Shown here: positions 1 to 64,000 of the stretch, one piece after another | Numbering within the stretch: position 1 is the stretch's first letter | How the letters are laid out: each line of letters begins with the position of its first letter | Origin: Latilactobacillus curvatus JCM 1096 = DSM 20019 | Lineage (GTDB): Bacteria; Bacillota; Bacilli; Lactobacillales; Lactobacillaceae | Length of the DNA: 64,000 nt | NCBI RefSeq assembly: GCF_004101845.1 | Contig: NZ_CP026116.1 | Coordinates: forward strand, 186,001 to 250,000 | Direction: 5' to 3' | Notes under the pieces: model-generated | What the model saw: the letters and a program-made list of their open reading frames with translations, nothing else | What the model was told of the DNA's origin: nothing | Database searches by the model: none | Program-made: the position numbers and the translations under genes

Positions 1-420
1 CAAGTTTCAGGTGGGCACTTCGATCCAAATAACGTGGATGATACCCTTAAATTCTATGCAAAAGTTGCGATGAACAAAGGGATTGATGAAGAAGATGCGA
101 TTGATTTAGCAAACCGCTTCGGTTCAAACGTCAGCCGGGTTGTTTCATACGCGGACCAAGGTGCTGCTGAAGGCTTGAACTTGAAAGAAACAATCAGCTT
201 AAGATACTCAGTTAACGAAGAAATGACATTAACACCAGTTGATTATCTTTTAAGACGGACAAACTTCATCTTATTCCACAATGATCAATTAGCAGCCATC
301 AAACAACCAGTTGTTGATGAAATGGCGCGTTTATTGAACTGGGATGACGCTGAAAAAGCACGTCAAACAGAATTATTGGATTCAGCAATTGCTGAAGCAC
401 AATTAGACTATTTAAAATAG
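1..420 (+). CDS. glpO: Alpha-glycerophosphate oxidase GlpO, C-terminal part (5' end outside window)
   Basis: The frame is open from base 1, so this is the last 139 residues of a longer protein. The family oxidises sn-glycerol 3-phosphate to dihydroxyacetone phosphate with FAD and, in the lactic acid bacterial form, passes electrons to O2 to give H2O2. Visible here is only the C-terminal helical cap domain (GGHFDPNNV near the start, then LRYSVNEEMTLTPVDYLLRR), which is typical of GlpO/GlpD. It ends 22 bases before glpF, whose ribosome site lies in the gap, so the two belong to one glycerol operon (glpK probably lies upstream). Oxidase rather than dehydrogenase is inferred from the host group; the FAD-binding half cannot be seen. 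Confidence 0.85.
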   Translation, partial: QVSGGHFDPNNVDDTLKFYAKVAMNKGIDEEDAIDLANRFGSNVSRVVSYADQGAAEGLNLKETISLRYSVNEEMTLTPVDYLLRRTNFILFHNDQLAAIKQPVVDEMARLLNWDDAEKARQTELLDSAIAEAQLDYLK

Positions 421-442
421 GACTTAACTTGGAGGAAATCTC

Positions 443-1162
443 ATGGAACATTCAATAATGGTTCAGGCGCTTGGTGAACTTGTTGGGACGTTTATCCTTG
501 TTCTTTTAGGGGATGGCGTTGTAGCGGGCGTTAGCTTAGCAAAAACAAAAGCCAACGGTGCTGGCTGGGTTGCTATCACGCTTGGTTGGGGCTTTGCGGT
601 TACTTTAGGGGTATATACCTCTGCATTTATGGGACCTGCACACTTGAACCCAGCGGTGACGATTGCTTTTGCAATGATTGGCAAGACCCCTTGGGCAGCG
701 GTGGTACCATTCATTATCGCCCAAATGATTGGGGCGTTCTTAGGCGCAGTTGTCGTTTGGATTCAATACTATCCACATTGGCAAGCTACTAAAGATCAAG
801 CAGCAATCTTAGGCACTTTTGCAACTGGCCCTGCGATTCGCAGCCCATTTGCCAATTTAATGAGTGAATTGATTGGGACATTCGTCTTAATCTTCGCTTT
901 ACTAGCATTAACACGTGGTGAATTAACAGCCGGTTTGAACCCATTAGTGGTTGGGGTGGTTATCACAGCAATCGGTCTATCACTTGGTGGGACGACTGGT
1001 TACGCGATTAACCCGGCTCGAGATTTAGGCCCACGGATTGCCCATGCAGTCTTGCCGATTGCCAACAAGGGTGATTCAGACTGGTCATACAGCTGGATCC
1101 CAGTTGTCGGTCCAATCATCGGTGGGATTTTAGGTGCATTACTCTTCGTTGTATTGCCATAA
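443..1162 (+). CDS. glpF: Glycerol uptake facilitator (aquaglyceroporin)
   Basis: This 239-residue polytopic membrane protein of the MIP family lets glycerol diffuse into the cell, where GlpK and GlpO use it. Six hydrophobic segments alternate with two re-entrant loops carrying the NPA motifs (HLNPAVT, Asn about 69; INPARDLGPR, Asn about 190). The Asp after the second NPA-Arg (PARDLGPR) is the residue that separates glycerol channels from strict water channels. The start is preceded by ggagg at good spacing. It is the last gene of the glycerol operon and is closed by a strong terminator at 1171-1203. Confidence 0.93.
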   Translation: MEHSIMVQALGELVGTFILVLLGDGVVAGVSLAKTKANGAGWVAITLGWGFAVTLGVYTSAFMGPAHLNPAVTIAFAMIGKTPWAAVVPFIIAQMIGAFLGAVVVWIQYYPHWQATKDQAAILGTFATGPAIRSPFANLMSELIGTFVLIFALLALTRGELTAGLNPLVVGVVITAIGLSLGGTTGYAINPARDLGPRIAHAVLPIANKGDSDWSYSWIPVVGPIIGGILGALLFVVLP

Positions 1163-1170
1163 CGATAAAA

Positions 1171-1203
1171 AAACGATTAACCAACAGGTTAATCGTTTTT
1201 TTT
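1171..1203 (+). terminator. Rho-independent terminator after glpF
   Basis: A perfect 12-bp stem (1171-1182 with 1187-1198), tetraloop AACA, followed by a run of T. It separates the glycerol operon from the purine genes. Confidence 0.92.
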
Positions 1204-1218
1204 GTGTATTTATGATTT

Positions 1219-1262
1219 AAATACGAATTATTAAATGTATTTATATAAAATAGTTCGTAAAA
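1219..1262. promoter_or_regulatory. Paired PurBoxes (probable PurR operator) upstream of purE
   Basis: Two inverted 13-base boxes (1219-1231 and 1250-1262) each match the Bacillus PurBox AWWWCCGAACWWT at 11 of 13 positions, with cores CGAAT and GTTCG. The cores are separated by 24 bases (GAAY-N24-GTTC), the arrangement known for PurR control sites, and the second box ends just before the -35 hexamer. The inferred role is repression of purEKB when adenine nucleotides are plentiful, relieved by PRPP. Confidence 0.75.
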
Positions 1263-1266
1263 TATT

Positions 1267-1295
1267 TTGACATATCAGATGAAGATTGTTAGAAT
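1267..1295 (+). promoter_or_regulatory. purE promoter
   Basis: TTGACA (1267-1272, perfect -35), 17-base spacer, TAGAAT (1290-1295, 5/6 match). The start of transcription should lie near 1302, about 30 bases before purE. Confidence 0.85.
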
Positions 1296-1332
1296 CAAAG
1301 CATAATCAACAACGAGAAAGTGGGCAAAGAAT

Positions 1333-1818
1333 ATGAGTGATGTGGCACTTGTTATGGGCTCTATATCAGATTGGGGAACAATGGAACAGACCGCTTCTGT
1401 ATTATCGGAGTTGGGCGTGAGTTATACGAAACAGATTATTTCTGCTCATCGGATGCCGGATGAAATGTTCGCCTTTTCAAAAGAAGCACAGGCGAACGGG
1501 TATCGTGCGATTATTGCTGGTGCGGGTGGTGCCGCACATTTGCCGGGGATGATTGCTGCCAATACAGTCTTACCAGTCATTGGCGTGCCAATTCAAAGTA
1601 AGGCACTTAGTGGGCTGGATTCTTTATTATCAATTGTGCAAATGCCAGGTGGCGTACCAGTGGCGACGGTTGCGATTGGTAAAGCGGGGGCCGTTAACGC
1701 TGGTATTTTAGCGACACAGATTTGTGGCTTGCAGGTCCCAGCTTATCAAGTGGCACTGCAACAGTATCAAGCACGGATGCATGCAAAGGCGGTGGCAAGT
1801 AATGCAGACTTTGACTAA
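1333..1818 (+). CDS. purE: N5-carboxyaminoimidazole ribonucleotide mutase (class I PurE)
   Basis: PurE moves the carboxyl group of N5-CAIR (made by PurK) to give CAIR in de novo purine synthesis. The 161-residue length and the motifs GSxSDW (residues 9-14), SAHRMP and [10 protein letters not shown] are those of class I PurE, which works with PurK rather than using CO2 directly. It is the first gene of the purine block, behind its own promoter and PurBoxes. The ribosome site is weak (gaaagtggg, 1315-1323). Its last 17 bases overlap purK, suggesting translational coupling. Confidence 0.96.
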
Positions 1819-2932
1819 CCAAATTTTACCAGGGCAAACGATTGGGATTGTTGGGGGCGGTCAGTTAGGTCAGATGATGACATTAGCGGCTAAAGAGATG
1901 GGGTTTGCAGTGATTATCTTAGATCCGCAGGCAGACTGTCCAGCCGGACAAGTCGCGGATGATCAAATTGTGGCAGCTTATGATGATCAGGCACAAATTA
2001 TGATGTTAGCGCAACGTGTCGATGTGTTGACATATGAATTTGAAAACGTCGATGCTAAGACGATTGAAGCTGCCCGAGAATATACATGGATTCCTCAAGG
2101 GACGAAGGCGCTACGGATTGCTCAAGACCGATTGTTGGAGAAACAATTTCTTGTTGACCAACAGCTACCACATGCCACCTTTGAGATTGTAACGACCCCT
2201 GCAGAATTAATACCAGCTGTTAAAAAAGTTGGTTTTCCTTGTATCTTGAAGACCACGCGCGGTGGATATGATGGTAAAGGACAAGTCATTCTACGGTCCG
2301 CAATGGATATGGAGGTGGCTCAACAGTTGTTAACCGCTAGTGTTTGTGTATTAGAAGCGATGGTCCATTTTGATCAAGAAATTTCGGTCATAATTAGTCA
2401 GAATTCAGCCGGGCAACAAGCCGTTTTTCCCGCAATCGAGAATCAACACCGAGATAACATTTTACATATCAGCATCTGCCCGGCGCGCATTTCAGCGGCG
2501 TTAGCGGCACAAGCGGAATCGGTTGCGGCAAAAATTGCCACGCAGATTGAATTAGTCGGCACGTTAGGTGTCGAGTTTTTTGTCGGCCATGACGGGCAAC
2601 TCTACGTTAATGAGATTGCACCGCGGCCGCATAATTCAGGTCATCTAACGATTGAAGCGTGTGACTTTTCTCAATTTGCAACCCACATTCGGGGCGTCTG
2701 CAACTGGCCACTCCAAATACCACAATTGTGGCAATCAGCGGTAATGGTCAATATTCTTGGGCAGCACTGGCAAGCAGCGCTAACAGCCAGTCGGCAGTCA
2801 GCAGATTGGCATTATCACGACTATGGCAAAGTGGTTCAAAAGGTCAACCGCAAGATGGGCCACGTCACGTTATTAACGCCGGCTGTTGATGAAACGTTAA
2901 CGGCAATTAAAAAGACTAAAATTTGGGACTAG
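1802..2932 (+). CDS. purK: N5-carboxyaminoimidazole ribonucleotide synthetase, ATP-grasp
   Basis: PurK uses ATP and bicarbonate to carboxylate AIR, giving N5-CAIR for PurE. I start it at the ATG at 1802 rather than the upstream ATG at 1724: a purine-rich site (aaaggcggtgg) precedes it and the usual N-terminus [12 protein letters not shown] follows within 12 residues. This gives 376 residues, normal for the family. ATP-grasp features are visible: [11 protein letters not shown] in the ATP-binding lid and [12 protein letters not shown] near the Mg2+ site. It overlaps the end of purE by 17 bases and is followed after 15 bases by purB. Confidence 0.95.
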
Positions 2933-2947
2933 AGGGGACGCTAATAA

Positions 2948-4246
2948 ATGATTGAACGGTATACAAATCCTGAAATGGGTGCGATTTGGACGGACCAGAA
3001 TAAATATGAGGCATGGCTGGCAGTTGAAATTTTAGCGGATGAGGCTTGGTCAGAACTCGGACACATTCCGGCTGAAGATGTTGCGAAAATTCGTGCCAAT
3101 GCGATGTTCTCAATTCCACGGATCTTAGAAATCGAACAGGAAACGCGGCACGATGTTGTCGCCTTCACCAGAGCAGTTTCTGAATCACTTGGAGATGAAC
3201 GCAAGTGGGTCCACTATGGTTTAACATCGACCGATGTGGTGGATACGGCGTATGGTTATTTGTTGAAACAAGCCAACACCATTTTGCGGGCCGATATCGA
3301 TGCGCTATTGGCGGTGATTGCCAAACAAGCCAAACGTTACCAAGATACGGTCATGATGGGCCGGACGCATGGTGTTCACGCTGAACCAACGACGTTTGGG
3401 TTGAAGCTAGCACTATGGTATTCGGAATTAAAACGACATAAGGCACATTTTGAAGAAGCTGCAAAAGGCGTTGAAGCCGGTAAAATTAGTGGGGCGGTGG
3501 GCACGTTTGCCAATATTCCACCGTTTGTCGAAGCCTATGTGTGCGAACATTTAGGAATTCGCGCCCAAGAAATCTCAACACAAGTCTTACCACGGGACTT
3601 GCATGCTGCCTACGTGGCTGAAATGGCGTTACTAGCAACTTCAATCGAGAAGTTTGCGACTGAAATTCGGGGTCTCCAAAAATCTGAAACCCGCGAGGTC
3701 GAAGAATTTTTCGCGAAAGGCCAAAAAGGCTCATCAGCGATGCCCCATAAACGGAATCCGATTGGTTCTGAAAATATTACGGGCTTGGCACGCGTGATTC
3801 GCGGACACATGGTAACGGCGTATGAAGACGTTGCACTCTGGCATGAACGTGATATTTCGCATAGTTCTGCCGAACGCATCATCTTACCGGATACTACGAT
3901 TTTGTTGGATTATATGCTTCGACGGTTCACCAAAATTATGACGGACTTGACAGTCTTCCCAGAAAATATGAAGCGTAATATGGGGCGGACTTTCGGGTTG
4001 ATTTACAGCCAACGGGTTCTTTTGAAGTTAATCGATCATGGGCTTTCGAGAGAAGCGGCTTATGACTTGATTCAACCTAAAACGGCCCAAGCTTGGGATC
4101 AACAAACTGATTTCAGACCGTTGTTAGAAGCGGATGACCGGATTATGAATGTGTTGACGCCCGCTGATTTAGACGACGCGTTTGATTACCATTACCATAT
4201 TCGCCGCGTCGCAGAAATCTTTGACCGCGTTGGTTTGGGCGAATAA
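2948..4246 (+). CDS. purB: Adenylosuccinate lyase
   Basis: PurB acts twice: it releases fumarate from SAICAR in IMP synthesis and from adenylosuccinate in AMP synthesis. The 432-residue protein carries the fumarase/ASL signature [10 protein letters not shown] with its catalytic serine loop, and the [11 protein letters not shown] segment with the catalytic histidine. A gaggggac ribosome site precedes the ATG. It closes the purEKB unit; a strong terminator follows directly (4252-4287). In B. subtilis purB lies inside one continuous purEKBCSQLFMNHD operon, so the terminator here is a local difference. Confidence 0.96.
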
Positions 4247-4251
4247 TGATG

Positions 4252-4287
4252 AAAACTTTGAAATGAGGTTATTTCAAAGTTTTTTTA
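4252..4287 (+). terminator. Terminator after purB
   Basis: AAACTTTGAAAT and ATTTCAAAGTTT form a roughly 12-bp stem with a 6-base loop, followed by seven T. It would separate purEKB from purC-purD transcription, at least partly. Confidence 0.9.
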
Positions 4288-4297
4288 CACCCTAATG

Positions 4298-4341
4298 TAA
4301 CACGAACGATTATTTTAATTTTAAATAAAATGTATGTTATT
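4298..4341. promoter_or_regulatory. Second PurBox pair upstream of purC
   Basis: A box at 4298-4310 (core ACGAAC, 9/13 to the PurBox) and an inverted box at 4329-4341 (10/13) are 31 bases apart, exactly the offset of the pair before purE. A possible promoter is TTTACA (4284-4289), 18 bases, GATTAT (4308-4313), which the first box would overlap. Each box alone is moderate; the identical geometry is the main support. Confidence 0.55.
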
Positions 4342-4356
4342 TGGAGGGATTCAAGC

Positions 4357-5082
4357 ATGAGTGAGACGTTGTTTTATTCTGGAAAAGCGAAAGATGTTTT
4401 TACAACTGACGATCAAAATGTGTTGAGAATGGTCTATAAGGACCAAGCAACGGCGTTAAATGGCAAACGCAAGGAACAGATTACGGGAAAAGGATTATTG
4501 AATTATCAGATTTCGAAATTAATTTTCAAATACTTGATGGCAAATGGTATTGAAACGCATTTAATCGAGAATATTTCAGCAACTGAACAGCTCGTCAAGA
4601 AAGTGACGATTGTGCCCCTAGAAGTAGTATTGCGCAACGTGGTGGCAGGGAGTTTTGCCCGCAAGTTTGGTCAAGCACCGGGCAAACGATTGGCCACGCC
4701 GATTATCGAATACTATTACAAAAATGATGCACTAGATGATCCAGCCATCAATATTTCGCAAGCCACCGCGCTTGGAATTGTGACACCGGCGGAAATTGAA
4801 GTGATTGAAAAACAAACTAAGCAGATCAACCAGCTGCTAATCGATTTATTCGACCGTGCGGATATCGATTTAATCGACTTTAAGTTGGAATTTGGCCGGT
4901 ATGACGGTCGCTTGATTTTGGCGGATGAATTTTCCCCAGATAACTGCCGTCTGTGGGATCAAACGACGCATGAATCGCTAGATAAGGATGTTTTCCGCTT
5001 GAACAAAGGGGATTTAGTATCGGTGTACGATGTCGTATTACGACGATTAGAAAAAATTTTAGGGGGTTCTACAGATGTTTAA
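4357..5082 (+). CDS. purC: SAICAR synthetase
   Basis: PurC joins aspartate to CAIR using ATP. I use the ATG at 4357 because ggaggg (4343-4348) sits at ideal spacing; the in-frame ATG at 4330 has no ribosome site and lies in the operator. The resulting 241 residues match the short bacterial form. Visible motifs are the N-terminal GKAKDVF ATP-binding loop, VPLEVVLRNVVAGS, and DLIDFKLEFGR. It begins the second purine unit and overlaps purS by 8 bases. Confidence 0.96.
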   Translation: MSETLFYSGKAKDVFTTDDQNVLRMVYKDQATALNGKRKEQITGKGLLNYQISKLIFKYLMANGIETHLIENISATEQLVKKVTIVPLEVVLRNVVAGSFARKFGQAPGKRLATPIIEYYYKNDALDDPAINISQATALGIVTPAEIEVIEKQTKQINQLLIDLFDRADIDLIDFKLEFGRYDGRLILADEFSPDNCRLWDQTTHESLDKDVFRLNKGDLVSVYDVVLRRLEKILGGSTDV

Positions 5083-5335
5083 TGTGCGTGTGCAAGTGAC
5101 TTATAAAGATTCGGTGCTAGATCCACAAGGCCAGGCTGTCCAAAAAGCTATCGAACGACTTGGCTTTGATGGTGTGAGCGGCATGCGCATTGGCAAGTCC
5201 TTTGAAATGCAAGTGGCTGGCGATGACCAAGCCGCAGTTGAAAAAAAGGTCGCACAAATCTGTGATCAACTCTTAGCCAATCCTAATATGGAACAATACC
5301 ACTACGACATACAAAAGGTGGCGACGAATCAATGA
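5075..5335 (+). CDS. purS: FGAM synthetase subunit PurS
   Basis: PurS is the small (86-residue) structural subunit of the three-part FGAM synthetase PurLQS of Gram-positive bacteria and archaea, bridging the glutaminase PurQ and the synthetase PurL. Its presence fits the short 738-residue PurL here instead of the large 1300-residue proteobacterial enzyme. Its start lies inside the end of purC and its stop overlaps the purQ start (ATGA), so the three subunits should be translated in balance. Confidence 0.94.
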
Positions 5336-6006
5336 AATTTGCCGTATTAGTTTTCCCAGGTTCCAATTGTGACGCTGATTTATATCATGCAATTGAAGAT
5401 GTTTGTCATGAAAACGCTGAGTATATCCCGTACACAGCAACTAGCCTGGCAGGTTTTGATGCCGTATTAGTGCCCGGGGGCTTTTCATACGGCGATTATT
5501 TACGCAGTGGTGCGATTGCCAAGTTGGCACCGATTATGACGGCAGTTAAGGCGTTTGCGGCTGCTGGCAAACCGGTTATCGGTATTTGCAACGGGTTCCA
5601 AATTTTAACGGAACTCGGGTTATTACCAGGCGTTCTTTTGCCGAATCGACAAACCCATTTTATCTGTGACACAGTCGCGTTGAACGTGACCAATGCCGGT
5701 ACGATGTTCACCCAACACTATATGCCGAACGAACAAATTCGGTTGCCGATTGCTCATGGTGAAGGGAATTATTATTGCGATGCAGAGACCCTGGAACGGT
5801 TAAAAGTGAACCACCAAATTGCATTTACTTATCAAAATGATGTGAATGGTAGTTTAGCGAATATTGCGGGCGTTACGAATGAAGCCGGCAATGTCTTAGG
5901 GATGATGCCCCATCCAGAACGCGCAGTCGAAACCTTATTAGGTAGCGATGATGGGCAACGTTTATTTGCAGCATTAATCACATCGATTCGAAAAGGAGGG
6001 CAATAA
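5332..6006 (+). CDS. purQ: FGAM synthetase subunit PurQ, glutaminase
   Basis: A class I glutamine amidotransferase subunit that supplies ammonia to PurL. The nucleophile Cys86 is in GICNGFQIL, and the His-Glu pair of the triad is in [10 protein letters not shown] near the C-terminus. The N-terminus ([12 protein letters not shown]) is typical of PurQ. It is 224 residues, starts in a 4-base overlap with purS and ends 2 bases before purL, whose ribosome site ggaggg lies in the last codons of purQ. Confidence 0.96.
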
Positions 6007-6008
6007 CC

Positions 6009-8225
6009 GTGTTAAAGCAACCAACAGCGGCAGAAATCCAAGCCACCAAGCTTTATCAGCAATGGGGGTTATCAGATGATGAATATGAATTGATTCGTAC
6101 TAAAATTCTAAAACGGTTGCCGAATTATACGGAGACCGGGTTATTTTCAGTGATGTGGAGTGAACATTGCTCATATAAAAATTCGAAGCCGGTTTTGAAA
6201 AAATTTCCAACAAGTGGTCAGCACGTGTTGCAAGGCCCAGGTGAAGGCGCTGGGATTTTGGATATTGGCGATGGTCAAGCAGTGGTCTTTAAAGCTGAAA
6301 GCCATAACCATCCCTCAGCAGTCGAACCCTATGAAGGGGCGGCCACCGGTGTCGGCGGTATTATTCGGGATATTTTTTCGATGGGCGCGACGCCGATTGC
6401 GCTTTTGAACAGTCTGCGCTTTGGTGAATTGACGGATGACCACACGAAATACCTTGTTCAAGAAGTTGTGGCTGGAATCGGCGGGTACGGTAATTGTATC
6501 GGGATTCCAACGGTCGGTGGTGAAATCGGATTTGATCCATGTTATCAGACTAATCCACTCGTCAACGCGATGTGCGTTGGTGTCATCGACCAAAAGGATA
6601 TTCAGCAAGGTAAAGCGCGTGGTGCTGGCAATAGTGTGTTCTACGTCGGGGCTAAAACCGGCCGCGATGGGATTCACGGGGCCACTTTTGCATCGGATGA
6701 ATTTGCAGATGGCAAGGCGACCCAACGCTCAGCAGTCCAAGTGGGTGATCCGTTTATGGAAAAACTATTAATGGATGCTTGTTTGGAATTAATTTTGAAG
6801 CATCCAGATTGGCTAGTCGGCATCCAGGATATGGGTGCGGCGGGCTTAGTTTCTTCAACAGCGGAAATGGCTGAAAAGGCAGGTACTGGGATGATTCTCA
6901 ATCTTGATCTTGTGCCACAACGAGAAACAGAGATGTCCGCTTATGAAATCATGCTTTCTGAATCGCAAGAACGGATGGCGCTTTGTGTTAAAGCTGGTCA
7001 TGAAACAGATGTGGTTGCCTTGTTTGAACGATATGATCTGGATGCGGTCCGGATTGGTGAAGTGACTGAGAGTCAACAATATCAATTGTGGCATGGTGGG
7101 CAATTAGTGGCCGATTTGCCAGTGGCGGCTTTAACGAGTGATGCGCCGATTTATCATAAAGCACAAACTGAACCAGCACGCATCGCTGAATTTAAAGCGA
7201 TGGCGCCTTATCAGTCGGTGATTAATGATGTTAAACGAACATGGCTCGATTTATTGGGCCAATCCACGATTGCTGACAAACGCTCGCTATACAGCCACTA
7301 TGATGCACAAGTGAAGACCAATACCGTCGTTTTACCAGGAAGCGATGCGGCGGTCGTCCGAATTCGTGGGACTAAAAAAGCGCTCGCGATGACGACGGAT
7401 TGTAACGGGCGTTACTTATACCTCGATCCAAAAGTCGGTGGGCAAGTGGCAGTTGCCGAAGCAGCACGGAATATCGTTGCGGCAGGGGGCCAACCACTGG
7501 GAATTACGGATTGTTTGAACTATGGCAATCCGGAAAAGCCAGAGGTATTCTGGGAATTTGATCAAAGTGCCCAAGGGATTGCGGCGGCCTGCGAGGTTTT
7601 CGATACGCCGGTCATCTCTGGTAATGTTTCTTTTTATAACGAATTCAATGGCGAAGCGATTTATCCAACACCGATGATTGGGATGGTCGGTTTGATTCGA
7701 GATACAGCCGACATCACGACGCAAGATTTTAAGTCAGCGGGGGATTTAATCTACCTCGTTGGCCAGACGGATACGAATTTAGCGGGTTCGGAACTCCAAA
7801 ATATGTTGACGGGCAAAGTTGCAGGACGATTAAGCGGCTTTTCGTTAGCCACTGAAAAAGCGAGTCAAGATTGCGTCTTAGCAGCGATTCAAAAGGGCTG
7901 GGTGACTAGCGCACATGATTTATCAGAGGGTGGTTTTGCGGTTGCGTTAGCCGAAATGACTTTTAAAGAACAACTCGGCTGCCGCGTGCAAGTCCCCCTT
8001 AATCAACAACAGTTATTTGTTGAAACGCAATCCCGCTTTATCATCACGGTTCGGCCAGAAAATCAGACGGCGTTTGAAGCGTTCTGTCAAGATCAGGCGC
8101 AATTAATTGGGACGGTCTCGGCCACGCCAATTATGCAAGTGCAAACGACTGAATCAACTGTTGAGTTATCGGTGACTGAAGCGAAGTTAAGTTGGGAGAC
8201 GGCGATACCATGTCAAATGAAATAA
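6009..8225 (+). CDS. purL: FGAM synthetase subunit PurL
   Basis: PurL converts FGAR to FGAM with ATP and ammonia from PurQ. At 738 residues it is the small PurL that needs PurS and PurQ. The N-terminal part holds [14 protein letters not shown] and [14 protein letters not shown], and the [14 protein letters not shown] and [14 protein letters not shown] segments mark the two AIR-synthetase-like halves. It uses a GTG start with ggaggg 8 bases upstream. The purF start lies within its last codons. Confidence 0.96.
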
Positions 8226-9652
8226 AAAGTTTAAATGAAGAATGTGGTGTTTTTGGGATTTGGGGTAGTCCAGAAGCAAACCAAATGACTTATTTTGGCT
8301 TGCATAGTTTGCAACATCGTGGGCAAGAAGGTGCCGGCATTGTCACTAATGATCACGGGCACTTAATGGGTTATCGCAATCGTGGTTTGTTGGCGGATGT
8401 TTTCCGCAAACCGGAGCACTTAACCCAACTAACCGGGGACGCGGCAATCGGTCATGTCCGTTATGCGACCGCTGGTAGTCACGGTTTAGAAAATATTCAG
8501 CCGTTCCTATTCGATTTTGCAACCGATCAATTCGCACTTGCACACAATGGTAATTTAACCAACGCGGTCACACTGCGCCGCATGCTTGAACAATCGGGGG
8601 CCATCTTAAAATCGAGCTCTGATTCTGAAATTCTGATGCATCTGATTCGACGTGCAGAAGGGCCTGATTTGCACGCGCAAATTAAGACGGCCCTTCAACA
8701 AATTCGTGGGGGCTTTGCCTACCTATTATTAACGCAAGATTCATTGATTGCGATGCTTGATCCCAACGGCTTTCGACCACTCTCGATTGGACGTTTAGCA
8801 AACGGGGGCTACGTTGTGGCCAGTGAAACCTGTGCGCTCAATACCGTTCAAGCAACTTTTATCCGAGATGTGCAGCCAGGCGAAATTGTGACGATTGATG
8901 CGGACGGGTTACATTCTGACTTCTTCACAACCGAAACCACGCATTCAATCTGTTCAATGGAATATATCTACTTTGCTCGCCCGGATTCTGATATCTGTGG
9001 GATTAACGTCCATGCGGCCCGCAAACGAATGGGGAAACAGTTAGCACGCGAAACCGCAGTTGATGCGGATATGGTAATTGGGGTGCCGAATTCATCGTTA
9101 TCGGCCGCTAGTGGCTATGCCGAGGAAAGTGGTTTGCCGTATGAAATGGGCCTCGTTAAAAATCAATACGTGGGGCGGACGTTCATTGAACCAACGCAAG
9201 CCCTTCGTGAACAAGGGGTAAACCGCAAACTCGCCGTGGTTAAAAGTGTTGTGGCTGGTAAACGAATCGTTTTAGTGGATGACTCGATTGTGCGTGGGAC
9301 GACCAGCAAGCACATCGTGAAACGTTTGAAAGAAGCGGGCGCATTATCCGTGCATTTGCGGATTGCGTCCCCACCATTGAAGTACCCTTGTTTTTATGGG
9401 ATTGATATTCAAACACGTGATGAACTGATTGCCGCGCATCAAAGTATTGCTGAGATGTGTGCCACGATTGGCGCGGATTCACTTGGCTTTTTGAGTGAAC
9501 AGGGATTAATCGACGCGATTGGGTTACAGCAAGATGCGCCGTATTCCGGATTATGTATGGCGTATTTCAACGGCGACTATCCAACGCCACTTTATGACTA
9601 TGAAGCTGCCTATCAGGCAAGTTTAAAAGCAGATAAGGAGCAACAATCATGA
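8210..9652 (+). CDS. purF: Amidophosphoribosyltransferase
   Basis: PurF makes phosphoribosylamine from PRPP and glutamine, the committed step. I use the ATG at 8210 (gggagac upstream). Met1-Glu11 then matches the 11-residue propeptide of B. subtilis PurF, whose removal exposes the nucleophile Cys12 (EECGVFG). The PRPP-binding loop is [13 protein letters not shown]. Two of the Fe-S ligand regions known from B. subtilis are present ([17 protein letters not shown]), but the C-terminal CxxC is CMAY here, so one ligand is missing. The gene overlaps purL by 16 bases and purM by 4. Confidence 0.96.
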
Positions 9653-10671
9653 CAAATGCTTACCAAAAAGCCGGGGTGGATGTGACAGCCGGTTACGAAG
9701 TGGTTCGTCGGATTCAAAAGCAGGTCGGCGCAACCAATCAAAATATTGGTCGCTTCGGTGGTCAGTTTGCCTTAGCGATGGGGCAGTATGAAAATCCGGT
9801 GCTCGTTTCAAGTACCGATGGGGTCGGGACCAAGTTGATGGTTGCTTTTGCAGCTGATGCACACGCGACCATCGGGATTGATTGTGTCGCGATGTGTGTC
9901 AATGACATTGTTGCCCAAGGCGCTAAGCCACTTTATTTCTTAGATTACTTAGCGGCTGGTCAAACGCAGCCGGATAAGATCGAACAAATTGTCAGCGGCG
10001 TTGTTGCAGGCTGCCAAGCTGCTGACATGCTGTTAATCGGTGGTGAAACGGCCGAGATGCCGGGTATGTATGCTGAAAAACATTATGATTTAGCGGGTTT
10101 TGCAGTCGGAATTGCTGATCAAGCTCAATTAATTACTGGTGAAACGATTCAAACAGGGGATGTATTAATCGGAATCGCGTCCAGTGGGATTCATTCGAAT
10201 GGCTACTCACTTGTGCGCCAAATTTTCTTCGAACAACATGGGTTGTCCGTCGACAGTCACTTACCCGAATTGCCTGGTCAGACACTCGGTGAATGGCTAT
10301 TAACACCAACGCGGATTTATACACAAGCATGTCAGCCGTTTATCGAACAAGGCTTTATTAAGGGCGCGGCCCACATTACTGGTGGAGGCTTTATTGAAAA
10401 TATACCGCGGATGTTGCCTGACAACGTGATGGCCGAAATTCAATTGGGAACATGGCCAAGCTTACCGATTTTTGCGGCACTTAAACAATATGGGCAATTG
10501 GATGCACTCGAGATGTATAACATTTTTAACATGGGGATCGGGATGGTCTTAGCCGTCGCACCAGAAAAAGCGGCACAAGTCCTCGCCCAATTGAACGCTG
10601 AACAAGAACAAGCTTACCGAATTGGGTCGGTTAAACCGCGACAAGAAAATGCAATAGAATTGGTGGGTTGA
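9649..10671 (+). CDS. purM: Phosphoribosylformylglycinamidine cyclo-ligase (AIR synthetase)
   Basis: PurM closes the imidazole ring, turning FGAM into AIR with ATP. Family markers in the 340-residue protein are [13 protein letters not shown], the [11 protein letters not shown] segment and [15 protein letters not shown]. Its ATG overlaps the purF stop (ATGA) and purN follows after 4 bases, so it sits in the tightly packed core of the operon. Confidence 0.96.
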
Positions 10672-10675
10672 TGAG

Positions 10676-11293
10676 ATGAAAGTGGCGATTTTTGCTTCTG
10701 GAACGGGTTCTAACTTTGAAGTACTTGCAGATGATGACGCCTTAAAAAAAGCGGGCATGGAGATTATGAATTTAGTGTGTGACCAGCCGGGCGCACCGGT
10801 GATTGAAAAAGCGCGCCAACGAAATGTACCGGTGACGGTCATCCGCTTAAGTGATTATGATGATCGACAACACTATGAAGCAGCAATTGTCGCGCTGTTG
10901 GCACCGTTACAGTTGGATTATATATTGCTAGCAGGTTATATGCGGGTGATTACCCCAGTATTGTTGCATGCCTACCCACAACGGATTATCAATATTCATC
11001 CATCGTTACTACCGGCCTTTTCTGGGTTACGAAGTATTGAACGGGCCTATGCGGCACAAGTGGCTGAAACGGGCGTTACGATTCACTACATCGATGAAGG
11101 TGTCGATAGCGGTCCGATGATTGTCCAAGCAAAAGTACCATTGTTGCCTGGCGATAGTTTAGCCGCATTGGAACAACGCGTGCACGATACAGAGCACGCG
11201 ATTTATCCGCAAGTTGTTGCTGAATTAATTAAAAACCAAAATAGAAGGAGTAATTCAATCAATGAAAAGAGCGTTGGTCAGTGTTTCAGATAA
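10676..11293 (+). CDS. purN: Phosphoribosylglycinamide formyltransferase (folate-dependent)
   Basis: PurN transfers a formyl group from 10-formyl-tetrahydrofolate to GAR. The 205-residue protein has the N-terminal [10 protein letters not shown] loop and the catalytic segment [14 protein letters not shown] (Asn-His pair), with a downstream Asp in the GVDSGPMI loop. The C-terminus runs 32 bases into purH, making it some 10-15 residues longer than many homologues. This tail covers the purH ribosome site (agaaggag). Confidence 0.95.
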
Positions 11294-12803
11294 AACAGGA
11301 ATTATTGAATTTGCTAAAGGATTAATAGCAGCTGGTTACGAGGTGATCTCAACAGGCGGGACATTCAAGGTATTACAAGAAGCGCAAGTACCAGTAATTG
11401 CGATTGATGAAGTCACTCATTTCCCAGAAATGTTGGATGGACGGGTTAAAACACTTCATCCCAATATTCATGGTGGCTTGCTTGCCAAACGCGACGAACC
11501 AACACACATGGCCGCTTTAGCAGCCCATGACATCCAGACAATCGATTTAGTTTGTGTCAATCTGTATCCTTTTAAAGAAACAATTCAAAAACCAGGGATT
11601 ACTGAAGCGCAAGCTGTAGAACAAATTGATATTGGCGGGCCTTCAATGTTGCGTTCTGCCGCTAAAAACTTCAAATCAGTGTACGTGGTCGTTGATCAAC
11701 AAGATTACGCGCAAGTCCTCGAACACGTCGTCGATGAGGGGCAAGCTGCAGTTGATTACCGTCGTTATTTAGCAGCCAAGGCATTCCGCCACACGGCAGC
11801 TTATGATAGCTTAATTGCCGGTTATTTAACCGAAGCAGTCGGCATCGAATTCCCTGAAAAATTAACACGTTCATACGACTTTAAACAAGCGTTGCGCTAT
11901 GGGGAAAATGCCCATCAAAAAGCAGCGTTCTATCAAAGCAGTTTACCAACGGCTTTCTCGATTGCCTCAGCGGTACAATTACACGGGAAAGAATTATCGT
12001 ATAACAACATTAAAGATGCGGATGCGGCGGTTAAAGTGGTCGCAGAATTCAGCGAACCTTGTGTGGTTGCGATGAAACATATGAATCCGTGTGGCGTCGG
12101 CTTGGGTGCAACCATCTATGAAGCTTGGCAAAAAGCCTACGCGGCCGATCCAGTATCGATTTTCGGGGGGATCATTGCCTTGAATCGTGAAGTGGATGTT
12201 CAAACAGCCGAAGAATTACACAGTTTATTCTTAGAAATTATCATCGCACCAAGCTACACCCCAGAAGCGTTAGCCATTTTAGAAAAGAAGAAGAATTTAC
12301 GCGTCATGACGCTTGATTTTGAGGCTGCTAAGCAAGCGGATCGCTTCGAAATGGTTTCTGTTTTAGGCGGCTTACTCGTGCAAGAACGTGATCGGGTGAC
12401 TGATCAAGCATCTGAATTGAAGGTTGTGACGGACAAAACACCAACGGCTGATGAACAAGCTGCGATGTTATTTGCCCAACGTGTGGTTAAACACGTTAAG
12501 AGTAATGCCATCGTGGTCGCAACAAAGGACCAAACCCTCGGCATTGGTGCGGGGCAAATGAATCGGGTGGGCTCTGTGAAGATTGCAATCGAACAAGCGG
12601 AAGCCAATGGATTAAAAGCACCGTTCGTCTTAGCATCTGACGCCTTTTTCCCAATGGATGACAGCGTTGAATACGCCGCAGAACATGGTGTGACAGCTGT
12701 TATTCAACCTGGTGGTTCGATTAAGGATCAAGATTCAATCGACATGGCCAACCAAAAAGGAATCAGTATGGTGACGACTGGTCGCCGTCATTTCAAACAC
12801 TAG
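11262..12803 (+). CDS. purH: Bifunctional AICAR transformylase / IMP cyclohydrolase
   Basis: PurH carries out the last two steps to IMP. The N-terminal 150 or so residues form the MGS-like IMP cyclohydrolase domain ([24 protein letters not shown]). The rest is the transformylase domain ([34 protein letters not shown]). At 513 residues the length is normal. It starts inside the end of purN and is followed 17 bases later by purD. Its formyl donor is 10-formyl-THF, the product of FolD encoded at 19.6 kb. Confidence 0.97.
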
Positions 12804-12820
12804 CCAATAGGAGGCAAATC

Positions 12821-14074
12821 ATGGATCTATTAGTAATCGGTAGCGGCGCGCGTGAACACACGATTGCGCGTGCGCTACAGCAGAGTTCAACTGTTGCAAC
12901 GGTCTATTGTTTGCCGGGCAATCCGGGGATGCAATTGGATGGGATTCAAACAGTTGCGATTGAGATGACTGACTTTGCAGCGATGATTGCCTTTGCGCAG
13001 GCCAAAAAGGTCGCCTATACGATTGTTGGGCCTGAACAACCGTTAGTGGCTGGCGTAGTGGATGCTTTTCAAGACGCTGGATTAGCGATCTTTGGACCGC
13101 GTAAAGCAGCTGCGGCATTGGAAGGGTCTAAAACTTTCGCCAAAGAAATTATGGCGGCCGCGCATGTGCCAACGGCGGCTTATCAAGCCTATCAGACTGT
13201 CCAAGCGGCACTGGATGCCCTCGATGACGTTCGTTATCCCGTTGTGATTAAAGCGGATGGTTTAGCGGCTGGCAAGGGCGTCGTCATCGCTCAAAATGAC
13301 GTGAGCGCGCGGCAAACTGTTCAGGCGTTCTTTGAACAGGGCGTGCCCCAGTTATTGATAGAAGATTATCTCGAAGGTGAAGAGTTCTCGCTGATGGCGT
13401 TGGTGGCGAATAATCGCGTCTATCCATTACCGGTTGCTCAAGATCATAAGCGCGCCTTTGACGGGGATCGTGGGCCTAATACAGGTGGGATGGGCGCTTA
13501 TTGTCCAGTACCCCAGATTAGTGACCAATGCGTTGCAGAAGCGGTAACGACTATTTTAGAACCGATTGTGGCAACGATGGCTGAACGTCAAACGCCTTTT
13601 ACCGGTGTCTTGTATGCGGGCTTAATTGCCACACAACACGGGGTGAAAGTGATTGAGTTTAATGTGCGCTTTGGTGATCCTGAAACACAAGTGGTGCTAC
13701 CACGGATGACGGGCGACTGGGCCCAAGTTTTTGCACAATTATTGAAGGGGGAAACCCCAACGTTACAGTGGCAATTATCAGGCATTACGTTAGGTGTTGT
13801 GGTGGCTTCAGATGGTTACCCGACACAATTGACAACGCCGTTTGTTTTACCCACTTTGCAACAATTTGCAAAACGCAACAGCACATTTAGTTTCGCTAGT
13901 GTCGCAGAACAAGCCAATCAATTGGTCAGCGCTGGCGGGCGTTTGTATACCGCTAGTTATTCTGCTGAGACGCTAGGCCGAGCTAGTCAACAGGTCTATC
14001 GGGATTTAGCGCAACTCGCTTTACCGACGACTTTTTACCGGCAAGACATTGGATTTCGAACGCAAGTGAAATAA
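12821..14074 (+). CDS. purD: Phosphoribosylamine-glycine ligase (GAR synthetase)
   Basis: PurD joins glycine to phosphoribosylamine, the second step of the pathway, using an ATP-grasp fold. Visible are the N-terminal GSGAREHTIA, the VVIKADGLAAGKGVVIA ATP lid, HKRAFDGDRGPNTGGMGAY, and VIEFNVRFGDPETQ near the metal site. It is 417 residues with an aggagg-type site. It is the last gene of the purine block; I see no terminator before the next gene, so transcripts may run on into the lactate oxidase remnant. Confidence 0.96.
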   Translation: MDLLVIGSGAREHTIARALQQSSTVATVYCLPGNPGMQLDGIQTVAIEMTDFAAMIAFAQAKKVAYTIVGPEQPLVAGVVDAFQDAGLAIFGPRKAAAALEGSKTFAKEIMAAAHVPTAAYQAYQTVQAALDALDDVRYPVVIKADGLAAGKGVVIAQNDVSARQTVQAFFEQGVPQLLIEDYLEGEEFSLMALVANNRVYPLPVAQDHKRAFDGDRGPNTGGMGAYCPVPQISDQCVAEAVTTILEPIVATMAERQTPFTGVLYAGLIATQHGVKVIEFNVRFGDPETQVVLPRMTGDWAQVFAQLLKGETPTLQWQLSGITLGVVVASDGYPTQLTTPFVLPTLQQFAKRNSTFSFASVAEQANQLVSAGGRLYTASYSAETLGRASQQVYRDLAQLALPTTFYRQDIGFRTQVK

Positions 14075-14151
14075 CCGAGTATAAATGTTTGCTTACTTTT
14101 GATAAGAGAACCATGATAAAGGTATTCAATTATTGAAAGAAGGAATCTATC

Positions 14152-15240
14152 ATGGGATATCATACAAGTGAAGCGGAAAATCCAATCGATATTTTAAACT
14201 TAGCGTCGTTAGAAGGACGCGTGAAAGAACGAATGGAAGCTGGCGCGTTTGGCTATATCCGTGGCGGTGCTGAAGACGAATGGACGATGGCTGAAAATAC
14301 CAGTGCTTTCAATACTAAAAAAATAATGCCCCGTGTGTTAAAAGGCATCGATCATGCTGATTTACATACTAAATTATAGGATATTGATTTAAAAACGCCG
14401 ATTATTCAAGCCCCCTCAGCAGCCCAAGGGTTAGCACATGAAAAAGGGGAAGTCGACACTGCTAAAGGGGTCGCAGCGGCTGGTTCGATTTTCTCAATTA
14501 GTACCTATGCCAATACATTGGTGGAAGATGCAGCCGCAGCGGCTCCTGATGCCCCCCAATTTTTCCAACTCTATATGAGTAAAGATGATCAATTCAATGA
14601 GTTCTTATTGAAAAAAGCCGTTAAGGCAGGTGTAAAAGCCATTATTCTCACCGTCGATTCAACATTGGGTGGTTATCGTGAAGCGGACATCGAGACGCAA
14701 TTCCAATTCCCACTACCAATGCCTAATTTAGCAGCTTATAGTAATTCTGACGGTGCTGGGAAGGGCATCTCTGAAATTTATGCTGCCGCTAAACAAGGAT
14801 TAGTACCAGAAGATATTCAAAAGATTAAACAAATCACAAATTTGCCAGTCTTTGTTAAAGGCATTCAATCACCAGTGGATGCTGAAATTGCCATTCAAGC
14901 TGGTGCAGATGGCATCTGGGTTTCAAATCACGGTGGGCGTCAATTAGATGGCGGGCCTGCTTCATTTGAAGTGTTGCCTTTAATTGCGCAACAAGTCGCA
15001 AAACGCGTCCCAATCGTTTTTGATAGTGGTATTCGCCGTGGTGAACATGTCTTTAAAGCACTCGCAAGTGGGGCTGATTTAGTGGCCATTGGTCGGCCAA
15101 TTATTTATGGTTTAAATTTAGGTGGCGCCCAAGGGGTACAATCTGTTTTTGAACACTTAAACCATGAATTATCGATTACCATGCAGTTGGCTGGTACCAA
15201 GACAATTGATGAAGTGAAAGAAACAACCTTACTTGATTAA
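14152..15240 (+). pseudogene. lox: L-lactate oxidase, interrupted by one in-frame amber codon
   Basis: The intact gene would encode about 362 residues of the FMN-dependent alpha-hydroxyacid oxidase family, which turns L-lactate and O2 into pyruvate and H2O2. The frame starts at an ATG with aagga upstream and breaks at a single TAG, codon 76 (14377-14379); the same frame continues without further damage to 15240. Downstream, the flavin/substrate segments are intact, including SNHGGRQLDG (catalytic His, Arg) and FDSGIRRGEH. One CAG-to-TAG change (Gln) would explain the break. An internal restart could only give a useless C-terminal piece. Recent inactivation is inferred because no other lesion is seen. 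Confidence 0.9.
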
Positions 15241-15274
15241 TATGGTATACTGAGAGTCCTTGGCAGGGGCACTA

Positions 15275-15315
15275 AAAAAAGCGGTTCAACTCAATGATGA
15301 GTTGGACCGCTTTTT
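15275..15315. terminator. Bidirectional terminator between lox remnant and the minus-strand membrane gene
   Basis: GCGGTTCAACTC pairs with GAGTTGGACCGC (one G-T pair), with A-rich and T-rich flanks on the two sides, so it can end transcription from both converging genes. Confidence 0.88.
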
Positions 15316-15328
15316 GACGTTAACCTAA

Positions 15329-15577
15329 TTATTTAAGATGGGGGAGTTCAGCTAATAATAATTCGCTAGCGACTAATCCGAGTAGGCTGACAATAACGTA
15401 CACCCAGTGAGAACCACTACCCCAGCTGAATAGATAAGCATCAACACCAACTAAAATGATAAAGAGCACGCAATTTGTGATTAAGCCGATTTTGAAAGTC
15501 AATTGACTAGCAATGACGGCGAATAAAACGATTGAAATGAAAATAATGAAGAATGCAGAAATCAAAGTGACGACCAC
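15329..15577 (-). CDS. Small integral membrane protein, function unknown
   Basis: I do not recognise the family. The 82-residue product is almost entirely hydrophobic: about three membrane segments (residues 5-25, 30-50, 57-75) joined by short loops, with a short C-terminal tail ending ELPHLK. The listed start is a GTG with no separate ribosome site; a TTG four codons later (15563-15565) lies 8 bases after AGGTGG and may be the real start, giving 78 residues. It stands alone on the minus strand, converging on the lox remnant and sharing its terminator. Confidence 0.6.
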   Translation of the reverse strand: MVVTLISAFFIIFISIVLFAVIASQLTFKIGLITNCVLFIILVGVDAYLFSWGSGSHWVYVIVSLLGLVASELLLAELPHLK

Positions 15578-15699
15578 CTAACGCTATCCGATTTGAAATA
15601 CTACGCTCATTTTACTATAACCGCAGACGAACAACAATTAAATTTGTGGGGGATAAAGTTTACTTTTTGGGTGTTCGTTAACAGAATCTTCAAATTTAC

Positions 15700-15709
15700 A
15701 GTGTACACT
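15700..15709. promoter_or_regulatory. Perfect 10-bp palindrome upstream of the TetR gene (possible operator)
   Basis: AGTGTACACT lies 116 bases before the TetR-family gene, directly after a TTTACA that could be a -35 box. TetR proteins often bind palindromes near their own promoters, so this is a candidate autoregulatory site. The remaining sequence between 15578 and 15824 shows no convincing gene. Confidence 0.35.
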
Positions 15710-15824
15710 AGGGGATATTCAACTGATCAAGGGCCGTTATCAAGCCGATTAATGGACAGACTTTTCACTGAGCGGCTATACTATCGACAGGTGAATTTAA
15801 TTAAAAGATTGGGGGAACTATCAG

Positions 15825-16436
15825 ATGGTTCGTGAGACAGATTTACGAGCGCAAGATCCACGTGTTCAACGAACAAAGCAACAATTACGTCAAGCCCTCA
15901 TTATCTTGCTGAAAGACAGTACGCCAAAGGGGATTTCGATTCAAGCAATCACCAAGCAAGCGGCAATTACTCGCGGGACCTTTTATCTCCATTATGAAGA
16001 TAAAGTGGATTTCATCCGAACCGCGGTGGCCGATTTGGTGGCCGATTTTTATCAGCAAGTGACTGTAGTGGTCGATCAGACATATCGTCAGGTCAGTTTA
16101 CAGGCACTTTTTGAATATGTTGAACAACAACAAGCTGCTTTTAAAGTGTTCTATAAAAATGAGGCGACGCTTCACTTTCAGGCACAACTGACTGAATCAA
16201 TGCGCCAATTAATGCAGGATTACGTGGCTAAGCGCTATAATCAGACTTCACAGGCTGATCAAATTGAGATGAGTATTACGATTGATTATTTAGCGGGGGC
16301 CAGTTTAGCGTTGGTCTTTAAGTGGGTCAATGACGGGCTTGTGTATTCACCACGCTACATGGCTAAGATGTTATACCAATTGGTACAAACACCTAATACG
16401 ACGTTCGATGTCGCACAATTTTTTGTCGAGGCGTAA
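15825..16436 (+). CDS. TetR/AcrR-family transcriptional regulator
   Basis: The 203-residue protein has an N-terminal helix-turn-helix of the TetR type (residues about 16-62: TKQQLRQALIILL, then ISIQAITKQAAITRGTFYLHYEDK). A helical C-terminal ligand/dimer domain follows, which resembles the TetR_C domains common in small lactobacillar regulators. The ATG follows gggggaac at fair spacing. The target is unknown: the neighbours are the lox remnant with the small membrane gene upstream and the L21 operon downstream. The only nearby candidate operator is the palindrome at 15700. Confidence 0.88.
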   Translation: MVRETDLRAQDPRVQRTKQQLRQALIILLKDSTPKGISIQAITKQAAITRGTFYLHYEDKVDFIRTAVADLVADFYQQVTVVVDQTYRQVSLQALFEYVEQQQAAFKVFYKNEATLHFQAQLTESMRQLMQDYVAKRYNQTSQADQIEMSITIDYLAGASLALVFKWVNDGLVYSPRYMAKMLYQLVQTPNTTFDVAQFFVEA

Positions 16437-16443
16437 TAAAGCA

Positions 16444-16472
16444 TTGACTCGCCCTGTGATATTCGATATAAT
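16444..16472 (+). promoter_or_regulatory. rplU operon promoter
   Basis: TTGACT (16444-16449, 5/6), 17-base spacer, TATAAT (16467-16472, perfect). Transcription should start near 16479, giving a leader of about 105 bases. Confidence 0.9.
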
Positions 16473-16478
16473 ATGAAC

Positions 16479-16566
16479 GTTGTAATTGTGAGCTCCACAG
16501 CTGCAACCGCGCATACTAAGGCATTAAGTACTATGATTAGTCACCTTAGTTGGCGAGTCTAAGAAA
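16479..16566 (+). ncRNA. Probable L21 leader (ribosomal-protein autoregulatory element)
   Basis: The untranslated leader of rplU folds into two hairpins: GTTGTA/TGCAAC enclosing TGTG/CACA (16479-16507), and ACTAAGG/CCTTAGT (16515-16521 with 16544-16550). Firmicute rplU operons are known to carry an L21 leader that is thought to bind L21 or L27 and regulate the operon. Position and size fit; I could not compare it with the Rfam model. Confidence 0.6.
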
Positions 16567-16583
16567 AAATAGGAGGTGCACAC

Positions 16584-16892
16584 ATGTACGCAATTATCAA
16601 AACAGGTGGCAAACAATATAAGGTAGAAGCTGGTCAAGCAATCTACGTTGAAAAGTTAGCCGCAGAAGCTGGCGAAAAAGTAACTTTTGATCAAGTTATT
16701 TTAGTTGGTGGTGAAACAACTAAGGTTGGTACACCAAACATTGATGGTGTTACTGTTGATGGTACTGTTGAAAAACAAGGGCGCGAAAAGAAAGTTGTTA
16801 CTTTCAAATACAAACCTAAGAAACACAGTCATCAAAAGAAGGGTCATCGTCAACCATATACTAAAGTGATGATCGACGCTATCAACGCCTAA
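16584..16892 (+). CDS. rplU: 50S ribosomal protein L21
   Basis: A 102-residue protein of the large ribosomal subunit that binds 23S rRNA. The start [14 protein letters not shown] and the C-terminal run [20 protein letters not shown] are diagnostic. A strong aggaggtg site precedes the ATG. It is the first gene of the conserved rplU-prp-rpmA operon behind a long structured leader. Confidence 0.98.
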
Positions 16893-16906
16893 TTGAGGGA
16901 AATAAG

Positions 16907-17248
16907 ATGATTCAAGCTGACTTTACGGTCAATGCCGATTCGAAAATTATTTCTTTTCAAATTACGGGTCATGCCGACTCGGGTCCTTACGGGAGTGATA
17001 TCGTCTGTGCAGCTGTTTCTGCTGTCTCAATCGGGACAATCAACAGTTTGCAAAAGCTTGCTGGTTTTGAACCAGAGGTAGAAGCAGATAACCTGAATGG
17101 TGGTTTGTTAACTTGTCAGATTCCGGCAACGGTTTCGGGCCAAGCTTTAGCGACAGCTCAGATTCTCTTGCAGAATTTGCAGTTGACGCTTGAAGATATT
17201 ACGCAACAATACGGGCAGTACATTCAAGTACAAACAAAACGTAAATAG
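16907..17248 (+). CDS. prp: Ribosomal-processing cysteine protease Prp
   Basis: Prp removes the N-terminal extension of L27 in Firmicutes, a step needed to expose L27 residues near the peptidyl-transferase centre. The 113-residue protein has the catalytic pair His22 (TGHADSG) and Cys34 (DIVCAAVS), at the spacing known for the family. It lies between rplU and rpmA, as it usually does, 14 bases after rplU. Its substrate is encoded next to it, and that L27 does carry a cleavable N-terminus. Confidence 0.95.
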   Translation: MIQADFTVNADSKIISFQITGHADSGPYGSDIVCAAVSAVSIGTINSLQKLAGFEPEVEADNLNGGLLTCQIPATVSGQALATAQILLQNLQLTLEDITQQYGQYIQVQTKRK

Positions 17249-17276
17249 ACAGTTAATAAACAGGAGGTGCATTTAG

Positions 17277-17564
17277 ATGTTACAAATGAATTTACAATTC
17301 TTCTCTCACCATAAGGGTGGCGGTTCAACAACTAACGGCCGTAACTCTGCAGGTCGTCGTTTAGGTTCTAAACGTGCTGATGGCCAAACTGTAACAGCTG
17401 GTTCAATTCTTTACCGTCAACGCGGTACAAAGATTCATCCAGGTGAAAATGTTGGTCGCGGTGGCGATGACACATTATTTGCTCTTATCGAAGGTGTCGT
17501 TCGTTTCGAACGCCTCGGTAAAAACAAGAAAAAGGTTTCTGTATACGCTGCAGAAGCTAAATAA
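17277..17564 (+). CDS. rpmA: 50S ribosomal protein L27 (with cleavable N-terminus)
   Basis: A 95-residue large-subunit protein whose N-terminus reaches the peptidyl-transferase centre. The first nine residues, MLQMNLQFF, match the Firmicute pre-sequence cleaved by Prp after the double Phe, leaving Ser10-His-His-Lys-Gly-Gly-Gly-Ser-Thr as the mature start. The rest ([33 protein letters not shown]) is standard L27. It ends the operon and is followed by a strong terminator. Confidence 0.98.
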
Positions 17565-17570
17565 TTTTTT

Positions 17571-17600
17571 AAACACCCACTTTGTGTGGGTGTTTTTTTT
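17571..17600 (+). terminator. Terminator after rpmA
   Basis: AACACCCAC pairs perfectly with GTGGGTGTT (17572-17580 with 17586-17594), followed by a T run. Confidence 0.93.
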
Positions 17601-17632
17601 GTGCGAGAGAAGCGGGGCTGTCGTCACATTCT

Positions 17633-17739
17633 AAACGTGTTCCATCAGTCATATCTCTCCGGTTAACCCAGAGTCACAAATGATTGCTCCACAATCTTTT
17701 GCGACTCTGGGTTAATCCTCGAGATATCCCAGACTGATG
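17633..17739. repeat. Intergenic palindromic element, copy A
   Basis: A long imperfect hairpin of about 97 bases: CATCAGTC/GACTGATG (17643-17650 with 17732-17739), ATATCTC/GAGATAT, a 13-14-bp arm around GTTAACCCAGAGTC (17662-17675 with 17703-17715), and a small inner stem GATTG/CAATC. It begins with AAACGTGTTCCATCAGTCAT, which recurs with one change at 38818. There is no coding frame. It could act as a bidirectional transcription block or be a dispersed mobile-type repeat. Confidence 0.75.
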
Positions 17740-17773
17740 TCACACTCTGTTTGTGTAAATCCAGTTTTACTGG

Positions 17774-17779
17774 TATACT
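17774..17779 (+). promoter_or_regulatory. Extended -10 promoter of the candidate small RNA
   Basis: TATACT preceded by TGG (extended -10 TGn), with TTGTGT 17 bases upstream as a weak -35. It points to transcription from about 17786. Confidence 0.55.
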
Positions 17780-17785
17780 AATTAC

Positions 17786-17886
17786 TCAGGCAACAAACCA
17801 TTGACAATCTAAAAGTGAGTGTTCAGATCGACTTTTGCTCGATTGAATACGCTAAAAGGGATTGGCGGGTGCCGGTCCCTTTTTTT
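17786..17886 (+). ncRNA. Candidate small RNA (orphan promoter, hairpin, terminator)
   Basis: About 100 bases between an extended -10 promoter and a strong intrinsic terminator (AGGGATTGGC/GCCGGTCCCT, 17857-17880, then T run). Internally, CAATC/GATTG and AAAAGT/ACTTTT (17805-17816 with 17831-17845) form a long hairpin. efp has its own promoter downstream, so this unit looks separate. It matches no RNA family I recognise. An efp attenuator leader is the alternative. Confidence 0.45.
17857..17886 (+). terminator. Terminator of the candidate small RNA
   Basis: Ten-base-pair stem (two G-T pairs), loop GGGT, then seven T. Confidence 0.85.
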
Positions 17887-17920
17887 ATAGCTACTTTTAG
17901 GGATAAAAGGCTAGAAATAC

Positions 17921-17950
17921 TTGCTTTTGAGCCTGATTTCTTGCTATGAT
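17921..17950 (+). promoter_or_regulatory. Probable efp promoter
   Basis: TTGCTT (17921-17926), 18-base spacer, TATGAT (17945-17950, 5/6). A TATAAT nearer the gene (17970-17975) would start transcription inside the ribosome site and is less likely. Confidence 0.6.
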
Positions 17951-17991
17951 TAGGACAATGGCATACTTATATAATGCTCGGAGGATAAACA

Positions 17992-18549
17992 ATGTTATCA
18001 GTAAATGATTTTAAAAATGGCTTGACCATTGAATTTGACAACAACCTATGGCGGATTGTTGAATTCCAACATGTTAAACCAGGTAAGGGTGGCGCTTTTG
18101 TCCGCTCAAAACTTAAGAATTTAAGAACGGGTGCCAATCAAGAAAAGACATTCCGTTCAACTGAAAAAGTTGAAAAAGCAATCATTGATACAAAATCAAT
18201 GCAATATCTTTATGCAGATGGTGACAACCACGTCTTCATGGATACTGAAACTTACGAACAATTAGAATTACCAGCAGCACAAATCAATGATGAATTGAAA
18301 TACTTGAAAGAAAATATGCAAGTTTCTATCATGATGTATGGTAGTGAAACCTTAGGGGTTGAATTACCAAACACGGTTGATTTAGCAGTGGCTGCAACAG
18401 AACCTGGTGTTCGTGGTGATACATCTTCGGGTGGTACTAAACCAGCAACACTTGAAACTGGCTTAGTGGTCCAAGTACCGTTTTTCGTTAACGAAGGTGA
18501 TTTGTTAACGATTAACACATCTGATGGGAGTTACATCTCACGGGCATAG
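17992..18549 (+). CDS. efp: Translation elongation factor P
   Basis: EF-P (185 residues, three beta-barrel domains) enters the ribosome E site and rescues stalling at polyproline stretches. The modifiable loop residue is Lys32 in [10 protein letters not shown], as in B. subtilis. The C-terminal domain shows [23 protein letters not shown]. The ATG follows cggagg. It heads the efp-yqhY-nusB group, a common Firmicute order. Confidence 0.97.
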
Positions 18550-18584
18550 GCTAAATTAGCAAGAACTTGTTAGGAGGGGTTTCG

Positions 18585-19028
18585 ATGGCAGAAGAAACAA
18601 ATATTGTACTTGATACACAAGAAAATGCATTGGGCAAGATTCAAATGGCACCTGAAGTTGTGGAAGTGATTTTAGGGATTGCAGCAAGCAAGATTGATGG
18701 GGTCCACCAAATGCGGGGGACGTTATCATCATCCATTAACGAATTGTTTGGTCGTTCGAATCACGGTAAAGGGGTAACTCTTAAGGTGATTGATGGCAAA
18801 GTGAATGCGGATGTTTATGTTTATCTGAACTATGGTGTTTCTGTGCCGAAGGTTGCCCTTGCGATGCAAGAAGCCCTTAAAGAACAATTATTGTTCATGA
18901 CTGATTTAGAACTAGCAGAAGTCAACGTACACGTGGTGGGCGTTGTCACTGAAAAAGCACCAAAAATTATTGATCCAGATGACTTATTTAACGATGAAAC
19001 ACCTGATCAAAATGGAGACCAATCTTAA
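18585..19028 (+). CDS. yqhY: Asp23/Gls24-family envelope stress-response protein (YqhY type)
   Basis: A 147-residue Asp23 (DUF322) protein. In Firmicutes the YqhY member lies next to acetyl-CoA carboxylase or nusB genes and is tied to membrane-lipid homeostasis; its biochemical role is not settled. The core GKIQMAPEVVEVILGIAASKIDGV and the conserved VNADVYVYLNYGVSVPKV segment are clear. The ATG at 18585 has a perfect aggagggg site; the frame extends a few codons further up without support. It ends one base into nusB. A second family member (yloU) lies at 39.4 kb. Confidence 0.9.
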   Translation: MAEETNIVLDTQENALGKIQMAPEVVEVILGIAASKIDGVHQMRGTLSSSINELFGRSNHGKGVTLKVIDGKVNADVYVYLNYGVSVPKVALAMQEALKEQLLFMTDLELAEVNVHVVGVVTEKAPKIIDPDDLFNDETPDQNGDQS

Positions 19029-19456
19029 TGCCTAATTTTAACCGACACCAAATTCGCCAAGCTGCATTTCAAGTGTTGTTTGCGTTAAATGCTAATGACA
19101 CATTAGAATTGGCAGATGCTTACCAAGCCGTTTTAACCATGGATCAATTCGATGCTGAAGAAGTTGAAGAAGTTGCTGTTCCAGACTACCTTGCCTTCTT
19201 GGTAACGGGCGTCACAGAACATCAAGCAGAATTAGACGCCGCTTTAACGCCATACTTGAAGAAGGGCTGGCAACTATCACGGTTAGCCAAACCGGATTTA
19301 ATTATCTTGCGTTTAGGGTTGTTTGAAATGCAAAATTCAACAGAAGCACCCGATAAAGTGGCGTTGAATGAAGCGCTCGAACTTGCTAAACAATTTACAG
19401 ATGATCAAGCAAAAGGTTTTATCAACGGCGTTTTATCTAAATTCGTTGAAGCTTAA
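19028..19456 (+). CDS. nusB: Transcription antitermination factor NusB
   Basis: NusB (142 residues, all-helical) forms the boxA-binding antitermination complex with S10 (NusE) on rRNA leaders. The N-terminal arginine-rich motif RHQIRQAAFQVLFALN and the C-terminal VALNEALELAKQF...KGFINGVLSKF are diagnostic. Its start overlaps the yqhY stop by one base. A terminator follows, yet the next genes (folD onward) keep the conserved order. Confidence 0.95.
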   Translation: MPNFNRHQIRQAAFQVLFALNANDTLELADAYQAVLTMDQFDAEEVEEVAVPDYLAFLVTGVTEHQAELDAALTPYLKKGWQLSRLAKPDLIILRLGLFEMQNSTEAPDKVALNEALELAKQFTDDQAKGFINGVLSKFVEA

Positions 19457-19483
19457 TTAGTAAAATACGAACGAAATCACTTA

Positions 19484-19520
19484 AAACACGTTAAAAAGTA
19501 TTTTTTTAGCGTGTTTTTTT
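19484..19520 (+). terminator. Terminator after nusB
   Basis: ACACGTTAAAAA pairs with TTTTTAGCGTGT around a short loop, followed by seven T. Just upstream (19463-19475) is a lone CGAAC sequence resembling a PurBox half. Confidence 0.8.
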
Positions 19521-19617
19521 GAATTTAAACGGTCATTATCAGCTGATAACCCGGAATTAACCGATTAACTATGCTAAAATAGAAACATCAAATATCGATA
19601 AATAGGGGTTGTTAACT

Positions 19618-20469
19618 TTGGAATTACTAGATGGTCGAGCACTTGCAAATGAATTAACACAAGCACAACAAATGGCGGTGGCAACACTCAAACAACAAGG
19701 GGTAACCCCGAAATTAGTGGTCGTCATGGTGGGTGATGATCCAGCAAGTGCGATTTATACGCAAAGCAAGCAAAAAAGAGCGACTAAAATTGGCATGGCA
19801 TCTGAGTTAAAACGCCTGTCTGCTGAAACAACGGAAGCTGATTTATTAGCGGTTGTTCGCCAACTAAATACGGATGAAACCGTTGATGGCATTTTAGTCC
19901 AATTACCATTACCAAAACAAATTAATGAAGACCATATTATCCGGGCGATTGACCCACAAAAAGACGTTGATGGTTTTAGCCCAGTCAATATTGGGCGATT
20001 ATGGCTTAATCAACCGGGCTTAGTGGCCTGTACGCCAAATGGGATTATGCGCTTATTGGCAGCTCACGATATTGACGTGGCTGGCAAAAATGTCGTGATT
20101 GTTGGCCGGAGTAACATCGTTGGTCGGCCATTGGCAGCTTTAATGCTCAATGCCAATGCCACGGTCACGATTGCGCACAGCAGAACGGCAGACTTAAAAG
20201 CCCTAACGAAAACAGCCGACATCTTAGTGGCGGCCATCGGTAAACCACACTTCTTCGGCATTGAGGATGTCAAAGAAGGGGCGGTTGTTGTCGATGTCGG
20301 CATTAATCGGCTTGAAGATGGAACAGTCACCGGTGATGTCGATTTTGAAGCCCTTAAATCACATGTTAGTGCGATGACGCCAGTTCCGCGTGGCGTGGGG
20401 CCAATGACGATTACGATGCTCATGGATCAAACGATTGAGATTGCAAAGGAACGTGCTAAACGTGGTTAA
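19618..20469 (+). CDS. folD: Methylene-THF dehydrogenase / methenyl-THF cyclohydrolase
   Basis: FolD interconverts methylene-, methenyl- and 10-formyl-tetrahydrofolate with NADP; 10-formyl-THF feeds PurN, PurH and Fmt. I start at the TTG at 19618 because agggg lies 9 bases upstream; the TTG at 19609 is too close to it. This gives 283 residues, the usual length. Signature stretches are YTQSKQKRATKIGM (catalytic Lys), VDGILVQLPLP, GRSNIVGRP and TPVPRGVGPMTI. It overlaps xseA by 8 bases. Confidence 0.95.
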   Translation: MELLDGRALANELTQAQQMAVATLKQQGVTPKLVVVMVGDDPASAIYTQSKQKRATKIGMASELKRLSAETTEADLLAVVRQLNTDETVDGILVQLPLPKQINEDHIIRAIDPQKDVDGFSPVNIGRLWLNQPGLVACTPNGIMRLLAAHDIDVAGKNVVIVGRSNIVGRPLAALMLNANATVTIAHSRTADLKALTKTADILVAAIGKPHFFGIEDVKEGAVVVDVGINRLEDGTVTGDVDFEALKSHVSAMTPVPRGVGPMTITMLMDQTIEIAKERAKRG

Positions 20470-21811
20470 ACCAACAGACTATTTAACAGTCACCGCATTA
20501 ACGCAGTATTTAAAGGCTAAATTTGAACGCGATCCGTATTTGGATCGGGTTTATTTAACCGGCGAAATTTCAAACTTCCGCTTACGACCGAATGCGCATC
20601 AATATTTTAGTTTAAAAGATAATAAAGCTAAGATCAGTGCCATTATGTTCAAGTCCGCTTTTGAAAAGATTAAGTTCACTCCTGAAGAGGGGATGAAAGT
20701 GCTTGTTGTGGGCCGGATTTCCTTGTACGAAGCAACTGGAAACTATCAGATCTATGTGGAACGGATGGAGCCAGATGGTCTTGGTGCATTGTATCAAGCC
20801 TATGAACAGCTAAAAGCTAAATTATCGGCTGAAGGCTTGTTTGATGCACCAAAGCAACTATTGCCGCGCTTTCCAAAACGGATTGCGGTGATTACGAGTC
20901 CTTCTGGGGCTGTTATTCGCGATATTATAACAACGACGCAACGTCGGTATCCAATTGCCCAACTCGTCTTATTCCCAGCGGTGGTTCAAGGTGACGGTGC
21001 GGCTGATATTTTAGTCGATCGACTGAATCAAGTTAATCAACAAGGGGATTTCGATACAATTATCATTGGTCGTGGTGGTGGTTCGATTGAAGATTTATGG
21101 CCGTTTAATGAAGAACGCGTTGCGCGCGCGATTGTTGCCAGTCAGATTCCGGTGATTTCATCAGTTGGTCATGAAACGGACACGACTATTGCTGATTTAG
21201 TGGCGGATGTCCGGGCAGCGACACCAACAGCAGCAGCTGAATTAGCAACACCGGTTTTGACGGACGAAGTGTTGAAGTTGAAACAACAACGTTTGCGGTT
21301 ATATCAGGCATTTTCGAAAACATTGGCATTAAACAAAAAGCAATTGGTCCACTTACAGAACAGTTACGTCTTAAAACAGCCGCAACGCTTGTATGACGGC
21401 TATTTACAAAATGTCGATCAGTTGCACCGTCGTTTATTGTTGGCGCAACAACAACGCTTACAGACTAGTCAACAGAATGTACAACTCTTGCAGCAACGCC
21501 TGCAGTCGCAATCACCAAGTGGTGCGATTCAACAAGCACAAAGAATGTTGACTGATACCGATCATCGTTTGAAACGAGCAATCGAGAGCCTTGTCCAAAA
21601 TCGGCGGCAACAGGCTGGACAAGCGGTGGCGGCCTTGGATCTCGTAAGCCCGTTGAAAATTTTGGGACGCGGATTTGCTTATGTAACGGATGATAACCAA
21701 AATGTAATGAAAAAAATGACCGATTTTACGGTCGACCAATCAATCGAGTTACATGTCCAAGATGGCCTCGTGAACGCGCGTGTCACGGCCACTCATAAAG
21801 GAGACGAATAA
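20462..21811 (+). CDS. xseA: Exodeoxyribonuclease VII large subunit
   Basis: Catalytic subunit of ExoVII, which degrades single-stranded DNA from both ends. The N-terminal OB fold ([18 protein letters not shown]) is followed by the nuclease domain ([58 protein letters not shown]) and a long coiled coil rich in Gln and Leu. I choose the GTG at 20462 (aaagga upstream), giving 449 residues; the frame upstream overlaps folD without support. xseB follows after one base. Confidence 0.95.
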
Positions 21812-21812
21812 G

Positions 21813-22043
21813 ATGGCAGAAAAGAAATTAACATTTGAAGAGAACTTAGCACAATTGGAAGCAATTGTGAATGAACTGGAAACGGGCGATGTGCCACTTG
21901 AAAAAGCGATGACTGCTTTTCAAAAGGGTGTTAAATTAAGTCAAACATTAGAAGAAACCTTAAGTAAGGCTGAAAAAACGATGGCCAAAGTGATGGCAGA
22001 TAATGGCGAAGAAGTCCCATTGGATGCTGAGGCACAAGAATAA
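21813..22043 (+). CDS. xseB: Exodeoxyribonuclease VII small subunit
   Basis: A 76-residue helical-hairpin protein that binds XseA in several copies and is needed for ExoVII activity. The motif [32 protein letters not shown] is characteristic. The ATG at 21813 follows aaaggagac, so the longer upstream frame is not used. It overlaps the next gene by one base. Confidence 0.95.
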
Positions 22044-22915
22044 TGGTTGATTTCAAAACGTTTGCGCGCCAACAAGTGCCCGCATTTGAAACCTATTTGA
22101 CTGAGCAACTTGCTCAGATTGAAGAACCAACCTTGCAAAAAGCGATGACCTATTCAGTGATGGCTGGCGGGAAACGTCTCCGGCCACTTTTGGTATTTGC
22201 GGTGCTTGCAAGTGCGGGGCGACCGATTAATCAAATGGCGTATCGCGTAGCGGGGGCATTGGAATTAATTCATAGCTACTCATTGATTCATGATGATTTA
22301 CCGGCGATGGATAATGATGACTTACGGCGCGGTCAACCTACGAACCATAAGGTTTTTGGCGAGGCGCAAGCTATTCTAGCCGGCGACGGGTTATTGACAC
22401 TTGCATTTGAATGGTTAACGACGACCGATTTGACGACTGATCAGCAGAGCCGCGCTGTTCGATTATTGGCGCAAGCAGCCGGTCCAAGTGGCATGGTTGC
22501 TGGTCAGATTGAAGATATCGAAGGACAAACTAAAACTTTATCGTTAGTTCAATTGAAACAAGTCCATCAGCTCAAAACGGGCCGTTTGATTGAATGCGCG
22601 GTCGGCTTAGGTGCGATTTTGGCTGATTTATCCGATGAACAAATGGCTAGTTTACAGCTTTTTGCGCAAAATTATGGGTTGGCATTTCAGATCCAAGATG
22701 ATATTTTAGACGTGACAAGCACTACAGAAGCGATGGGCAAGGCGGTCCATAAGGATGCTGACGAACATAAGAATACTTTCCCAGGCTTATTGGGCTTAGC
22801 CGGTGCAAAAGACGCGTTGGATGAGACTTATCAGGCCGCGCAAACTGCTTTAACGGATTTATCCGGGTTAGATAAAGCACTATTAAATAGTTTTTTAAAC
22901 TATTTTAATGAATAG
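22043..22915 (+). CDS. ispA: Polyprenyl (farnesyl/geranyl) diphosphate synthase
   Basis: A trans-prenyl transferase that condenses IPP with allylic diphosphates, supplying precursors for undecaprenyl and quinone side chains. The 290-residue protein has GGKRLRPLL, the first Asp-rich motif LIHDDLPAMDNDDLRRG, and the second QIQDDILD. Product length (C10, C15 or C20) cannot be read with certainty; farnesyl diphosphate is the usual call for the xseB-adjacent gene. Confidence 0.92.
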   Translation: MVDFKTFARQQVPAFETYLTEQLAQIEEPTLQKAMTYSVMAGGKRLRPLLVFAVLASAGRPINQMAYRVAGALELIHSYSLIHDDLPAMDNDDLRRGQPTNHKVFGEAQAILAGDGLLTLAFEWLTTTDLTTDQQSRAVRLLAQAAGPSGMVAGQIEDIEGQTKTLSLVQLKQVHQLKTGRLIECAVGLGAILADLSDEQMASLQLFAQNYGLAFQIQDDILDVTSTTEAMGKAVHKDADEHKNTFPGLLGLAGAKDALDETYQAAQTALTDLSGLDKALLNSFLNYFNE

Positions 22916-22923
22916 GAGAACAG

Positions 22924-23754
22924 ATGAAAAAAGAACGGGTAGACGTATTATTAGTCCAACAGGGATTATTTGATTCCAGAGAACAAGCAAAACGGTCTGT
23001 GATGGCTGGTGAAGTGTACGGTAAAAATGATGAACGAATCGACAAACCGGGCGAAAAAATCGACGCTGAAACTGTCTTAAGTGTCAAAGGGCGTAAGATT
23101 CCGTATGTTGGCCGAGGGGCTTTAAAATTGGCGAAAGCGGTCGAGGTTTTCAACATCGATTTACAGGATAAAATCTCACTTGATATCGGTTCTTCAACAG
23201 GGGGCTTTACTGATGTGGCGCTTAGAAATGGGGCCAAACTCTGTTACGCACTAGATGTGGGCTATAACCAACTAGCATGGAAATTGCGCGAAGATCCACG
23301 CGTCGTAGTGATGGAACGGGTTAATTTTCGTTACAGTCAACCAGAAGATTTCACCAATGGTCAACCAGATTTTGCCATGACGGATGTTTCGTTTATTTCG
23401 TTACATAAGATTTTGGTGCCGTTGAAACCCATCTTGAAACCGGACTGCGAAGCGGTTGCTTTAATTAAGCCGCAATTCGAAGCCGGCCCTGAAAATGTCG
23501 GTAAACACGGGATTGTGCGTGATCCGAAAGTGCATAAGATGGTGGTTAAAGACATCGTTGATTTTAGTTTAGCGACGGGCTACGACGTGCTAGGGTTAGA
23601 TTTTTCACCAATTAAAGGTGGTGAAGGCAATATTGAATTCTTGATTCATCTACGGAATACGACGGCTGAGACTGGAACGATGGCCCCAAACATGAATATT
23701 GATACGGTTTTAGAGAATGCCTATGCTGCTTTGAAACGACCAACGGGAAAATAG
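22924..23754 (+). CDS. tlyA: TlyA-family rRNA 2'-O-methyltransferase / hemolysin-like protein
   Basis: An N-terminal S4 RNA-binding domain (residues 5-65, RVDVLLVQQGLFDSREQAK) is joined to an FtsJ-type methyltransferase domain with the SAM motif LDIGSSTGGFTDVAL and a KPQFEAGPENVGKHGIV stretch. Family members 2'-O-methylate rRNA; the haemolysin label is historical. 276 residues, 8 bases after ispA, in the classic position before argR-recN. Confidence 0.93.
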   Translation: MKKERVDVLLVQQGLFDSREQAKRSVMAGEVYGKNDERIDKPGEKIDAETVLSVKGRKIPYVGRGALKLAKAVEVFNIDLQDKISLDIGSSTGGFTDVALRNGAKLCYALDVGYNQLAWKLREDPRVVVMERVNFRYSQPEDFTNGQPDFAMTDVSFISLHKILVPLKPILKPDCEAVALIKPQFEAGPENVGKHGIVRDPKVHKMVVKDIVDFSLATGYDVLGLDFSPIKGGEGNIEFLIHLRNTTAETGTMAPNMNIDTVLENAYAALKRPTGK

Positions 23755-23794
23755 TGTATAAAACTTTGTATTTTATGTATAAATGCGCTATCAT
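23755..23794 (+). promoter_or_regulatory. argR promoter with two ARG-box-like repeats
   Basis: A promoter TTGTAT (23766-23771), 17 bases, TATCAT (23789-23794) is overlapped by two copies of TGTATAAA (23755-23762 and 23776-23783) spaced 21 bases apart. Two ArgR boxes 21 bases apart, centre to centre, is the spacing known for ArgR operators. Autoregulation by ArgR is inferred. Confidence 0.5.
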
Positions 23795-23834
23795 TGAGGA
23801 ATAGAATAATTTCTCACATGAAGAGGGTGTTTTA

Positions 23835-24287
23835 ATGCGCAAGGTAGATCGGCAACGACTGTTAAAAAATTTAATCCAGACCCATGAGATTGAACGACAA
23901 GAGGATTTTGTGAAGCTGTTACAAGCGGAAGACATCGATGTTACGCAAGCCACGATTTCGCGGGATATTAAAGAAATGCAGCTCATTAAAGTGCCAAATG
24001 CGGACGAGGGCTATCACTATAGCCTACCGCCTGAAAAGAAATTAGACGTTAAAGAAAAGTTGCGCCGGATTTTACGCGACGCCTATATTACGCATAACCA
24101 ACAAGACTATTTTGTCGTGATTAAAGCCTTACCGGGTAACGGGACGGCAATTGCTAATCTTTTGGATCAAATGCAGCTCAGTGGTGTATTTGGTACAATT
24201 GGCGGCGACGACACCGTGTTGGTGATTTGTAAATCAGAAGAAAATGCTAAACAGTCTACGAAGTTTATTGAAGACTTGCTAAAGTAA
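23835..24287 (+). CDS. argR: Arginine repressor ArgR/AhrC
   Basis: A 150-residue hexameric regulator that represses arginine synthesis and can activate its breakdown when bound to arginine. The N-terminal winged helix holds the recognition segment VTQATISRDIKEMQLIKV; the C-terminal hexamer/arginine domain has GTIGGDDTVLVIC with the Asp pair that binds arginine. No arginine genes lie nearby; this position beside recN is simply conserved in Firmicutes. Its promoter overlaps putative ARG boxes. Confidence 0.95.
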   Translation: MRKVDRQRLLKNLIQTHEIERQEDFVKLLQAEDIDVTQATISRDIKEMQLIKVPNADEGYHYSLPPEKKLDVKEKLRRILRDAYITHNQQDYFVVIKALPGNGTAIANLLDQMQLSGVFGTIGGDDTVLVICKSEENAKQSTKFIEDLLK

Positions 24288-24304
24288 TTTGGCAAGTTTT
24301 TTTA
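24274..24304 (+). terminator. Terminator overlapping the argR stop
   Basis: ACTTGC/GCAAGT stem (24274-24279 with 24292-24297) then a T run. It begins within the last codons of argR. Confidence 0.7.
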
Positions 24305-24335
24305 GCATCAAGAGAAACGAAAGGGGGATGATCAG

Positions 24336-26036
24336 ATGTTACAAGAGTTGGTCATTCACGATTTTGCAATTATCGATCAGTTAGCAATTAGTTTTGAAGA
24401 AGGGATGACGGTGCTCTCGGGGGAAACCGGAGCCGGTAAGTCAATTATTATCGATGCAGTCGGGTTACTCGCTGGCGGCCGGGGTTCACAAGACTTTATC
24501 CGGACTGGTGCTAAAAAAGCGACCCTTGAAGGCTTATTTACGATGACGCCTAATGGCACAACCGCCGCAGTATTAGACCAGTTTGGCATTGAACACGACG
24601 AACAAACCGTCTTGTTACAGCGCGATTTAGCCGTTAATGGACACAATGTTTGTCGGGTCAACGGTCATTTGGTCAATACAACCACTTTGAAGCATATTGG
24701 AGAAACCTTAGTTGATATTCACGGTCAAAATGAACACCAAGAATTAATGTATCCAGATCGCCACTTGGGGTTGTTGGATGAATTTGCGCATCAAAAGTTA
24801 ACAACCGCGAAGGCAGCCTATGCCGAAACTTATGCTGCCTATCGTAAAACACAGCGTGCCTTGAAGCAAAAACAGCAAAATGAACAAGAATGGGCGCAAC
24901 GCTTGGATATGCTGAAATTTCAAACTAACGAAATTGATGCAGCCCAATTACAGGCTGATGAAGAAAGCAAGTTAGTCGAAGAACGAGCCAAACTAATGAA
25001 CTTTCAAAAAATTAACCAAGCATTGCAAGCCAGTCACACGATTTTAGCAGGAGAAGACGGGAATGCGTTAGACCAAATCGCAGTTGCAATGAATCAGATG
25101 CAAGAAATTGCTGAACTCGATCCAGAATTCAAGCGTATTGCGGACAGTCTGCAGACTGGTTATTACACGTTGCAAGATAGTAGCATTGATATTAGTCGGG
25201 AAGTTTCAAACTTAGAATGGGATGAAGCACGGTTAGATGAAATCGAACAACGGCTAGAAACTATTAATAATTTGGAACATAAGTATGGTGATTCAATTGC
25301 CGAAATTCTCGCTTATGGTGAAAAAATCGGGGCTGAACTAGCAGCGATGCAAGCAACTGAAGCGAACGCAAGTGAGTTGGAGCAGCAATTCACGCAACTT
25401 GAACAACAACTTAGGACAAACGGACAAACGTTGACGCAATTACGCCAAAAAGCAGCTAAGCAACTTGAAAAAGCGGTTCATCAACAGTTAAAAGCGTTAT
25501 ACATGGAAAAGACGGTCTTTAAAGTTGAATTCTTGCCAAATGAACAGGAACAGTTCATGGCTTCCGGGATGGACAAAGTTGAATTTTACATTCAACCCAA
25601 CCCTGGTGAAAAACTACGGCCGCTCGCTAAAATTGCTTCTGGTGGGGAATTATCGCGCTTGATGTTAGCCCTTAAAACGATTTTCTCCGAATCACAAGGC
25701 GTTACTAGCATCATCTTTGATGAAGTTGATACCGGAGTGAGTGGGCGTGTGGCCCAAGCGATTGCCAATAAGATTAGTGAAATTGGCCAACATTCGCAAG
25801 TGCTCTGCATTACGCATTTGCCGCAAGTCGCAGCAATGAGTGATCATCAATATCAAATTCAAAAACAAGTGAAACAAAATCGAACAGAAACGTCCGTTCA
25901 AAAAGTAACCGGTAAACAACGGATTGCTGAACTGGCACGGATGTTAGCGGGGACTGAAGTAACAGAGTTAACTTTAGAACATGCCGAAGAATTGGTGGCA
26001 TTAGCGGAAACGGCTAAGCAAAGTCGCCGACATTAA
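24336..26036 (+). CDS. recN: DNA repair protein RecN
   Basis: RecN is an SMC-like ATPase recruited early to double-strand breaks. The 566-residue protein has Walker A GETGAGKSI (about residues 30-38), a central coiled coil (about 150-370) and the C-terminal signature ASGGELSRLMLALK with Walker B SIIFDEVDTGVSG. The ATG follows aaaggggg. It is the last gene of the argR-recN group and shares a long terminator with the converging gene. Confidence 0.97.
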   Translation: MLQELVIHDFAIIDQLAISFEEGMTVLSGETGAGKSIIIDAVGLLAGGRGSQDFIRTGAKKATLEGLFTMTPNGTTAAVLDQFGIEHDEQTVLLQRDLAVNGHNVCRVNGHLVNTTTLKHIGETLVDIHGQNEHQELMYPDRHLGLLDEFAHQKLTTAKAAYAETYAAYRKTQRALKQKQQNEQEWAQRLDMLKFQTNEIDAAQLQADEESKLVEERAKLMNFQKINQALQASHTILAGEDGNALDQIAVAMNQMQEIAELDPEFKRIADSLQTGYYTLQDSSIDISREVSNLEWDEARLDEIEQRLETINNLEHKYGDSIAEILAYGEKIGAELAAMQATEANASELEQQFTQLEQQLRTNGQTLTQLRQKAAKQLEKAVHQQLKALYMEKTVFKVEFLPNEQEQFMASGMDKVEFYIQPNPGEKLRPLAKIASGGELSRLMLALKTIFSESQGVTSIIFDEVDTGVSGRVAQAIANKISEIGQHSQVLCITHLPQVAAMSDHQYQIQKQVKQNRTETSVQKVTGKQRIAELARMLAGTEVTELTLEHAEELVALAETAKQSRRH

Positions 26037-26085
26037 AATAAGGGTGCAGCCAAAATATTTTTTTGGCTGCACCCTTATTTTTTTG
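26037..26085. terminator. Bidirectional terminator between recN and the YolD-like gene
   Basis: A perfect 19-bp stem (26037-26055 with 26061-26079) with a 5-base loop, and A/T tracts on both sides serving the two converging genes. Confidence 0.93.
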
Positions 26086-26086
26086 C

Positions 26087-26413
26087 TTAATTTTTCTTTT
26101 GAATGTAACGAATTTGATTGCAAAGGACAATCTTGTAGAGGTTCGAACGACTCTCTTTTAGCAGATACTTGTTCGCACTGAGTTGTTTAACCAAGCGCCC
26201 GGTCACTTGTTCGAGATGATCGTTAACATTGAATTGCACCGCAACATGGTAGTGGCGTTCAAACGCTTGGGTCATAAATAATTGAATCTGAGCAGGTTGC
26301 ATTTGGGGTTGTTCAACAAAAGCAGTCGCTTCTGGTGTAAGTTCAAAAAAGCGGTGATATTGTTTAACCAATTGTTGACTGAGTCCGCTAACCGTTGCTT
26401 GTTTAAATTCCAT
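26087..26413 (-). CDS. YolD-like protein, probable SOS gene
   Basis: A 108-residue protein starting at the ATG at 26413, which follows cggagg at good spacing; the longer upstream frame crosses the promoter and is rejected. The C-terminal half (residues 55-105) has the pattern of YolD-like proteins: hydrophobic strands around VTGRLVKQL, a polar turn, then IVLCNQIRYIQ. YolD proteins often accompany Y-family polymerases (UmuC/DinP) and help translesion synthesis. The assignment is weak by sequence alone but strengthened by a LexA/DinR box inside its promoter. No polymerase gene lies nearby. Confidence 0.55.
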   Translation of the reverse strand: MEFKQATVSGLSQQLVKQYHRFFELTPEATAFVEQPQMQPAQIQLFMTQAFERHYHVAVQFNVNDHLEQVTGRLVKQLSANKYLLKESRSNLYKIVLCNQIRYIQKKN

Positions 26414-26446
26414 GATTTCATCCTCCGAACACTTGTTTGTGTTTTC

Positions 26447-26475
26447 ATTATACGAACAAACGTTCAGAATTGCAA
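26447..26475 (-). promoter_or_regulatory. Minus-strand promoter with embedded LexA/DinR (SOS) box
   Basis: Reading the minus strand: TTGCAA (26470-26475), 17-base spacer, TATAAT (26447-26452). The spacer holds GAAC-AAAC-GTTC (26454-26465); with its flanks it matches the Gram-positive SOS box CGAACRNRYGTTYC at 13 of 14 positions. A bound LexA would block this promoter. Confidence 0.8.
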
Positions 26476-26534
26476 GCGGCATTTTTTGATTTTTTTCGTG
26501 TATAATAGGATGAACTGATAGAAAGGGTGATTTG

Positions 26535-26759
26535 ATGGGCAAAATTGAATATGAAATTATGGCAGAAATCGGTGTGTTGAGTGAAAATCCAGCTGGTTGG
26601 CGTAAAGAATTGAATTTAATCTCTTGGAATCAACGTGCACCAAAATTTGATTTGCGAGATTGGGCACCGGATCATGCCAAAATGGGTAAGGGTGTGACGC
26701 TGTCAAACGACGAAATTGCGTCCTTAAGGTTAATTTTAAATGAGATGGAAACAAAGTAG
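26535..26759 (+). CDS. ydbC: YdbC-family ssDNA-binding protein (PC4-like fold)
   Basis: A 74-residue protein close to Lactococcus YdbC, whose PC4-like fold binds single-stranded DNA. Key stretches are VLSENPAGWRKELN, ISWNQRAPKFDLRDWAPDHAKMGKG and the C-terminal LSNDEIASL helix. The ATG at 26535 follows agaaaggg; a TATAAT lies at 26501. It is divergent from the SOS-boxed gene, and the LexA box lies 70 bases before its start, so coregulation is possible but not shown. Confidence 0.85.
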   Translation: MGKIEYEIMAEIGVLSENPAGWRKELNLISWNQRAPKFDLRDWAPDHAKMGKGVTLSNDEIASLRLILNEMETK

Positions 26760-26830
26760 ACTTGAAATTTCCCGCCAAATAGTGCAGAATAGACTTTAAC
26801 TATTTTATAAAAGAAGAGGGAATTACGTAG

Positions 26831-27442
26831 ATGTCCAATCGAGGAATGTTGATCGTTTTATCAGGCCCATCAGGGGTCGGTAAAGGAACTGTCCGTCAAG
26901 CAATGCTAGAAGATGAATTTCGTGATTTTCACTATTCAGTTTCGATGACGACGAGAAAGCCAAGACCAGGCGAACAAGATGGTGTTGACTATTATTTTGT
27001 GAGCAAAGAAGAATTCGAGCAAGAAATTGCAAATGATGGTATGCTAGAGTATGCACAGTACGTGGATAATTATTATGGCACACCGATGAAGTATGTGAAT
27101 CAGACACTAGACTCAGGGCGCGATGTTTTATTAGAAATCGAAGTCCAAGGCGCAATGCAAGTGCGCGAGAAGTGTCCCGATGGCGTCTTCATCTTCTTGA
27201 CACCACCCGATTTATTAGAATTGCGGAATCGAATTCAAAAACGCGGCACAGACGATCAAGCAACGATTGATAAGCGGATGCAAAAAGCAGCCGACGAAAT
27301 CAAGATGATGGAAAATTACGATTATGCTGTCGTCAACGACGAAATTCCAAATGCGGTTCAACGAATCGAAAAGATTATCGAAAGTGAACACTTACGAGTG
27401 CCACGTGTGATCGACCAATACAAGAAAATGATAGGGGAATAA
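26831..27442 (+). CDS. gmk: Guanylate kinase
   Basis: Phosphorylates GMP to GDP with ATP, essential for guanine nucleotide supply. The 203-residue enzyme has the P-loop [11 protein letters not shown], the GMP-binding [21 protein letters not shown] segment and the lid sequence RIQKRGTDD. The ATG follows agaaggg. It is followed by rpoZ after 4 bases, the standard Firmicute gmk-rpoZ-coaBC-priA order. Confidence 0.97.
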
Positions 27443-27446
27443 TAAT

Positions 27447-27704
27447 ATGATTGTATATCCTTCAATTGATAAGTTACTAGAAAACGTGAACTCACGTTAC
27501 TCATTGGCTGTTTTAGCTAGCAAGCGGGCCCATGAAATCGAAGCCGGTGATATTAAGATGTTATCTGAATACAAATCACCTAAAACGGTTGGGATGGCAA
27601 TGGAAGAAATTGCTGCTGGCAATGTCATTATTGATCCTGATTCATTGATGCTTGAAAAAGATGCTGAAAAAATGGATAAGCTCGCTCAAAAAGACAGCGA
27701 ATAA
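27447..27704 (+). CDS. rpoZ: RNA polymerase omega subunit
   Basis: Omega (85 residues) helps assemble and stabilise RNA polymerase by binding beta-prime. The segment [32 protein letters not shown] is the conserved omega core and [14 protein letters not shown] follows. It lies 4 bases after gmk and is followed by a terminator. Confidence 0.95.
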
Positions 27705-27719
27705 GAATAATTAAAGAAC

Positions 27720-27773
27720 CTGCATGTTTAGTTTATTCATCGATGGATGTTTAAATTAAAGTGCAGTTTTTTT
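27720..27773 (+). terminator. Terminator after rpoZ
   Basis: CTGCA/TGCAG closes a long stem (TTTAGTTTA with TAAATTAAA inside) and is followed by seven T. It separates gmk-rpoZ from coaBC-priA. Confidence 0.75.
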
Positions 27774-27793
27774 AGTTTTAGGGGGTTTTGAAA

Positions 27794-28996
27794 GTGGATT
27801 TAACGAATAAACGAATTGCAGTTTATGTGACAGGTGGCATTGCCGTCTACAAAGTGGCTAATTTGGTGCGTGGATTGATTAAAGCAGGTGCTGAGGTCCA
27901 AGTGGCAATGACTCAGGCGGCAACCGAATTTGTCACGCCACTGACGTTTGCCACATTAACGCGTAAACCCGTGTTAACTGATTTGTTTAATCAAGACCAA
28001 CCGGATCGGGTTGCCCATATTCACTTAGCGGATTGGACTAATCTGGCGGTGATTGCTCCGGCGACTGCTAATCTAATCGGGAAACTCGCTAATGGGATTG
28101 CTGACGACTTTGTCTCGACCGCCTTGTTAGCCACTACCGCGCCCAAATTAATTGTGCCGGCGATGAATGAACATATGTGGTTTAATCCAGCTACCCAACG
28201 GAATTTAACCCAACTTAAAGCAGATGGCTATACTGTCATGGAACCGGATACCGGCTTTTTAGCGGAAGGCTATGCTGGTGTCGGGCGGTTCCCTGAAGAA
28301 ACCGCGATTATGGCAGAAGTTGCGCAACAATTCGGACCGCAACGGTTAAGTGGGCAGAACGTGGTGGTGACTGCCGGTGGGACACAAGAACCAATTGATC
28401 CGGTACGCTACATTGGCAACCGATCTTCTGGTAAAATGGGGTATGCAGTGGCCCAAGCAGCCGTGGCGATGGGGGCGAATGTGATCCTCATCAGTACGCG
28501 TCCAGAATTGCCAGTGCCGGCTGGTTTGCACAAAATAATTTACGTTGAAACGGCGGCGCAATTACAAGGCACAGTTAGCAGTGTCTTTGAAGGGGCCGAT
28601 GTTGTGGTGATGGCTGCGGCGGTTGCCGATTTTAAACCGGCCCAATATGTCACGCACAAAATCAAAAAACAACCGAACACAACTGAGATGCAGTTAACTT
28701 TAGACCGCACCCCAGATATTTTGGCGACGCTTGGGCAACAGAAGACGCATCAATTCTTGGTCGGTTTTGCGGCAGAAACAGATGATTTACTACAACATGC
28801 CCAAACCAAACTAGCAGCTAAAAATGTTGATTTACTCGTGGCGAACGATGTCAGTCAGCATGATCGGGGCTTTGGTGTTGATCAAAATGCGGTTACGCTT
28901 TTACAACCGAATGCAGTACCGGAAACATTAGCGTTGGCGGATAAAAGTGTGATTGCGACTCAAATTCTAGAACGAGTTGCTGAGTTGTTAGCTTAA
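27794..28996 (+). CDS. coaBC: Bifunctional phosphopantothenoylcysteine decarboxylase/synthetase
   Basis: Carries out two steps of coenzyme A synthesis: CTP-dependent coupling of cysteine to phosphopantothenate (C-terminal CoaB) and FMN-dependent decarboxylation (N-terminal CoaC). The CoaC domain shows TGGIAVYK and PAMNEHMWFNPA; the CoaB domain begins NVVVTAGGTQEPIDPVRYIGNRSSGKMG. I use the GTG at 27794, 8 bases after ggggg; the TTG at 27788 is too close. Length 400 residues, normal. Confidence 0.95.
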   Translation: MDLTNKRIAVYVTGGIAVYKVANLVRGLIKAGAEVQVAMTQAATEFVTPLTFATLTRKPVLTDLFNQDQPDRVAHIHLADWTNLAVIAPATANLIGKLANGIADDFVSTALLATTAPKLIVPAMNEHMWFNPATQRNLTQLKADGYTVMEPDTGFLAEGYAGVGRFPEETAIMAEVAQQFGPQRLSGQNVVVTAGGTQEPIDPVRYIGNRSSGKMGYAVAQAAVAMGANVILISTRPELPVPAGLHKIIYVETAAQLQGTVSSVFEGADVVVMAAAVADFKPAQYVTHKIKKQPNTTEMQLTLDRTPDILATLGQQKTHQFLVGFAAETDDLLQHAQTKLAAKNVDLLVANDVSQHDRGFGVDQNAVTLLQPNAVPETLALADKSVIATQILERVAELLA

Positions 28997-29014
28997 CTAA
29001 AAAGGAGGATTCAG

Positions 29015-31429
29015 ATGCCACAAATCGCAAAAGTGATTGTCGATGTGCCGACGATGCAAACTAATCGGCCATACGATTACCAAGTACCGGATACTTTATT
29101 AGACAGTATTCAACCTGGGATGCGTGTGGCGGTTCCTTTTGGCAAAGGTGATCGATTAATTCAAGGCTTTATCTTGTCCATTCAAGATCAAGCCAATTTT
29201 GAGGGGCAATTAAAGCCGATTACGGCGGTCATTGATTTACAACCGGCTGTGAATTCAGAATTACTTCAATTATCAAGTTGGTTGGCAGAGCGGACCTATG
29301 CCTTTCAGATTACGTGCTTACAAACGATGCTCCCAAGTGTGATGCGTGCTAAGTACTCTAAGACCGCGCAACTAGTTGATGAAATTGATCCAGCCTTACA
29401 AGCAAGCCTGTTCAATGGTAACGACGAATTAACGTTTGACCAGTCGCTAGATCCCGAAAAGTTAAAACAATTGATGCAGTTACAACGCCAAGGGAAAATC
29501 GAAGTGGTCTACCATGTCGATGATCGCGCCCGCGTGAAGCAATTAACGGCGATTGAACCGGCATTATCGTTTGAACAGTTAGAAGAAGCGCGGACCGGCT
29601 TACGTAAGTCAGCGCAAAAGCAGAGTCAACTCATTAGTTATTTACAAAGTTTAATTGATCAACCCAATCCCTTATTAAAGGATGTTTTGACCAAGACGAC
29701 TTTTACCCGGGAGAATATCAAGACAGGCGCCGACAAAGGTTGGTTACGCCAAGTTAAAGTTGAAGCTTATCGAAATCCTTATCCTAAAACCGTCACGACG
29801 ACGCAAAAAATGGCGTTGACTGATGAACAGGCTGATGCGGTAGAAGCCGTTGTGGCGGCTACTAAGGCCCAATCTGATCGGGTTTTTCTAGTCGAAGGGA
29901 TTACGGGCAGCGGTAAGACCGAAGTTTACTTGCAAACGATTGATGCGGTCTTGCAACAGGGGAAAACTGCATTAATGTTAGTCCCTGAAATTGCTTTGAC
30001 CCCGCAGATGGTCAAACGCGTGAAGGGTCGCTTTGGTGATCAAGTTGCCGTTTTACATAGTGGCTTATCCGAAGGTGAAAAGTATGATGAATGGCGGCGA
30101 ATTGAACGCAAAGAAGCCAGCGTTGTCGTTGGGGCGCGGTCAGCCGTTTTTGCACCATTGGAGAATATCGGTGTGATTATCATGGATGAAGAACATGAAG
30201 CTTCCTATAAACAAGATGAAAGTCCGCGCTATCATGCCCGCGATGTTGCCATCTGGCGGAGTCAGTACCATCATTGCCCAGTGATTCTCGGGAGTGCAAC
30301 ACCGTCGCTTGAATCGCGTGCCCGCGCCCAAAAAGGCGTCTACCAACTCTTGCGCCTGACGCAACGGATTAATCAACAGCCATTACCGGCAGTTGAGTTG
30401 GTTGATATGCGCGAGGCGATGAAGCAACAAGCCAGCAGCAACTTTTCACCTGCACTATTAGATGCGTTGAAGGATCGGTTGCAAAAAGGCGAACAAAGTG
30501 TCCTCTTGTTGAACCGGCGCGGTTTTTCATCCTTTATCATGTGTCGCGATTGTGGCTTTGTCTTGCAGTGTCCCAACTGTGATATCTCACTCACGTTGCA
30601 TATGGATACGCACTCGATGAAGTGCCATTACTGTGGTCATGAAGAAGCAATTCCGCGGACTTGTCCAAATTGTCAGAGTCGCCAGATTCGCTATTTTGGA
30701 ACGGGAACACAAAAAGTCGAAGCAGAACTCCAAGAGCTGATTCCAAATGCTCGTATTCTACGCATGGACGTTGATACAACCCGCAAAAAAGGTGCGCACG
30801 CTAAATTACTCAAACGCTTTGGCGACCACGATGCCGATATTTTATTAGGCACGCAGATGATTGCCAAAGGGCTTGATTTTCCCGATGTAACGCTTGTCGG
30901 CGTGATTAACGCCGATACCGCTCTTGGGTTACCTGATTTTCGGGCAAGTGAGCGCACGTTTCAATTATTGACGCAAGTCAGTGGCCGTGCTGGTCGTGCC
31001 GATAAAATCGGTGCGGTTATCGTTCAATCTTTTAATCCGGAAAATTACGCCATCCAATTTGCCAAGCAACATGATTATGAAGGCTTCTATCAATATGAGA
31101 TGGCAGTCCGCCATCGGGGCGGCTATCCGCCGTATTATTTTACGGTACAGTTAACGATTAGCCATCCTGAAGAAGCGTTGGCAGCCAAGAAGAGTTTCCA
31201 GATTGCCCGTCAATTACGGCCCGTCTTATCCGACCAAGCGATTGTGCTGGGTCCGACGCCGAAGTCGATTGCGCGGATTAATAATCGTTATTTCTATCAA
31301 ATTGTGATTAAATATAAACAGGAACCACAACTTCAGGCGAAACTCGCCGAGATTCTCGAAACGACCCAAATTGATACCCGTCATGGTTTCAAGATTGGGT
31401 TGGACAATGAACCCCTACAATTTACTTAA
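29015..31429 (+). CDS. priA: Primosomal helicase PriA
   Basis: PriA recognises stalled or recombined forks and reloads the replicative helicase. The 804-residue protein has an N-terminal DNA-binding domain, Walker A GITGSGKTEVYL, the DEEH box (IIMDEEHEASYKQDE), and two zinc-binding clusters between the helicase lobes (CRDCGFVLQCPNCD and CHYCGHEE...CPNCQS), eight cysteines in all. The C-terminal helicase motifs (GTQMIAKGLDFPDV, SGRAGRAD) are intact. An aaggagg site precedes the ATG. Confidence 0.97.
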   Translation: MPQIAKVIVDVPTMQTNRPYDYQVPDTLLDSIQPGMRVAVPFGKGDRLIQGFILSIQDQANFEGQLKPITAVIDLQPAVNSELLQLSSWLAERTYAFQITCLQTMLPSVMRAKYSKTAQLVDEIDPALQASLFNGNDELTFDQSLDPEKLKQLMQLQRQGKIEVVYHVDDRARVKQLTAIEPALSFEQLEEARTGLRKSAQKQSQLISYLQSLIDQPNPLLKDVLTKTTFTRENIKTGADKGWLRQVKVEAYRNPYPKTVTTTQKMALTDEQADAVEAVVAATKAQSDRVFLVEGITGSGKTEVYLQTIDAVLQQGKTALMLVPEIALTPQMVKRVKGRFGDQVAVLHSGLSEGEKYDEWRRIERKEASVVVGARSAVFAPLENIGVIIMDEEHEASYKQDESPRYHARDVAIWRSQYHHCPVILGSATPSLESRARAQKGVYQLLRLTQRINQQPLPAVELVDMREAMKQQASSNFSPALLDALKDRLQKGEQSVLLLNRRGFSSFIMCRDCGFVLQCPNCDISLTLHMDTHSMKCHYCGHEEAIPRTCPNCQSRQIRYFGTGTQKVEAELQELIPNARILRMDVDTTRKKGAHAKLLKRFGDHDADILLGTQMIAKGLDFPDVTLVGVINADTALGLPDFRASERTFQLLTQVSGRAGRADKIGAVIVQSFNPENYAIQFAKQHDYEGFYQYEMAVRHRGGYPPYYFTVQLTISHPEEALAAKKSFQIARQLRPVLSDQAIVLGPTPKSIARINNRYFYQIVIKYKQEPQLQAKLAEILETTQIDTRHGFKIGLDNEPLQFT

Positions 31430-31447
31430 AGTGAGCGTGATTGATTA

Positions 31448-32401
31448 ATGACATCCATCGTATTTATGGGGACTCCCCAATTTTCAGTACCGATTTTAGA
31501 AGCCCTTGTGGCACACGATTATCAAGTCCTAGCCGTTGTGACCCAACCAGACCGGAAAGTTGGCCGCAAGCAAGTCCTACAACAAACACCCGTTAAAGAA
31601 GCGGCTGTTCGCTTAAACCTGACTGTTTTTCAACCTGAAAAACTCAGTGGTAGTCAAGAATTAGCGGACGTGATGGCCTTGCAACCAGATTTAATTGTGA
31701 CGGCAGCATATGGTCAATTCTTGCCAACGAAGTTATTAGAAGCCGCTAAGATTGCAGCCATCAATGTGCATGGTTCACTCTTGCCAAAATATCGTGGTGG
31801 TGCACCCATTCAATATGCTGTGTTAAACGGCGATTCAGAAATTGGGATTACCATCATGCATATGGCTAAAAAAATGGATGCCGGTGATATGATTGAACAA
31901 GCCAGCATTCCAATTGAAGCTTCAGACGACACCGGGACTTTATTTGATAAGTTAAGTTACGTCGGTCGAGATCTATTATTGAAGACATTACCAAGCATTA
32001 TCGATCAAACCGCGCCCCGGACACCACAAGATGAAGCACAAGTAACGTTTGCTTACAATATTACTAAGGAACAAGAACAATTAGATATCGAGCAACCAGC
32101 AACGCAACTGGTCAACCAGATTCGTGCGTTACGGCCACAACCAGGCGCTTGGTTGCCAATTAATGGTCAACGGACAAAATTATGGCAAGCAACTGTTGCT
32201 GAAACAACGACGGATCAACCAGCCGGTGTGATTGTCGCTATCAACAAAAAGGATTTCGAATTAGCAGCCGGCAATGGCAGTGTTTTGAAGATTACCGAGA
32301 TTCAACCAGCTGGTAAGGCTAAAATGCCGGTCCAATCTTTCTTAAACGGGGTTGGCAAACAACTCGCAGTCGGACAACAAGTGGTGGTGCAAGATGCCTA
32401 A
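31448..32401 (+). CDS. fmt: Methionyl-tRNA formyltransferase
   Basis: Formylates initiator Met-tRNA using 10-formyl-THF. The 317-residue protein has the catalytic loop INVHGSLLPKYRGGAPIQYAV (Asn-His) and GITIMHMAKKMDAGDM, then a C-terminal tRNA-binding domain (residues about 205-317). The start is preceded only by a weak site (gtgagcg). It overlaps rsmB by 8 bases. Confidence 0.96.
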   Translation: MTSIVFMGTPQFSVPILEALVAHDYQVLAVVTQPDRKVGRKQVLQQTPVKEAAVRLNLTVFQPEKLSGSQELADVMALQPDLIVTAAYGQFLPTKLLEAAKIAAINVHGSLLPKYRGGAPIQYAVLNGDSEIGITIMHMAKKMDAGDMIEQASIPIEASDDTGTLFDKLSYVGRDLLLKTLPSIIDQTAPRTPQDEAQVTFAYNITKEQEQLDIEQPATQLVNQIRALRPQPGAWLPINGQRTKLWQATVAETTTDQPAGVIVAINKKDFELAAGNGSVLKITEIQPAGKAKMPVQSFLNGVGKQLAVGQQVVVQDA

Positions 32402-33737
32402 AAAGACACCACGCTATTTAGCTGTTGAAATTTTAACGGCGGTTGCCAAACAAAACAGTTATTCAAACTTGGCCCTCGACCAAGTGATTAAACAAAACCA
32501 CTTGAATCCCCAAGATGCTGGTTTTTTAACGCAGCTCGTGTATGGTGTGATTCAACATGAAATGACACTCGATTATTACCTAGCCCCCTTTATTCAAAAA
32601 CCAGCTAAACTGGCAACTTGGGTCCGCCAAGTCTTACGGACGGCAGTTTTTCAACAGGTTTATTTGGATCGTGTTCCTGAACATGCGATTTTTTATGAAG
32701 CAACTGAGATTGCCAAACAAATGGGCCATGCTGGCACGGCTAAGTTGGTCACCGCAATTCTACGGAACCAACAACGGACTGGATTGCCTGATTTAGCAGC
32801 AATTGCCGATCCAATCGAACGCCTAAGTGTGACTTACAGTATGCCGCAGTGGTTAGTGGCGAAGTTCCACCAAGAATTAGGGCAATCAAAATTGGAACAC
32901 TTATTGGCAACGATTAACCAACCAGCGAATGCGTCCATTCGAGTCAATACCCGTGTTAATTCAGTTGATGCCGTTTTGGCAGACTTACAGGCTGACGGGT
33001 TAACGATTGAACCGAGTGTAATTGTAGCCGCTGGATTAGTTGCCCACGGCGGTCACTTAGCCAGCGGTGAATTGTTCGAACAAGGCGCGTATATAATTCA
33101 AGATGAAAGCTCGATGTTAGTGGCACCAAGTTTGCAACTACAACCAAGTGATCGGATCTTGGATGCTTGTGCAGCCCCAGGTGGGAAAACGACACATATG
33201 GCGACTTATTTGGATGCCAGTCAAGGGGGGCAAATTACTGCCTTAGACATTCATGAACATAAAGTCCGCTTGATTGAGCAAAACGCTAAGCGTTTGCATG
33301 TTGCAGACGTCATTGATGCGCGGGCGCTCGATGCACGCAAAGTCGGTGAACAATTTGAACCTGAAACATTTGATAAGATTTTAGTCGATGCACCATGTTC
33401 TGGCTTAGGCTTAATGCGACGTAAACCGGAAATCAAGTATGGTCGCCAAGCAGCAGACTTATTGAACCTTCAAAAGATTCAATTGGCGATTTTAGAAGCC
33501 GTTGCACCAACCTTAAAAGTGGGTGGTCAATTGACTTACAGTACCTGTACGATTGTCCCAGAAGAAAATCAACAAGTTGTTGCGGCTTTTGTGGCCAATC
33601 ATCCAGAATTTGAAATCGTACCAGTAGCACTCGACAAACCATTGCCAGCCAATCAAGCGACACCGTTTGTCCAAATCTATCCCGATGATTATCAAACAGA
33701 CGGCTTTTTCATCGCTTGTTTAACACGACGGGCTTAA
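32394..33737 (+). CDS. rsmB: 16S rRNA m5C967 methyltransferase RsmB
   Basis: An N-terminal NusB-like RNA-binding domain (residues about 1-140) is joined to a SAM-dependent methyltransferase domain with DACAAPGGKTTHMA, DAPCSGLGLMRRKPE and STCTIVPEENQ; the Cys of the last two motifs is the expected catalytic pair. I use the ATG at 32394, overlapping fmt, which gives the normal length (447 residues); the upstream frame lies within fmt. Confidence 0.94.
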   Translation: MPKKTPRYLAVEILTAVAKQNSYSNLALDQVIKQNHLNPQDAGFLTQLVYGVIQHEMTLDYYLAPFIQKPAKLATWVRQVLRTAVFQQVYLDRVPEHAIFYEATEIAKQMGHAGTAKLVTAILRNQQRTGLPDLAAIADPIERLSVTYSMPQWLVAKFHQELGQSKLEHLLATINQPANASIRVNTRVNSVDAVLADLQADGLTIEPSVIVAAGLVAHGGHLASGELFEQGAYIIQDESSMLVAPSLQLQPSDRILDACAAPGGKTTHMATYLDASQGGQITALDIHEHKVRLIEQNAKRLHVADVIDARALDARKVGEQFEPETFDKILVDAPCSGLGLMRRKPEIKYGRQAADLLNLQKIQLAILEAVAPTLKVGGQLTYSTCTIVPEENQQVVAAFVANHPEFEIVPVALDKPLPANQATPFVQIYPDDYQTDGFFIACLTRRA

Positions 33738-33760
33738 ATTATTAATTGAGGTGAATTCTT

Positions 33761-34507
33761 ATGAAAGTTGCTTTTCAAACCGATGTCGGCCAACAACGCC
33801 AAAATAATCAGGACTATGTCGGCTTTTATACCAATAAAAGCGGTGCGCAGTTTGCGATTGTTGCTGATGGGATGGGCGGTCATTTAGGCGGCGATGTTGC
33901 TTCAGAAATGGCGGTTTCCCATATTGGGTACGAGTTCGAACGAACTGATGATACCGACATTGAATCCATGGTTAAATGGTTAATTTTCGAATTACAAAAA
34001 GAAAACAAACATATTTTAGCGAAGGCTAATCAGTATGATGATTTGTTTGGGATGGGCACCACGCTCGTCGCAGTGTTGATTTCAGGTGCCAATTACTTAG
34101 TTGCCAATATTGGCGACAGCCGAGTGTATCGCTTCCGGAATAACGAACTCCGCCAATTAACAGAGGACCATTCCTTGGTAAATGAATTGGTGAAACAAGG
34201 GGAGTTAACCGAAGAAGCGGCAAAGCATCATCCACAAAAAAACATCATTACGCGCACATTAGGCGTTTCGCAAGATGTCGATGCCGATGTAACAATTTAC
34301 GAATTTGAACCAGATGATTATCTATTATTATGTACAGATGGGCTAACCAATATGGTCGATGATGAACAAATTAAGACCACGCTGATGACACCGACATCGC
34401 TGGAAGAAAAATGTGCGGCATTAATTCAACAAGCAAATGATGCCGGTGGCTTAGATAATATTACGGCGTTAATCTTACATCAAACTGGTGAGGAGGGTGC
34501 GCGATGA
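33761..34507 (+). CDS. stp: PP2C-type Ser/Thr phosphatase (Stp/PrpC)
   Basis: A 248-residue metal-dependent phosphatase that reverses phosphorylation by the PASTA kinase encoded next. Metal-binding aspartates lie in VADGMGGHLGGDVAS, NIGDSRVYR, CTDGLTNMV and GGLDNITAL, so all PP2C motifs are present. Its stop overlaps the kinase start (ATGA), giving coupled production of the opposing pair. Confidence 0.95.
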   Translation: MKVAFQTDVGQQRQNNQDYVGFYTNKSGAQFAIVADGMGGHLGGDVASEMAVSHIGYEFERTDDTDIESMVKWLIFELQKENKHILAKANQYDDLFGMGTTLVAVLISGANYLVANIGDSRVYRFRNNELRQLTEDHSLVNELVKQGELTEEAAKHHPQKNIITRTLGVSQDVDADVTIYEFEPDDYLLLCTDGLTNMVDDEQIKTTLMTPTSLEEKCAALIQQANDAGGLDNITALILHQTGEEGAR

Positions 34508-36528
34508 TGGAGACAGGCTACGCGGTCAATGGCCGCTATCAGATTATCCGTCCAATTGGAGAAGGTGGCATGGCCAACGTTTATCTGGCCCAAGATCTGA
34601 TTTTGGATCGCCAAGTGGCGGTCAAGGTGCTGCGACTTGATTTACGGAACGATCCGAACACGGTACGTCGCTTTAAACGCGAAGCACTTGCCACAACTGA
34701 ATTGAACCACCCCAATATCGTCAGTATCTATGATGTTGGTGAAGAAAACAGCATGCAATACATCGTGATGGAATATGTGAAGGGAACAGATTTAAAGAAG
34801 TATATCGTTGAACACTTCCCGATTCCTTATCAACGCGTCGTCGATATTATGACGCAGATTTTATCAGCGGTCGAAAATGCCCACGCGCACGATATTATTC
34901 ATCGTGATTTGAAACCACAGAATATCTTGGTCGATGAAGCAGGTAACGTTAAGATTAGCGATTTTGGGATTGCGATTGCGCTCAGTGAAACCGCGATGAC
35001 CCAGACCAATACATTACTCGGATCAGTGCATTATTTATCACCAGAGCAAGCACGGGGTTCAATGGCAACGAAACGTTCAGACATCTATTCACTCGGGATT
35101 ATTCTGTATGAAATGTTAACGGGTATGGTGCCATTTGAAGGTGAATCGGCTGTTTCCATCGCGATTAAACATTTTCAAGATGCTGTACCACCCGTTCGAG
35201 ATTATGATCCGCGGATTCCACAAGCTTTGGAAAACGTTGTGTTAAAAGCAACTGCCAAAGATCCGGACGAACGCTACAGTGATGTTGGGCAAATGACCAC
35301 TGATTTGAGTACCTCATTATCAGCTAGTCGGGCGCATGAACCGAAATTCGTGCCCTCACAAGGTGATATGGGTGAAACAAAGGTGATTCCGGCTCTCGAC
35401 CCAGAAGGGATTACGCGCCAAAACGATGTGCCAGAAGCCAAACCCAAAGATGAGACTGAAGTAAAAGACGATCAGAAAAAGAAACAGCCGCATAAGAAGT
35501 CGAAGCGGAAATGGTGGTTTGTGGGGCTTGGCGTAGTCTTGTTAGTGATGCTTGGTGTCTTCGCTGCGTACGCAATGCAAGGCAGTGAAGTGACTGTTCC
35601 AGATGTGACAGACATGACGCAAGAAAACGCGACTGCAGCATTAACCGCAGATAAATTAAAAGTTGGTAAGATTCAAAAAACTACTAGCAATAAGTACAGC
35701 AAAGGGCATGTGATTTTATCGACACCTGGTAAAGGAATGCATGTTAAATCGGGCAGTACGGTTGATCTAACAATCAGTACGGGTCGTAAAAAGTATGAGA
35801 TCGAAGATTATACGGACAAACCGTTCACAGATGTCAGCACGTTATTGAAACAAAAGGGATTGACGGTTGTGCGCAAATATCAGAGTTCACGCAGTGTTGC
35901 TTCGGGACTGATTTTAGACCAAAGCATTGCCGCAGGTGAAAAAGTTGTCCCAAGTAAGACGACGATTACCTTGACTGTCAGCAGCGGCAAGCCAAGCATT
36001 ACTTTACGCAATTTGAGTAATTACACGAAACAGGCTGTTCAAGACTATGTTGATGACGTTGGTTTGACGGTTACTTTTTCAGAGGATTACTCCAATACGA
36101 TTGATGAAGGGTTAGTCATTAGCCAATCACCTGGTAGTGGTGCATCTATTCAAGAAGGCGCCAATATTAACGTGGTACTTTCTAAAGGTAAAAAAGCGCC
36201 CGCTACCAAGAGTTTTACGAAGTCGATTACGATTCCGTTTGATAATTCCTTAGCAACTTCACAAAGTAGTACAAGCAGCTCGAGCGAATCGGGTGACAGT
36301 AGTAGTACGAGCTCTAGTTCAAGTAGTACTTCAACGGCTACGACGAATAAGATTACGATTTATTTAGAAGATAGCACGCATTCAATAATGAGTGTTTATA
36401 AAGAAATGACGATTACCGCGGATACAACCGTTGAATTGCCATTTACGATTAAAGCGGACCAAGCCGGCCGTTTCCGGATTTTAAGAAATGGTCAAGAGAT
36501 TCTATCTGATGACCATGTGACAAACTAA
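34504..36528 (+). CDS. prkC: PASTA-domain Ser/Thr protein kinase (PrkC/Stk)
   Basis: A 674-residue membrane kinase that senses cell-wall fragments or lipid II outside and phosphorylates division and wall-synthesis proteins inside. The cytoplasmic kinase domain spans about residues 12-272: GEGGMANVYLAQD, VAVKVL (Lys41), HRDLKPQNIL (Asp135), DFGIA. A basic Lys/Asp-rich linker leads to one membrane segment (about 337-358), then three PASTA repeats (about 362-565), a Ser/Thr-rich spacer (about 590-615) and a final beta-rich domain of about 60 residues. The Ser/Thr spacer and last domain go beyond the bare kinase-PASTA plan. Confidence 0.96.
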   Translation: MMETGYAVNGRYQIIRPIGEGGMANVYLAQDLILDRQVAVKVLRLDLRNDPNTVRRFKREALATTELNHPNIVSIYDVGEENSMQYIVMEYVKGTDLKKYIVEHFPIPYQRVVDIMTQILSAVENAHAHDIIHRDLKPQNILVDEAGNVKISDFGIAIALSETAMTQTNTLLGSVHYLSPEQARGSMATKRSDIYSLGIILYEMLTGMVPFEGESAVSIAIKHFQDAVPPVRDYDPRIPQALENVVLKATAKDPDERYSDVGQMTTDLSTSLSASRAHEPKFVPSQGDMGETKVIPALDPEGITRQNDVPEAKPKDETEVKDDQKKKQPHKKSKRKWWFVGLGVVLLVMLGVFAAYAMQGSEVTVPDVTDMTQENATAALTADKLKVGKIQKTTSNKYSKGHVILSTPGKGMHVKSGSTVDLTISTGRKKYEIEDYTDKPFTDVSTLLKQKGLTVVRKYQSSRSVASGLILDQSIAAGEKVVPSKTTITLTVSSGKPSITLRNLSNYTKQAVQDYVDDVGLTVTFSEDYSNTIDEGLVISQSPGSGASIQEGANINVVLSKGKKAPATKSFTKSITIPFDNSLATSQSSTSSSSESGDSSSTSSSSSSTSTATTNKITIYLEDSTHSIMSVYKEMTITADTTVELPFTIKADQAGRFRILRNGQEILSDDHVTN

Positions 36529-36543
36529 TTGGGAGGTGACCTA

Positions 36544-37443
36544 TTGCAGACAGGACAGATTATTCGCGCCCTCAGTGGGTTTTATGATGTACAAAGTGAA
36601 GGCAAAATTTATCGAACGCGTGCGCGTGGTAATTTCCGTAAACGGAAAATTACGCCACTTGTCGGTGATTTTGTCGAATTCGAGAGTGAAAGTGAAACAG
36701 AAAGTGGCTATATTCTTGAGATTTTAGACCGTAAAAATGAGATGATTCGACCACCAGTCGCTAATATTGATAATGCTGTCGTAATTGTTTCGGCGGTGGA
36801 ACCAGCATTCTCCTTGAATTTGTTGGATCGTTTCTTGATTTATATTGAATCGCTGCACATGCAAGGGTTAGTTTATTTAACCAAGACCGATATGATTAGT
36901 GATCAACAATACCAAGAAATTAGTGATTACTTGGCGTATTATGCGAAGATCGGCTATCAAATTTTTGCACCGCGGACCGCCTTTACACCGGAGATAATTA
37001 CGGCAATTGAAGACACGTTCCCGCATAAAACAACCGTCTTTACAGGACAAACGGGGGCCGGTAAGTCAACGTTGTTAAACCACATTGACCCGAGCTTGAA
37101 TATTGCAACTGCCGAAATTTCGCAGAGTTTAAATCGTGGGAAACATACAACCCGGCATATTGAACTGATTCCGTTGAATGATGGGTTAGTTGGTGATACG
37201 CCTGGCTTTTCATCACTTGGTTTATTAAACGTCACGATTGAAACCTTGGTTGACCGATTCCCAGAGTTCAGAGAAATCGGGCAAGGATGCAAGTTTAGAA
37301 CGTGTCAACACGTGATGGAACCGAAATGTGCCGTGAAAGAAGCTGTCGACAGTGGCGAAATTATGCAAAGTCGTTATACGAATTATTTACAGTTTAGAGC
37401 AGAATTAAAGGATATTCGGCCAGTTTACAAGAAGTCAAAATAA
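36544..37443 (+). CDS. rsgA: Ribosome small-subunit biogenesis GTPase RsgA
   Basis: A circularly permuted GTPase that checks late 30S maturation. I start at the TTG at 36544, 7 bases after ggaggtga. Order of motifs confirms the permutation: G4 (TKTDM) comes before G1 (GQTGAGKSTLLN) and G3 (DTPGF). The N-terminal OB fold and the C-terminal zinc motif (GCKFRTCQHVMEPKCAV) are present. 299 residues. It follows prkC at once, the standard Firmicute order. Confidence 0.95.
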   Translation: MQTGQIIRALSGFYDVQSEGKIYRTRARGNFRKRKITPLVGDFVEFESESETESGYILEILDRKNEMIRPPVANIDNAVVIVSAVEPAFSLNLLDRFLIYIESLHMQGLVYLTKTDMISDQQYQEISDYLAYYAKIGYQIFAPRTAFTPEIITAIEDTFPHKTTVFTGQTGAGKSTLLNHIDPSLNIATAEISQSLNRGKHTTRHIELIPLNDGLVGDTPGFSSLGLLNVTIETLVDRFPEFREIGQGCKFRTCQHVMEPKCAVKEAVDSGEIMQSRYTNYLQFRAELKDIRPVYKKSK

Positions 37444-37465
37444 AAATGTGATCGGAGTTTTGATG

Positions 37466-38128
37466 ATGAAACAAATCGCACCTTCAATTTTAAGCGCAGA
37501 CTTTATGAACTTACAAAGAGACGTCCAAAACCTTGAAAAGGCGGGCGCTGATCTATTACATGTGGATATCATGGATGGGATGTTTGTCCCCAACATGTCG
37601 TTTGGCCCCCAAGTAGTAACTGGCTTGCGGCCATTGACAACGTTAGGCTTAGATGTCCATTTAATGGTGGAACAACCAGAACGCTACATCGAACAATTTG
37701 CAGCAGCTGGTTCAGACTTAATCATGATTCATGCCGAAGCAACGCAACATCTCTACCGTGGTCTTCAGATGATTAAAGATGCTGGTGTTAAAGCAGGCGT
37801 GGTGATCAATCCAGGGACACCAGTTAGTGCGATTGAACCAGTCTTATCATTGGTTGATCAAGTCTTAGTAATGACGGTTAATCCCGGTTTTGGTGGGCAG
37901 AAGTTTATTCCAGCGATGTTGGATAAGGTCACTGAATTAGCGACTTATCGCGATCAACATGCTGATGCAGATTATACGATTGAAGTCGATGGTGGGGTTA
38001 ACGACCAAACCATCGGTGCGTGTGCCAAAGCAGGCGCAGATGTTTTCGTTGCCGGTTCATATACGTTTGCCGGTGATTTAGCAACCCGGATTGCAACTTT
38101 AAAGCAGGCTGCTCATGACGCGGATTAA
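37466..38128 (+). CDS. rpe: Ribulose-phosphate 3-epimerase
   Basis: Interconverts ribulose 5-phosphate and xylulose 5-phosphate, feeding the phosphoketolase route and PRPP supply. The 220-residue TIM barrel has HVDIMDGMFVPNMSFGP, HLMVEQPERYI, MTVNPGFGGQ and EVDGGVN. Two adjacent ATG codons (37463, 37466) follow cggag; the second has the better spacing. It overlaps thiN by 14 bases. Confidence 0.95.
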   Translation: MKQIAPSILSADFMNLQRDVQNLEKAGADLLHVDIMDGMFVPNMSFGPQVVTGLRPLTTLGLDVHLMVEQPERYIEQFAAAGSDLIMIHAEATQHLYRGLQMIKDAGVKAGVVINPGTPVSAIEPVLSLVDQVLVMTVNPGFGGQKFIPAMLDKVTELATYRDQHADADYTIEVDGGVNDQTIGACAKAGADVFVAGSYTFAGDLATRIATLKQAAHDAD

Positions 38129-38765
38129 TGTGTTGGTGGGAGGACCAGTCAGTGAGTGGGCCCCCGAATTGGCGCAGCCAGAAATGATTGATGGTCAATG
38201 GGTGGCAGCAGACCGTGGTACGTGGCGCTTATTGCAAAAAGGCGTAACACCTGTCGTGTCAGTCGGCGATTTTGATTCATTGACGGCGGCTGAGCGGACC
38301 ACCGTTCAATCAGCAGTAAAGGATATTCGCTCTGTGCAAGCAGAAAAAGATGATACCGACACTCAGTTGGCATTATCAATTGCGCTAACTGAATTTAATG
38401 CGGATCAAGTTGTGCTTTATGGCGCAACAGGCGGTCGGTTGGACCATTTTCTTGCTAATCTCTTTATGCCCTTAGAAACACGTTTTAAGCCGTTTTTAGA
38501 CCGGTTAGAGATGCGCGATCGGCAAAATACGATTCGGTTCTATGCACCAGGGACGTATCAATTACAAAAAGAAGCCGATAAACGGTATCTGGCCTTTGTG
38601 CCATTAGTTCCCACAACTGGTTTAAATTTAATTGATGAAAAATATCGCTTGGTGGATTACCAAACGCAAGTCCCGATTTCATGGGCTAGTAATGAGTTCA
38701 TCGGTGAGACCGGCCAATTCAGTTTTGAAACTGGGGTGGTTGCGGTGATTCAAAGTAAGGATTAA
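38115..38765 (+). CDS. thiN: Thiamine pyrophosphokinase
   Basis: Makes thiamine diphosphate from thiamine and ATP. The 216-residue protein shows the family landmarks VAADRGTWRLLQ, SVGDFDSLT, EKDDTDTQLAL and YGATGGRLDHFLAN. It closes the stp-prkC-rsgA-rpe-thiN run and ends in a strong bidirectional terminator. Confidence 0.94.
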   Translation: MTRINVLVGGPVSEWAPELAQPEMIDGQWVAADRGTWRLLQKGVTPVVSVGDFDSLTAAERTTVQSAVKDIRSVQAEKDDTDTQLALSIALTEFNADQVVLYGATGGRLDHFLANLFMPLETRFKPFLDRLEMRDRQNTIRFYAPGTYQLQKEADKRYLAFVPLVPTTGLNLIDEKYRLVDYQTQVPISWASNEFIGETGQFSFETGVVAVIQSKD

Positions 38766-38808
38766 AAAGACGGCTCAGATAAAATTATTTTATCCGAGCC
38801 GTCTTTTT
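38764..38808. terminator. Terminator after thiN
   Basis: AAAAAGACGGCTC pairs with GAGCCGTCTTTTT, with an inner AT-rich stem. The A and T flanks would allow function in both directions. Confidence 0.92.
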
Positions 38809-38817
38809 GGTTGCCAT

Positions 38818-38870
38818 AAACGTGTTCGATCAGTCATCGCCTGAGGATTAGCCGACTTATCTCGTACTCT
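38818..38870. repeat. Intergenic repeat, copy B (degenerate or partial)
   Basis: AAACGTGTTCGATCAGTCAT (38818-38837) matches copy A at 19 of 20 positions. It continues with TGAGGATTAGCCGA, shared in part with the element before recG. The right half of the palindrome is missing. Confidence 0.6.
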
Positions 38871-38875
38871 TTGCC

Positions 38876-38906
38876 AAAAAAAATAGACCGCCAACTGGCG
38901 GTCTAT
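38876..38906 (-). terminator. Terminator of rpmB
   Basis: On the minus strand ATAGACCGCC pairs perfectly with GGCGGTCTAT around a 4-base loop and is followed by eight T. Confidence 0.92.
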
Positions 38907-38915
38907 CAATTGAAA

Positions 38916-39101
38916 TTATACACGAGTTACTTTGCCTGATTTCAAAGCACGGGCTGAAACCCAAACACGTTTAGGTTTGCCATCAACTAAGATACGTACT
39001 TTTTGTAAATTTGGCTTCCAAGAACGACGAGATGCGTTCAAAGCGTGTGAACGCTTGTTGCCAAATGATGTTTTACGGCCGGTAATAACGTCTTTTGCCA
39101 T
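38916..39101 (-). CDS. rpmB: 50S ribosomal protein L28
   Basis: A 61-residue basic large-subunit protein. [20 protein letters not shown], the [13 protein letters not shown] core and the ending [11 protein letters not shown] are diagnostic. No zinc-binding Cys pairs are present, so it is the zinc-free form. It is transcribed alone on the minus strand, with an aaaggagg site, an unusually long structured leader and its own terminator, and diverges from yloU-fakA as in many Firmicutes. Confidence 0.97.
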
Positions 39102-39207
39102 GGTCTTATTCCTCCTTTAAGTAAAGCCGGTAGAATTAACGAGAAACATAATATGATTCAGTTAGTCTTAATAGTTGCATGCATGCACACCGGCTTATAC
39201 AATTCAC
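39102..39207 (-). ncRNA. Structured 5' leader of rpmB (candidate L28 regulatory RNA)
   Basis: On the minus strand the leader is closed by AAGCCGGT/ACCGGCTT (39189-39196 with 39124-39131). Inside is a hairpin with UAAC/GUUA and GAAUCAU/AUGUUUC arms and a self-complementary GCATGCATGC. The closing stem ends about 13 bases before the ribosome site. Other ribosomal-protein leaders in Firmicutes regulate their own operons; this one matches no family I can name. Confidence 0.5.
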
Positions 39208-39213
39208 TTAAAT

Positions 39214-39242
39214 AATTTACCATAATAGTTTGGGGAATGCAA
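39214..39242 (-). promoter_or_regulatory. Probable rpmB promoter
   Basis: Minus strand: TTGCAT (39237-39242), 17 bases, TAAATT (39214-39219) with an extended TGG before it. Confidence 0.5.
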
Positions 39243-39270
39243 GAGCTCTTTCAAGGAAATTTACTTGACA

Positions 39271-39317
39271 GTCCAAAATAAGTCGTTTAAACTCATTAAA
39301 GTCCAAAAATAAGCCGT
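39271..39317. repeat. Direct repeat upstream of yloU
   Basis: GTCCAAAATAAGTCGT (39271-39286) and GTCCAAAAATAAGCCGT (39301-39317) lie 30 bases apart, three helical turns. The rest of the 305-base gap between rpmB and yloU holds only the two promoters and the rpmB leader. Confidence 0.65.
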
Positions 39318-39346
39318 ATTTTGGGAAGAATTCATCACCAGTTGCT

Positions 39347-39374
39347 TTGCAACTCTTCTCCGCTATGCTAAAAT
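39347..39374 (+). promoter_or_regulatory. Probable yloU-fakA promoter
   Basis: TTGCAA (39347-39352), 16 bases, TAAAAT (39369-39374). An overlapping alternative is TTGCTT (39342) with TATGCT (39364). Confidence 0.55.
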
Positions 39375-39406
39375 AACAATAAGTATGGCACAAGGAGGCT
39401 ATTTTA

Positions 39407-39769
39407 ATGGCTGTTAAAATTAAAACACAATATGGCGACATTGATATTACCAATAACGTGATTGCAACCGTCGTTGGTGGCGCTGCAACAGATATCTACG
39501 GAATTGTTGGGATGGCAAGTAAGAATCAAATCCGTGACAATTTAAACGATATTTTGAATCGTGAGAATTATAATCGGGGTGTCGTAGTCCGTCAAGAAGA
39601 CAATGGCGTTGCGATTGATGTCTATATTATTGTTGGTTACGGCATTAAGATCTCTGAAGTTTGCCGTAACGTCCAGAGTAAAGTGAAGTACAATCTTGAA
39701 ACAATGTTGGGTGTCAGTGCGAACTCAGTGAATATTTATGTTCAAGGTGTACGGGTATTAGAAGACTAA
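39407..39769 (+). CDS. yloU: Asp23/Gls24-family protein YloU
   Basis: A 120-residue Asp23-type protein of unsettled role, the usual partner upstream of fakA (yloV). The core ITNNVIATVVGGAATDIYGIVGM and VAIDVYIIVGYGIKISEVCRNVQSKV matches YloU. It differs from the yqhY gene at 18.6 kb. A caaggagg site precedes the ATG. fakA follows after 64 bases that hold no clear terminator (the imperfect stem AGCTGGCC/GGTCCAGTT lacks a long T run). Confidence 0.9.
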   Translation: MAVKIKTQYGDIDITNNVIATVVGGAATDIYGIVGMASKNQIRDNLNDILNRENYNRGVVVRQEDNGVAIDVYIIVGYGIKISEVCRNVQSKVKYNLETMLGVSANSVNIYVQGVRVLED

Positions 39770-39833
39770 AACTAATTAGCGGAGCTGGCCACTAGGTCCA
39801 GTTCTATTTGTTTTTGTTCAAGGAGGAACATTC

Positions 39834-41504
39834 GTGAAAGTTACTGAAATCACAGCAGCAGAATTCCAAGCAATGATGCGGGTTGCTGCACATCGGCTTA
39901 CTAAAAATGCAGAATTTGTCAATTCATTAAACGTCTTTCCAGTGCCTGATGGGGATACTGGGACCAATATGAGTTTAACGTTTCAAAGTGGGGCCAAAGC
40001 AGTTAATGAAAACAACGCGCAATCTGTCGGTGAATTATCTAAGAGTTTAGCCAAGGGGCTTTTGATGGGCGCTCGGGGTAACTCCGGGGTTATCAGTTCA
40101 CAAATTTTCCGTGGTTTTTCTAAGAGCATGGCTGAAAAAGAAACATTGGATGCACAAGATTTGGCTGACGCATTCACAAATGGTGTTCAAACGGCTTATA
40201 AAGCAGTAATGAAACCCGTTGAAGGCACGATTTTGACGGTTGCCAGAGAAGGCGCCAAAGCTGGTGCCAAGGTTGCCGGTCAAACTGATGATATCGGTGC
40301 AGTTATCGAAGCTGTTGTTGAGGGTTCTAAGAAGGCCTTGTTGAAGACCCCTGAATTACTCCCTGTCTTAAAAGAAGTCGGCGTTGTCGATTCTGGTGGT
40401 CAAGGATTGGTCTTCATCTATGAAGGTTTCTTAGAAGGTTTAACAGGCCAAGCACCTGCAAAAGATCTTTACACACCTGATGAAGCGGAAATGGATGAAA
40501 TGGTCAATGCCAATCATCATCAAACCGCTCAAATGGGTACAGAAGATATTGAAAATGGTTATTGTACTGAAATCATGGTCGCCCTTGGTGATGGGACAAC
40601 TGTCGATCGCGAATTTGATTATGATGAATTCCGCAATCATTTAAACGGTGTTGGTGACTCTCTCTTAGTGGTAGCCGATGAAGAAGTGGTGAAGGTCCAT
40701 GTGCATACAGAACATCCAGGGACAGTCATGGCTTACGGCCAACACTTTGGTTCATTAGTGAAGATTAAAGTCGATAACATGCGTTTACAACATGATACGA
40801 TTGTTGAAAACGACCAACAAGCTGCTGCCCCTGTGCAAGCAGAACCTGTTGAAAATGGGATTATCGCGATTGCGGCCGGTGATGGGATTGCTGAACTCTT
40901 CAAGAGTTTAGGGGCTACTTATATCTTAAGTGGTGGTCAAACCATGAATCCAAGTACGCAAGATATTTTAGATGCGATTAAAGCAGCCAATGCTAAACAA
41001 GTGATCTTATTACCAAATAATAAGAACATCTTCTTAGCCGCTGAACAAGCTGCCGAAGTGGCTGATATTCCAGTTGCAATCGTGCAAAGTCGGACGATTG
41101 CTCAAGGGATGACCGCTCTCTTATCATTTGACCCATCTGCTGAATTGGCTGCTAATCAAGAAGCCATGACAGAGGCGTTAGATACCGTGATTAGTGGTCA
41201 AGTAACGCAATCAATCCGGGACACGACTTTAGATGGACTTGAAATTAAGAAAGACGATTACATGGGGATTATCGATGGTAAGATTAAGGTCTCAACGGCT
41301 GAACGTTTAACAGCAGCCATTGAAATGGTCCAAACAATGCTTGATGAAGACAGTGAAATCGTCACAATTATTATCGGGGAAGACGGCGATGCAACAGAAG
41401 CTGAACAAATCAGTGATGCAATTATGGCCCAAGACCCAGAATTAGAAGTTGAAGTACACGAAGGGAATCAACCAGTTTACCCATACTTGATTTCAGTTGA
41501 ATAG
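39834..41504 (+). CDS. fakA: Fatty acid kinase catalytic subunit FakA (YloV)
   Basis: FakA phosphorylates exogenous fatty acids bound to a FakB (DegV) protein, and the acyl phosphate then enters PlsY or PlsX. The 556-residue protein begins with a DhaL-type ATP-binding domain (SLNVFPVPDGDTGTNMSLT with Asp ligands; GARGNSGVISSQIFRG). A FakA middle domain follows, then a C-terminal domain (about 335-556). GTG start with aaggagga upstream. No fakB lies in the window; plsX and acpP lie 2-3 kb downstream. Confidence 0.93.
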   Translation: MKVTEITAAEFQAMMRVAAHRLTKNAEFVNSLNVFPVPDGDTGTNMSLTFQSGAKAVNENNAQSVGELSKSLAKGLLMGARGNSGVISSQIFRGFSKSMAEKETLDAQDLADAFTNGVQTAYKAVMKPVEGTILTVAREGAKAGAKVAGQTDDIGAVIEAVVEGSKKALLKTPELLPVLKEVGVVDSGGQGLVFIYEGFLEGLTGQAPAKDLYTPDEAEMDEMVNANHHQTAQMGTEDIENGYCTEIMVALGDGTTVDREFDYDEFRNHLNGVGDSLLVVADEEVVKVHVHTEHPGTVMAYGQHFGSLVKIKVDNMRLQHDTIVENDQQAAAPVQAEPVENGIIAIAAGDGIAELFKSLGATYILSGGQTMNPSTQDILDAIKAANAKQVILLPNNKNIFLAAEQAAEVADIPVAIVQSRTIAQGMTALLSFDPSAELAANQEAMTEALDTVISGQVTQSIRDTTLDGLEIKKDDYMGIIDGKIKVSTAERLTAAIEMVQTMLDEDSEIVTIIIGEDGDATEAEQISDAIMAQDPELEVEVHEGNQPVYPYLISVE

Positions 41505-41514
41505 TTAATCAAAT

Positions 41515-41555
41515 AAAACGGGAATGAGGTTGAATATACCTGGTTCCCGTTTTTT
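41515..41555 (+). terminator. Terminator after fakA
   Basis: AAAACGGGAA/TTCCCGTTTT stem with inner AGGT/ACCT and a T run. Confidence 0.9.
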
Positions 41556-41610
41556 AGTAGAAGTACGTTTAACCTTGGAATATGGTTAAAAAGCACGTTA
41601 AGAAAAAGAA

Positions 41611-41724
41611 GTGTATCAAAAGTGCTTATCCTGTGAGGATTAGTTTAATTAGCCGAATGACTAGCGTAGCTACTTGTTTGGCTAATGGTGCTAAACGCAA
41701 CAGGATGCTTTTGAAAGCACGTTA
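41611..41724. repeat. Intergenic palindromic element, copy C, before recG
   Basis: Nested inverted arms: TCAAAAG/CTTTTGA (41616-41622 with 41708-41714), ATCCTGT/ACAGGAT (41628-41634 with 41700-41706), TTAGCCGAA/TTTGGCTAA (41649-41657 with 41677-41685). The inner left part GAGGATTAG recurs in copy B, and the right end TGAAAGCACGTT recurs in copy D. It ends close to the recG ribosome site and happens to be open in the recG frame, which is not evidence of coding. Confidence 0.7.
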
Positions 41725-41737
41725 CAGGAGGCTGTCA

Positions 41738-43780
41738 ATGTTAAGTTTAACGGATTCTGTTGCTGTGTTAGCTGGCGTCGGCCCGAAACGTCTGACAGCC
41801 CTCGATCAGCTTGGCATAAGGACCATTAGTGATTTATTGTATTATTTTCCGTTTCGTTACGAAGATTTGAAGGTCAAGGATTTATCCGAAGCGGCAGATC
41901 AGGAAAAGGTGACGTTAAAAGGAACGGTCGTCGCTGATCCGGTCATCAGTCGTTGGGGACCAGGGAAGACCCGGCTGAATGTACGGCTCTTGATTGAACA
42001 TGACGTTGTGATGGTTACTTTTTTTAATCAACCCTATCTTAAGGACAAGTTTGAAGCCGGGGTCGATGTCGCTATTTATGGCAAGTGGGATGCTAAACGT
42101 CATACATTGACGGGGATGAAGGTCCTAGCGGTTCAATCGGCTGAGAATCCATCGTTTGCGGCCATCTATTCCGTTAATAAAAGTGTGCGTCAAGGGACAC
42201 TGGTCAAGATGATTCAAGAAGCCTTTGATTTGTATCAAGACGTTATTCCCGAATTGATCCCAGAGGATATTCGCACGCGCTATAAGTTAATGAACGAACG
42301 CGACTTAATTGCTGGCATGCATTTCCCTAAAACGTATCCTGAAGCAAAGCAAGCACGCCGAAGCGCTATTTTTCATGAGTTCTTCCTATATCAGATTCAA
42401 TTACAAGCCATTAAACAGACTGATCGGCATGTGGCAAACGGTTTAGCTTTGCAGTACCAAAATGAAGCACTTAAAGATTTTATTCAAACCTTACCGTTTG
42501 ATTTAACCGATGCACAAAAGCGAGTGGTGAATGAAATTTGTCTTGATTTAAAATCACCAGCGCATATGAATCGCCTTCTCCAAGGGGATGTTGGTTCTGG
42601 GAAAACGATTGTGGCGGCGATTGCGCTGTTCGCGGCAGTGACTGCGGGTTATCAAGCCGCATTGATGGTGCCAACGGAAATTCTGGCGGAACAACACTAT
42701 CAAAGCTTGCAACGCTTATTGGCACCAATGAACGTGACTGTTGGCTTATTGACCGGTTCGACGACGGCTAAAGAACGGCGGACGTTGTTGGCAGACATTG
42801 AATCCGGGCGCATCAATATTACTATTGGCACCCATGCCTTGATTCAAGATGCAGTGGTCTATCATAAGTTAGGCTTTGCTGTAATTGATGAACAACATCG
42901 TTTCGGGGTCAACCAACGGCGAATTTTGCGTGAAAAGGGGTTACAGCCTGATATTCTTGCAATGACGGCGACCCCGATTCCGCGGACGCTGGCGATTACC
43001 GCATATGGCGAGATGGACGTTTCAACGATTGATGAATTGCCAAAAGGACGGATTCCAATTGAAACCAGTTGGGTGCGTAGTAATCAAGTCGAACAAGCCC
43101 TCAGCTTTGTCCGTAAACAACTTGCAAACGATTCGCAAGTCTTTGCGATTACACCGTTGATTGCCGAATCTGAACAGATGGATTTAAAGAATGCCGAGGA
43201 GATTTACGCAACGTTGGTGGAACAATTTGAACCTGATTACCATGTTGCATTGTTGCATGGCCAGTTAAAAGATGATGAAAAAAATCAGATTATGAACGCT
43301 TTTTCTGAGAACAAAATTCAATTACTGGTTTCAACAACCGTCGTTGAAGTTGGTGTCGATGTGCCAAACGCGACGGTGATGCTCATTTTTGATGCGGATC
43401 GGTTCGGGTTGGCGCAATTACATCAATTACGGGGCCGGGTTGGCCGAGGTAAGAAAAAGGCATACTGTATTCTGGTGGCTGATCCGAAGAACCAACAAGG
43501 TGTTGACCGGATGACGATTATGACTGAAACCACTGATGGATTCGTCGTTGCGCAGAAGGATTTAGAATTGCGCGGACCAGGGGAAGTCTTTGGTGATCGT
43601 CAATCTGGATTGCCCGTCTTTAAAGTTGGCGATCCAGTAGCCGACTTTACGAGTTTACAAGTCGCCCAACAAGAAGTGCAAAAAATCTTCACGCTTGATC
43701 CTGAGTTGGCAGCACCGGACCATACGCCACTCAAAACATACTTACAACAACAAAAGCAAAATTACCTAACGTTAGATTGA
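41738..43780 (+). CDS. recG: ATP-dependent DNA helicase RecG
   Basis: RecG drives branch migration and fork regression. The 680-residue protein has the N-terminal wedge/OB domain ([28 protein letters not shown]) and superfamily 2 motifs: [14 protein letters not shown], the DEQH box ([13 protein letters not shown]), [10 protein letters not shown] and [12 protein letters not shown] start at the ATG at 41738 with aggagg 8 bases upstream. The open frame from 41582 runs through the palindromic repeat and is rejected. Confidence 0.96.
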
Positions 43781-43800
43781 AAACGGAAAGAGGAATGATG

Positions 43801-44814
43801 ATGAAAATTGCAGTAGACGCAATGGGCGGCGATTTTGCACCCCAATCAGTAATTGAAGGGGTGTTACAAGCCCGCTCAGAATTAACAGATGTTGAATTTA
43901 CGTTGTATGGTGATGAAGCACAAATTAAACCGTTGATTGATGATATGACGCGGTTAACGATTGTGCATACCACCGAAAAAATCACCAGCGAAGATGAACC
44001 AGTGCGTGCGATTCGGCGTAAAAAGCAAGCTTCAATGGTTCTGGCGGCGCAGGCAGTTAAAGATGGGGAAGCAGACGCACTCTTTTCACTAGGGAATACT
44101 GGTGCGCTCTTAGCAGCCGGATTATTCGTGATTGGTCGGATTAAAGGGATTGATCGTCCAGGTTTAATGCCTACCCTACCAGCCATTAATTCAGATTTAG
44201 GCTTCAATATGTTAGATGTTGGGGCCAACGCCGAAGCAAAGCCGGAGCATTTGCATCAATATGGCTTAATGGGGAACTTCTACGCACAAGACGTCCGTGG
44301 CATTCAAAAGCCGCGAATTGGTTTGTTGAATAATGGGACTGAAGCTGGCAAGGGTGATGAGTTGCATAAGGCAGCACATCAACTACTGGCAGATGATCTA
44401 ACGTTAAACTTCATTGGTAACGTTGAAGCAAGTGAACTCTTAAAAGGGGTTGCGGATGTCGTGGTCACAGATGGGTTTACCGGCAATGCGACGCTTAAAG
44501 CAATTGAAGGGACTGCCACAATCGTGATGTCGCAAGTCAAACATGCGATTATGGATGCTGGTGTCAAAGAAAAAATCGGTGGTTTACTCTTGAAAAAGAG
44601 TGTTGGTGGGATTCGTGATAAATTCGACACATCTGTTTATGGCGGGGCTGTTTTATTAGGCTTAAAAGCCCCTGTTGTTAAGGCGCACGGTGCTGCAGAT
44701 GGCCGCACGGTTTACTACACTGTTCGCCAGATTCATGCAATGCTGGCGAACCAAACGATTCAAAAAGTAATCGATTATTTTGACCAACAAAATAGCCCAA
44801 AAGAAACCGATTAA
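43801..44814 (+). CDS. plsX: Phosphate acyltransferase PlsX
   Basis: Makes acyl-phosphate from acyl-ACP for PlsY, starting phospholipid synthesis. The 337-residue protein begins [15 protein letters not shown] and has [27 protein letters not shown] and [13 protein letters not shown]. Of several nearby ATGs I choose 43801 for its spacing to aaagagga. It follows recG by 20 bases and precedes acpP; fapR and the fab genes that accompany it in Bacillus are absent here. Confidence 0.96.
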
Positions 44815-44851
44815 AATAGGTGGACAATGTGTTCCAAAGGCGCTACAATAT

Positions 44852-44905
44852 ACTTCGCAAGTCTGATTTGATTTACTTGAATTGAGTTGCGAAGTTATGT
44901 ATAAT
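44852..44905 (+). promoter_or_regulatory. acpP promoter framed by a 9-bp inverted repeat
   Basis: Promoter TTGAAT (44877-44882), 17 bases, TATAAT (44900-44905). ACTTCGCAA (44852-44860) and TTGCGAAGT (44887-44895) are perfect inverted copies lying on either side of the -35 box, a layout suited to a repressor. Confidence 0.6.
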
Positions 44906-44965
44906 CACTGGATACCCAAAGTGTTAAGTACGTAGGTAAGGGTTTCAATTTGGAGGTTTTTAATT

Positions 44966-45208
44966 ATGAATGAACAAGAAATCTTTGATAAGATTGCGGC
45001 TATTATTGGCGATCGATTTGAGTTAAATAAGGATCAGGTAACAGACGAATTGAACTTCAAGGAAGACTTGGATGCTGATTCAATTGATATTGTGGAATTT
45101 GTTTTGGAATTAGAAGACACTTTTGGTGCCGAAATTCCGGATGAAGAAGCTGAAAAGATCGGTACGGTAGCTGATGCCGTTGCTTACATTAAAACAAAAA
45201 TCAAATAA
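44966..45208 (+). CDS. acpP: Acyl carrier protein
   Basis: An 80-residue acidic four-helix protein carrying growing acyl chains on 4'-phosphopantetheine at Ser39 ([11 protein letters not shown]). It accepts the product of the CoA pathway (coaBC at 27.8 kb) and supplies acyl chains to PlsX next to it. A ttggagg site precedes the ATG and a strong promoter lies at 44877-44905. A second ACP elsewhere in the genome cannot be excluded. Confidence 0.95.
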
Positions 45209-45221
45209 TAACCTTGAAAAC

Positions 45222-45268
45222 GAGCCTGTTGGTTGTGAGTATTCGCGACCGACAGGCTTATTTTTTTG
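45222..45268 (+). terminator. Terminator after acpP
   Basis: AGCCTGTTGGT pairs with ACCGACAGGCT with a long inner stem, then seven T. Confidence 0.9.
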
Positions 45269-45333
45269 CATTTTAAACAGTTTGTGAAAATGAGATTATT
45301 CACATAATAATCATTTGCGGATGCGTTATAATA

Positions 45334-45348
45334 TTAGAATGATTCTTA
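45334..45348. promoter_or_regulatory. 15-base palindrome in the oppA upstream region (possible operator)
   Basis: TTAGAATGATTCTTA contains AGAAT-G-ATTCT and lies between two TATAAT sequences (45327 and 45347). It loosely resembles PerR/Fur-type boxes (11-12 of 14 positions to TTATAATNATTATAA). The rest of the 248-base gap is AT-rich with no gene. Confidence 0.3.
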
Positions 45349-45456
45349 TAATAGCTCTGCATCAATGAAAATAAATTAGAATATTTTAATCTTTATTATT
45401 TACTTTTCATTTTTAATCATGTATTATTATTTTTAATAACTGAAGGGAGTGTCCAT

Positions 45457-47103
45457 ATGAAACGAGAAAAGAGTTTGGTATTAGGTATAACAACAGTGGC
45501 GGTCACATTATTATTAGCAGCTTGTGGTAACTCAGGTAGCAAGGAAGCCGTTAAGACTGACACAGCCAGTTTTGCAACGAGTGACGTCATTGCGACAATG
45601 GATTCAGCGTTAAATACGGATGTGATCGGTGCGCAGGCTTTAACCGATACGATGGAAGGTCTTTACCGCTACGAGGGTAAAGAAATCAAACCGGCGATTG
45701 CGACTAAAGTAGTCAAACCAACTAATAACGGTTTAACATATACATTCCCATTAAGAAAAGACGCGAAGTGGAGCAATGGTCAACCGGTCACGGCAGAAGA
45801 TTTCGTTTATGCTTGGCGCAGAGTCGTTGATCCAAAGGTCGGCTCACAATATGCTTATATCTATGAAGGCATTAAAAATGCAGCAGACATCACGACTGGT
45901 AAGGAACCGGTTGATTCATTGGGTGTAGTCGCTAAGGATAAACACACCTTAGAAGTCACCCTTGAAAAACCAATTCCATACTTCAGTCAATTGATGACCA
46001 GCTCAACTTTCTTCCCCCAATATCCAGAAGCGGTCAAGAAAGCTGGCAAGAGTTACGGGACAAATTCTAAAACATTAGTTTTCAACGGCCCTTATAAGTT
46101 AGAAAATTGGAATGGCCCAGATAGCTCATGGAAAGAAGTTAAAAACACCAATTACTGGAATACGAAAGCAGTTAAGGTTAAGACGTTGAAGTATCAAGTG
46201 GTTAAAGATCCATCAACAGCTTTAAACCTCTTCCAAAGTAATAAATTAGATCGGACGGCGATCAGTGGTGACACAGCTAAACAAATGAAAAACGATCCAC
46301 ATTACTCAACCTTACAAAAATCAGCAACATTCTACATGCAAGTCAACCAAGAAAAGAATCCAATCTTTAAAAATGCGAAGATTCGCCGAGCAATTTCAAT
46401 GACAATTAATCGTAAAGAATTAGTCGCACAGGTTCTAGGTGATGGTTCAAGTCCAATTGCTTCTGTGACACCAAAGAATATGTCATTTGACCCAACAACT
46501 AAGAAGGATTTTGTTGATGATTTAGACGCAGCGGGTAAGAAAAATGCAAGTTACAACCCTAAAGAAGCAACAAAACTTTGGAACGAAGGCCTTGCTGAAA
46601 CTGGGCAAACAGGCAAAACATTCAATTACACATTACTTGGCGATGATACGGATACTGCCAAGAAACAATCCGAATATTTGCAAAATACTTTACAAAAGAA
46701 CTTACCAGGTTTGAAAGTCACATTAGCGAACGTGCCATTTAAGACTCGTTTAACACGTTCAACGAACGGTGATTTCGACATGGTGGTTAGTGCTTGGAAC
46801 GCTGATTTCCCAGATCCAATCACATTCTTAGACTTGTTTGTAACAGGCGGCGATAACAATGATGGCCATTGGAGCAATGCCGAATACGATGCACAGATCA
46901 AGGCAAGTAAAGGTGACAACGCCAATGATCCTAAAGCAAGATGGCAAAACCTTGTTAAAGCACAAGATATTATGAATACAGAGTCAGGTGTCATTCCACT
47001 GTATCAATCAGGTGTGGCGTACTTAACTAACCCAAGCCTTAAAGGTTTAGACTACGGCCCTTCAGGAAGCTACAATAATGTCTCACTTTATTTAAAAAAA
47101 TAA
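45457..47103 (+). CDS. oppA: Oligopeptide ABC transporter, substrate-binding lipoprotein OppA
   Basis: Captures extracellular peptides for the Opp importer, vital for amino-acid-requiring lactic acid bacteria. The signal peptide ends in a lipobox LLAAC with lipidated Cys23. The body (548 residues) is family 5 solute-binding: YTFPLRKDAKWSNGQPVTAEDFVYAWRR region, then the C-terminal lobe with FDMVVSAWNADFPDP. Ribosome site gaaggga. It has a long AT-rich upstream region with a possible operator and is separated from oppB by an attenuator-like terminator. Confidence 0.95.
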   Translation: MKREKSLVLGITTVAVTLLLAACGNSGSKEAVKTDTASFATSDVIATMDSALNTDVIGAQALTDTMEGLYRYEGKEIKPAIATKVVKPTNNGLTYTFPLRKDAKWSNGQPVTAEDFVYAWRRVVDPKVGSQYAYIYEGIKNAADITTGKEPVDSLGVVAKDKHTLEVTLEKPIPYFSQLMTSSTFFPQYPEAVKKAGKSYGTNSKTLVFNGPYKLENWNGPDSSWKEVKNTNYWNTKAVKVKTLKYQVVKDPSTALNLFQSNKLDRTAISGDTAKQMKNDPHYSTLQKSATFYMQVNQEKNPIFKNAKIRRAISMTINRKELVAQVLGDGSSPIASVTPKNMSFDPTTKKDFVDDLDAAGKKNASYNPKEATKLWNEGLAETGQTGKTFNYTLLGDDTDTAKKQSEYLQNTLQKNLPGLKVTLANVPFKTRLTRSTNGDFDMVVSAWNADFPDPITFLDLFVTGGDNNDGHWSNAEYDAQIKASKGDNANDPKARWQNLVKAQDIMNTESGVIPLYQSGVAYLTNPSLKGLDYGPSGSYNNVSLYLKK

Positions 47104-47120
47104 ACTGACTTTATAAAGAT

Positions 47121-47157
47121 GGGCTTCAGCGTTGAAAAACAATGAAGCCCGTTTTTG
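47121..47157 (+). terminator. Terminator/attenuator between oppA and oppB
   Basis: GGGCTTCA/TGAAGCCC perfect 8-bp stem with inner GTTG/CAAT pairing, then GTTTTTG. No new promoter is obvious before oppB, so partial read-through would give more OppA than membrane components. Confidence 0.8.
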
Positions 47158-47171
47158 TTAGGAGCGAACTT

Positions 47172-48107
47172 ATGAGTAAATACCTTATTAAACGAATATT
47201 CTATTTAGTGCTAACCCTATTCATTGTCGCTTCTGTGACCTTCTTCATGATGAAGTTGATGCCAGGGACGCCATATACGAATCAGGAAAAAATGAGTGCT
47301 GATCAATTACGGATCATGAATGAACAGTACGGTTTGAACAAACCATTAATTCAGCAATATTTCATCTATCTAGGTGGCTTGTTGCATGGTGATTTTGGCA
47401 CATCCTTCCAGTTCAACAATCAGCCCGTCTTGAGCCTAATCATGACGCGTTTAGGACCTTCATTACAAATCGGGGCACAAGCGATGATTGTCGGCTCATT
47501 ACTGGGTATTTTACTAGGGGCAGTGGCGGCCATTCGCAAGAATACATGGGTCGATGGCGTTGCAACGTTCTTTTCAATCGTTGGGATTTCAATTCCGAAC
47601 TTTGTGTTGGCGGTCTTACTCCAATTTTTCCTTGCCTTTAAATTACAACTATTCCCAATTGCGTTATGGGACGGCTGGTCATCTAGTGTCTTACCAACAT
47701 TAGCACTAGCGGTTGCACCATTGGCGAATACGGCTCGGTTCATGCGGACTGAAATGGTCGATGTTTTAAACAGTGATTACATCGAACTTGCTAAAGCCAA
47801 AGGCAATTCAAAATGGCAAACAGTGGCAAAGCATGCCTTACGAAATTCAATGATTCCGGTTGTTACGATTATCGGGCCGATGGCAGTCAACTTGATGACT
47901 GGGTCACTAGTTGTTGAAAATATTTTCTCGATTCCCGGAATTGGGGAGCAATTTGTGAAGTCAATTATGACGAATGATTATCCAACGATCATGGGCTTGA
48001 CCATTTTCTATTCATTCTTATTAACAGTGATTATTCTAGTCGTCGATATTCTTTACGGGATTATTGATCCACGAATTCGATTAAGTGACAGTCAGGGGGC
48101 GCACTAA
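47172..48107 (+). CDS. oppB: Oligopeptide ABC transporter permease OppB
   Basis: A 311-residue inner-membrane permease with six predicted membrane segments; the first is at residues about 9-30. The EAA-type loop that contacts the ATPases is in the ELAKAKGNSKWQTVAKHALRNSM region. I use the ATG at 47172 (taggagcg upstream) rather than the upstream frame, which lies in the attenuator. oppC starts directly after the stop. Confidence 0.93.
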   Translation: MSKYLIKRIFYLVLTLFIVASVTFFMMKLMPGTPYTNQEKMSADQLRIMNEQYGLNKPLIQQYFIYLGGLLHGDFGTSFQFNNQPVLSLIMTRLGPSLQIGAQAMIVGSLLGILLGAVAAIRKNTWVDGVATFFSIVGISIPNFVLAVLLQFFLAFKLQLFPIALWDGWSSSVLPTLALAVAPLANTARFMRTEMVDVLNSDYIELAKAKGNSKWQTVAKHALRNSMIPVVTIIGPMAVNLMTGSLVVENIFSIPGIGEQFVKSIMTNDYPTIMGLTIFYSFLLTVIILVVDILYGIIDPRIRLSDSQGAH

Positions 48108-49121
48108 ATGGCAGATATTAAAATACCAGCGGGCTCATTCAAGCCCCTTACACAAGACACGCATGAAGCACAAGAAAAAATTAGTGCACCATCATTGACG
48201 TTTACGCAAGATGCCATTCGGCGCTTAAAGCAAAATAAAGTCGCGGTGGTTTCGTTAGTTGTCCTCTTAATTGTGATGTTGGCTGCTTTATTGGCACCAG
48301 TGATTGCACCACAAAGTCCAAATACACAAAATGTGGCGTACGCTAACTTACCGCCTAAAATTGGATCGGGGAATATCCCTGGTTTTACCGGTAAGATGGA
48401 CGTTTCCGGTGTTAAAGTTGATAAATATCAACAAGCGGGCGTTCCCAAAGGCAAAACGTTTATCTTAGGGACGGATTATCTCGGTCGTGATTTATTATCA
48501 CGAATTTTATACGGGACACGCTTATCCTTATTAATTGGGATTCTAGCGACATTGGTCGATTTATTAATCGGGATTCCATACGGGATTGTTTCCGGATGGC
48601 GTGGTGGCCGTTTGGATATGTTCATGCAGCGGGTAACTGAAATCATTTCATCAATTCCAAACTTAATTGTGGTTGTCTTGATGATGTTGGTACTCCGTCC
48701 AGGTTTATTGTCAATCGTCATCGCGATTGGCTTTACCGGTTGGATTACAATGGCCCGGTTGATTCGGGCCCAAACGTTCCAACTTAAGGAACAAGAATTC
48801 GTGCTCGCCGCACGGACGTTGGGTGAAAGTTCCACCAAGATTGCTTGGAAACACCTGATTCCGAATTTATCCTCAACGATTATTATTCAAACGATGTTTA
48901 CAATTCCGAGTGCGATTTTCTTCGAAGCGTTCTTGAGCTTTATCGGGATTGGGATTCCAGCACCGAATGCTTCATTAGGGACGTTATTATCAGATGGGCA
49001 AAAAGCTTTCCGTTTCTTGCCATATCAAATGTGGTATCCAGCAGCAGTCCTCTGTGTGATCATGATTGCCGTCAACTTACTAGCAGACGGACTAAGAGAC
49101 GCATTCGATCCAAAATCATAG
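48108..49121 (+). CDS. oppC: Oligopeptide ABC transporter permease OppC
   Basis: The second permease (337 residues) has an N-terminal cytoplasmic stretch, a first membrane segment at about 44-64, a large external loop, then five more segments. The coupling loop is EFVLAARTLGESSTKIAWKH. It abuts oppB without a gap. Downstream, a 190-base gap with a large hairpin (copy D) separates it from oppD. Confidence 0.93.
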   Translation: MADIKIPAGSFKPLTQDTHEAQEKISAPSLTFTQDAIRRLKQNKVAVVSLVVLLIVMLAALLAPVIAPQSPNTQNVAYANLPPKIGSGNIPGFTGKMDVSGVKVDKYQQAGVPKGKTFILGTDYLGRDLLSRILYGTRLSLLIGILATLVDLLIGIPYGIVSGWRGGRLDMFMQRVTEIISSIPNLIVVVLMMLVLRPGLLSIVIAIGFTGWITMARLIRAQTFQLKEQEFVLAARTLGESSTKIAWKHLIPNLSSTIIIQTMFTIPSAIFFEAFLSFIGIGIPAPNASLGTLLSDGQKAFRFLPYQMWYPAAVLCVIMIAVNLLADGLRDAFDPKS

Positions 49122-49236
49122 CGTGTGCAAGTAGGCGGTTAGCTTTCGCGGATTAGCATAGTCTGACGAATAATCAACTTGTTGATTATTTATTAGACGT
49201 AGCTAACCACAGAAAGCAGTTAATGAAAGCACGTTT
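49122..49236. repeat. Intergenic palindromic element, copy D, inside the opp operon
   Basis: A hairpin of 76 bases: GCTTTC/GAAAGC (49142-49147 with 49212-49217), TTAGC/GCTAA, GTCT/AGAC and a 9-bp top stem AATAATCAA/TTGATTATT with loop CTTG. GCGGATTAGC resembles the GAGGATTAG of copies B and C; TGAAAGCACGTTT at its right end matches copy C. It lies between oppC and oppD. Confidence 0.75.
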
Positions 49237-49311
49237 AGAAGCAGAGTCAGTTTCAAAAAGCATGTCAATACAAGGCCGTTTCCACGCGGTTTCATCATTG
49301 GAGGTCGTCAA

Positions 49312-50376
49312 ATGGCAAATATTTTAGAAGTTAAACATTTAAGTATCGATTTTAAAACCTACGCAGGGGACGTCCATGCTATTCGCGATGTCAGTTTCAA
49401 CTTGAAAAAAGGCGAAACACTAGCGATTGTTGGTGAATCAGGTTCAGGTAAGTCGGTAACGGTCCGTAGTATTATGGGCTTGTTAGCGGGTAATGCTCAA
49501 ATTAAGGGTGGTACAATCAAGTATCACAATGAAGATCTCTTACAAAAACCAGAACAGGAAATGAATGCCTTACGTGGTAGCGATATTTCCATGATTTTCC
49601 AAGATCCGATGACGTCATTGGATCCAACGATGCCGATTGGTAAACAAGTTGCTGAACCCTTGTTGATTCATAAAACAATGAATAAGGAAGAAGCAATGAA
49701 ACGTGCACAGAGTGTTTTAGAGTTGGTGGGTATTCCGAATGCCAAAGCACGGATGAAAGATTATCCGCATCAATTTTCTGGTGGGCAACGGCAACGAATC
49801 GTGATTGCGATTGCGATTGTTGATTATCCACAAATCCTGATTGCCGACGAACCGACAACGGCGCTTGATGTGACAGTGCAAGCACAAATTATCGATTTGA
49901 TGAAGGAATTGCAACGCAAGATTGAAACCTCAATTATTTTCATTACGCATGATTTAGGTGTTGTGGCAGGGATTGCCGATCGCGTAGCGGTAATGTATGC
50001 CGGTAAGATTATCGAATATGGGTTGGTTGATGAAATTTTTTATCAACCCAAGCATCCATATACGTGGGGCTTATTGAACTCAATGCCAACACTTGATACT
50101 TCTGGCCGTCTTGAAGCCATTCCAGGGACCCCACCAGACTTGTTGGATCCACCAAAAGGGGATGCCTTCGCACCGCGTAATCCATATGCTTTACAAATTG
50201 ATGTGGAACAGGAACCGCCATTTTTCCAAGTGTCGAAAACGCATTTTGCGGCAACTTGGTTGTTGCATCCAGATGCACCAGCTGTGGAACCACCAGCAGC
50301 CGTCCGTGCAATGATGGCTAAGTACCAGGCGACACAAGTTCAAGAGAAAGTAGGGACAATTGATGGACAAGGATAA
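49312..50376 (+). CDS. oppD: Oligopeptide ABC transporter ATPase OppD
   Basis: One of two ATPases that power peptide import. Walker A GESGSGKSVTVRS, signature FSGGQRQRIVIA, Walker B ILIADEPTTALDVT and the C-terminal oligopeptide-type extension (HPYTWGLLNSMP, GTPPDLLDPPKGDAFAPR) are present. That extension normally carries Cys ligands for an Fe-S cluster in some OppD proteins; here I see none. 354 residues; tggagg precedes the ATG. It overlaps oppF by 14 bases. Confidence 0.94.
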   Translation: MANILEVKHLSIDFKTYAGDVHAIRDVSFNLKKGETLAIVGESGSGKSVTVRSIMGLLAGNAQIKGGTIKYHNEDLLQKPEQEMNALRGSDISMIFQDPMTSLDPTMPIGKQVAEPLLIHKTMNKEEAMKRAQSVLELVGIPNAKARMKDYPHQFSGGQRQRIVIAIAIVDYPQILIADEPTTALDVTVQAQIIDLMKELQRKIETSIIFITHDLGVVAGIADRVAVMYAGKIIEYGLVDEIFYQPKHPYTWGLLNSMPTLDTSGRLEAIPGTPPDLLDPPKGDAFAPRNPYALQIDVEQEPPFFQVSKTHFAATWLLHPDAPAVEPPAAVRAMMAKYQATQVQEKVGTIDGQG

Positions 50377-51322
50377 AAAAGTATTAGTGTCGGTTAAACA
50401 TTTAAAGCAATATTTTAGCCAAGGAAAAAAATCCGAAGTCAAAGCCATTGATGATGTCTCATTTGAAATCTATGAAGGCGAAACGTTTGGCTTGGTGGGT
50501 GAATCTGGTTCTGGGAAGAGTACAACTGGGCGGAGTATCATCCGGCTATACAACCCGACAGATGGTGAAATTCTATTCGATGGCCGTGACATTAGTAAGA
50601 TTAAAAATCATAGTCGTGAAATGAAGGCGTTCCGGAAAGAGATTCAGATGATTTTCCAAGATCCCTACGCATCATTGAATCCACGGATGAAAGTCAAAGA
50701 CATCATCGCTGAGGGCTTGCATATCCATCATTTGGTTAAAAATGATGCAGAATGTGATGCACGCGTCAACGAGCTTTTGGAATTAGTTGGTTTGAATAAA
50801 GACCATGCAACGCGTTATCCTTATGAATTCTCCGGTGGGCAACGCCAACGTATTGGGATTGCCCGCGCGCTTGCGGTAAAACCTAAATTTATCATTGCGG
50901 ATGAACCGATTTCGGCGCTTGACGTATCGATTCAAGCACAAGTGGTTAACTTGATGAAAGAAATTCAAGAACAGCAAAACTTGACGTATTTATTCATCGC
51001 ACATGATTTATCGATGGTGAAATACATTAGTGATCGGATTGCGGTGATGCATAACGGTAAAATTATGGAATTGGCATCAGCCGATGACATTTATGATCGA
51101 CCATTGCATCCATATACGCAAAGTCTATTGTCTGCTGTGCCGTTACCTGATCCAAAGGTCGAGCGGCAACGTCGGCGAATTGCTTATGATAGTTCAATTG
51201 AGGCAGATAATGAAGGTCGTCAATTGCGCGAAGTGGCCGATGAACACTATGTCTATGCAACTGAAGCTGAACTAGCGAGTTATCAAACCGCTTTAGCAGC
51301 AATGACAACGCCATCTGCATAA
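50363..51322 (+). CDS. oppF: Oligopeptide ABC transporter ATPase OppF
   Basis: The partner ATPase (319 residues): Walker A GESGSGKSTTGRS, signature FSGGQRQRIGIARAL, Walker B FIIADEPISALDVS, and the HPYTQSLLSAVPLPDP tail. The ATG at 50363 is used (gtaggg upstream). It ends the operon and is followed by an unusually long terminator hairpin. Confidence 0.94.
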   Translation: MDKDKKVLVSVKHLKQYFSQGKKSEVKAIDDVSFEIYEGETFGLVGESGSGKSTTGRSIIRLYNPTDGEILFDGRDISKIKNHSREMKAFRKEIQMIFQDPYASLNPRMKVKDIIAEGLHIHHLVKNDAECDARVNELLELVGLNKDHATRYPYEFSGGQRQRIGIARALAVKPKFIIADEPISALDVSIQAQVVNLMKEIQEQQNLTYLFIAHDLSMVKYISDRIAVMHNGKIMELASADDIYDRPLHPYTQSLLSAVPLPDPKVERQRRRIAYDSSIEADNEGRQLREVADEHYVYATEAELASYQTALAAMTTPSA

Positions 51323-51326
51323 AGCA

Positions 51327-51387
51327 ACGCCTGTTTTGAAATATTCGTTTGCGTGTTACAATGAATACTTCAAAACAGGCGTTTTTT
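51327..51387 (+). terminator. Terminator after oppF
   Basis: Perfect 14-bp arms (51327-51340 with 51369-51382), an inner TATTC/GAATA stem, then six T. Confidence 0.92.
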
Positions 51388-51492
51388 AGTGATTAATAAA
51401 AGAAACGGTTTGCTAGGAACGACGCTGTTTTTTTAAGCGTATAAACGGTATAATAGTGAAAGATTAAACAGTTGAAATGGGGTAATTTAATT

Positions 51493-52182
51493 TTGGATGC
51501 AGCACTAGTGAGCGAGCTTCGAGCCCGCTACGGCATTGAATTTCAGAATTTAGCACTATTGGACGAAGCCTTTACACATTCGTCATACGTCAATGAACAC
51601 CGGGAGTTGGGTCTTCGTGATAACGAACGGCTCGAATTCTTGGGTGACGCGGTGATGGAAATTACGGTTTCGGAATACTTATATAAAAAATATCCGGACT
51701 GGCCAGAAGGCAAACTGACACGCTTACGGGCGGCAATCGTCTGCACGAAGAGTTTCAGTAGTTTTGCCAAAGAAGCGCACTTTGATCGATACATTCGCCT
51801 TGGTAAAGGGGAAGAAAAAAACGGTGCGCGGGCACGAGCAACACTTTTGGAAGATTTATTTGAAGCTTTTAACGGCGCTTTGTTCTTAGATCAAGGGCGT
51901 GGCGCAGTTGTTAAATTCATCGAACAAGTTGTCTTTCCCAAGATTGAAGCCGGTGAATTTTCAGACCAAACGGATTATAAGACCAATCTGCAAGAGTTCT
52001 TGCAACAAGATGGTGAAGTTGAGATTGAATATAAGTTATTGGCAGAAGTGGGACCATCACATGCCCGTCAATTTGAAGTGGATGTGATGATGGGCGATCG
52101 CGTCTTAGGTTCAGGTGTTGGCCGGAACAAAAAAGCAGCCGAACAAGCAGCTGCTAAAGTGGCGCTTGCCAAACTGAAATAA
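51493..52182 (+). CDS. rnc: Ribonuclease III
   Basis: Cleaves double-stranded RNA in rRNA precursors and some mRNAs. The catalytic domain has LDEAFTHSSYVNE and NERLEFLGDAVMEI (metal-binding Glu/Asp) and TLLEDLFEAFNGALFLD. The C-terminal double-stranded RNA-binding domain (about 155-228) ends GRNKKAAEQAAAKVAL. I start at the TTG at 51493, 10 bases after atgggg, giving 229 residues; other candidates are a TTG at 51472 and a GTG at 51508. A TATAAT lies at 51449. rnc-smc-ftsY is the usual order. Confidence 0.94.
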   Translation: MDAALVSELRARYGIEFQNLALLDEAFTHSSYVNEHRELGLRDNERLEFLGDAVMEITVSEYLYKKYPDWPEGKLTRLRAAIVCTKSFSSFAKEAHFDRYIRLGKGEEKNGARARATLLEDLFEAFNGALFLDQGRGAVVKFIEQVVFPKIEAGEFSDQTDYKTNLQEFLQQDGEVEIEYKLLAEVGPSHARQFEVDVMMGDRVLGSGVGRNKKAAEQAAAKVALAKLK

Positions 52183-52236
52183 AGAAAGAAGCAAACGACA
52201 GTTGAAACCAACCGCCGTGTGTAGGGAGTTTAGTGC

Positions 52237-55200
52237 ATGCAGTTAAAGTCATTGGTTTTATCAGGGTTTAAATCATTTGCTGATAAAACAGAAATCAATT
52301 TTTCAGAAGGTTTAACGGGCATCGTTGGACCAAACGGGAGCGGTAAAAGTAACGTCACAGAAGCAATTCGGTGGGCGATGGGCGAACAATCAGCCAAGAG
52401 CTTACGGGGCGAAAAGATGCCCGACATCATTTTTGCCGGGACTGATATTCGACCACAGATGAATAAGGCAGAAGTGACGCTGGCTTTTGATAACAGCGAT
52501 CAATATTTGAAACAAGAACAAGCCAACGTCACGATTACGCGGCGTTTATTTAGAAATGGCGATAGTGAGTTTTATTTGAATCAAAAGAGTTGTCGGTTAA
52601 AAGACATCGTTAATTTATTTATGGATTCTGGCCTTGGGCGAGAATCTTTTTCGATTATTTCGCAAGGTCGGGTTGAAGCAATTTTCAACAGTAAACCAGA
52701 AGATCGGCGGAATATTATTGAAGAAGCGGCCGGTGTTTTGAAATATAAACAACAAAAGAAAAAGGCTCAATCTGAATTAGATCAAACAGATGAAAATTTG
52801 AGTCGGGTCACCGACATTCTTCATGAACTACGGGGACAAGTTGAACCGTTGAAGGAACAAAGCAGTATTGCGCAGGATTACTTGGATCAAAAAGCGCAAT
52901 ATGATGCATTGCACCAACAATTATTGGTGATTGAAATTGATCAATTAGTGGCTGATCAAAAGACGTACAAAGAAAAGGCGCAAACCCTTGCGCAAGCGTT
53001 GCAAGAGATTGAAGCGGACATCGCTAAGACGACGGCTGCCCAAACCGAGAATCAGGCAACCTTAGCCCAGTTGGAACAACAAATAGAACAAGATAATCAG
53101 ACGTTGTTAGAAAAGTCTCGCTTGGCTGAAAATCTATTAGGCCAAGAGAACGTTTCAAAAGAGCGCGCTAATTATACGGATGCGAACCGCCAAAGTTTAG
53201 TCGAACAGATCGACACATTAAAACAGCAATTAACGGCGGAACAAGCCAATCAATCTGAATTAAAGGCAAGTTATGAAGAAAAAGTGACGGCATTGAGGGC
53301 GTTGAAGACGGAGTTAACCACCCTTAAACGCCAAGCGTCTGGTAGTGAAGCGGAACTGAAAGCGAAGATTGAACAAATTCGTCAAGAATACATCGATCAG
53401 ATGCAAGCCCAAACGACCAATCATAATGAACAACAATATTTAGAAAAGAACTTGTTACAAACTAAAACGCAACTTGCACGGCAAGATAGTGCAGTCGATG
53501 AGACATCGACGCAATTGGCACAAAAAAAGGCAGAACAAGCGGCCCAAAAAGCCCAACTTGAAACACTCAAAGCGCAATACGAAACGTTGTCCAATGAGTT
53601 GGCCGAATTACAAACGCAAATTAACACGGACCAAGCGGCTTACCAAAATCAACAAAATAGTTGGTTCCAAGCGTCTGGTATTTTACAAAAAGCGAAAGCA
53701 AAACAAGCTAGTCTTGCGGAATTAAATGATGACTACGCCGGCTTTTATCAAGGGGTTAAGGCTGTCTTGAAGCAAAAACAACAGTTCCCTGGTTTATTAG
53801 GGGCTGTAGCGGAATTGATGCAAGTGCCCAGTGAGTATCAACAAGCGATTGAATTAGCATTAGGCGCACAGCTACAACAAGTTGTGACACGGGATGAACA
53901 GACGGCCAAACAAGCGATTGAGTATTTGAAAACCAATCGGATTGGGCGGGCAACTTTCTTACCCAATAACGTTGTCAAACCACGTTTACTACCAAGTAGC
54001 TTAGTTCACCAATTACAACAGCAGCCTGGATTTATCGGAATTGCCAGTGAGCTTGTGCAGTTTGATGAACAAGTGCGACCGGTGATGAACCATTTGATGG
54101 GCAATTTGATTGTCGCGACTGAGTTGGAGCCGGCGATTAAATTGAGTCAATTGACGGGGCATCGTTACCGAATCATTACGTTAGCAGGGGATATTTTAAG
54201 CCCGGGTGGTTCGATGACTGGGGGCCATAATAACCGACAAAACAATGGTGGGCTACTTGCGCGTAAGCAAACCTTGACTGATTTAGAAGGTCAAATTGCC
54301 AAGATGCAGGTCGCTTTGGATCAAAAGCAAGCCAGTGTCCAAGCCGCAAAAGCTCAATTAACGGCACGCCAAGCAGAATTAAATACGAAACAAGCGGCAT
54401 TGGAAACCGCTAAGAATCAATATCAAGCTGCCCAAAATACGTTAGCCTTGACTGACGAACGTTTGAGTCAGTTTGAACGGCAACAACAAGCAACCGATTA
54501 TCAAGTGCAACAACAACAACAAGCTTATGAGGCAGATTTAAAACGCCAGGCAGAATTAGTGGCAGCCGAAGCTGAAATTGTTGCGTCGATTGCACAGCTG
54601 CAAGCAGATCTCGAAACAGCTAATGAGCAATTACAACATTTTGATGAGAGTCAAAAACAAATTGCGCAACAACAAACAGCCCTCGAAACCAAGTTGGCTG
54701 TCGCTCAAGCTGAACAAAAGAATGTTCAGGAGAAATTAACGGTTGCTACTCGCAATAGCAACGACCTGGCAGCCCAGTTGAAGGCCAGTCAGGATAAACT
54801 AGCTGCGCTAAAACAAGCGGATCAAGAAGACGCTTCGAGTCAAAAAGAACGACGAGCACTGCTAAAGGCAACCAATGCTTTGATTGAGAAAGTCCAAGCG
54901 AAGTTAGCCACTGAACGCGCGCAAAAAGAAACGCTGAAGGCGGAACAACAAACGCTTCAAGCCAAGGCCACACGCGTCTACCAATTACAAAAAAATAGTT
55001 TAGCTGAGCAAGAACAAAATGCTGTCGGGCTCAACCGGGTTAAAATTAACATTGATCAACGCTTAAATACATTGAGCGAAGATTACCAATTGACTTACGA
55101 AGCCGCCAAGGCCGCTTTGGCCGCATCAGACTTAACCGACGATCAATTGCGGTCTAAGTTGAAATTATTGAAACTCGGCTTAGCTGATTTAGGAACGGTC

Positions 55201-55797
55201 AACTTGGCGGCCATTGATGATTATCAACACGTTAAAGAACGTTACGATTTCTTGATGCAACAAGATGCCGATTTGATGGACGCTAAGCGCCAATTATTAG
55301 CATCGATGGCTGAAATGGATACGGAAGTTGAAAAGCGATTTAAGGAAACGTTCGAACAAACCGCGGCCGCTTTTGAAACCATCTTCCCAATCATGTTTGG
55401 TGGCGGCCATGCCAGTTTAACGTTGACGGATCCAAGCGCACTATTAACCAGTGGGATTGACATCATTGCACAGCCACCTGGCAAGAAATTACAACGCTTG
55501 AGTCTTTTATCTGGTGGTGAACGTGCATTGACGGCGATTACGTTATTATTTGCCATCTTAAAAGTGCGTCCAGTACCGTTTTGTATTTTGGATGAGGTCG
55601 AAGCTTCATTGGATGAAGCCAATGTCGATCGCTTCGGTCGCTTCATGAAACGTTACGAAAGTGACACACAATTCATTGTGATTACCCATCGAAAAGGGAC
55701 AATGACCCAAGCCAATCGCTTATACGGGGTGACAATGGCGGAATCTGGAATCTCGAAGATTGTTTCCGTTTCATTAGAAGAACACGCAACAGCCTAG
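52237..55797 (+). CDS. smc: Chromosome condensation protein Smc
   Basis: The 1186-residue condensin core. Walker A is at residues 31-40 (GPNGSGKSNV), two long coiled coils (about 170-500 and 670-1010) flank the hinge (about 510-660, with GGSMTGGHNNR at its edge). The signature LSGGERALTAI starts near residue 1090 and Walker B is PFCILDEVEASLD. The tggagg-poor start (tagggag) is adequate. It works with ScpA/ScpB, not in this window. Confidence 0.97.
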   Translation: MQLKSLVLSGFKSFADKTEINFSEGLTGIVGPNGSGKSNVTEAIRWAMGEQSAKSLRGEKMPDIIFAGTDIRPQMNKAEVTLAFDNSDQYLKQEQANVTITRRLFRNGDSEFYLNQKSCRLKDIVNLFMDSGLGRESFSIISQGRVEAIFNSKPEDRRNIIEEAAGVLKYKQQKKKAQSELDQTDENLSRVTDILHELRGQVEPLKEQSSIAQDYLDQKAQYDALHQQLLVIEIDQLVADQKTYKEKAQTLAQALQEIEADIAKTTAAQTENQATLAQLEQQIEQDNQTLLEKSRLAENLLGQENVSKERANYTDANRQSLVEQIDTLKQQLTAEQANQSELKASYEEKVTALRALKTELTTLKRQASGSEAELKAKIEQIRQEYIDQMQAQTTNHNEQQYLEKNLLQTKTQLARQDSAVDETSTQLAQKKAEQAAQKAQLETLKAQYETLSNELAELQTQINTDQAAYQNQQNSWFQASGILQKAKAKQASLAELNDDYAGFYQGVKAVLKQKQQFPGLLGAVAELMQVPSEYQQAIELALGAQLQQVVTRDEQTAKQAIEYLKTNRIGRATFLPNNVVKPRLLPSSLVHQLQQQPGFIGIASELVQFDEQVRPVMNHLMGNLIVATELEPAIKLSQLTGHRYRIITLAGDILSPGGSMTGGHNNRQNNGGLLARKQTLTDLEGQIAKMQVALDQKQASVQAAKAQLTARQAELNTKQAALETAKNQYQAAQNTLALTDERLSQFERQQQATDYQVQQQQQAYEADLKRQAELVAAEAEIVASIAQLQADLETANEQLQHFDESQKQIAQQQTALETKLAVAQAEQKNVQEKLTVATRNSNDLAAQLKASQDKLAALKQADQEDASSQKERRALLKATNALIEKVQAKLATERAQKETLKAEQQTLQAKATRVYQLQKNSLAEQEQNAVGLNRVKINIDQRLNTLSEDYQLTYEAAKAALAASDLTDDQLRSKLKLLKLGLADLGTVNLAAIDDYQHVKERYDFLMQQDADLMDAKRQLLASMAEMDTEVEKRFKETFEQTAAAFETIFPIMFGGGHASLTLTDPSALLTSGIDIIAQPPGKKLQRLSLLSGGERALTAITLLFAILKVRPVPFCILDEVEASLDEANVDRFGRFMKRYESDTQFIVITHRKGTMTQANRLYGVTMAESGISKIVSVSLEEHATA

Positions 55798-55807
55798 GAG
55801 GAAAACC

Positions 55808-57184
<1,377 letters not shown>

Positions 57185-57186
57185 CA

Positions 57187-57224
57187 AAAAGGCTAGGACA
57201 AATAATTTGTTCTAGCCTTTTTTT
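57187..57224 (+). terminator. Terminator after ftsY
   Basis: AAAGGCTAG/CTAGCCTTT with inner ACAAA/TTTGT and a T run. Confidence 0.9.
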
Positions 57225-57245
57225 AGAAGAAAGAGAGATTAACAG

Positions 57246-58385
57246 ATGAAAATTGTGTTAGCACCAGATTCATTTAAAAATGCTGTTACCGCAAAAGAAG
57301 CGGCTCGTGCAATGCGGAAAGGATTCGAAAAAAGCCTACCAAGCGCGTCCTATGTCGAAGTGCCAATGGCAGATGGCGGCGAAGGGACTGTCCAAGCGCT
57401 TGTCGATGCGACCAATGGCCGGTTCTTAACCGCACAAGTGCAAAATCCATTGGACCAAACGGTATCAGCACAATATGGCATCTTGGGTGATGGCAAAACG
57501 GCGGTGATCGAGATGGCAGCTGCTAGCGGGATTCAGTATGTTGATGCGCAAACGCAAAATCCGTTGATAACAACGACTTATGGCACCGGTCAGTTAATGG
57601 CAGCCGCACTAGCACAAGGTGTGCAAACAATTGTGATTGGTTTGGGCGGCAGTGCGACCAATGATGGCGGTGCTGGAATGGCACAAGCACTTGGGGTGCG
57701 TTTGTTAGATGTTGACGGACAGGTGTTACCACTGGGCGGTGGGGCGCTTGCGCGTTTAGCACGGATAGATACGACGCATATGATACCGGCACTATCAAGG
57801 GTTAAGGTTGTGATTGCATCAGATGTCACAAATCCGCTTTTCGGCCCGAATGGCGCATCAGCCGTGTTTGGTCCACAAAAAGGAGCAACCCCAGCAATGG
57901 TCGCGCAACTTGATCGGAATTTAACGCACTTTGCTGCGGTGATTGAACGTGATTTAGGGAAATCTGTTGCGCAAATACCAGGTGCGGGTGCTGCTGGTGG
58001 CTTAGGGGCTGGTTTATTGGCGTTTACGGATGCGCAGGTTCAACCTGGTGTTGAGATGGTCGTGGCGCAAACTGGGTTAACTGAGATTGTCCGAGATGCG
58101 GATATCGTCGTCACTGGGGAGGGCGGAATCGATTTTCAGACACAATATGGTAAGACGCCAATTGGAGTCGCCAAAGCGGTTAAACAAGTTAATCCACAGG
58201 CGACGGTGATTGCGATTGCCGGATATATTGGAGCGGGGATTGATGTGCTTTATGAATTAGGAATTGACAGTATTTTCTGCACAACACCTGGCGCAATGTC
58301 ATTAGCAAAAGCAATTGAAGCTACTGAAGTTAATTTAACGCAAGTCAGTGAAAATATCGCGCGATTAATCGCTAAACAACATTAG
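57246..58385 (+). CDS. glxK: Glycerate kinase (GlxK/GarK family)
   Basis: Phosphorylates D-glycerate, probably to 2-phosphoglycerate as in GarK/GlxK relatives, feeding lower glycolysis. The 379-residue length and segments MKIVLAPDSFKNAVTAKEAA, VPMADGGEGTVQAL, IGLGGSATNDGGAGMAQALG and GEGGIDFQTQYGKTP are typical. A single gene between terminators; no glyoxylate or glucarate genes accompany it, so the glycerate source is unknown. Confidence 0.92.
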   Translation: MKIVLAPDSFKNAVTAKEAARAMRKGFEKSLPSASYVEVPMADGGEGTVQALVDATNGRFLTAQVQNPLDQTVSAQYGILGDGKTAVIEMAAASGIQYVDAQTQNPLITTTYGTGQLMAAALAQGVQTIVIGLGGSATNDGGAGMAQALGVRLLDVDGQVLPLGGGALARLARIDTTHMIPALSRVKVVIASDVTNPLFGPNGASAVFGPQKGATPAMVAQLDRNLTHFAAVIERDLGKSVAQIPGAGAAGGLGAGLLAFTDAQVQPGVEMVVAQTGLTEIVRDADIVVTGEGGIDFQTQYGKTPIGVAKAVKQVNPQATVIAIAGYIGAGIDVLYELGIDSIFCTTPGAMSLAKAIEATEVNLTQVSENIARLIAKQH

Positions 58386-58421
58386 AAAAGAGGACCGACA
58401 AACGTGTCGATCCTCTTTTTT
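58386..58421. terminator. Bidirectional terminator after glxK
   Basis: AAAAGAGGA/TCCTCTTTT with inner CGACA/TGTCG. It serves glxK and the converging membrane gene. Confidence 0.9.
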
Positions 58422-58425
58422 AGCA

Positions 58426-58740
58426 TTAAGCTGTTTTGGCTTTTGGTTCGCGTCCCAAAATCACTTGGGCGATAATTAAGACGATATAGGCGATTAAAAC
58501 GCCACCTAGTAGACTGTTGGTTGCGGTTGCTTTAACCAACCAGTATTCTTGCCAAGCGTGATTGTTGAAGACCCACCAGAATAATAGCCCGAATAATAAG
58601 GTTAAGATGTTTAAAATGGCGAAGAACCAAAGATTACCATTTTCCTTGTTCTTTAAATAGACGACTGAGAAGATTAAGTTCCAAATCCCCCAACCGATTA
58701 ATGCGAATATAACGCCCCAATAGATAATTGTTGCTGCCAT
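58426..58740 (-). CDS. Small membrane protein, three to four predicted segments, function unknown
   Basis: I do not recognise it. The 104-residue product has hydrophobic stretches at about residues 4-28, 36-58 and 73-94, aromatic-rich (many Trp and Phe), with a short polar loop KNKENGN and a basic C-terminus REPKAKTA. Two consecutive ATG codons follow ggagg; the second (58740) has the better spacing. It is a single gene on the minus strand facing glxK. The 196-base gap to ylxM holds the two divergent promoters; I see only a clear TTGACT (58873) on the + strand. Confidence 0.7.
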   Translation of the reverse strand: MAATIIYWGVIFALIGWGIWNLIFSVVYLKNKENGNLWFFAILNILTLLFGLLFWWVFNNHAWQEYWLVKATATNSLLGGVLIAYIVLIIAQVILGREPKAKTA

Positions 58741-58936
58741 CATACAACCTCCATAGAAATTCCAATTTAAGTTATGAAAAAGCTTACAGTTCTATTTTAG
58801 CATGATTTTTCGTTTATACCAGTGAAAAGATAATTAATGCACAAACTTTTAGTTAAATCGTGCAATAAAACGTTGACTAAGCCCGTTAAAATCGGTACTC
58901 TAATACTTAGGTCAAACTAAGTCTAGGAGGCGTCAA

Positions 58937-59278
58937 ATGGAACTCGCACAAAACGCACGCATGAATTCGTTGTTCGAATTTTATGGCGCACTTTTAACGG
59001 CAAAACAACATAGTTATATCTCTTTATATTATGGGGATGATTTTTCCCTCGGTGAAATTGCTGCTGAATACAATGTTAGTCGGCAAGCGGTCTATGACAA
59101 CATTCGCCGGACTGAAAAAATCTTAGAGGGTTACGAAGAAAAGCTACATCTTTACCGTAATTATGAACAGCAAAATGCCAGTGCAGATACGCTACAAAAG
59201 TATATTCAAGCGCACTATCCAGACGATCAAGAACTGATGCGCTTGTTGGCTGACTTACTGAATTTAACCGAACAATAA
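58937..59278 (+). CDS. ylxM: SRP-associated helix-turn-helix protein YlxM
   Basis: A 113-residue protein found next to ffh in Firmicutes, shown in streptococci to bind SRP components. It has a sigma-70 region 4-like fold: [40 protein letters not shown]. taggagg precedes the ATG. It is followed after 23 bases by ffh. Confidence 0.94.
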
Positions 59279-59301
59279 TTAACTTAAAGGACTGATAAAA
59301 A

Positions 59302-60738
59302 ATGGCATTTGAAGGGCTAACAGAACGACTACAAGGCGCATTGAGTAAGCTTCGGCGTAAAGGGAAGATTACCGAAACAGACGTCAATCAAGCGATGCGC
59401 GAAATTCGGCTGGCATTATTAGAAGCCGACGTTAACTTTAAAGTGGTTAAAGACTTTATTAAAGTCGTCAAGGAACGCGCCATCGGGGCAGAAGTCCTTG
59501 ATAGCTTATCACCTGCACAACAAATTGTAAAAATCGTTGATGAAGAATTAACGAAGATGATGGGTGAAACGGCTGTGCCGTTGAATAAATCACCACATAT
59601 TCCAACAATCATTATGATGGTTGGGTTACAAGGGGCCGGGAAAACAACCACGGCCGGGAAATTAGCAAAATATTTAATCCAAAACGAAAAAGCACGGCCA
59701 TTGATGATTGCCGCCGATGTTTATCGGCCAGCTGCGATTGAACAATTGAAGACCGTCGGCAAGCAAGTTGACGCACAAGTCTTTGAAATGGGGACGGATG
59801 TCAACCCAGTTGAAATCGTCCGTCAAGGGTTAGCACAAGCGGCCTTACAAAAGAACGATTACGTCTTAATTGATACGGCTGGTCGTTTACAAATTGACGA
59901 AGCCTTGATGCAAGAATTGGCTGATATTAATGAGCTAGCCCATCCAAATGAAATCCTCTTAACGATCGATGCCATGACTGGGCAAGCCGCTGTCGATGTT
60001 GCTGAAGGCTTTAACAGTCGTTTAGATGTCACCGGGGTCGTTCTAACCAAGTTAGATGGCGACACACGTGGTGGGGCAGCCCTCTCAATTCGTGCAGTCA
60101 CCGGCAAACCAATTAAGTTCACTGGTCAAGGTGAAAAACTTGATCAACTCGACATTTTCTATCCAGATCGGATGAGTAGCCGAATCCTTGGGATGGGTGA
60201 CATGTTGAGCTTGATTGAAAAAGCGCAACAAGATTATGACGAGCAAAAAGCAGCTGATATGGCTGAAAAGATCAAAGAAAATAGCTTTGATTTTAACGAT
60301 TTCTTGGATCAGATGGATCAATTGCAGAGCATGGGACCTTTGGAAGATATCATGAAGATGATTCCAGGGATGGCCAATAACCCACAACTCAAGAACATCA
60401 AGATGGATCCGAAAGACATGGCGCATATGAAGGCCATCGTTCAATCAATGACGCCACAAGAACGGGAAAATCCTGACTTATTGAATCCTAGTCGCCGTCG
60501 TCGTTTAGCGGCTGGTGCTGGTCGCCCAATCGTTGAAGTTAACCGGATGATCAAACAATTCAATCAATCGAAAAAGATGATGAACCAAATGTCAAAGGGC
60601 AACTTTAACGGCATGGAAGGTTTAATGGGCAACGGTATCAAGGGTAAAATGGGTAAGATGGCCATGAATTCAATGATGAAAAAACAAAAGAAAAACAAGA
60701 AGAAACGTCTCAAGAACGCGCGTCGTTTTAAATCTTAA
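59302..60738 (+). CDS. ffh: Signal recognition particle protein Ffh
   Basis: Ffh binds signal sequences and 4.5S/6S-type SRP RNA and docks on FtsY. The NG domain has GLQGAGKTTTAGK, DVYRPAAIEQL, IDTAGRLQIDE and LTKLDGDTRGGA. The methionine-rich M domain (about 300-440) includes the RNA-binding NPSRRRRLAAGAGRP and ends in a basic tail. 478 residues. The SRP RNA gene is not in the window. Confidence 0.97.
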   Translation: MAFEGLTERLQGALSKLRRKGKITETDVNQAMREIRLALLEADVNFKVVKDFIKVVKERAIGAEVLDSLSPAQQIVKIVDEELTKMMGETAVPLNKSPHIPTIIMMVGLQGAGKTTTAGKLAKYLIQNEKARPLMIAADVYRPAAIEQLKTVGKQVDAQVFEMGTDVNPVEIVRQGLAQAALQKNDYVLIDTAGRLQIDEALMQELADINELAHPNEILLTIDAMTGQAAVDVAEGFNSRLDVTGVVLTKLDGDTRGGAALSIRAVTGKPIKFTGQGEKLDQLDIFYPDRMSSRILGMGDMLSLIEKAQQDYDEQKAADMAEKIKENSFDFNDFLDQMDQLQSMGPLEDIMKMIPGMANNPQLKNIKMDPKDMAHMKAIVQSMTPQERENPDLLNPSRRRRLAAGAGRPIVEVNRMIKQFNQSKKMMNQMSKGNFNGMEGLMGNGIKGKMGKMAMNSMMKKQKKNKKKRLKNARRFKS

Positions 60739-60766
60739 AAAAATTTGTCCTGTAAAGAAAAAACAC

Positions 60767-60795
60767 TTTACACGGCGTTTGAAATTTGGTATATT
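60767..60795 (+). promoter_or_regulatory. rpsP promoter
   Basis: TTTACA (60767-60772), 17 bases, TATATT (60790-60795) with an extended TGG. The -35 box is half of an inverted repeat TGTAAAG/CTTTACA (60751-60757 with 60766-60772). Confidence 0.75.
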
Positions 60796-60830
60796 ATGAC
60801 ATGTTAAAGAATTAATAGGAGGTGGCATTA

Positions 60831-61106
60831 ATGTCAGTTAAAATTCGTATGAAACGTATGGGTTCAAAGAAACGCCCATTCTACCGTATCGTTGTTGCAG
60901 ATTCACGTTCACCACGTGATGGTCGCTTTATCCAACAAGTAGGTTACTACAATCCATTAACAGAACCAGTTGACTTGAAGTTAGAAGAAGAAGTTATCAT
61001 GGATTGGTTACAAAAAGGCGCACAACCTTCTGATACTGTTCGTAATCTTTTATCAAAACAAGGGATTATGCAAAAATATCACGAAGCACGCTTCGCTAAA
61101 AAGTAG
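60831..61106 (+). CDS. rpsP: 30S ribosomal protein S16
   Basis: A 91-residue small-subunit assembly protein. [32 protein letters not shown] is diagnostic. The ATG at 60831 follows aggaggtgg; the few codons upstream in frame are not used. It leads the rpsP-khpA pair, with rimM-trmD-rplS after an intervening terminator. Confidence 0.98.
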
Positions 61107-61115
61107 GGATTCGTT

Positions 61116-61358
61116 ATGACAGACGTGAAGGAACTAATTATTGCAATTGTTCAGCCACTTGTCGAACATCCGGAAGACGTCAAATTGACTGAACATGAGA
61201 CAGAACGTTTTATGGAATTTGACTTACAGGTTAATCCAAGTGATATCGGTCGCGTCATTGGCAAGCAGGGACGGGTTGCACAGTCCATCCGTACCATTGT
61301 CTATAGTGTGAAAGCACCATACCAAAAACGGGTCCGTTTAAATATTGTAGATGCCTAA
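61116..61358 (+). CDS. khpA: KH-domain RNA-binding protein KhpA (YlqC)
   Basis: An 80-residue single KH domain with the GxxG loop GKQG (DIGRVIGKQGRVAQSIRTIVYS). KhpA pairs with KhpB/EloR and affects cell elongation and RNA metabolism in streptococci and lactobacilli. It lies 9 bases after rpsP, the usual place, and is followed by a terminator that cuts the group from rimM. Confidence 0.94.
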   Translation: MTDVKELIIAIVQPLVEHPEDVKLTEHETERFMEFDLQVNPSDIGRVIGKQGRVAQSIRTIVYSVKAPYQKRVRLNIVDA

Positions 61359-61359
61359 C

Positions 61360-61404
61360 AAAAACGTTTAAATGAAGCAGAGATGTTTTATTTAGGCGTT
61401 TTTT
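61360..61404 (+). terminator. Terminator between khpA and rimM
   Basis: AAAACGTTTAAAT pairs with ATTTAGGCGTTTT (two G-T pairs) around a 16-base loop, then T. Confidence 0.78.
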
Positions 61405-61424
61405 GTCGATTAAGGAGAAATTAA

Positions 61425-61955
61425 ATGCCAGAAAAATACTATCAAGTTGGTAAAATTGTCAATACCCACGGCATCCGTGGTGAAGTGCGGGTCATTGCGA
61501 CGACTGACTTTACGGATTCACGATTTAAAAAAGGCGTGCAACTGGCCGTCGAAATGCCCAATGGCCTTGTTGATGTTAAAGTGGCGGCAATGCGCCAACA
61601 CAAGCAATTCTATCTATTACAGTTCGAAGGAATGGGCAATATCAACGATGTTGAACAGTTCAAGGGCCATAATTTAAAGATTGCTGCAAGTCAACGCGAA
61701 GATGATCTGGAAGATGATGAGTTTTACTACGGTGATATTATCGGCTTAGAAGTGGTTGAAGAAGCCGATGGGACCAGCTATGGGAAAGTCTCAGAAATCA
61801 TCGATCCAGGTCCCAACGATGTCTGGGTGATCAAGCGCCGCGGCCGTTCAGACTTACTCTTACCATTTTTGAAGTCAGTCGTTAAGAAAATTGATATTGA
61901 AGCGGGTAAAGCCTACGTTGAAGTACCAGAAGGATTGATTGATAATGAAGATTGA
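61425..61955 (+). CDS. rimM: 16S rRNA processing protein RimM
   Basis: Helps assemble the 30S head through S19. The 176-residue protein has the N-terminal barrel ([19 protein letters not shown]) and a PRC-barrel C-terminal domain ([15 protein letters not shown]...[18 protein letters not shown]). A taaggag site precedes it. It overlaps trmD by 11 bases. Confidence 0.96.
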
Positions 61956-62685
61956 TGTCTTAAGTTTATTTCCAGATATGGTTCAAAATGGGTTATCCCA
62001 ATCAATTATCGGTAAGGCAATTGATCGTGACTTAATTGATTTAGAAGTGACGGATTTCCGTGATTTTTCAGTCAATAAACACAATTCGGTTGATGATGCG
62101 CCGTATGGTGGAGGTGCGGGGATGTTGCTCCGACCACAACCGATTTTTGAGGCGATGGATCAAGTGAATGCCAAGAATCCGGGGCACAAACGGGTTATTT
62201 TGCTCGATCCAGCTGGGGTAACGTTTAACCAAAAAGTTGCCGAAGAATTTGCTCAAGAAGACCACTTGGTTTTTATCTGTGGGCATTACGAGGGCTATGA
62301 TGAACGGATTCGCACGCTAGTCACTGATGAAGTCTCATTGGGCGATTTCGTCGTCACTGGAGGCGAATTGGGCGCAATGGTGATGATTGATGCCATTTCG
62401 CGGCTTGTACCTGGCGTCTTGGGGAATGAACAATCAGCGGTTACGGATTCTTTTTCGACCGGCTTATTGGAACATCCACAATATACGCGACCACCAGAAT
62501 ACCGCGGTTTAAAGGTACCTGAAGTCTTGATGAACGGAAATCATAAGCTCATTAACGAGTGGCGCGAGAAGATGTCCTTGAAACGGACATATGAACGGCG
62601 TCCAGATTTACTAGAGAAGATGACGTTGACCAAGGATCAGTTGCACTGGTTACAAGAAATTAAGCAAGAAGCGGCTGAAAAATAA
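61945..62685 (+). CDS. trmD: tRNA (guanine-N1)-methyltransferase TrmD
   Basis: Methylates G37 next to the anticodon, preventing +1 frameshifts. The trefoil-knot SAM site is visible: [14 protein letters not shown] and [39 protein letters not shown] is the substrate loop. I use the ATG at 61945 (aagga upstream), inside the end of rimM. 246 residues, normal for the family. Confidence 0.97.
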
Positions 62686-62739
62686 GGCTTTTATTCTCAG
62701 TTGAATTATGCTAAAATTAAAAATTGTGATGATTAGTCA

Positions 62740-62790
62740 TAAAACAACGGTATTCCGCTGGCGCAAGACGTTAATGAATATCTGTGGAAA
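62740..62790 (+). ncRNA. Probable L19 leader
   Basis: The 120-base gap before rplS has a TAAAAT (62712-62717) with a weak -35, then a small hairpin region with AACG/CGTT closing (62746-62749 with 62769-62772) around GGTATTCCGCTGGCG. Firmicute rplS genes commonly carry an L19 leader in this position. Assignment rests on position and a short stem only. Confidence 0.45.
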
Positions 62791-62805
62791 AAGGAGAGAT
62801 TCAAA

Positions 62806-63153
62806 ATGAATCCATTAATTCAAGAAATTACTAAGTCTCAATTACGTTCAGATATTCCTGACTTCCGTCCTGGGGACAACGTACGTGTTCACGTGCGTGT
62901 TGTCGAAGGTACTCGCGAACGTATCCAATTATTCGAAGGTGTTGTTATCAAACGTCATGGTGTTGGCGTGAGTGAAACTTACACAGTTCGTAAAATTAGT
63001 AGCGGTGTGGGTGTGGAAAGAACTTTCCCATTACACTCACCACGTGTTGCTCAAATCGAAGTTACTCGTCATGGCCGTGTACGTCGTGCTAAGTTATACT
63101 ACTTACGCGCATTACGTGGTAAGGCAGCTCGTATCAAAGAAGCTCGTCGTTAA
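62806..63153 (+). CDS. rplS: 50S ribosomal protein L19
   Basis: A 115-residue large-subunit protein at the subunit interface. [43 protein letters not shown] and [13 protein letters not shown] are diagnostic. aaaggagag precedes the ATG. It ends the rimM-trmD-rplS group, partly under its own leader. Confidence 0.98.
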
Positions 63154-63165
63154 GATGACATTAAA

Positions 63166-63199
63166 AAAGGCCGACTCATTACGAGTTGGTCTTTCTTTA
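63166..63199 (+). terminator. Terminator after rplS
   Basis: AAAGGCCGACTC pairs with GAGTTGGTCTTT (two G-T pairs) and is followed by a broken T tract. Confidence 0.8.
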
Positions 63200-63227
63200 T
63201 GTGGATTACAAAGTTAGGTGATGACAG

Positions 63228-63416
63228 ATGAATCAATGGATCTACGTTGTTTTATATCAAGCAAACCCACTTTATTATGATAAAAGTAAAATGATCCGGG
63301 CATTTAGTTCGGAACAACGGGCCCAAGAATATGTGGCGTTGCTCAATGAAACGCCATATGCGAATCAATCACTAAAAGAGGGCCATTATACTTATCAAAA
63401 GTTGAACTTAAACTAA
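63228..63416 (+). CDS. Small protein of unknown function
   Basis: A 62-residue frame with ttaggtgatg before its ATG. The sequence looks like a real small domain: a strand (QWIYVVLYQ), a loop with DKSKMIRAF, a helix (SSEQRAQEYVALLNETPY) and a final strand (HYTYQKLNL). I do not recognise a family. It follows the rplS terminator and overlaps the end of the converging gene by 4 bases. Confidence 0.6.
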   Translation: MNQWIYVVLYQANPLYYDKSKMIRAFSSEQRAQEYVALLNETPYANQSLKEGHYTYQKLNLN

Positions 63417-63826
63417 TCTAATAAATGCCACTTATAAGGCGCAATCTGATGCTTCTGCGGAGTATGGGATTGTGCCTTTTGGGGTTGCGGCACTTTCTTG
63501 AGGGTCATTAGGAGTGCAAGTAGTGGTTCTAATAATAGAATAAAGACGGTAAATCCAAGAAATCCAGCTACGGCGTAGAATGCTTCAGGCGCAAGTGTGA
63601 GTTGATTAAAGAACCGTTCGCAGCGGTGGTTGAAGGCGTTTAATTTCTGTTCACTGCCATCACGATCGACTGCGTGATGGACCTTTGGATGCCGACAAAC
63701 TTCAAAGCGGATTGGATTTCTTTGATGATTGCTAGAAAAACGCATGCCTTTATCGAAAAAGTAAGGGCTTACAAAAGGCAGTAAACAAAGTACCAATAAA
63801 GATAGAATCGCAGTTAATCGTTTCAT
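63413..63826 (-). CDS. Predicted membrane protein, function unknown
   Basis: A 137-residue protein with a signal-anchor-like N-terminus (residues 4-24), an external loop of about 60 residues with two Cys (44 and 69) and several His/Arg, a second membrane segment (about 83-107) and a basic, Pro/Gln-rich cytoplasmic tail. The two Cys could pair in an oxidising exterior. agagg precedes the ATG. It has its own extended -10 promoter. No family recognised. Confidence 0.7.
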   Translation of the reverse strand: MKRLTAILSLLVLCLLPFVSPYFFDKGMRFSSNHQRNPIRFEVCRHPKVHHAVDRDGSEQKLNAFNHRCERFFNQLTLAPEAFYAVAGFLGFTVFILLLEPLLALLMTLKKVPQPQKAQSHTPQKHQIAPYKWHLLD

Positions 63827-63859
63827 TACTAGAACCTCTTTTGTTTTAATTTCAAACTA

Positions 63860-63865
63860 ATTATA
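63860..63865 (-). promoter_or_regulatory. Extended -10 promoter of the 137-residue membrane protein gene
   Basis: Minus strand TGG-TATAAT about 34 bases before the start codon; no clear -35. Confidence 0.55.
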
Positions 63866-63890
63866 CCATAAATTAAGTGGGTTGGCGCAT

Positions 63891-63914
63891 AAAAATAGCC
63901 CTCCGACGAGGACT
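63891..63914 (-). terminator. Terminator of the gene entering from the right edge
   Basis: Minus strand AGTCCTC/GAGGGCT (7 bp, one G-T) with loop GTCG, then ATTTTTA. It overlaps the stop codon at 63913-63915. Confidence 0.75.
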
Positions 63915-64000
63915 AAGCAGGTGTTCGATAATGGAAATGATAGACTTTAAATGAAATGATCAAGCTAACCACCAACAAGAAAAGGGCAACTAGTAATAGA
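63913..64000 (-). CDS. C-terminal end of a membrane protein (5' part outside window)
   Basis: The minus strand is open from the window edge to a TAG at 63913-63915, giving 28 residues: a hydrophobic helix (LLLVALFLLVVSLIISF) and a short polar end KVYHFHYRTPA. It is followed by a terminator that overlaps the stop, which supports a real gene end. Nothing more can be said of its function. Confidence 0.6.
   Translation of the reverse strand, partial: LLLVALFLLVVSLIISFKVYHFHYRTPA

Follow-up and report, generated by a model that had tools for sequence, protein, structure and literature searches.

A predicted genus-specific small RNA gene between rpmA and efp of Latilactobacillus, with a probable target in the leader of ltaS

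On the evidence of its sequence, the interval between rpmA and efp in Latilactobacillus encodes a well-conserved, genus-specific small RNA (sRNA), which probably controls the lipoteichoic acid synthase LtaS, because the part of it that is best conserved is a complement of the beginning of the ltaS message. The favored reading is that an independently transcribed RNA of about 100 nt base-pairs with the ltaS 5′ leader and changes translation or stability, which is judged probable though well short of certain. The gene lies in the window, that is the whole 64,000-nt stretch of Latilactobacillus curvatus DNA that was analyzed (G000:C1:186001-250000); G000 is the window's own genome and one of the six Latilactobacillus genomes of the comparison set (G000-G005). 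The names rplU, rpmA and efp derive from translations and from a preliminary description of this DNA, and a family-model check was made for ltaS alone. The RNA-gene layout noted in that description is partly confirmed and its interpretation as a small RNA gene is supported; a stand-alone gene is the best-supported reading, in view of the putative promoter, invariant 15 nt and terminator found in all six genomes, the separate efp promoter and the ltaS site. The features of the locus are as follows:

17571-17595, + strand: rpmA terminator, found by a mechanical motif scan, which separates the sRNA from rpmA
17751-17779, + strand: putative sRNA promoter, with a weak -35 and an extended -10 in the sequence, much of both kept in 6/6 genomes
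17785-17886, + strand: predicted sRNA body of about 100 nt, from layout, fold and covariance model, its 5′ start placed from the position of the -10
17796-17819, + strand: 24-nt complement of the ltaS leader, whose partner (G000:C1:31589-31612) lies outside the window
17798-17812, + strand: invariant 15-nt stretch CCAUUGACAAUCUAA, mostly unpaired
17819-17850, + strand: predicted middle hairpin, of diverged sequence
17854-17886, + strand: intrinsic terminator with a 13-bp stem, a 4-nt loop and a T-run, from sequence, fold and pairing conservation
17921-17950, + strand: separate putative efp promoter, with an 18-nt spacer and a TG before the -10

The extended -10 of the sRNA, TGGTATACT (17771-17779; pattern TG-G-TATACT), stands 17 nt downstream of a weak -35, TTGTGT (17751-17756), so that the promoter of this type recognized in the preliminary description is confirmed. 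The same holds for its strong intrinsic terminator, kept in all six genomes, whose stem arms (17854-17866/17871-17883) enclose a loop at 17867-17870 and run into a T-run at 17880-17886, and for its body of roughly 100 bases, which agrees with both layout and fold. The best fold of the 104-nt RNA has an energy of -32.8 kcal/mol (z -3.05, with 1 of 200 shuffles equally good), an advantage over shuffles that is due largely to the terminator. The long internal hairpin proposed earlier (CAATC..AAAAGT with ACTTTT..GATTG) does not survive: combined with the terminator it reaches -24.4 kcal/mol versus the value just given for the best fold, and among the other species G003 and G001 retain it in part and G004, G005 and G002 lack it. 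The favored middle hairpin, unlike the proposed one, starts at about 17819. As also stated in the preliminary description, no coding frame is supported: frames read in the six-species alignment include none that is shared across the sRNA region, and the one at 17815, which is open in G000, G003 and G001 (with an ATG in G001), meets a stop in the other three, after 5 codons in G004, 6 in G005 and 14 in G002, and has no Shine-Dalgarno sequence. An alternative promoter built on the TTGACA inside the 15-mer was rejected, having no conserved -10. Since a mechanical promoter and terminator scan flags neither the sRNA promoter nor the sRNA terminator, and its motif finds approximate the shuffled expectation, motifs alone are weak, and the case for an sRNA gene is carried by conservation.

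Between the rpmA terminator and the putative sRNA promoter lies an imperfect palindrome of about 115 bp (17636-17750; fold of 17600-17770, z -7.0), a member of a dispersed repeat family with 13 matches in the genome, counting itself and its own reverse complement. None of the seven copies examined, this one included, is inside an open frame of at least 100 codons; two matches adjoin each other at G000:C1:1013354-1013574, and a diverged copy occupies the equivalent position in G001.

The sRNA locus is single-copy and syntenic in 6/6 genomes, always between rpmA and efp, in a gap of 303-443 nt. Over a region in which pairwise identity falls to 57%, CCATTGACAATCTAA (17798-17812) is identical in all six; an invariant run of 15 or more columns arises in 14 of 10,000 column permutations, which ignore relatedness and neighbor effects, and the mean unpaired probability of the stretch is 0.68-0.81. 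The middle region has diverged, with mostly zero or one invariant column per 15, and a hairpin is predicted there in each of the six species (z -1.6 to -3.3, p 0.062 in two); RNAalifold, applied to the alignment, does not show the middle hairpin but folds the conserved stretch on itself in six pairs, with an unfavorable covariation term. At the terminator, 93.6% of 78 cells are paired and two pairs have changed on both sides, with a covariation as high in 25/500 shuffles and its further pair types reached by 471/500. That the locus is nothing but conserved DNA, giving no functional RNA, is very improbable: conservation does extend upstream of the -10, and a functional RNA is argued from sequence, but the terminator keeps its pairing through those two-sided changes and the shape of the hairpin is kept as well.

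The range of the RNA appears to end with the genus. Although 128 of 201 family genomes return something in a DNA search at E ≤ 1, only the six genus members do so at E ≤ 0.001, and no such RNA was seen in the 11 of 24 returned non-genus loci that were read by eye. A covariance search, which the preliminary description had named as a check, scores 80-116 bits in 6/6 Latilactobacillus genomes; among 301 family genomes 114 have a match at E ≤ 0.1, and only genus members attain those scores. The next-best matches have 37.3 bits (in G005, on the other strand of this locus) and, outside the genus, 36.5 bits. The 24 non-genus loci listed by this search and inspected contain at most 12 of the 15 letters of the conserved stretch and are terminator-like, as are two weak matches within the genus, and the one other match in 295 genomes of the order (41.3 bits) is a terminator after an open frame. 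An exact-pattern scan of a GTDB-based collection, incomplete in that the motif-bearing G000, G004 and G005 are absent from its listing, gives at least seven places, three in Latilactobacillus and four within open frames of unrelated bacteria; in viral contigs the search for the pattern gave 0. An Rfam scan, another check named there, brings no family to its gathering score at the sRNA, where the best sub-threshold match is Ref66 (20.3 of 92 bits); weak matches, mir-2319 among them, are due mostly to the palindrome and to the terminator of rpmA. In the window only RF00559 reaches the gathering threshold, away from the sRNA: it is the ribosomal protein L21 leader upstream of rplU (16495-16570, 62.7 bits), likewise an RNA element nearby, but a separate leader of unrelated sequence.

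The surroundings of efp also differ outside the genus. In six of 24 non-genus efp loci, rpmA immediately precedes efp at a distance of 124-161 nt, whereas the longer Latilactobacillus gap holds the RNA. Another 13 have the end of an Xaa-Pro peptidase-like frame (pepP, named by eye) before efp, with rpmA visible further upstream in five of these, and the remaining 5/24 show some other arrangement; no pepP remnant was found in the Latilactobacillus rpmA-efp gap (best E 0.42). A second gene resembling efp, with about 50% identity to the EF-P of the window, lies at G000:C1:1716769-1717311 and is present in 6/6 Latilactobacillus genomes.

The sequence before efp indicates that this gene has its own promoter, separate from the sRNA, and here too the preliminary description is borne out: a -35 TTGCTT (17921-17926) and a -10 TATGAT (17945-17950) follow the terminator, the arrangement ACTTGCTTTT ... 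TTTCTTGCTATGATTAG is common to 6/6 species with invariant runs of 10 and 17 columns, and visual inspection of six printed regions upstream of efp in other genera shows a similar promoter. This conserved promoter directly before efp speaks against a quite unlikely alternative, in which the RNA is a cis-acting attenuator of efp whose conserved stretch pairs, through CAAUCU, with the 5′ arm of the terminator as an antiterminator. Such pairing is indeed predicted in 6/6 species for an RNA truncated ahead of the terminator 3′ arm, and the element keeps the same strand and a fixed position before efp; however, in a test on three of the six sequences, equally good pairing was given by 236 of 1500 shuffled 15-mers, so that the competing pairing is not conserved beyond chance, and full-length folds are 10.8-14.2 kcal/mol lower than cut ones. 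The arms do not help this alternative either, with 1 versus 3 variable positions in the core eight and 5 versus 4 over the 12 printed. The locus resembles transcription attenuators and riboswitch leaders in that a terminator precedes a housekeeping gene and a competing pairing is possible; here, by contrast, that pairing is within the range of shuffles, efp appears to have its own promoter and no Rfam leader matches.

The proposed partner emerged when the six genomes were searched for a 12-mer seed complementary to the conserved stretch, with up to one mismatch allowed; this gave 100 sites compared with 30 for the reversed pattern. Locus-by-locus comparison leaves one leader common to the species, that of ltaS, in 6/6. 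The sites read comprise 38 in G000 (16/16 non-self seed sites and 22/23 of another pattern search) and 15 chosen elsewhere, followed, once the shared ltaS leader had been noticed, by 78 further non-self seed sites of G001-G005; because the ltaS link came to light only after several pattern searches, it is subject to some selection. The encoded protein matches NCBIfam NF053595 (lipoteichoic acid synthase) with 623, 616 and 620 bits for three partial proteins, below a cut-off of 970 that applies to whole proteins, and a Pfam sulfatase domain is present in the two proteins tested.

In all six genomes the site starts 54-57 nt before the start codon of ltaS, upstream of GGAGG, and shares with the sRNA an unbroken core of 10 pairs within a 24-nt register that has 20 Watson-Crick pairs in G000 and G002 and 19 in G003, G001, G004 and G005. 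By composition, 0.02 matches of at least 20/24 and 0.24-0.28 of at least 19/24 are expected per genome, both strands counted. Of 94 seed-complement sites, the top six are those of ltaS; because the search used the 12-mer alone, the other 12 positions provide the fairer test, and there the ltaS sites have 8-9 pairs versus a mean of 2.6 and a maximum of 7 at 87 others. Pairing in the actual register is 80.8%, against 24-41% when the register is slid. Two pairs have changed on both sides, column 18/31 being A-U in G000, G003 and G001 and C-G in G002 and G004/G005, and column 20/29 being G-C but A-U in G001; the covariation score is reached by 8/500 shuffles and the number of such pairs by 72/500. 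Columns 4, 19 and 23 are unpaired in some species and columns 2, 16 and 22 never pair. Duplex energies are less specific to species and site, the G000 sRNA being slightly better on the ltaS of G001 (-20.5) than on its own (-20.2) and the G004 sRNA better on the ltaS of G002 than on its own; over a wider window, other sites score above ltaS.

Could the similarity be something other than RNA pairing? The sRNA gene and the ltaS promoter might carry, in opposite orientation, the same regulator-binding or promoter-derived sequence, by common origin or through a common transcription factor. This explanation, which is unlikely, would account for the position of the ltaS site on or just after a possible -10, and for the mismatches that every species shows at register positions 2, 16 and 22, a pattern possible for two diverged copies; RNA pairing is nevertheless the simpler explanation where, at two positions, both copies have changed together in the same species, and the sRNA copy belongs to a 5′ part predicted to be transcribed and mostly unpaired, while the ltaS copy shows no consistently kept palindrome.

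A genuine sRNA might alternatively have another mRNA, or a protein, as its main partner, the ltaS match being incidental. The excess of weaker complements over the reversed pattern, possibly a coding bias, leans that way, as does a start-proximal site in a hesB-like gene of G000 and G001, but among the sites read none except ltaS is common to the six species, and exact seeds near GGAG occur at 17, 4 and 5 places in the six genomes versus 11, 1 and 3 for controls; this alternative is accordingly rather improbable. The hesB-like gene (named by eye) has a strong ribosome-binding site and an 11-nt complement of the conserved part of the sRNA at codons 10-14 (G000:C1:940974-940985). A conserved intergenic stretch, with ATATTGTCAATGG (G000:C1:1538016-1538027), precedes an ABC-type ATPase frame (also named by eye); it is nearly identical in G000, G001, G004 and G005 and forms 16/24 pairs in G004 and G005. 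A site at locus L171 with 18/24 pairs, found in G000 only, is situated opposite an open frame.

Under the preferred reading of a base-pairing regulator of ltaS, the sRNA would be transcribed from its own promoter and ended at its own terminator, the ltaS transcript would include the pairing site, and upon meeting, the conserved stretch and its flank would pair with the ltaS leader and alter ltaS translation or mRNA stability. A terminator upstream of ltaS (L112:1344-1373) suggests that this gene starts its own transcript. A possible ltaS promoter, TTG[AC]TT - 17 nt - TAAACT, is conserved in the six species, with its possible -10 overlapping the pairing region, and was not flagged by a formal promoter scan in G000; if used, it would start the message near the first letter of the core, so that the flank pairs would be absent from the RNA. 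In a short-leader model, with the leader starting 10 nt ahead of the core, the predicted exposure of GGAGG increases in 6/6 species when the site is blocked, for example from 0.19 to 0.39 in G000 and from 0.06 to 0.11 in G004. Because a control block after the start codon gives much the same rise, and since, with 30 nt added to the leader, blocking lowers exposure in G004 and G005 and leaves it flat in G000, the sRNA may either raise or lower LtaS. The more specific model, in which a genus-wide dedicated sRNA switches on ltaS, is tentative and on balance doubtful; in it, the ltaS leader would hide its ribosome-binding site by pairing it with the sRNA-bound stretch, and the sRNA made beside efp would open the leader, tying synthesis of the envelope polymer to the conditions of the sRNA promoter.

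Trans-acting sRNAs that base-pair with 5′ leaders are exemplified by DsrA-rpoS and FasX-ska. The Latilactobacillus RNA is like them in its predicted own promoter and terminator, its conserved and accessible, unpaired stretch, and a long imperfect complement, itself conserved, in the putatively transcribed leader of an mRNA encoded elsewhere; it differs from them in having no Rfam match, in being found only in that genus and in its partner, ltaS. Neither such a regulator of ltaS nor a small-RNA catalogue for Latilactobacillus appeared among the literature matches listed, from a source whose scope leaves out most subscription journals. Lipoteichoic acid is a cell-envelope polymer made by LtaS, and the finding, if true, would give the envelope gene ltaS of food lactic acid bacteria a named small RNA regulator.
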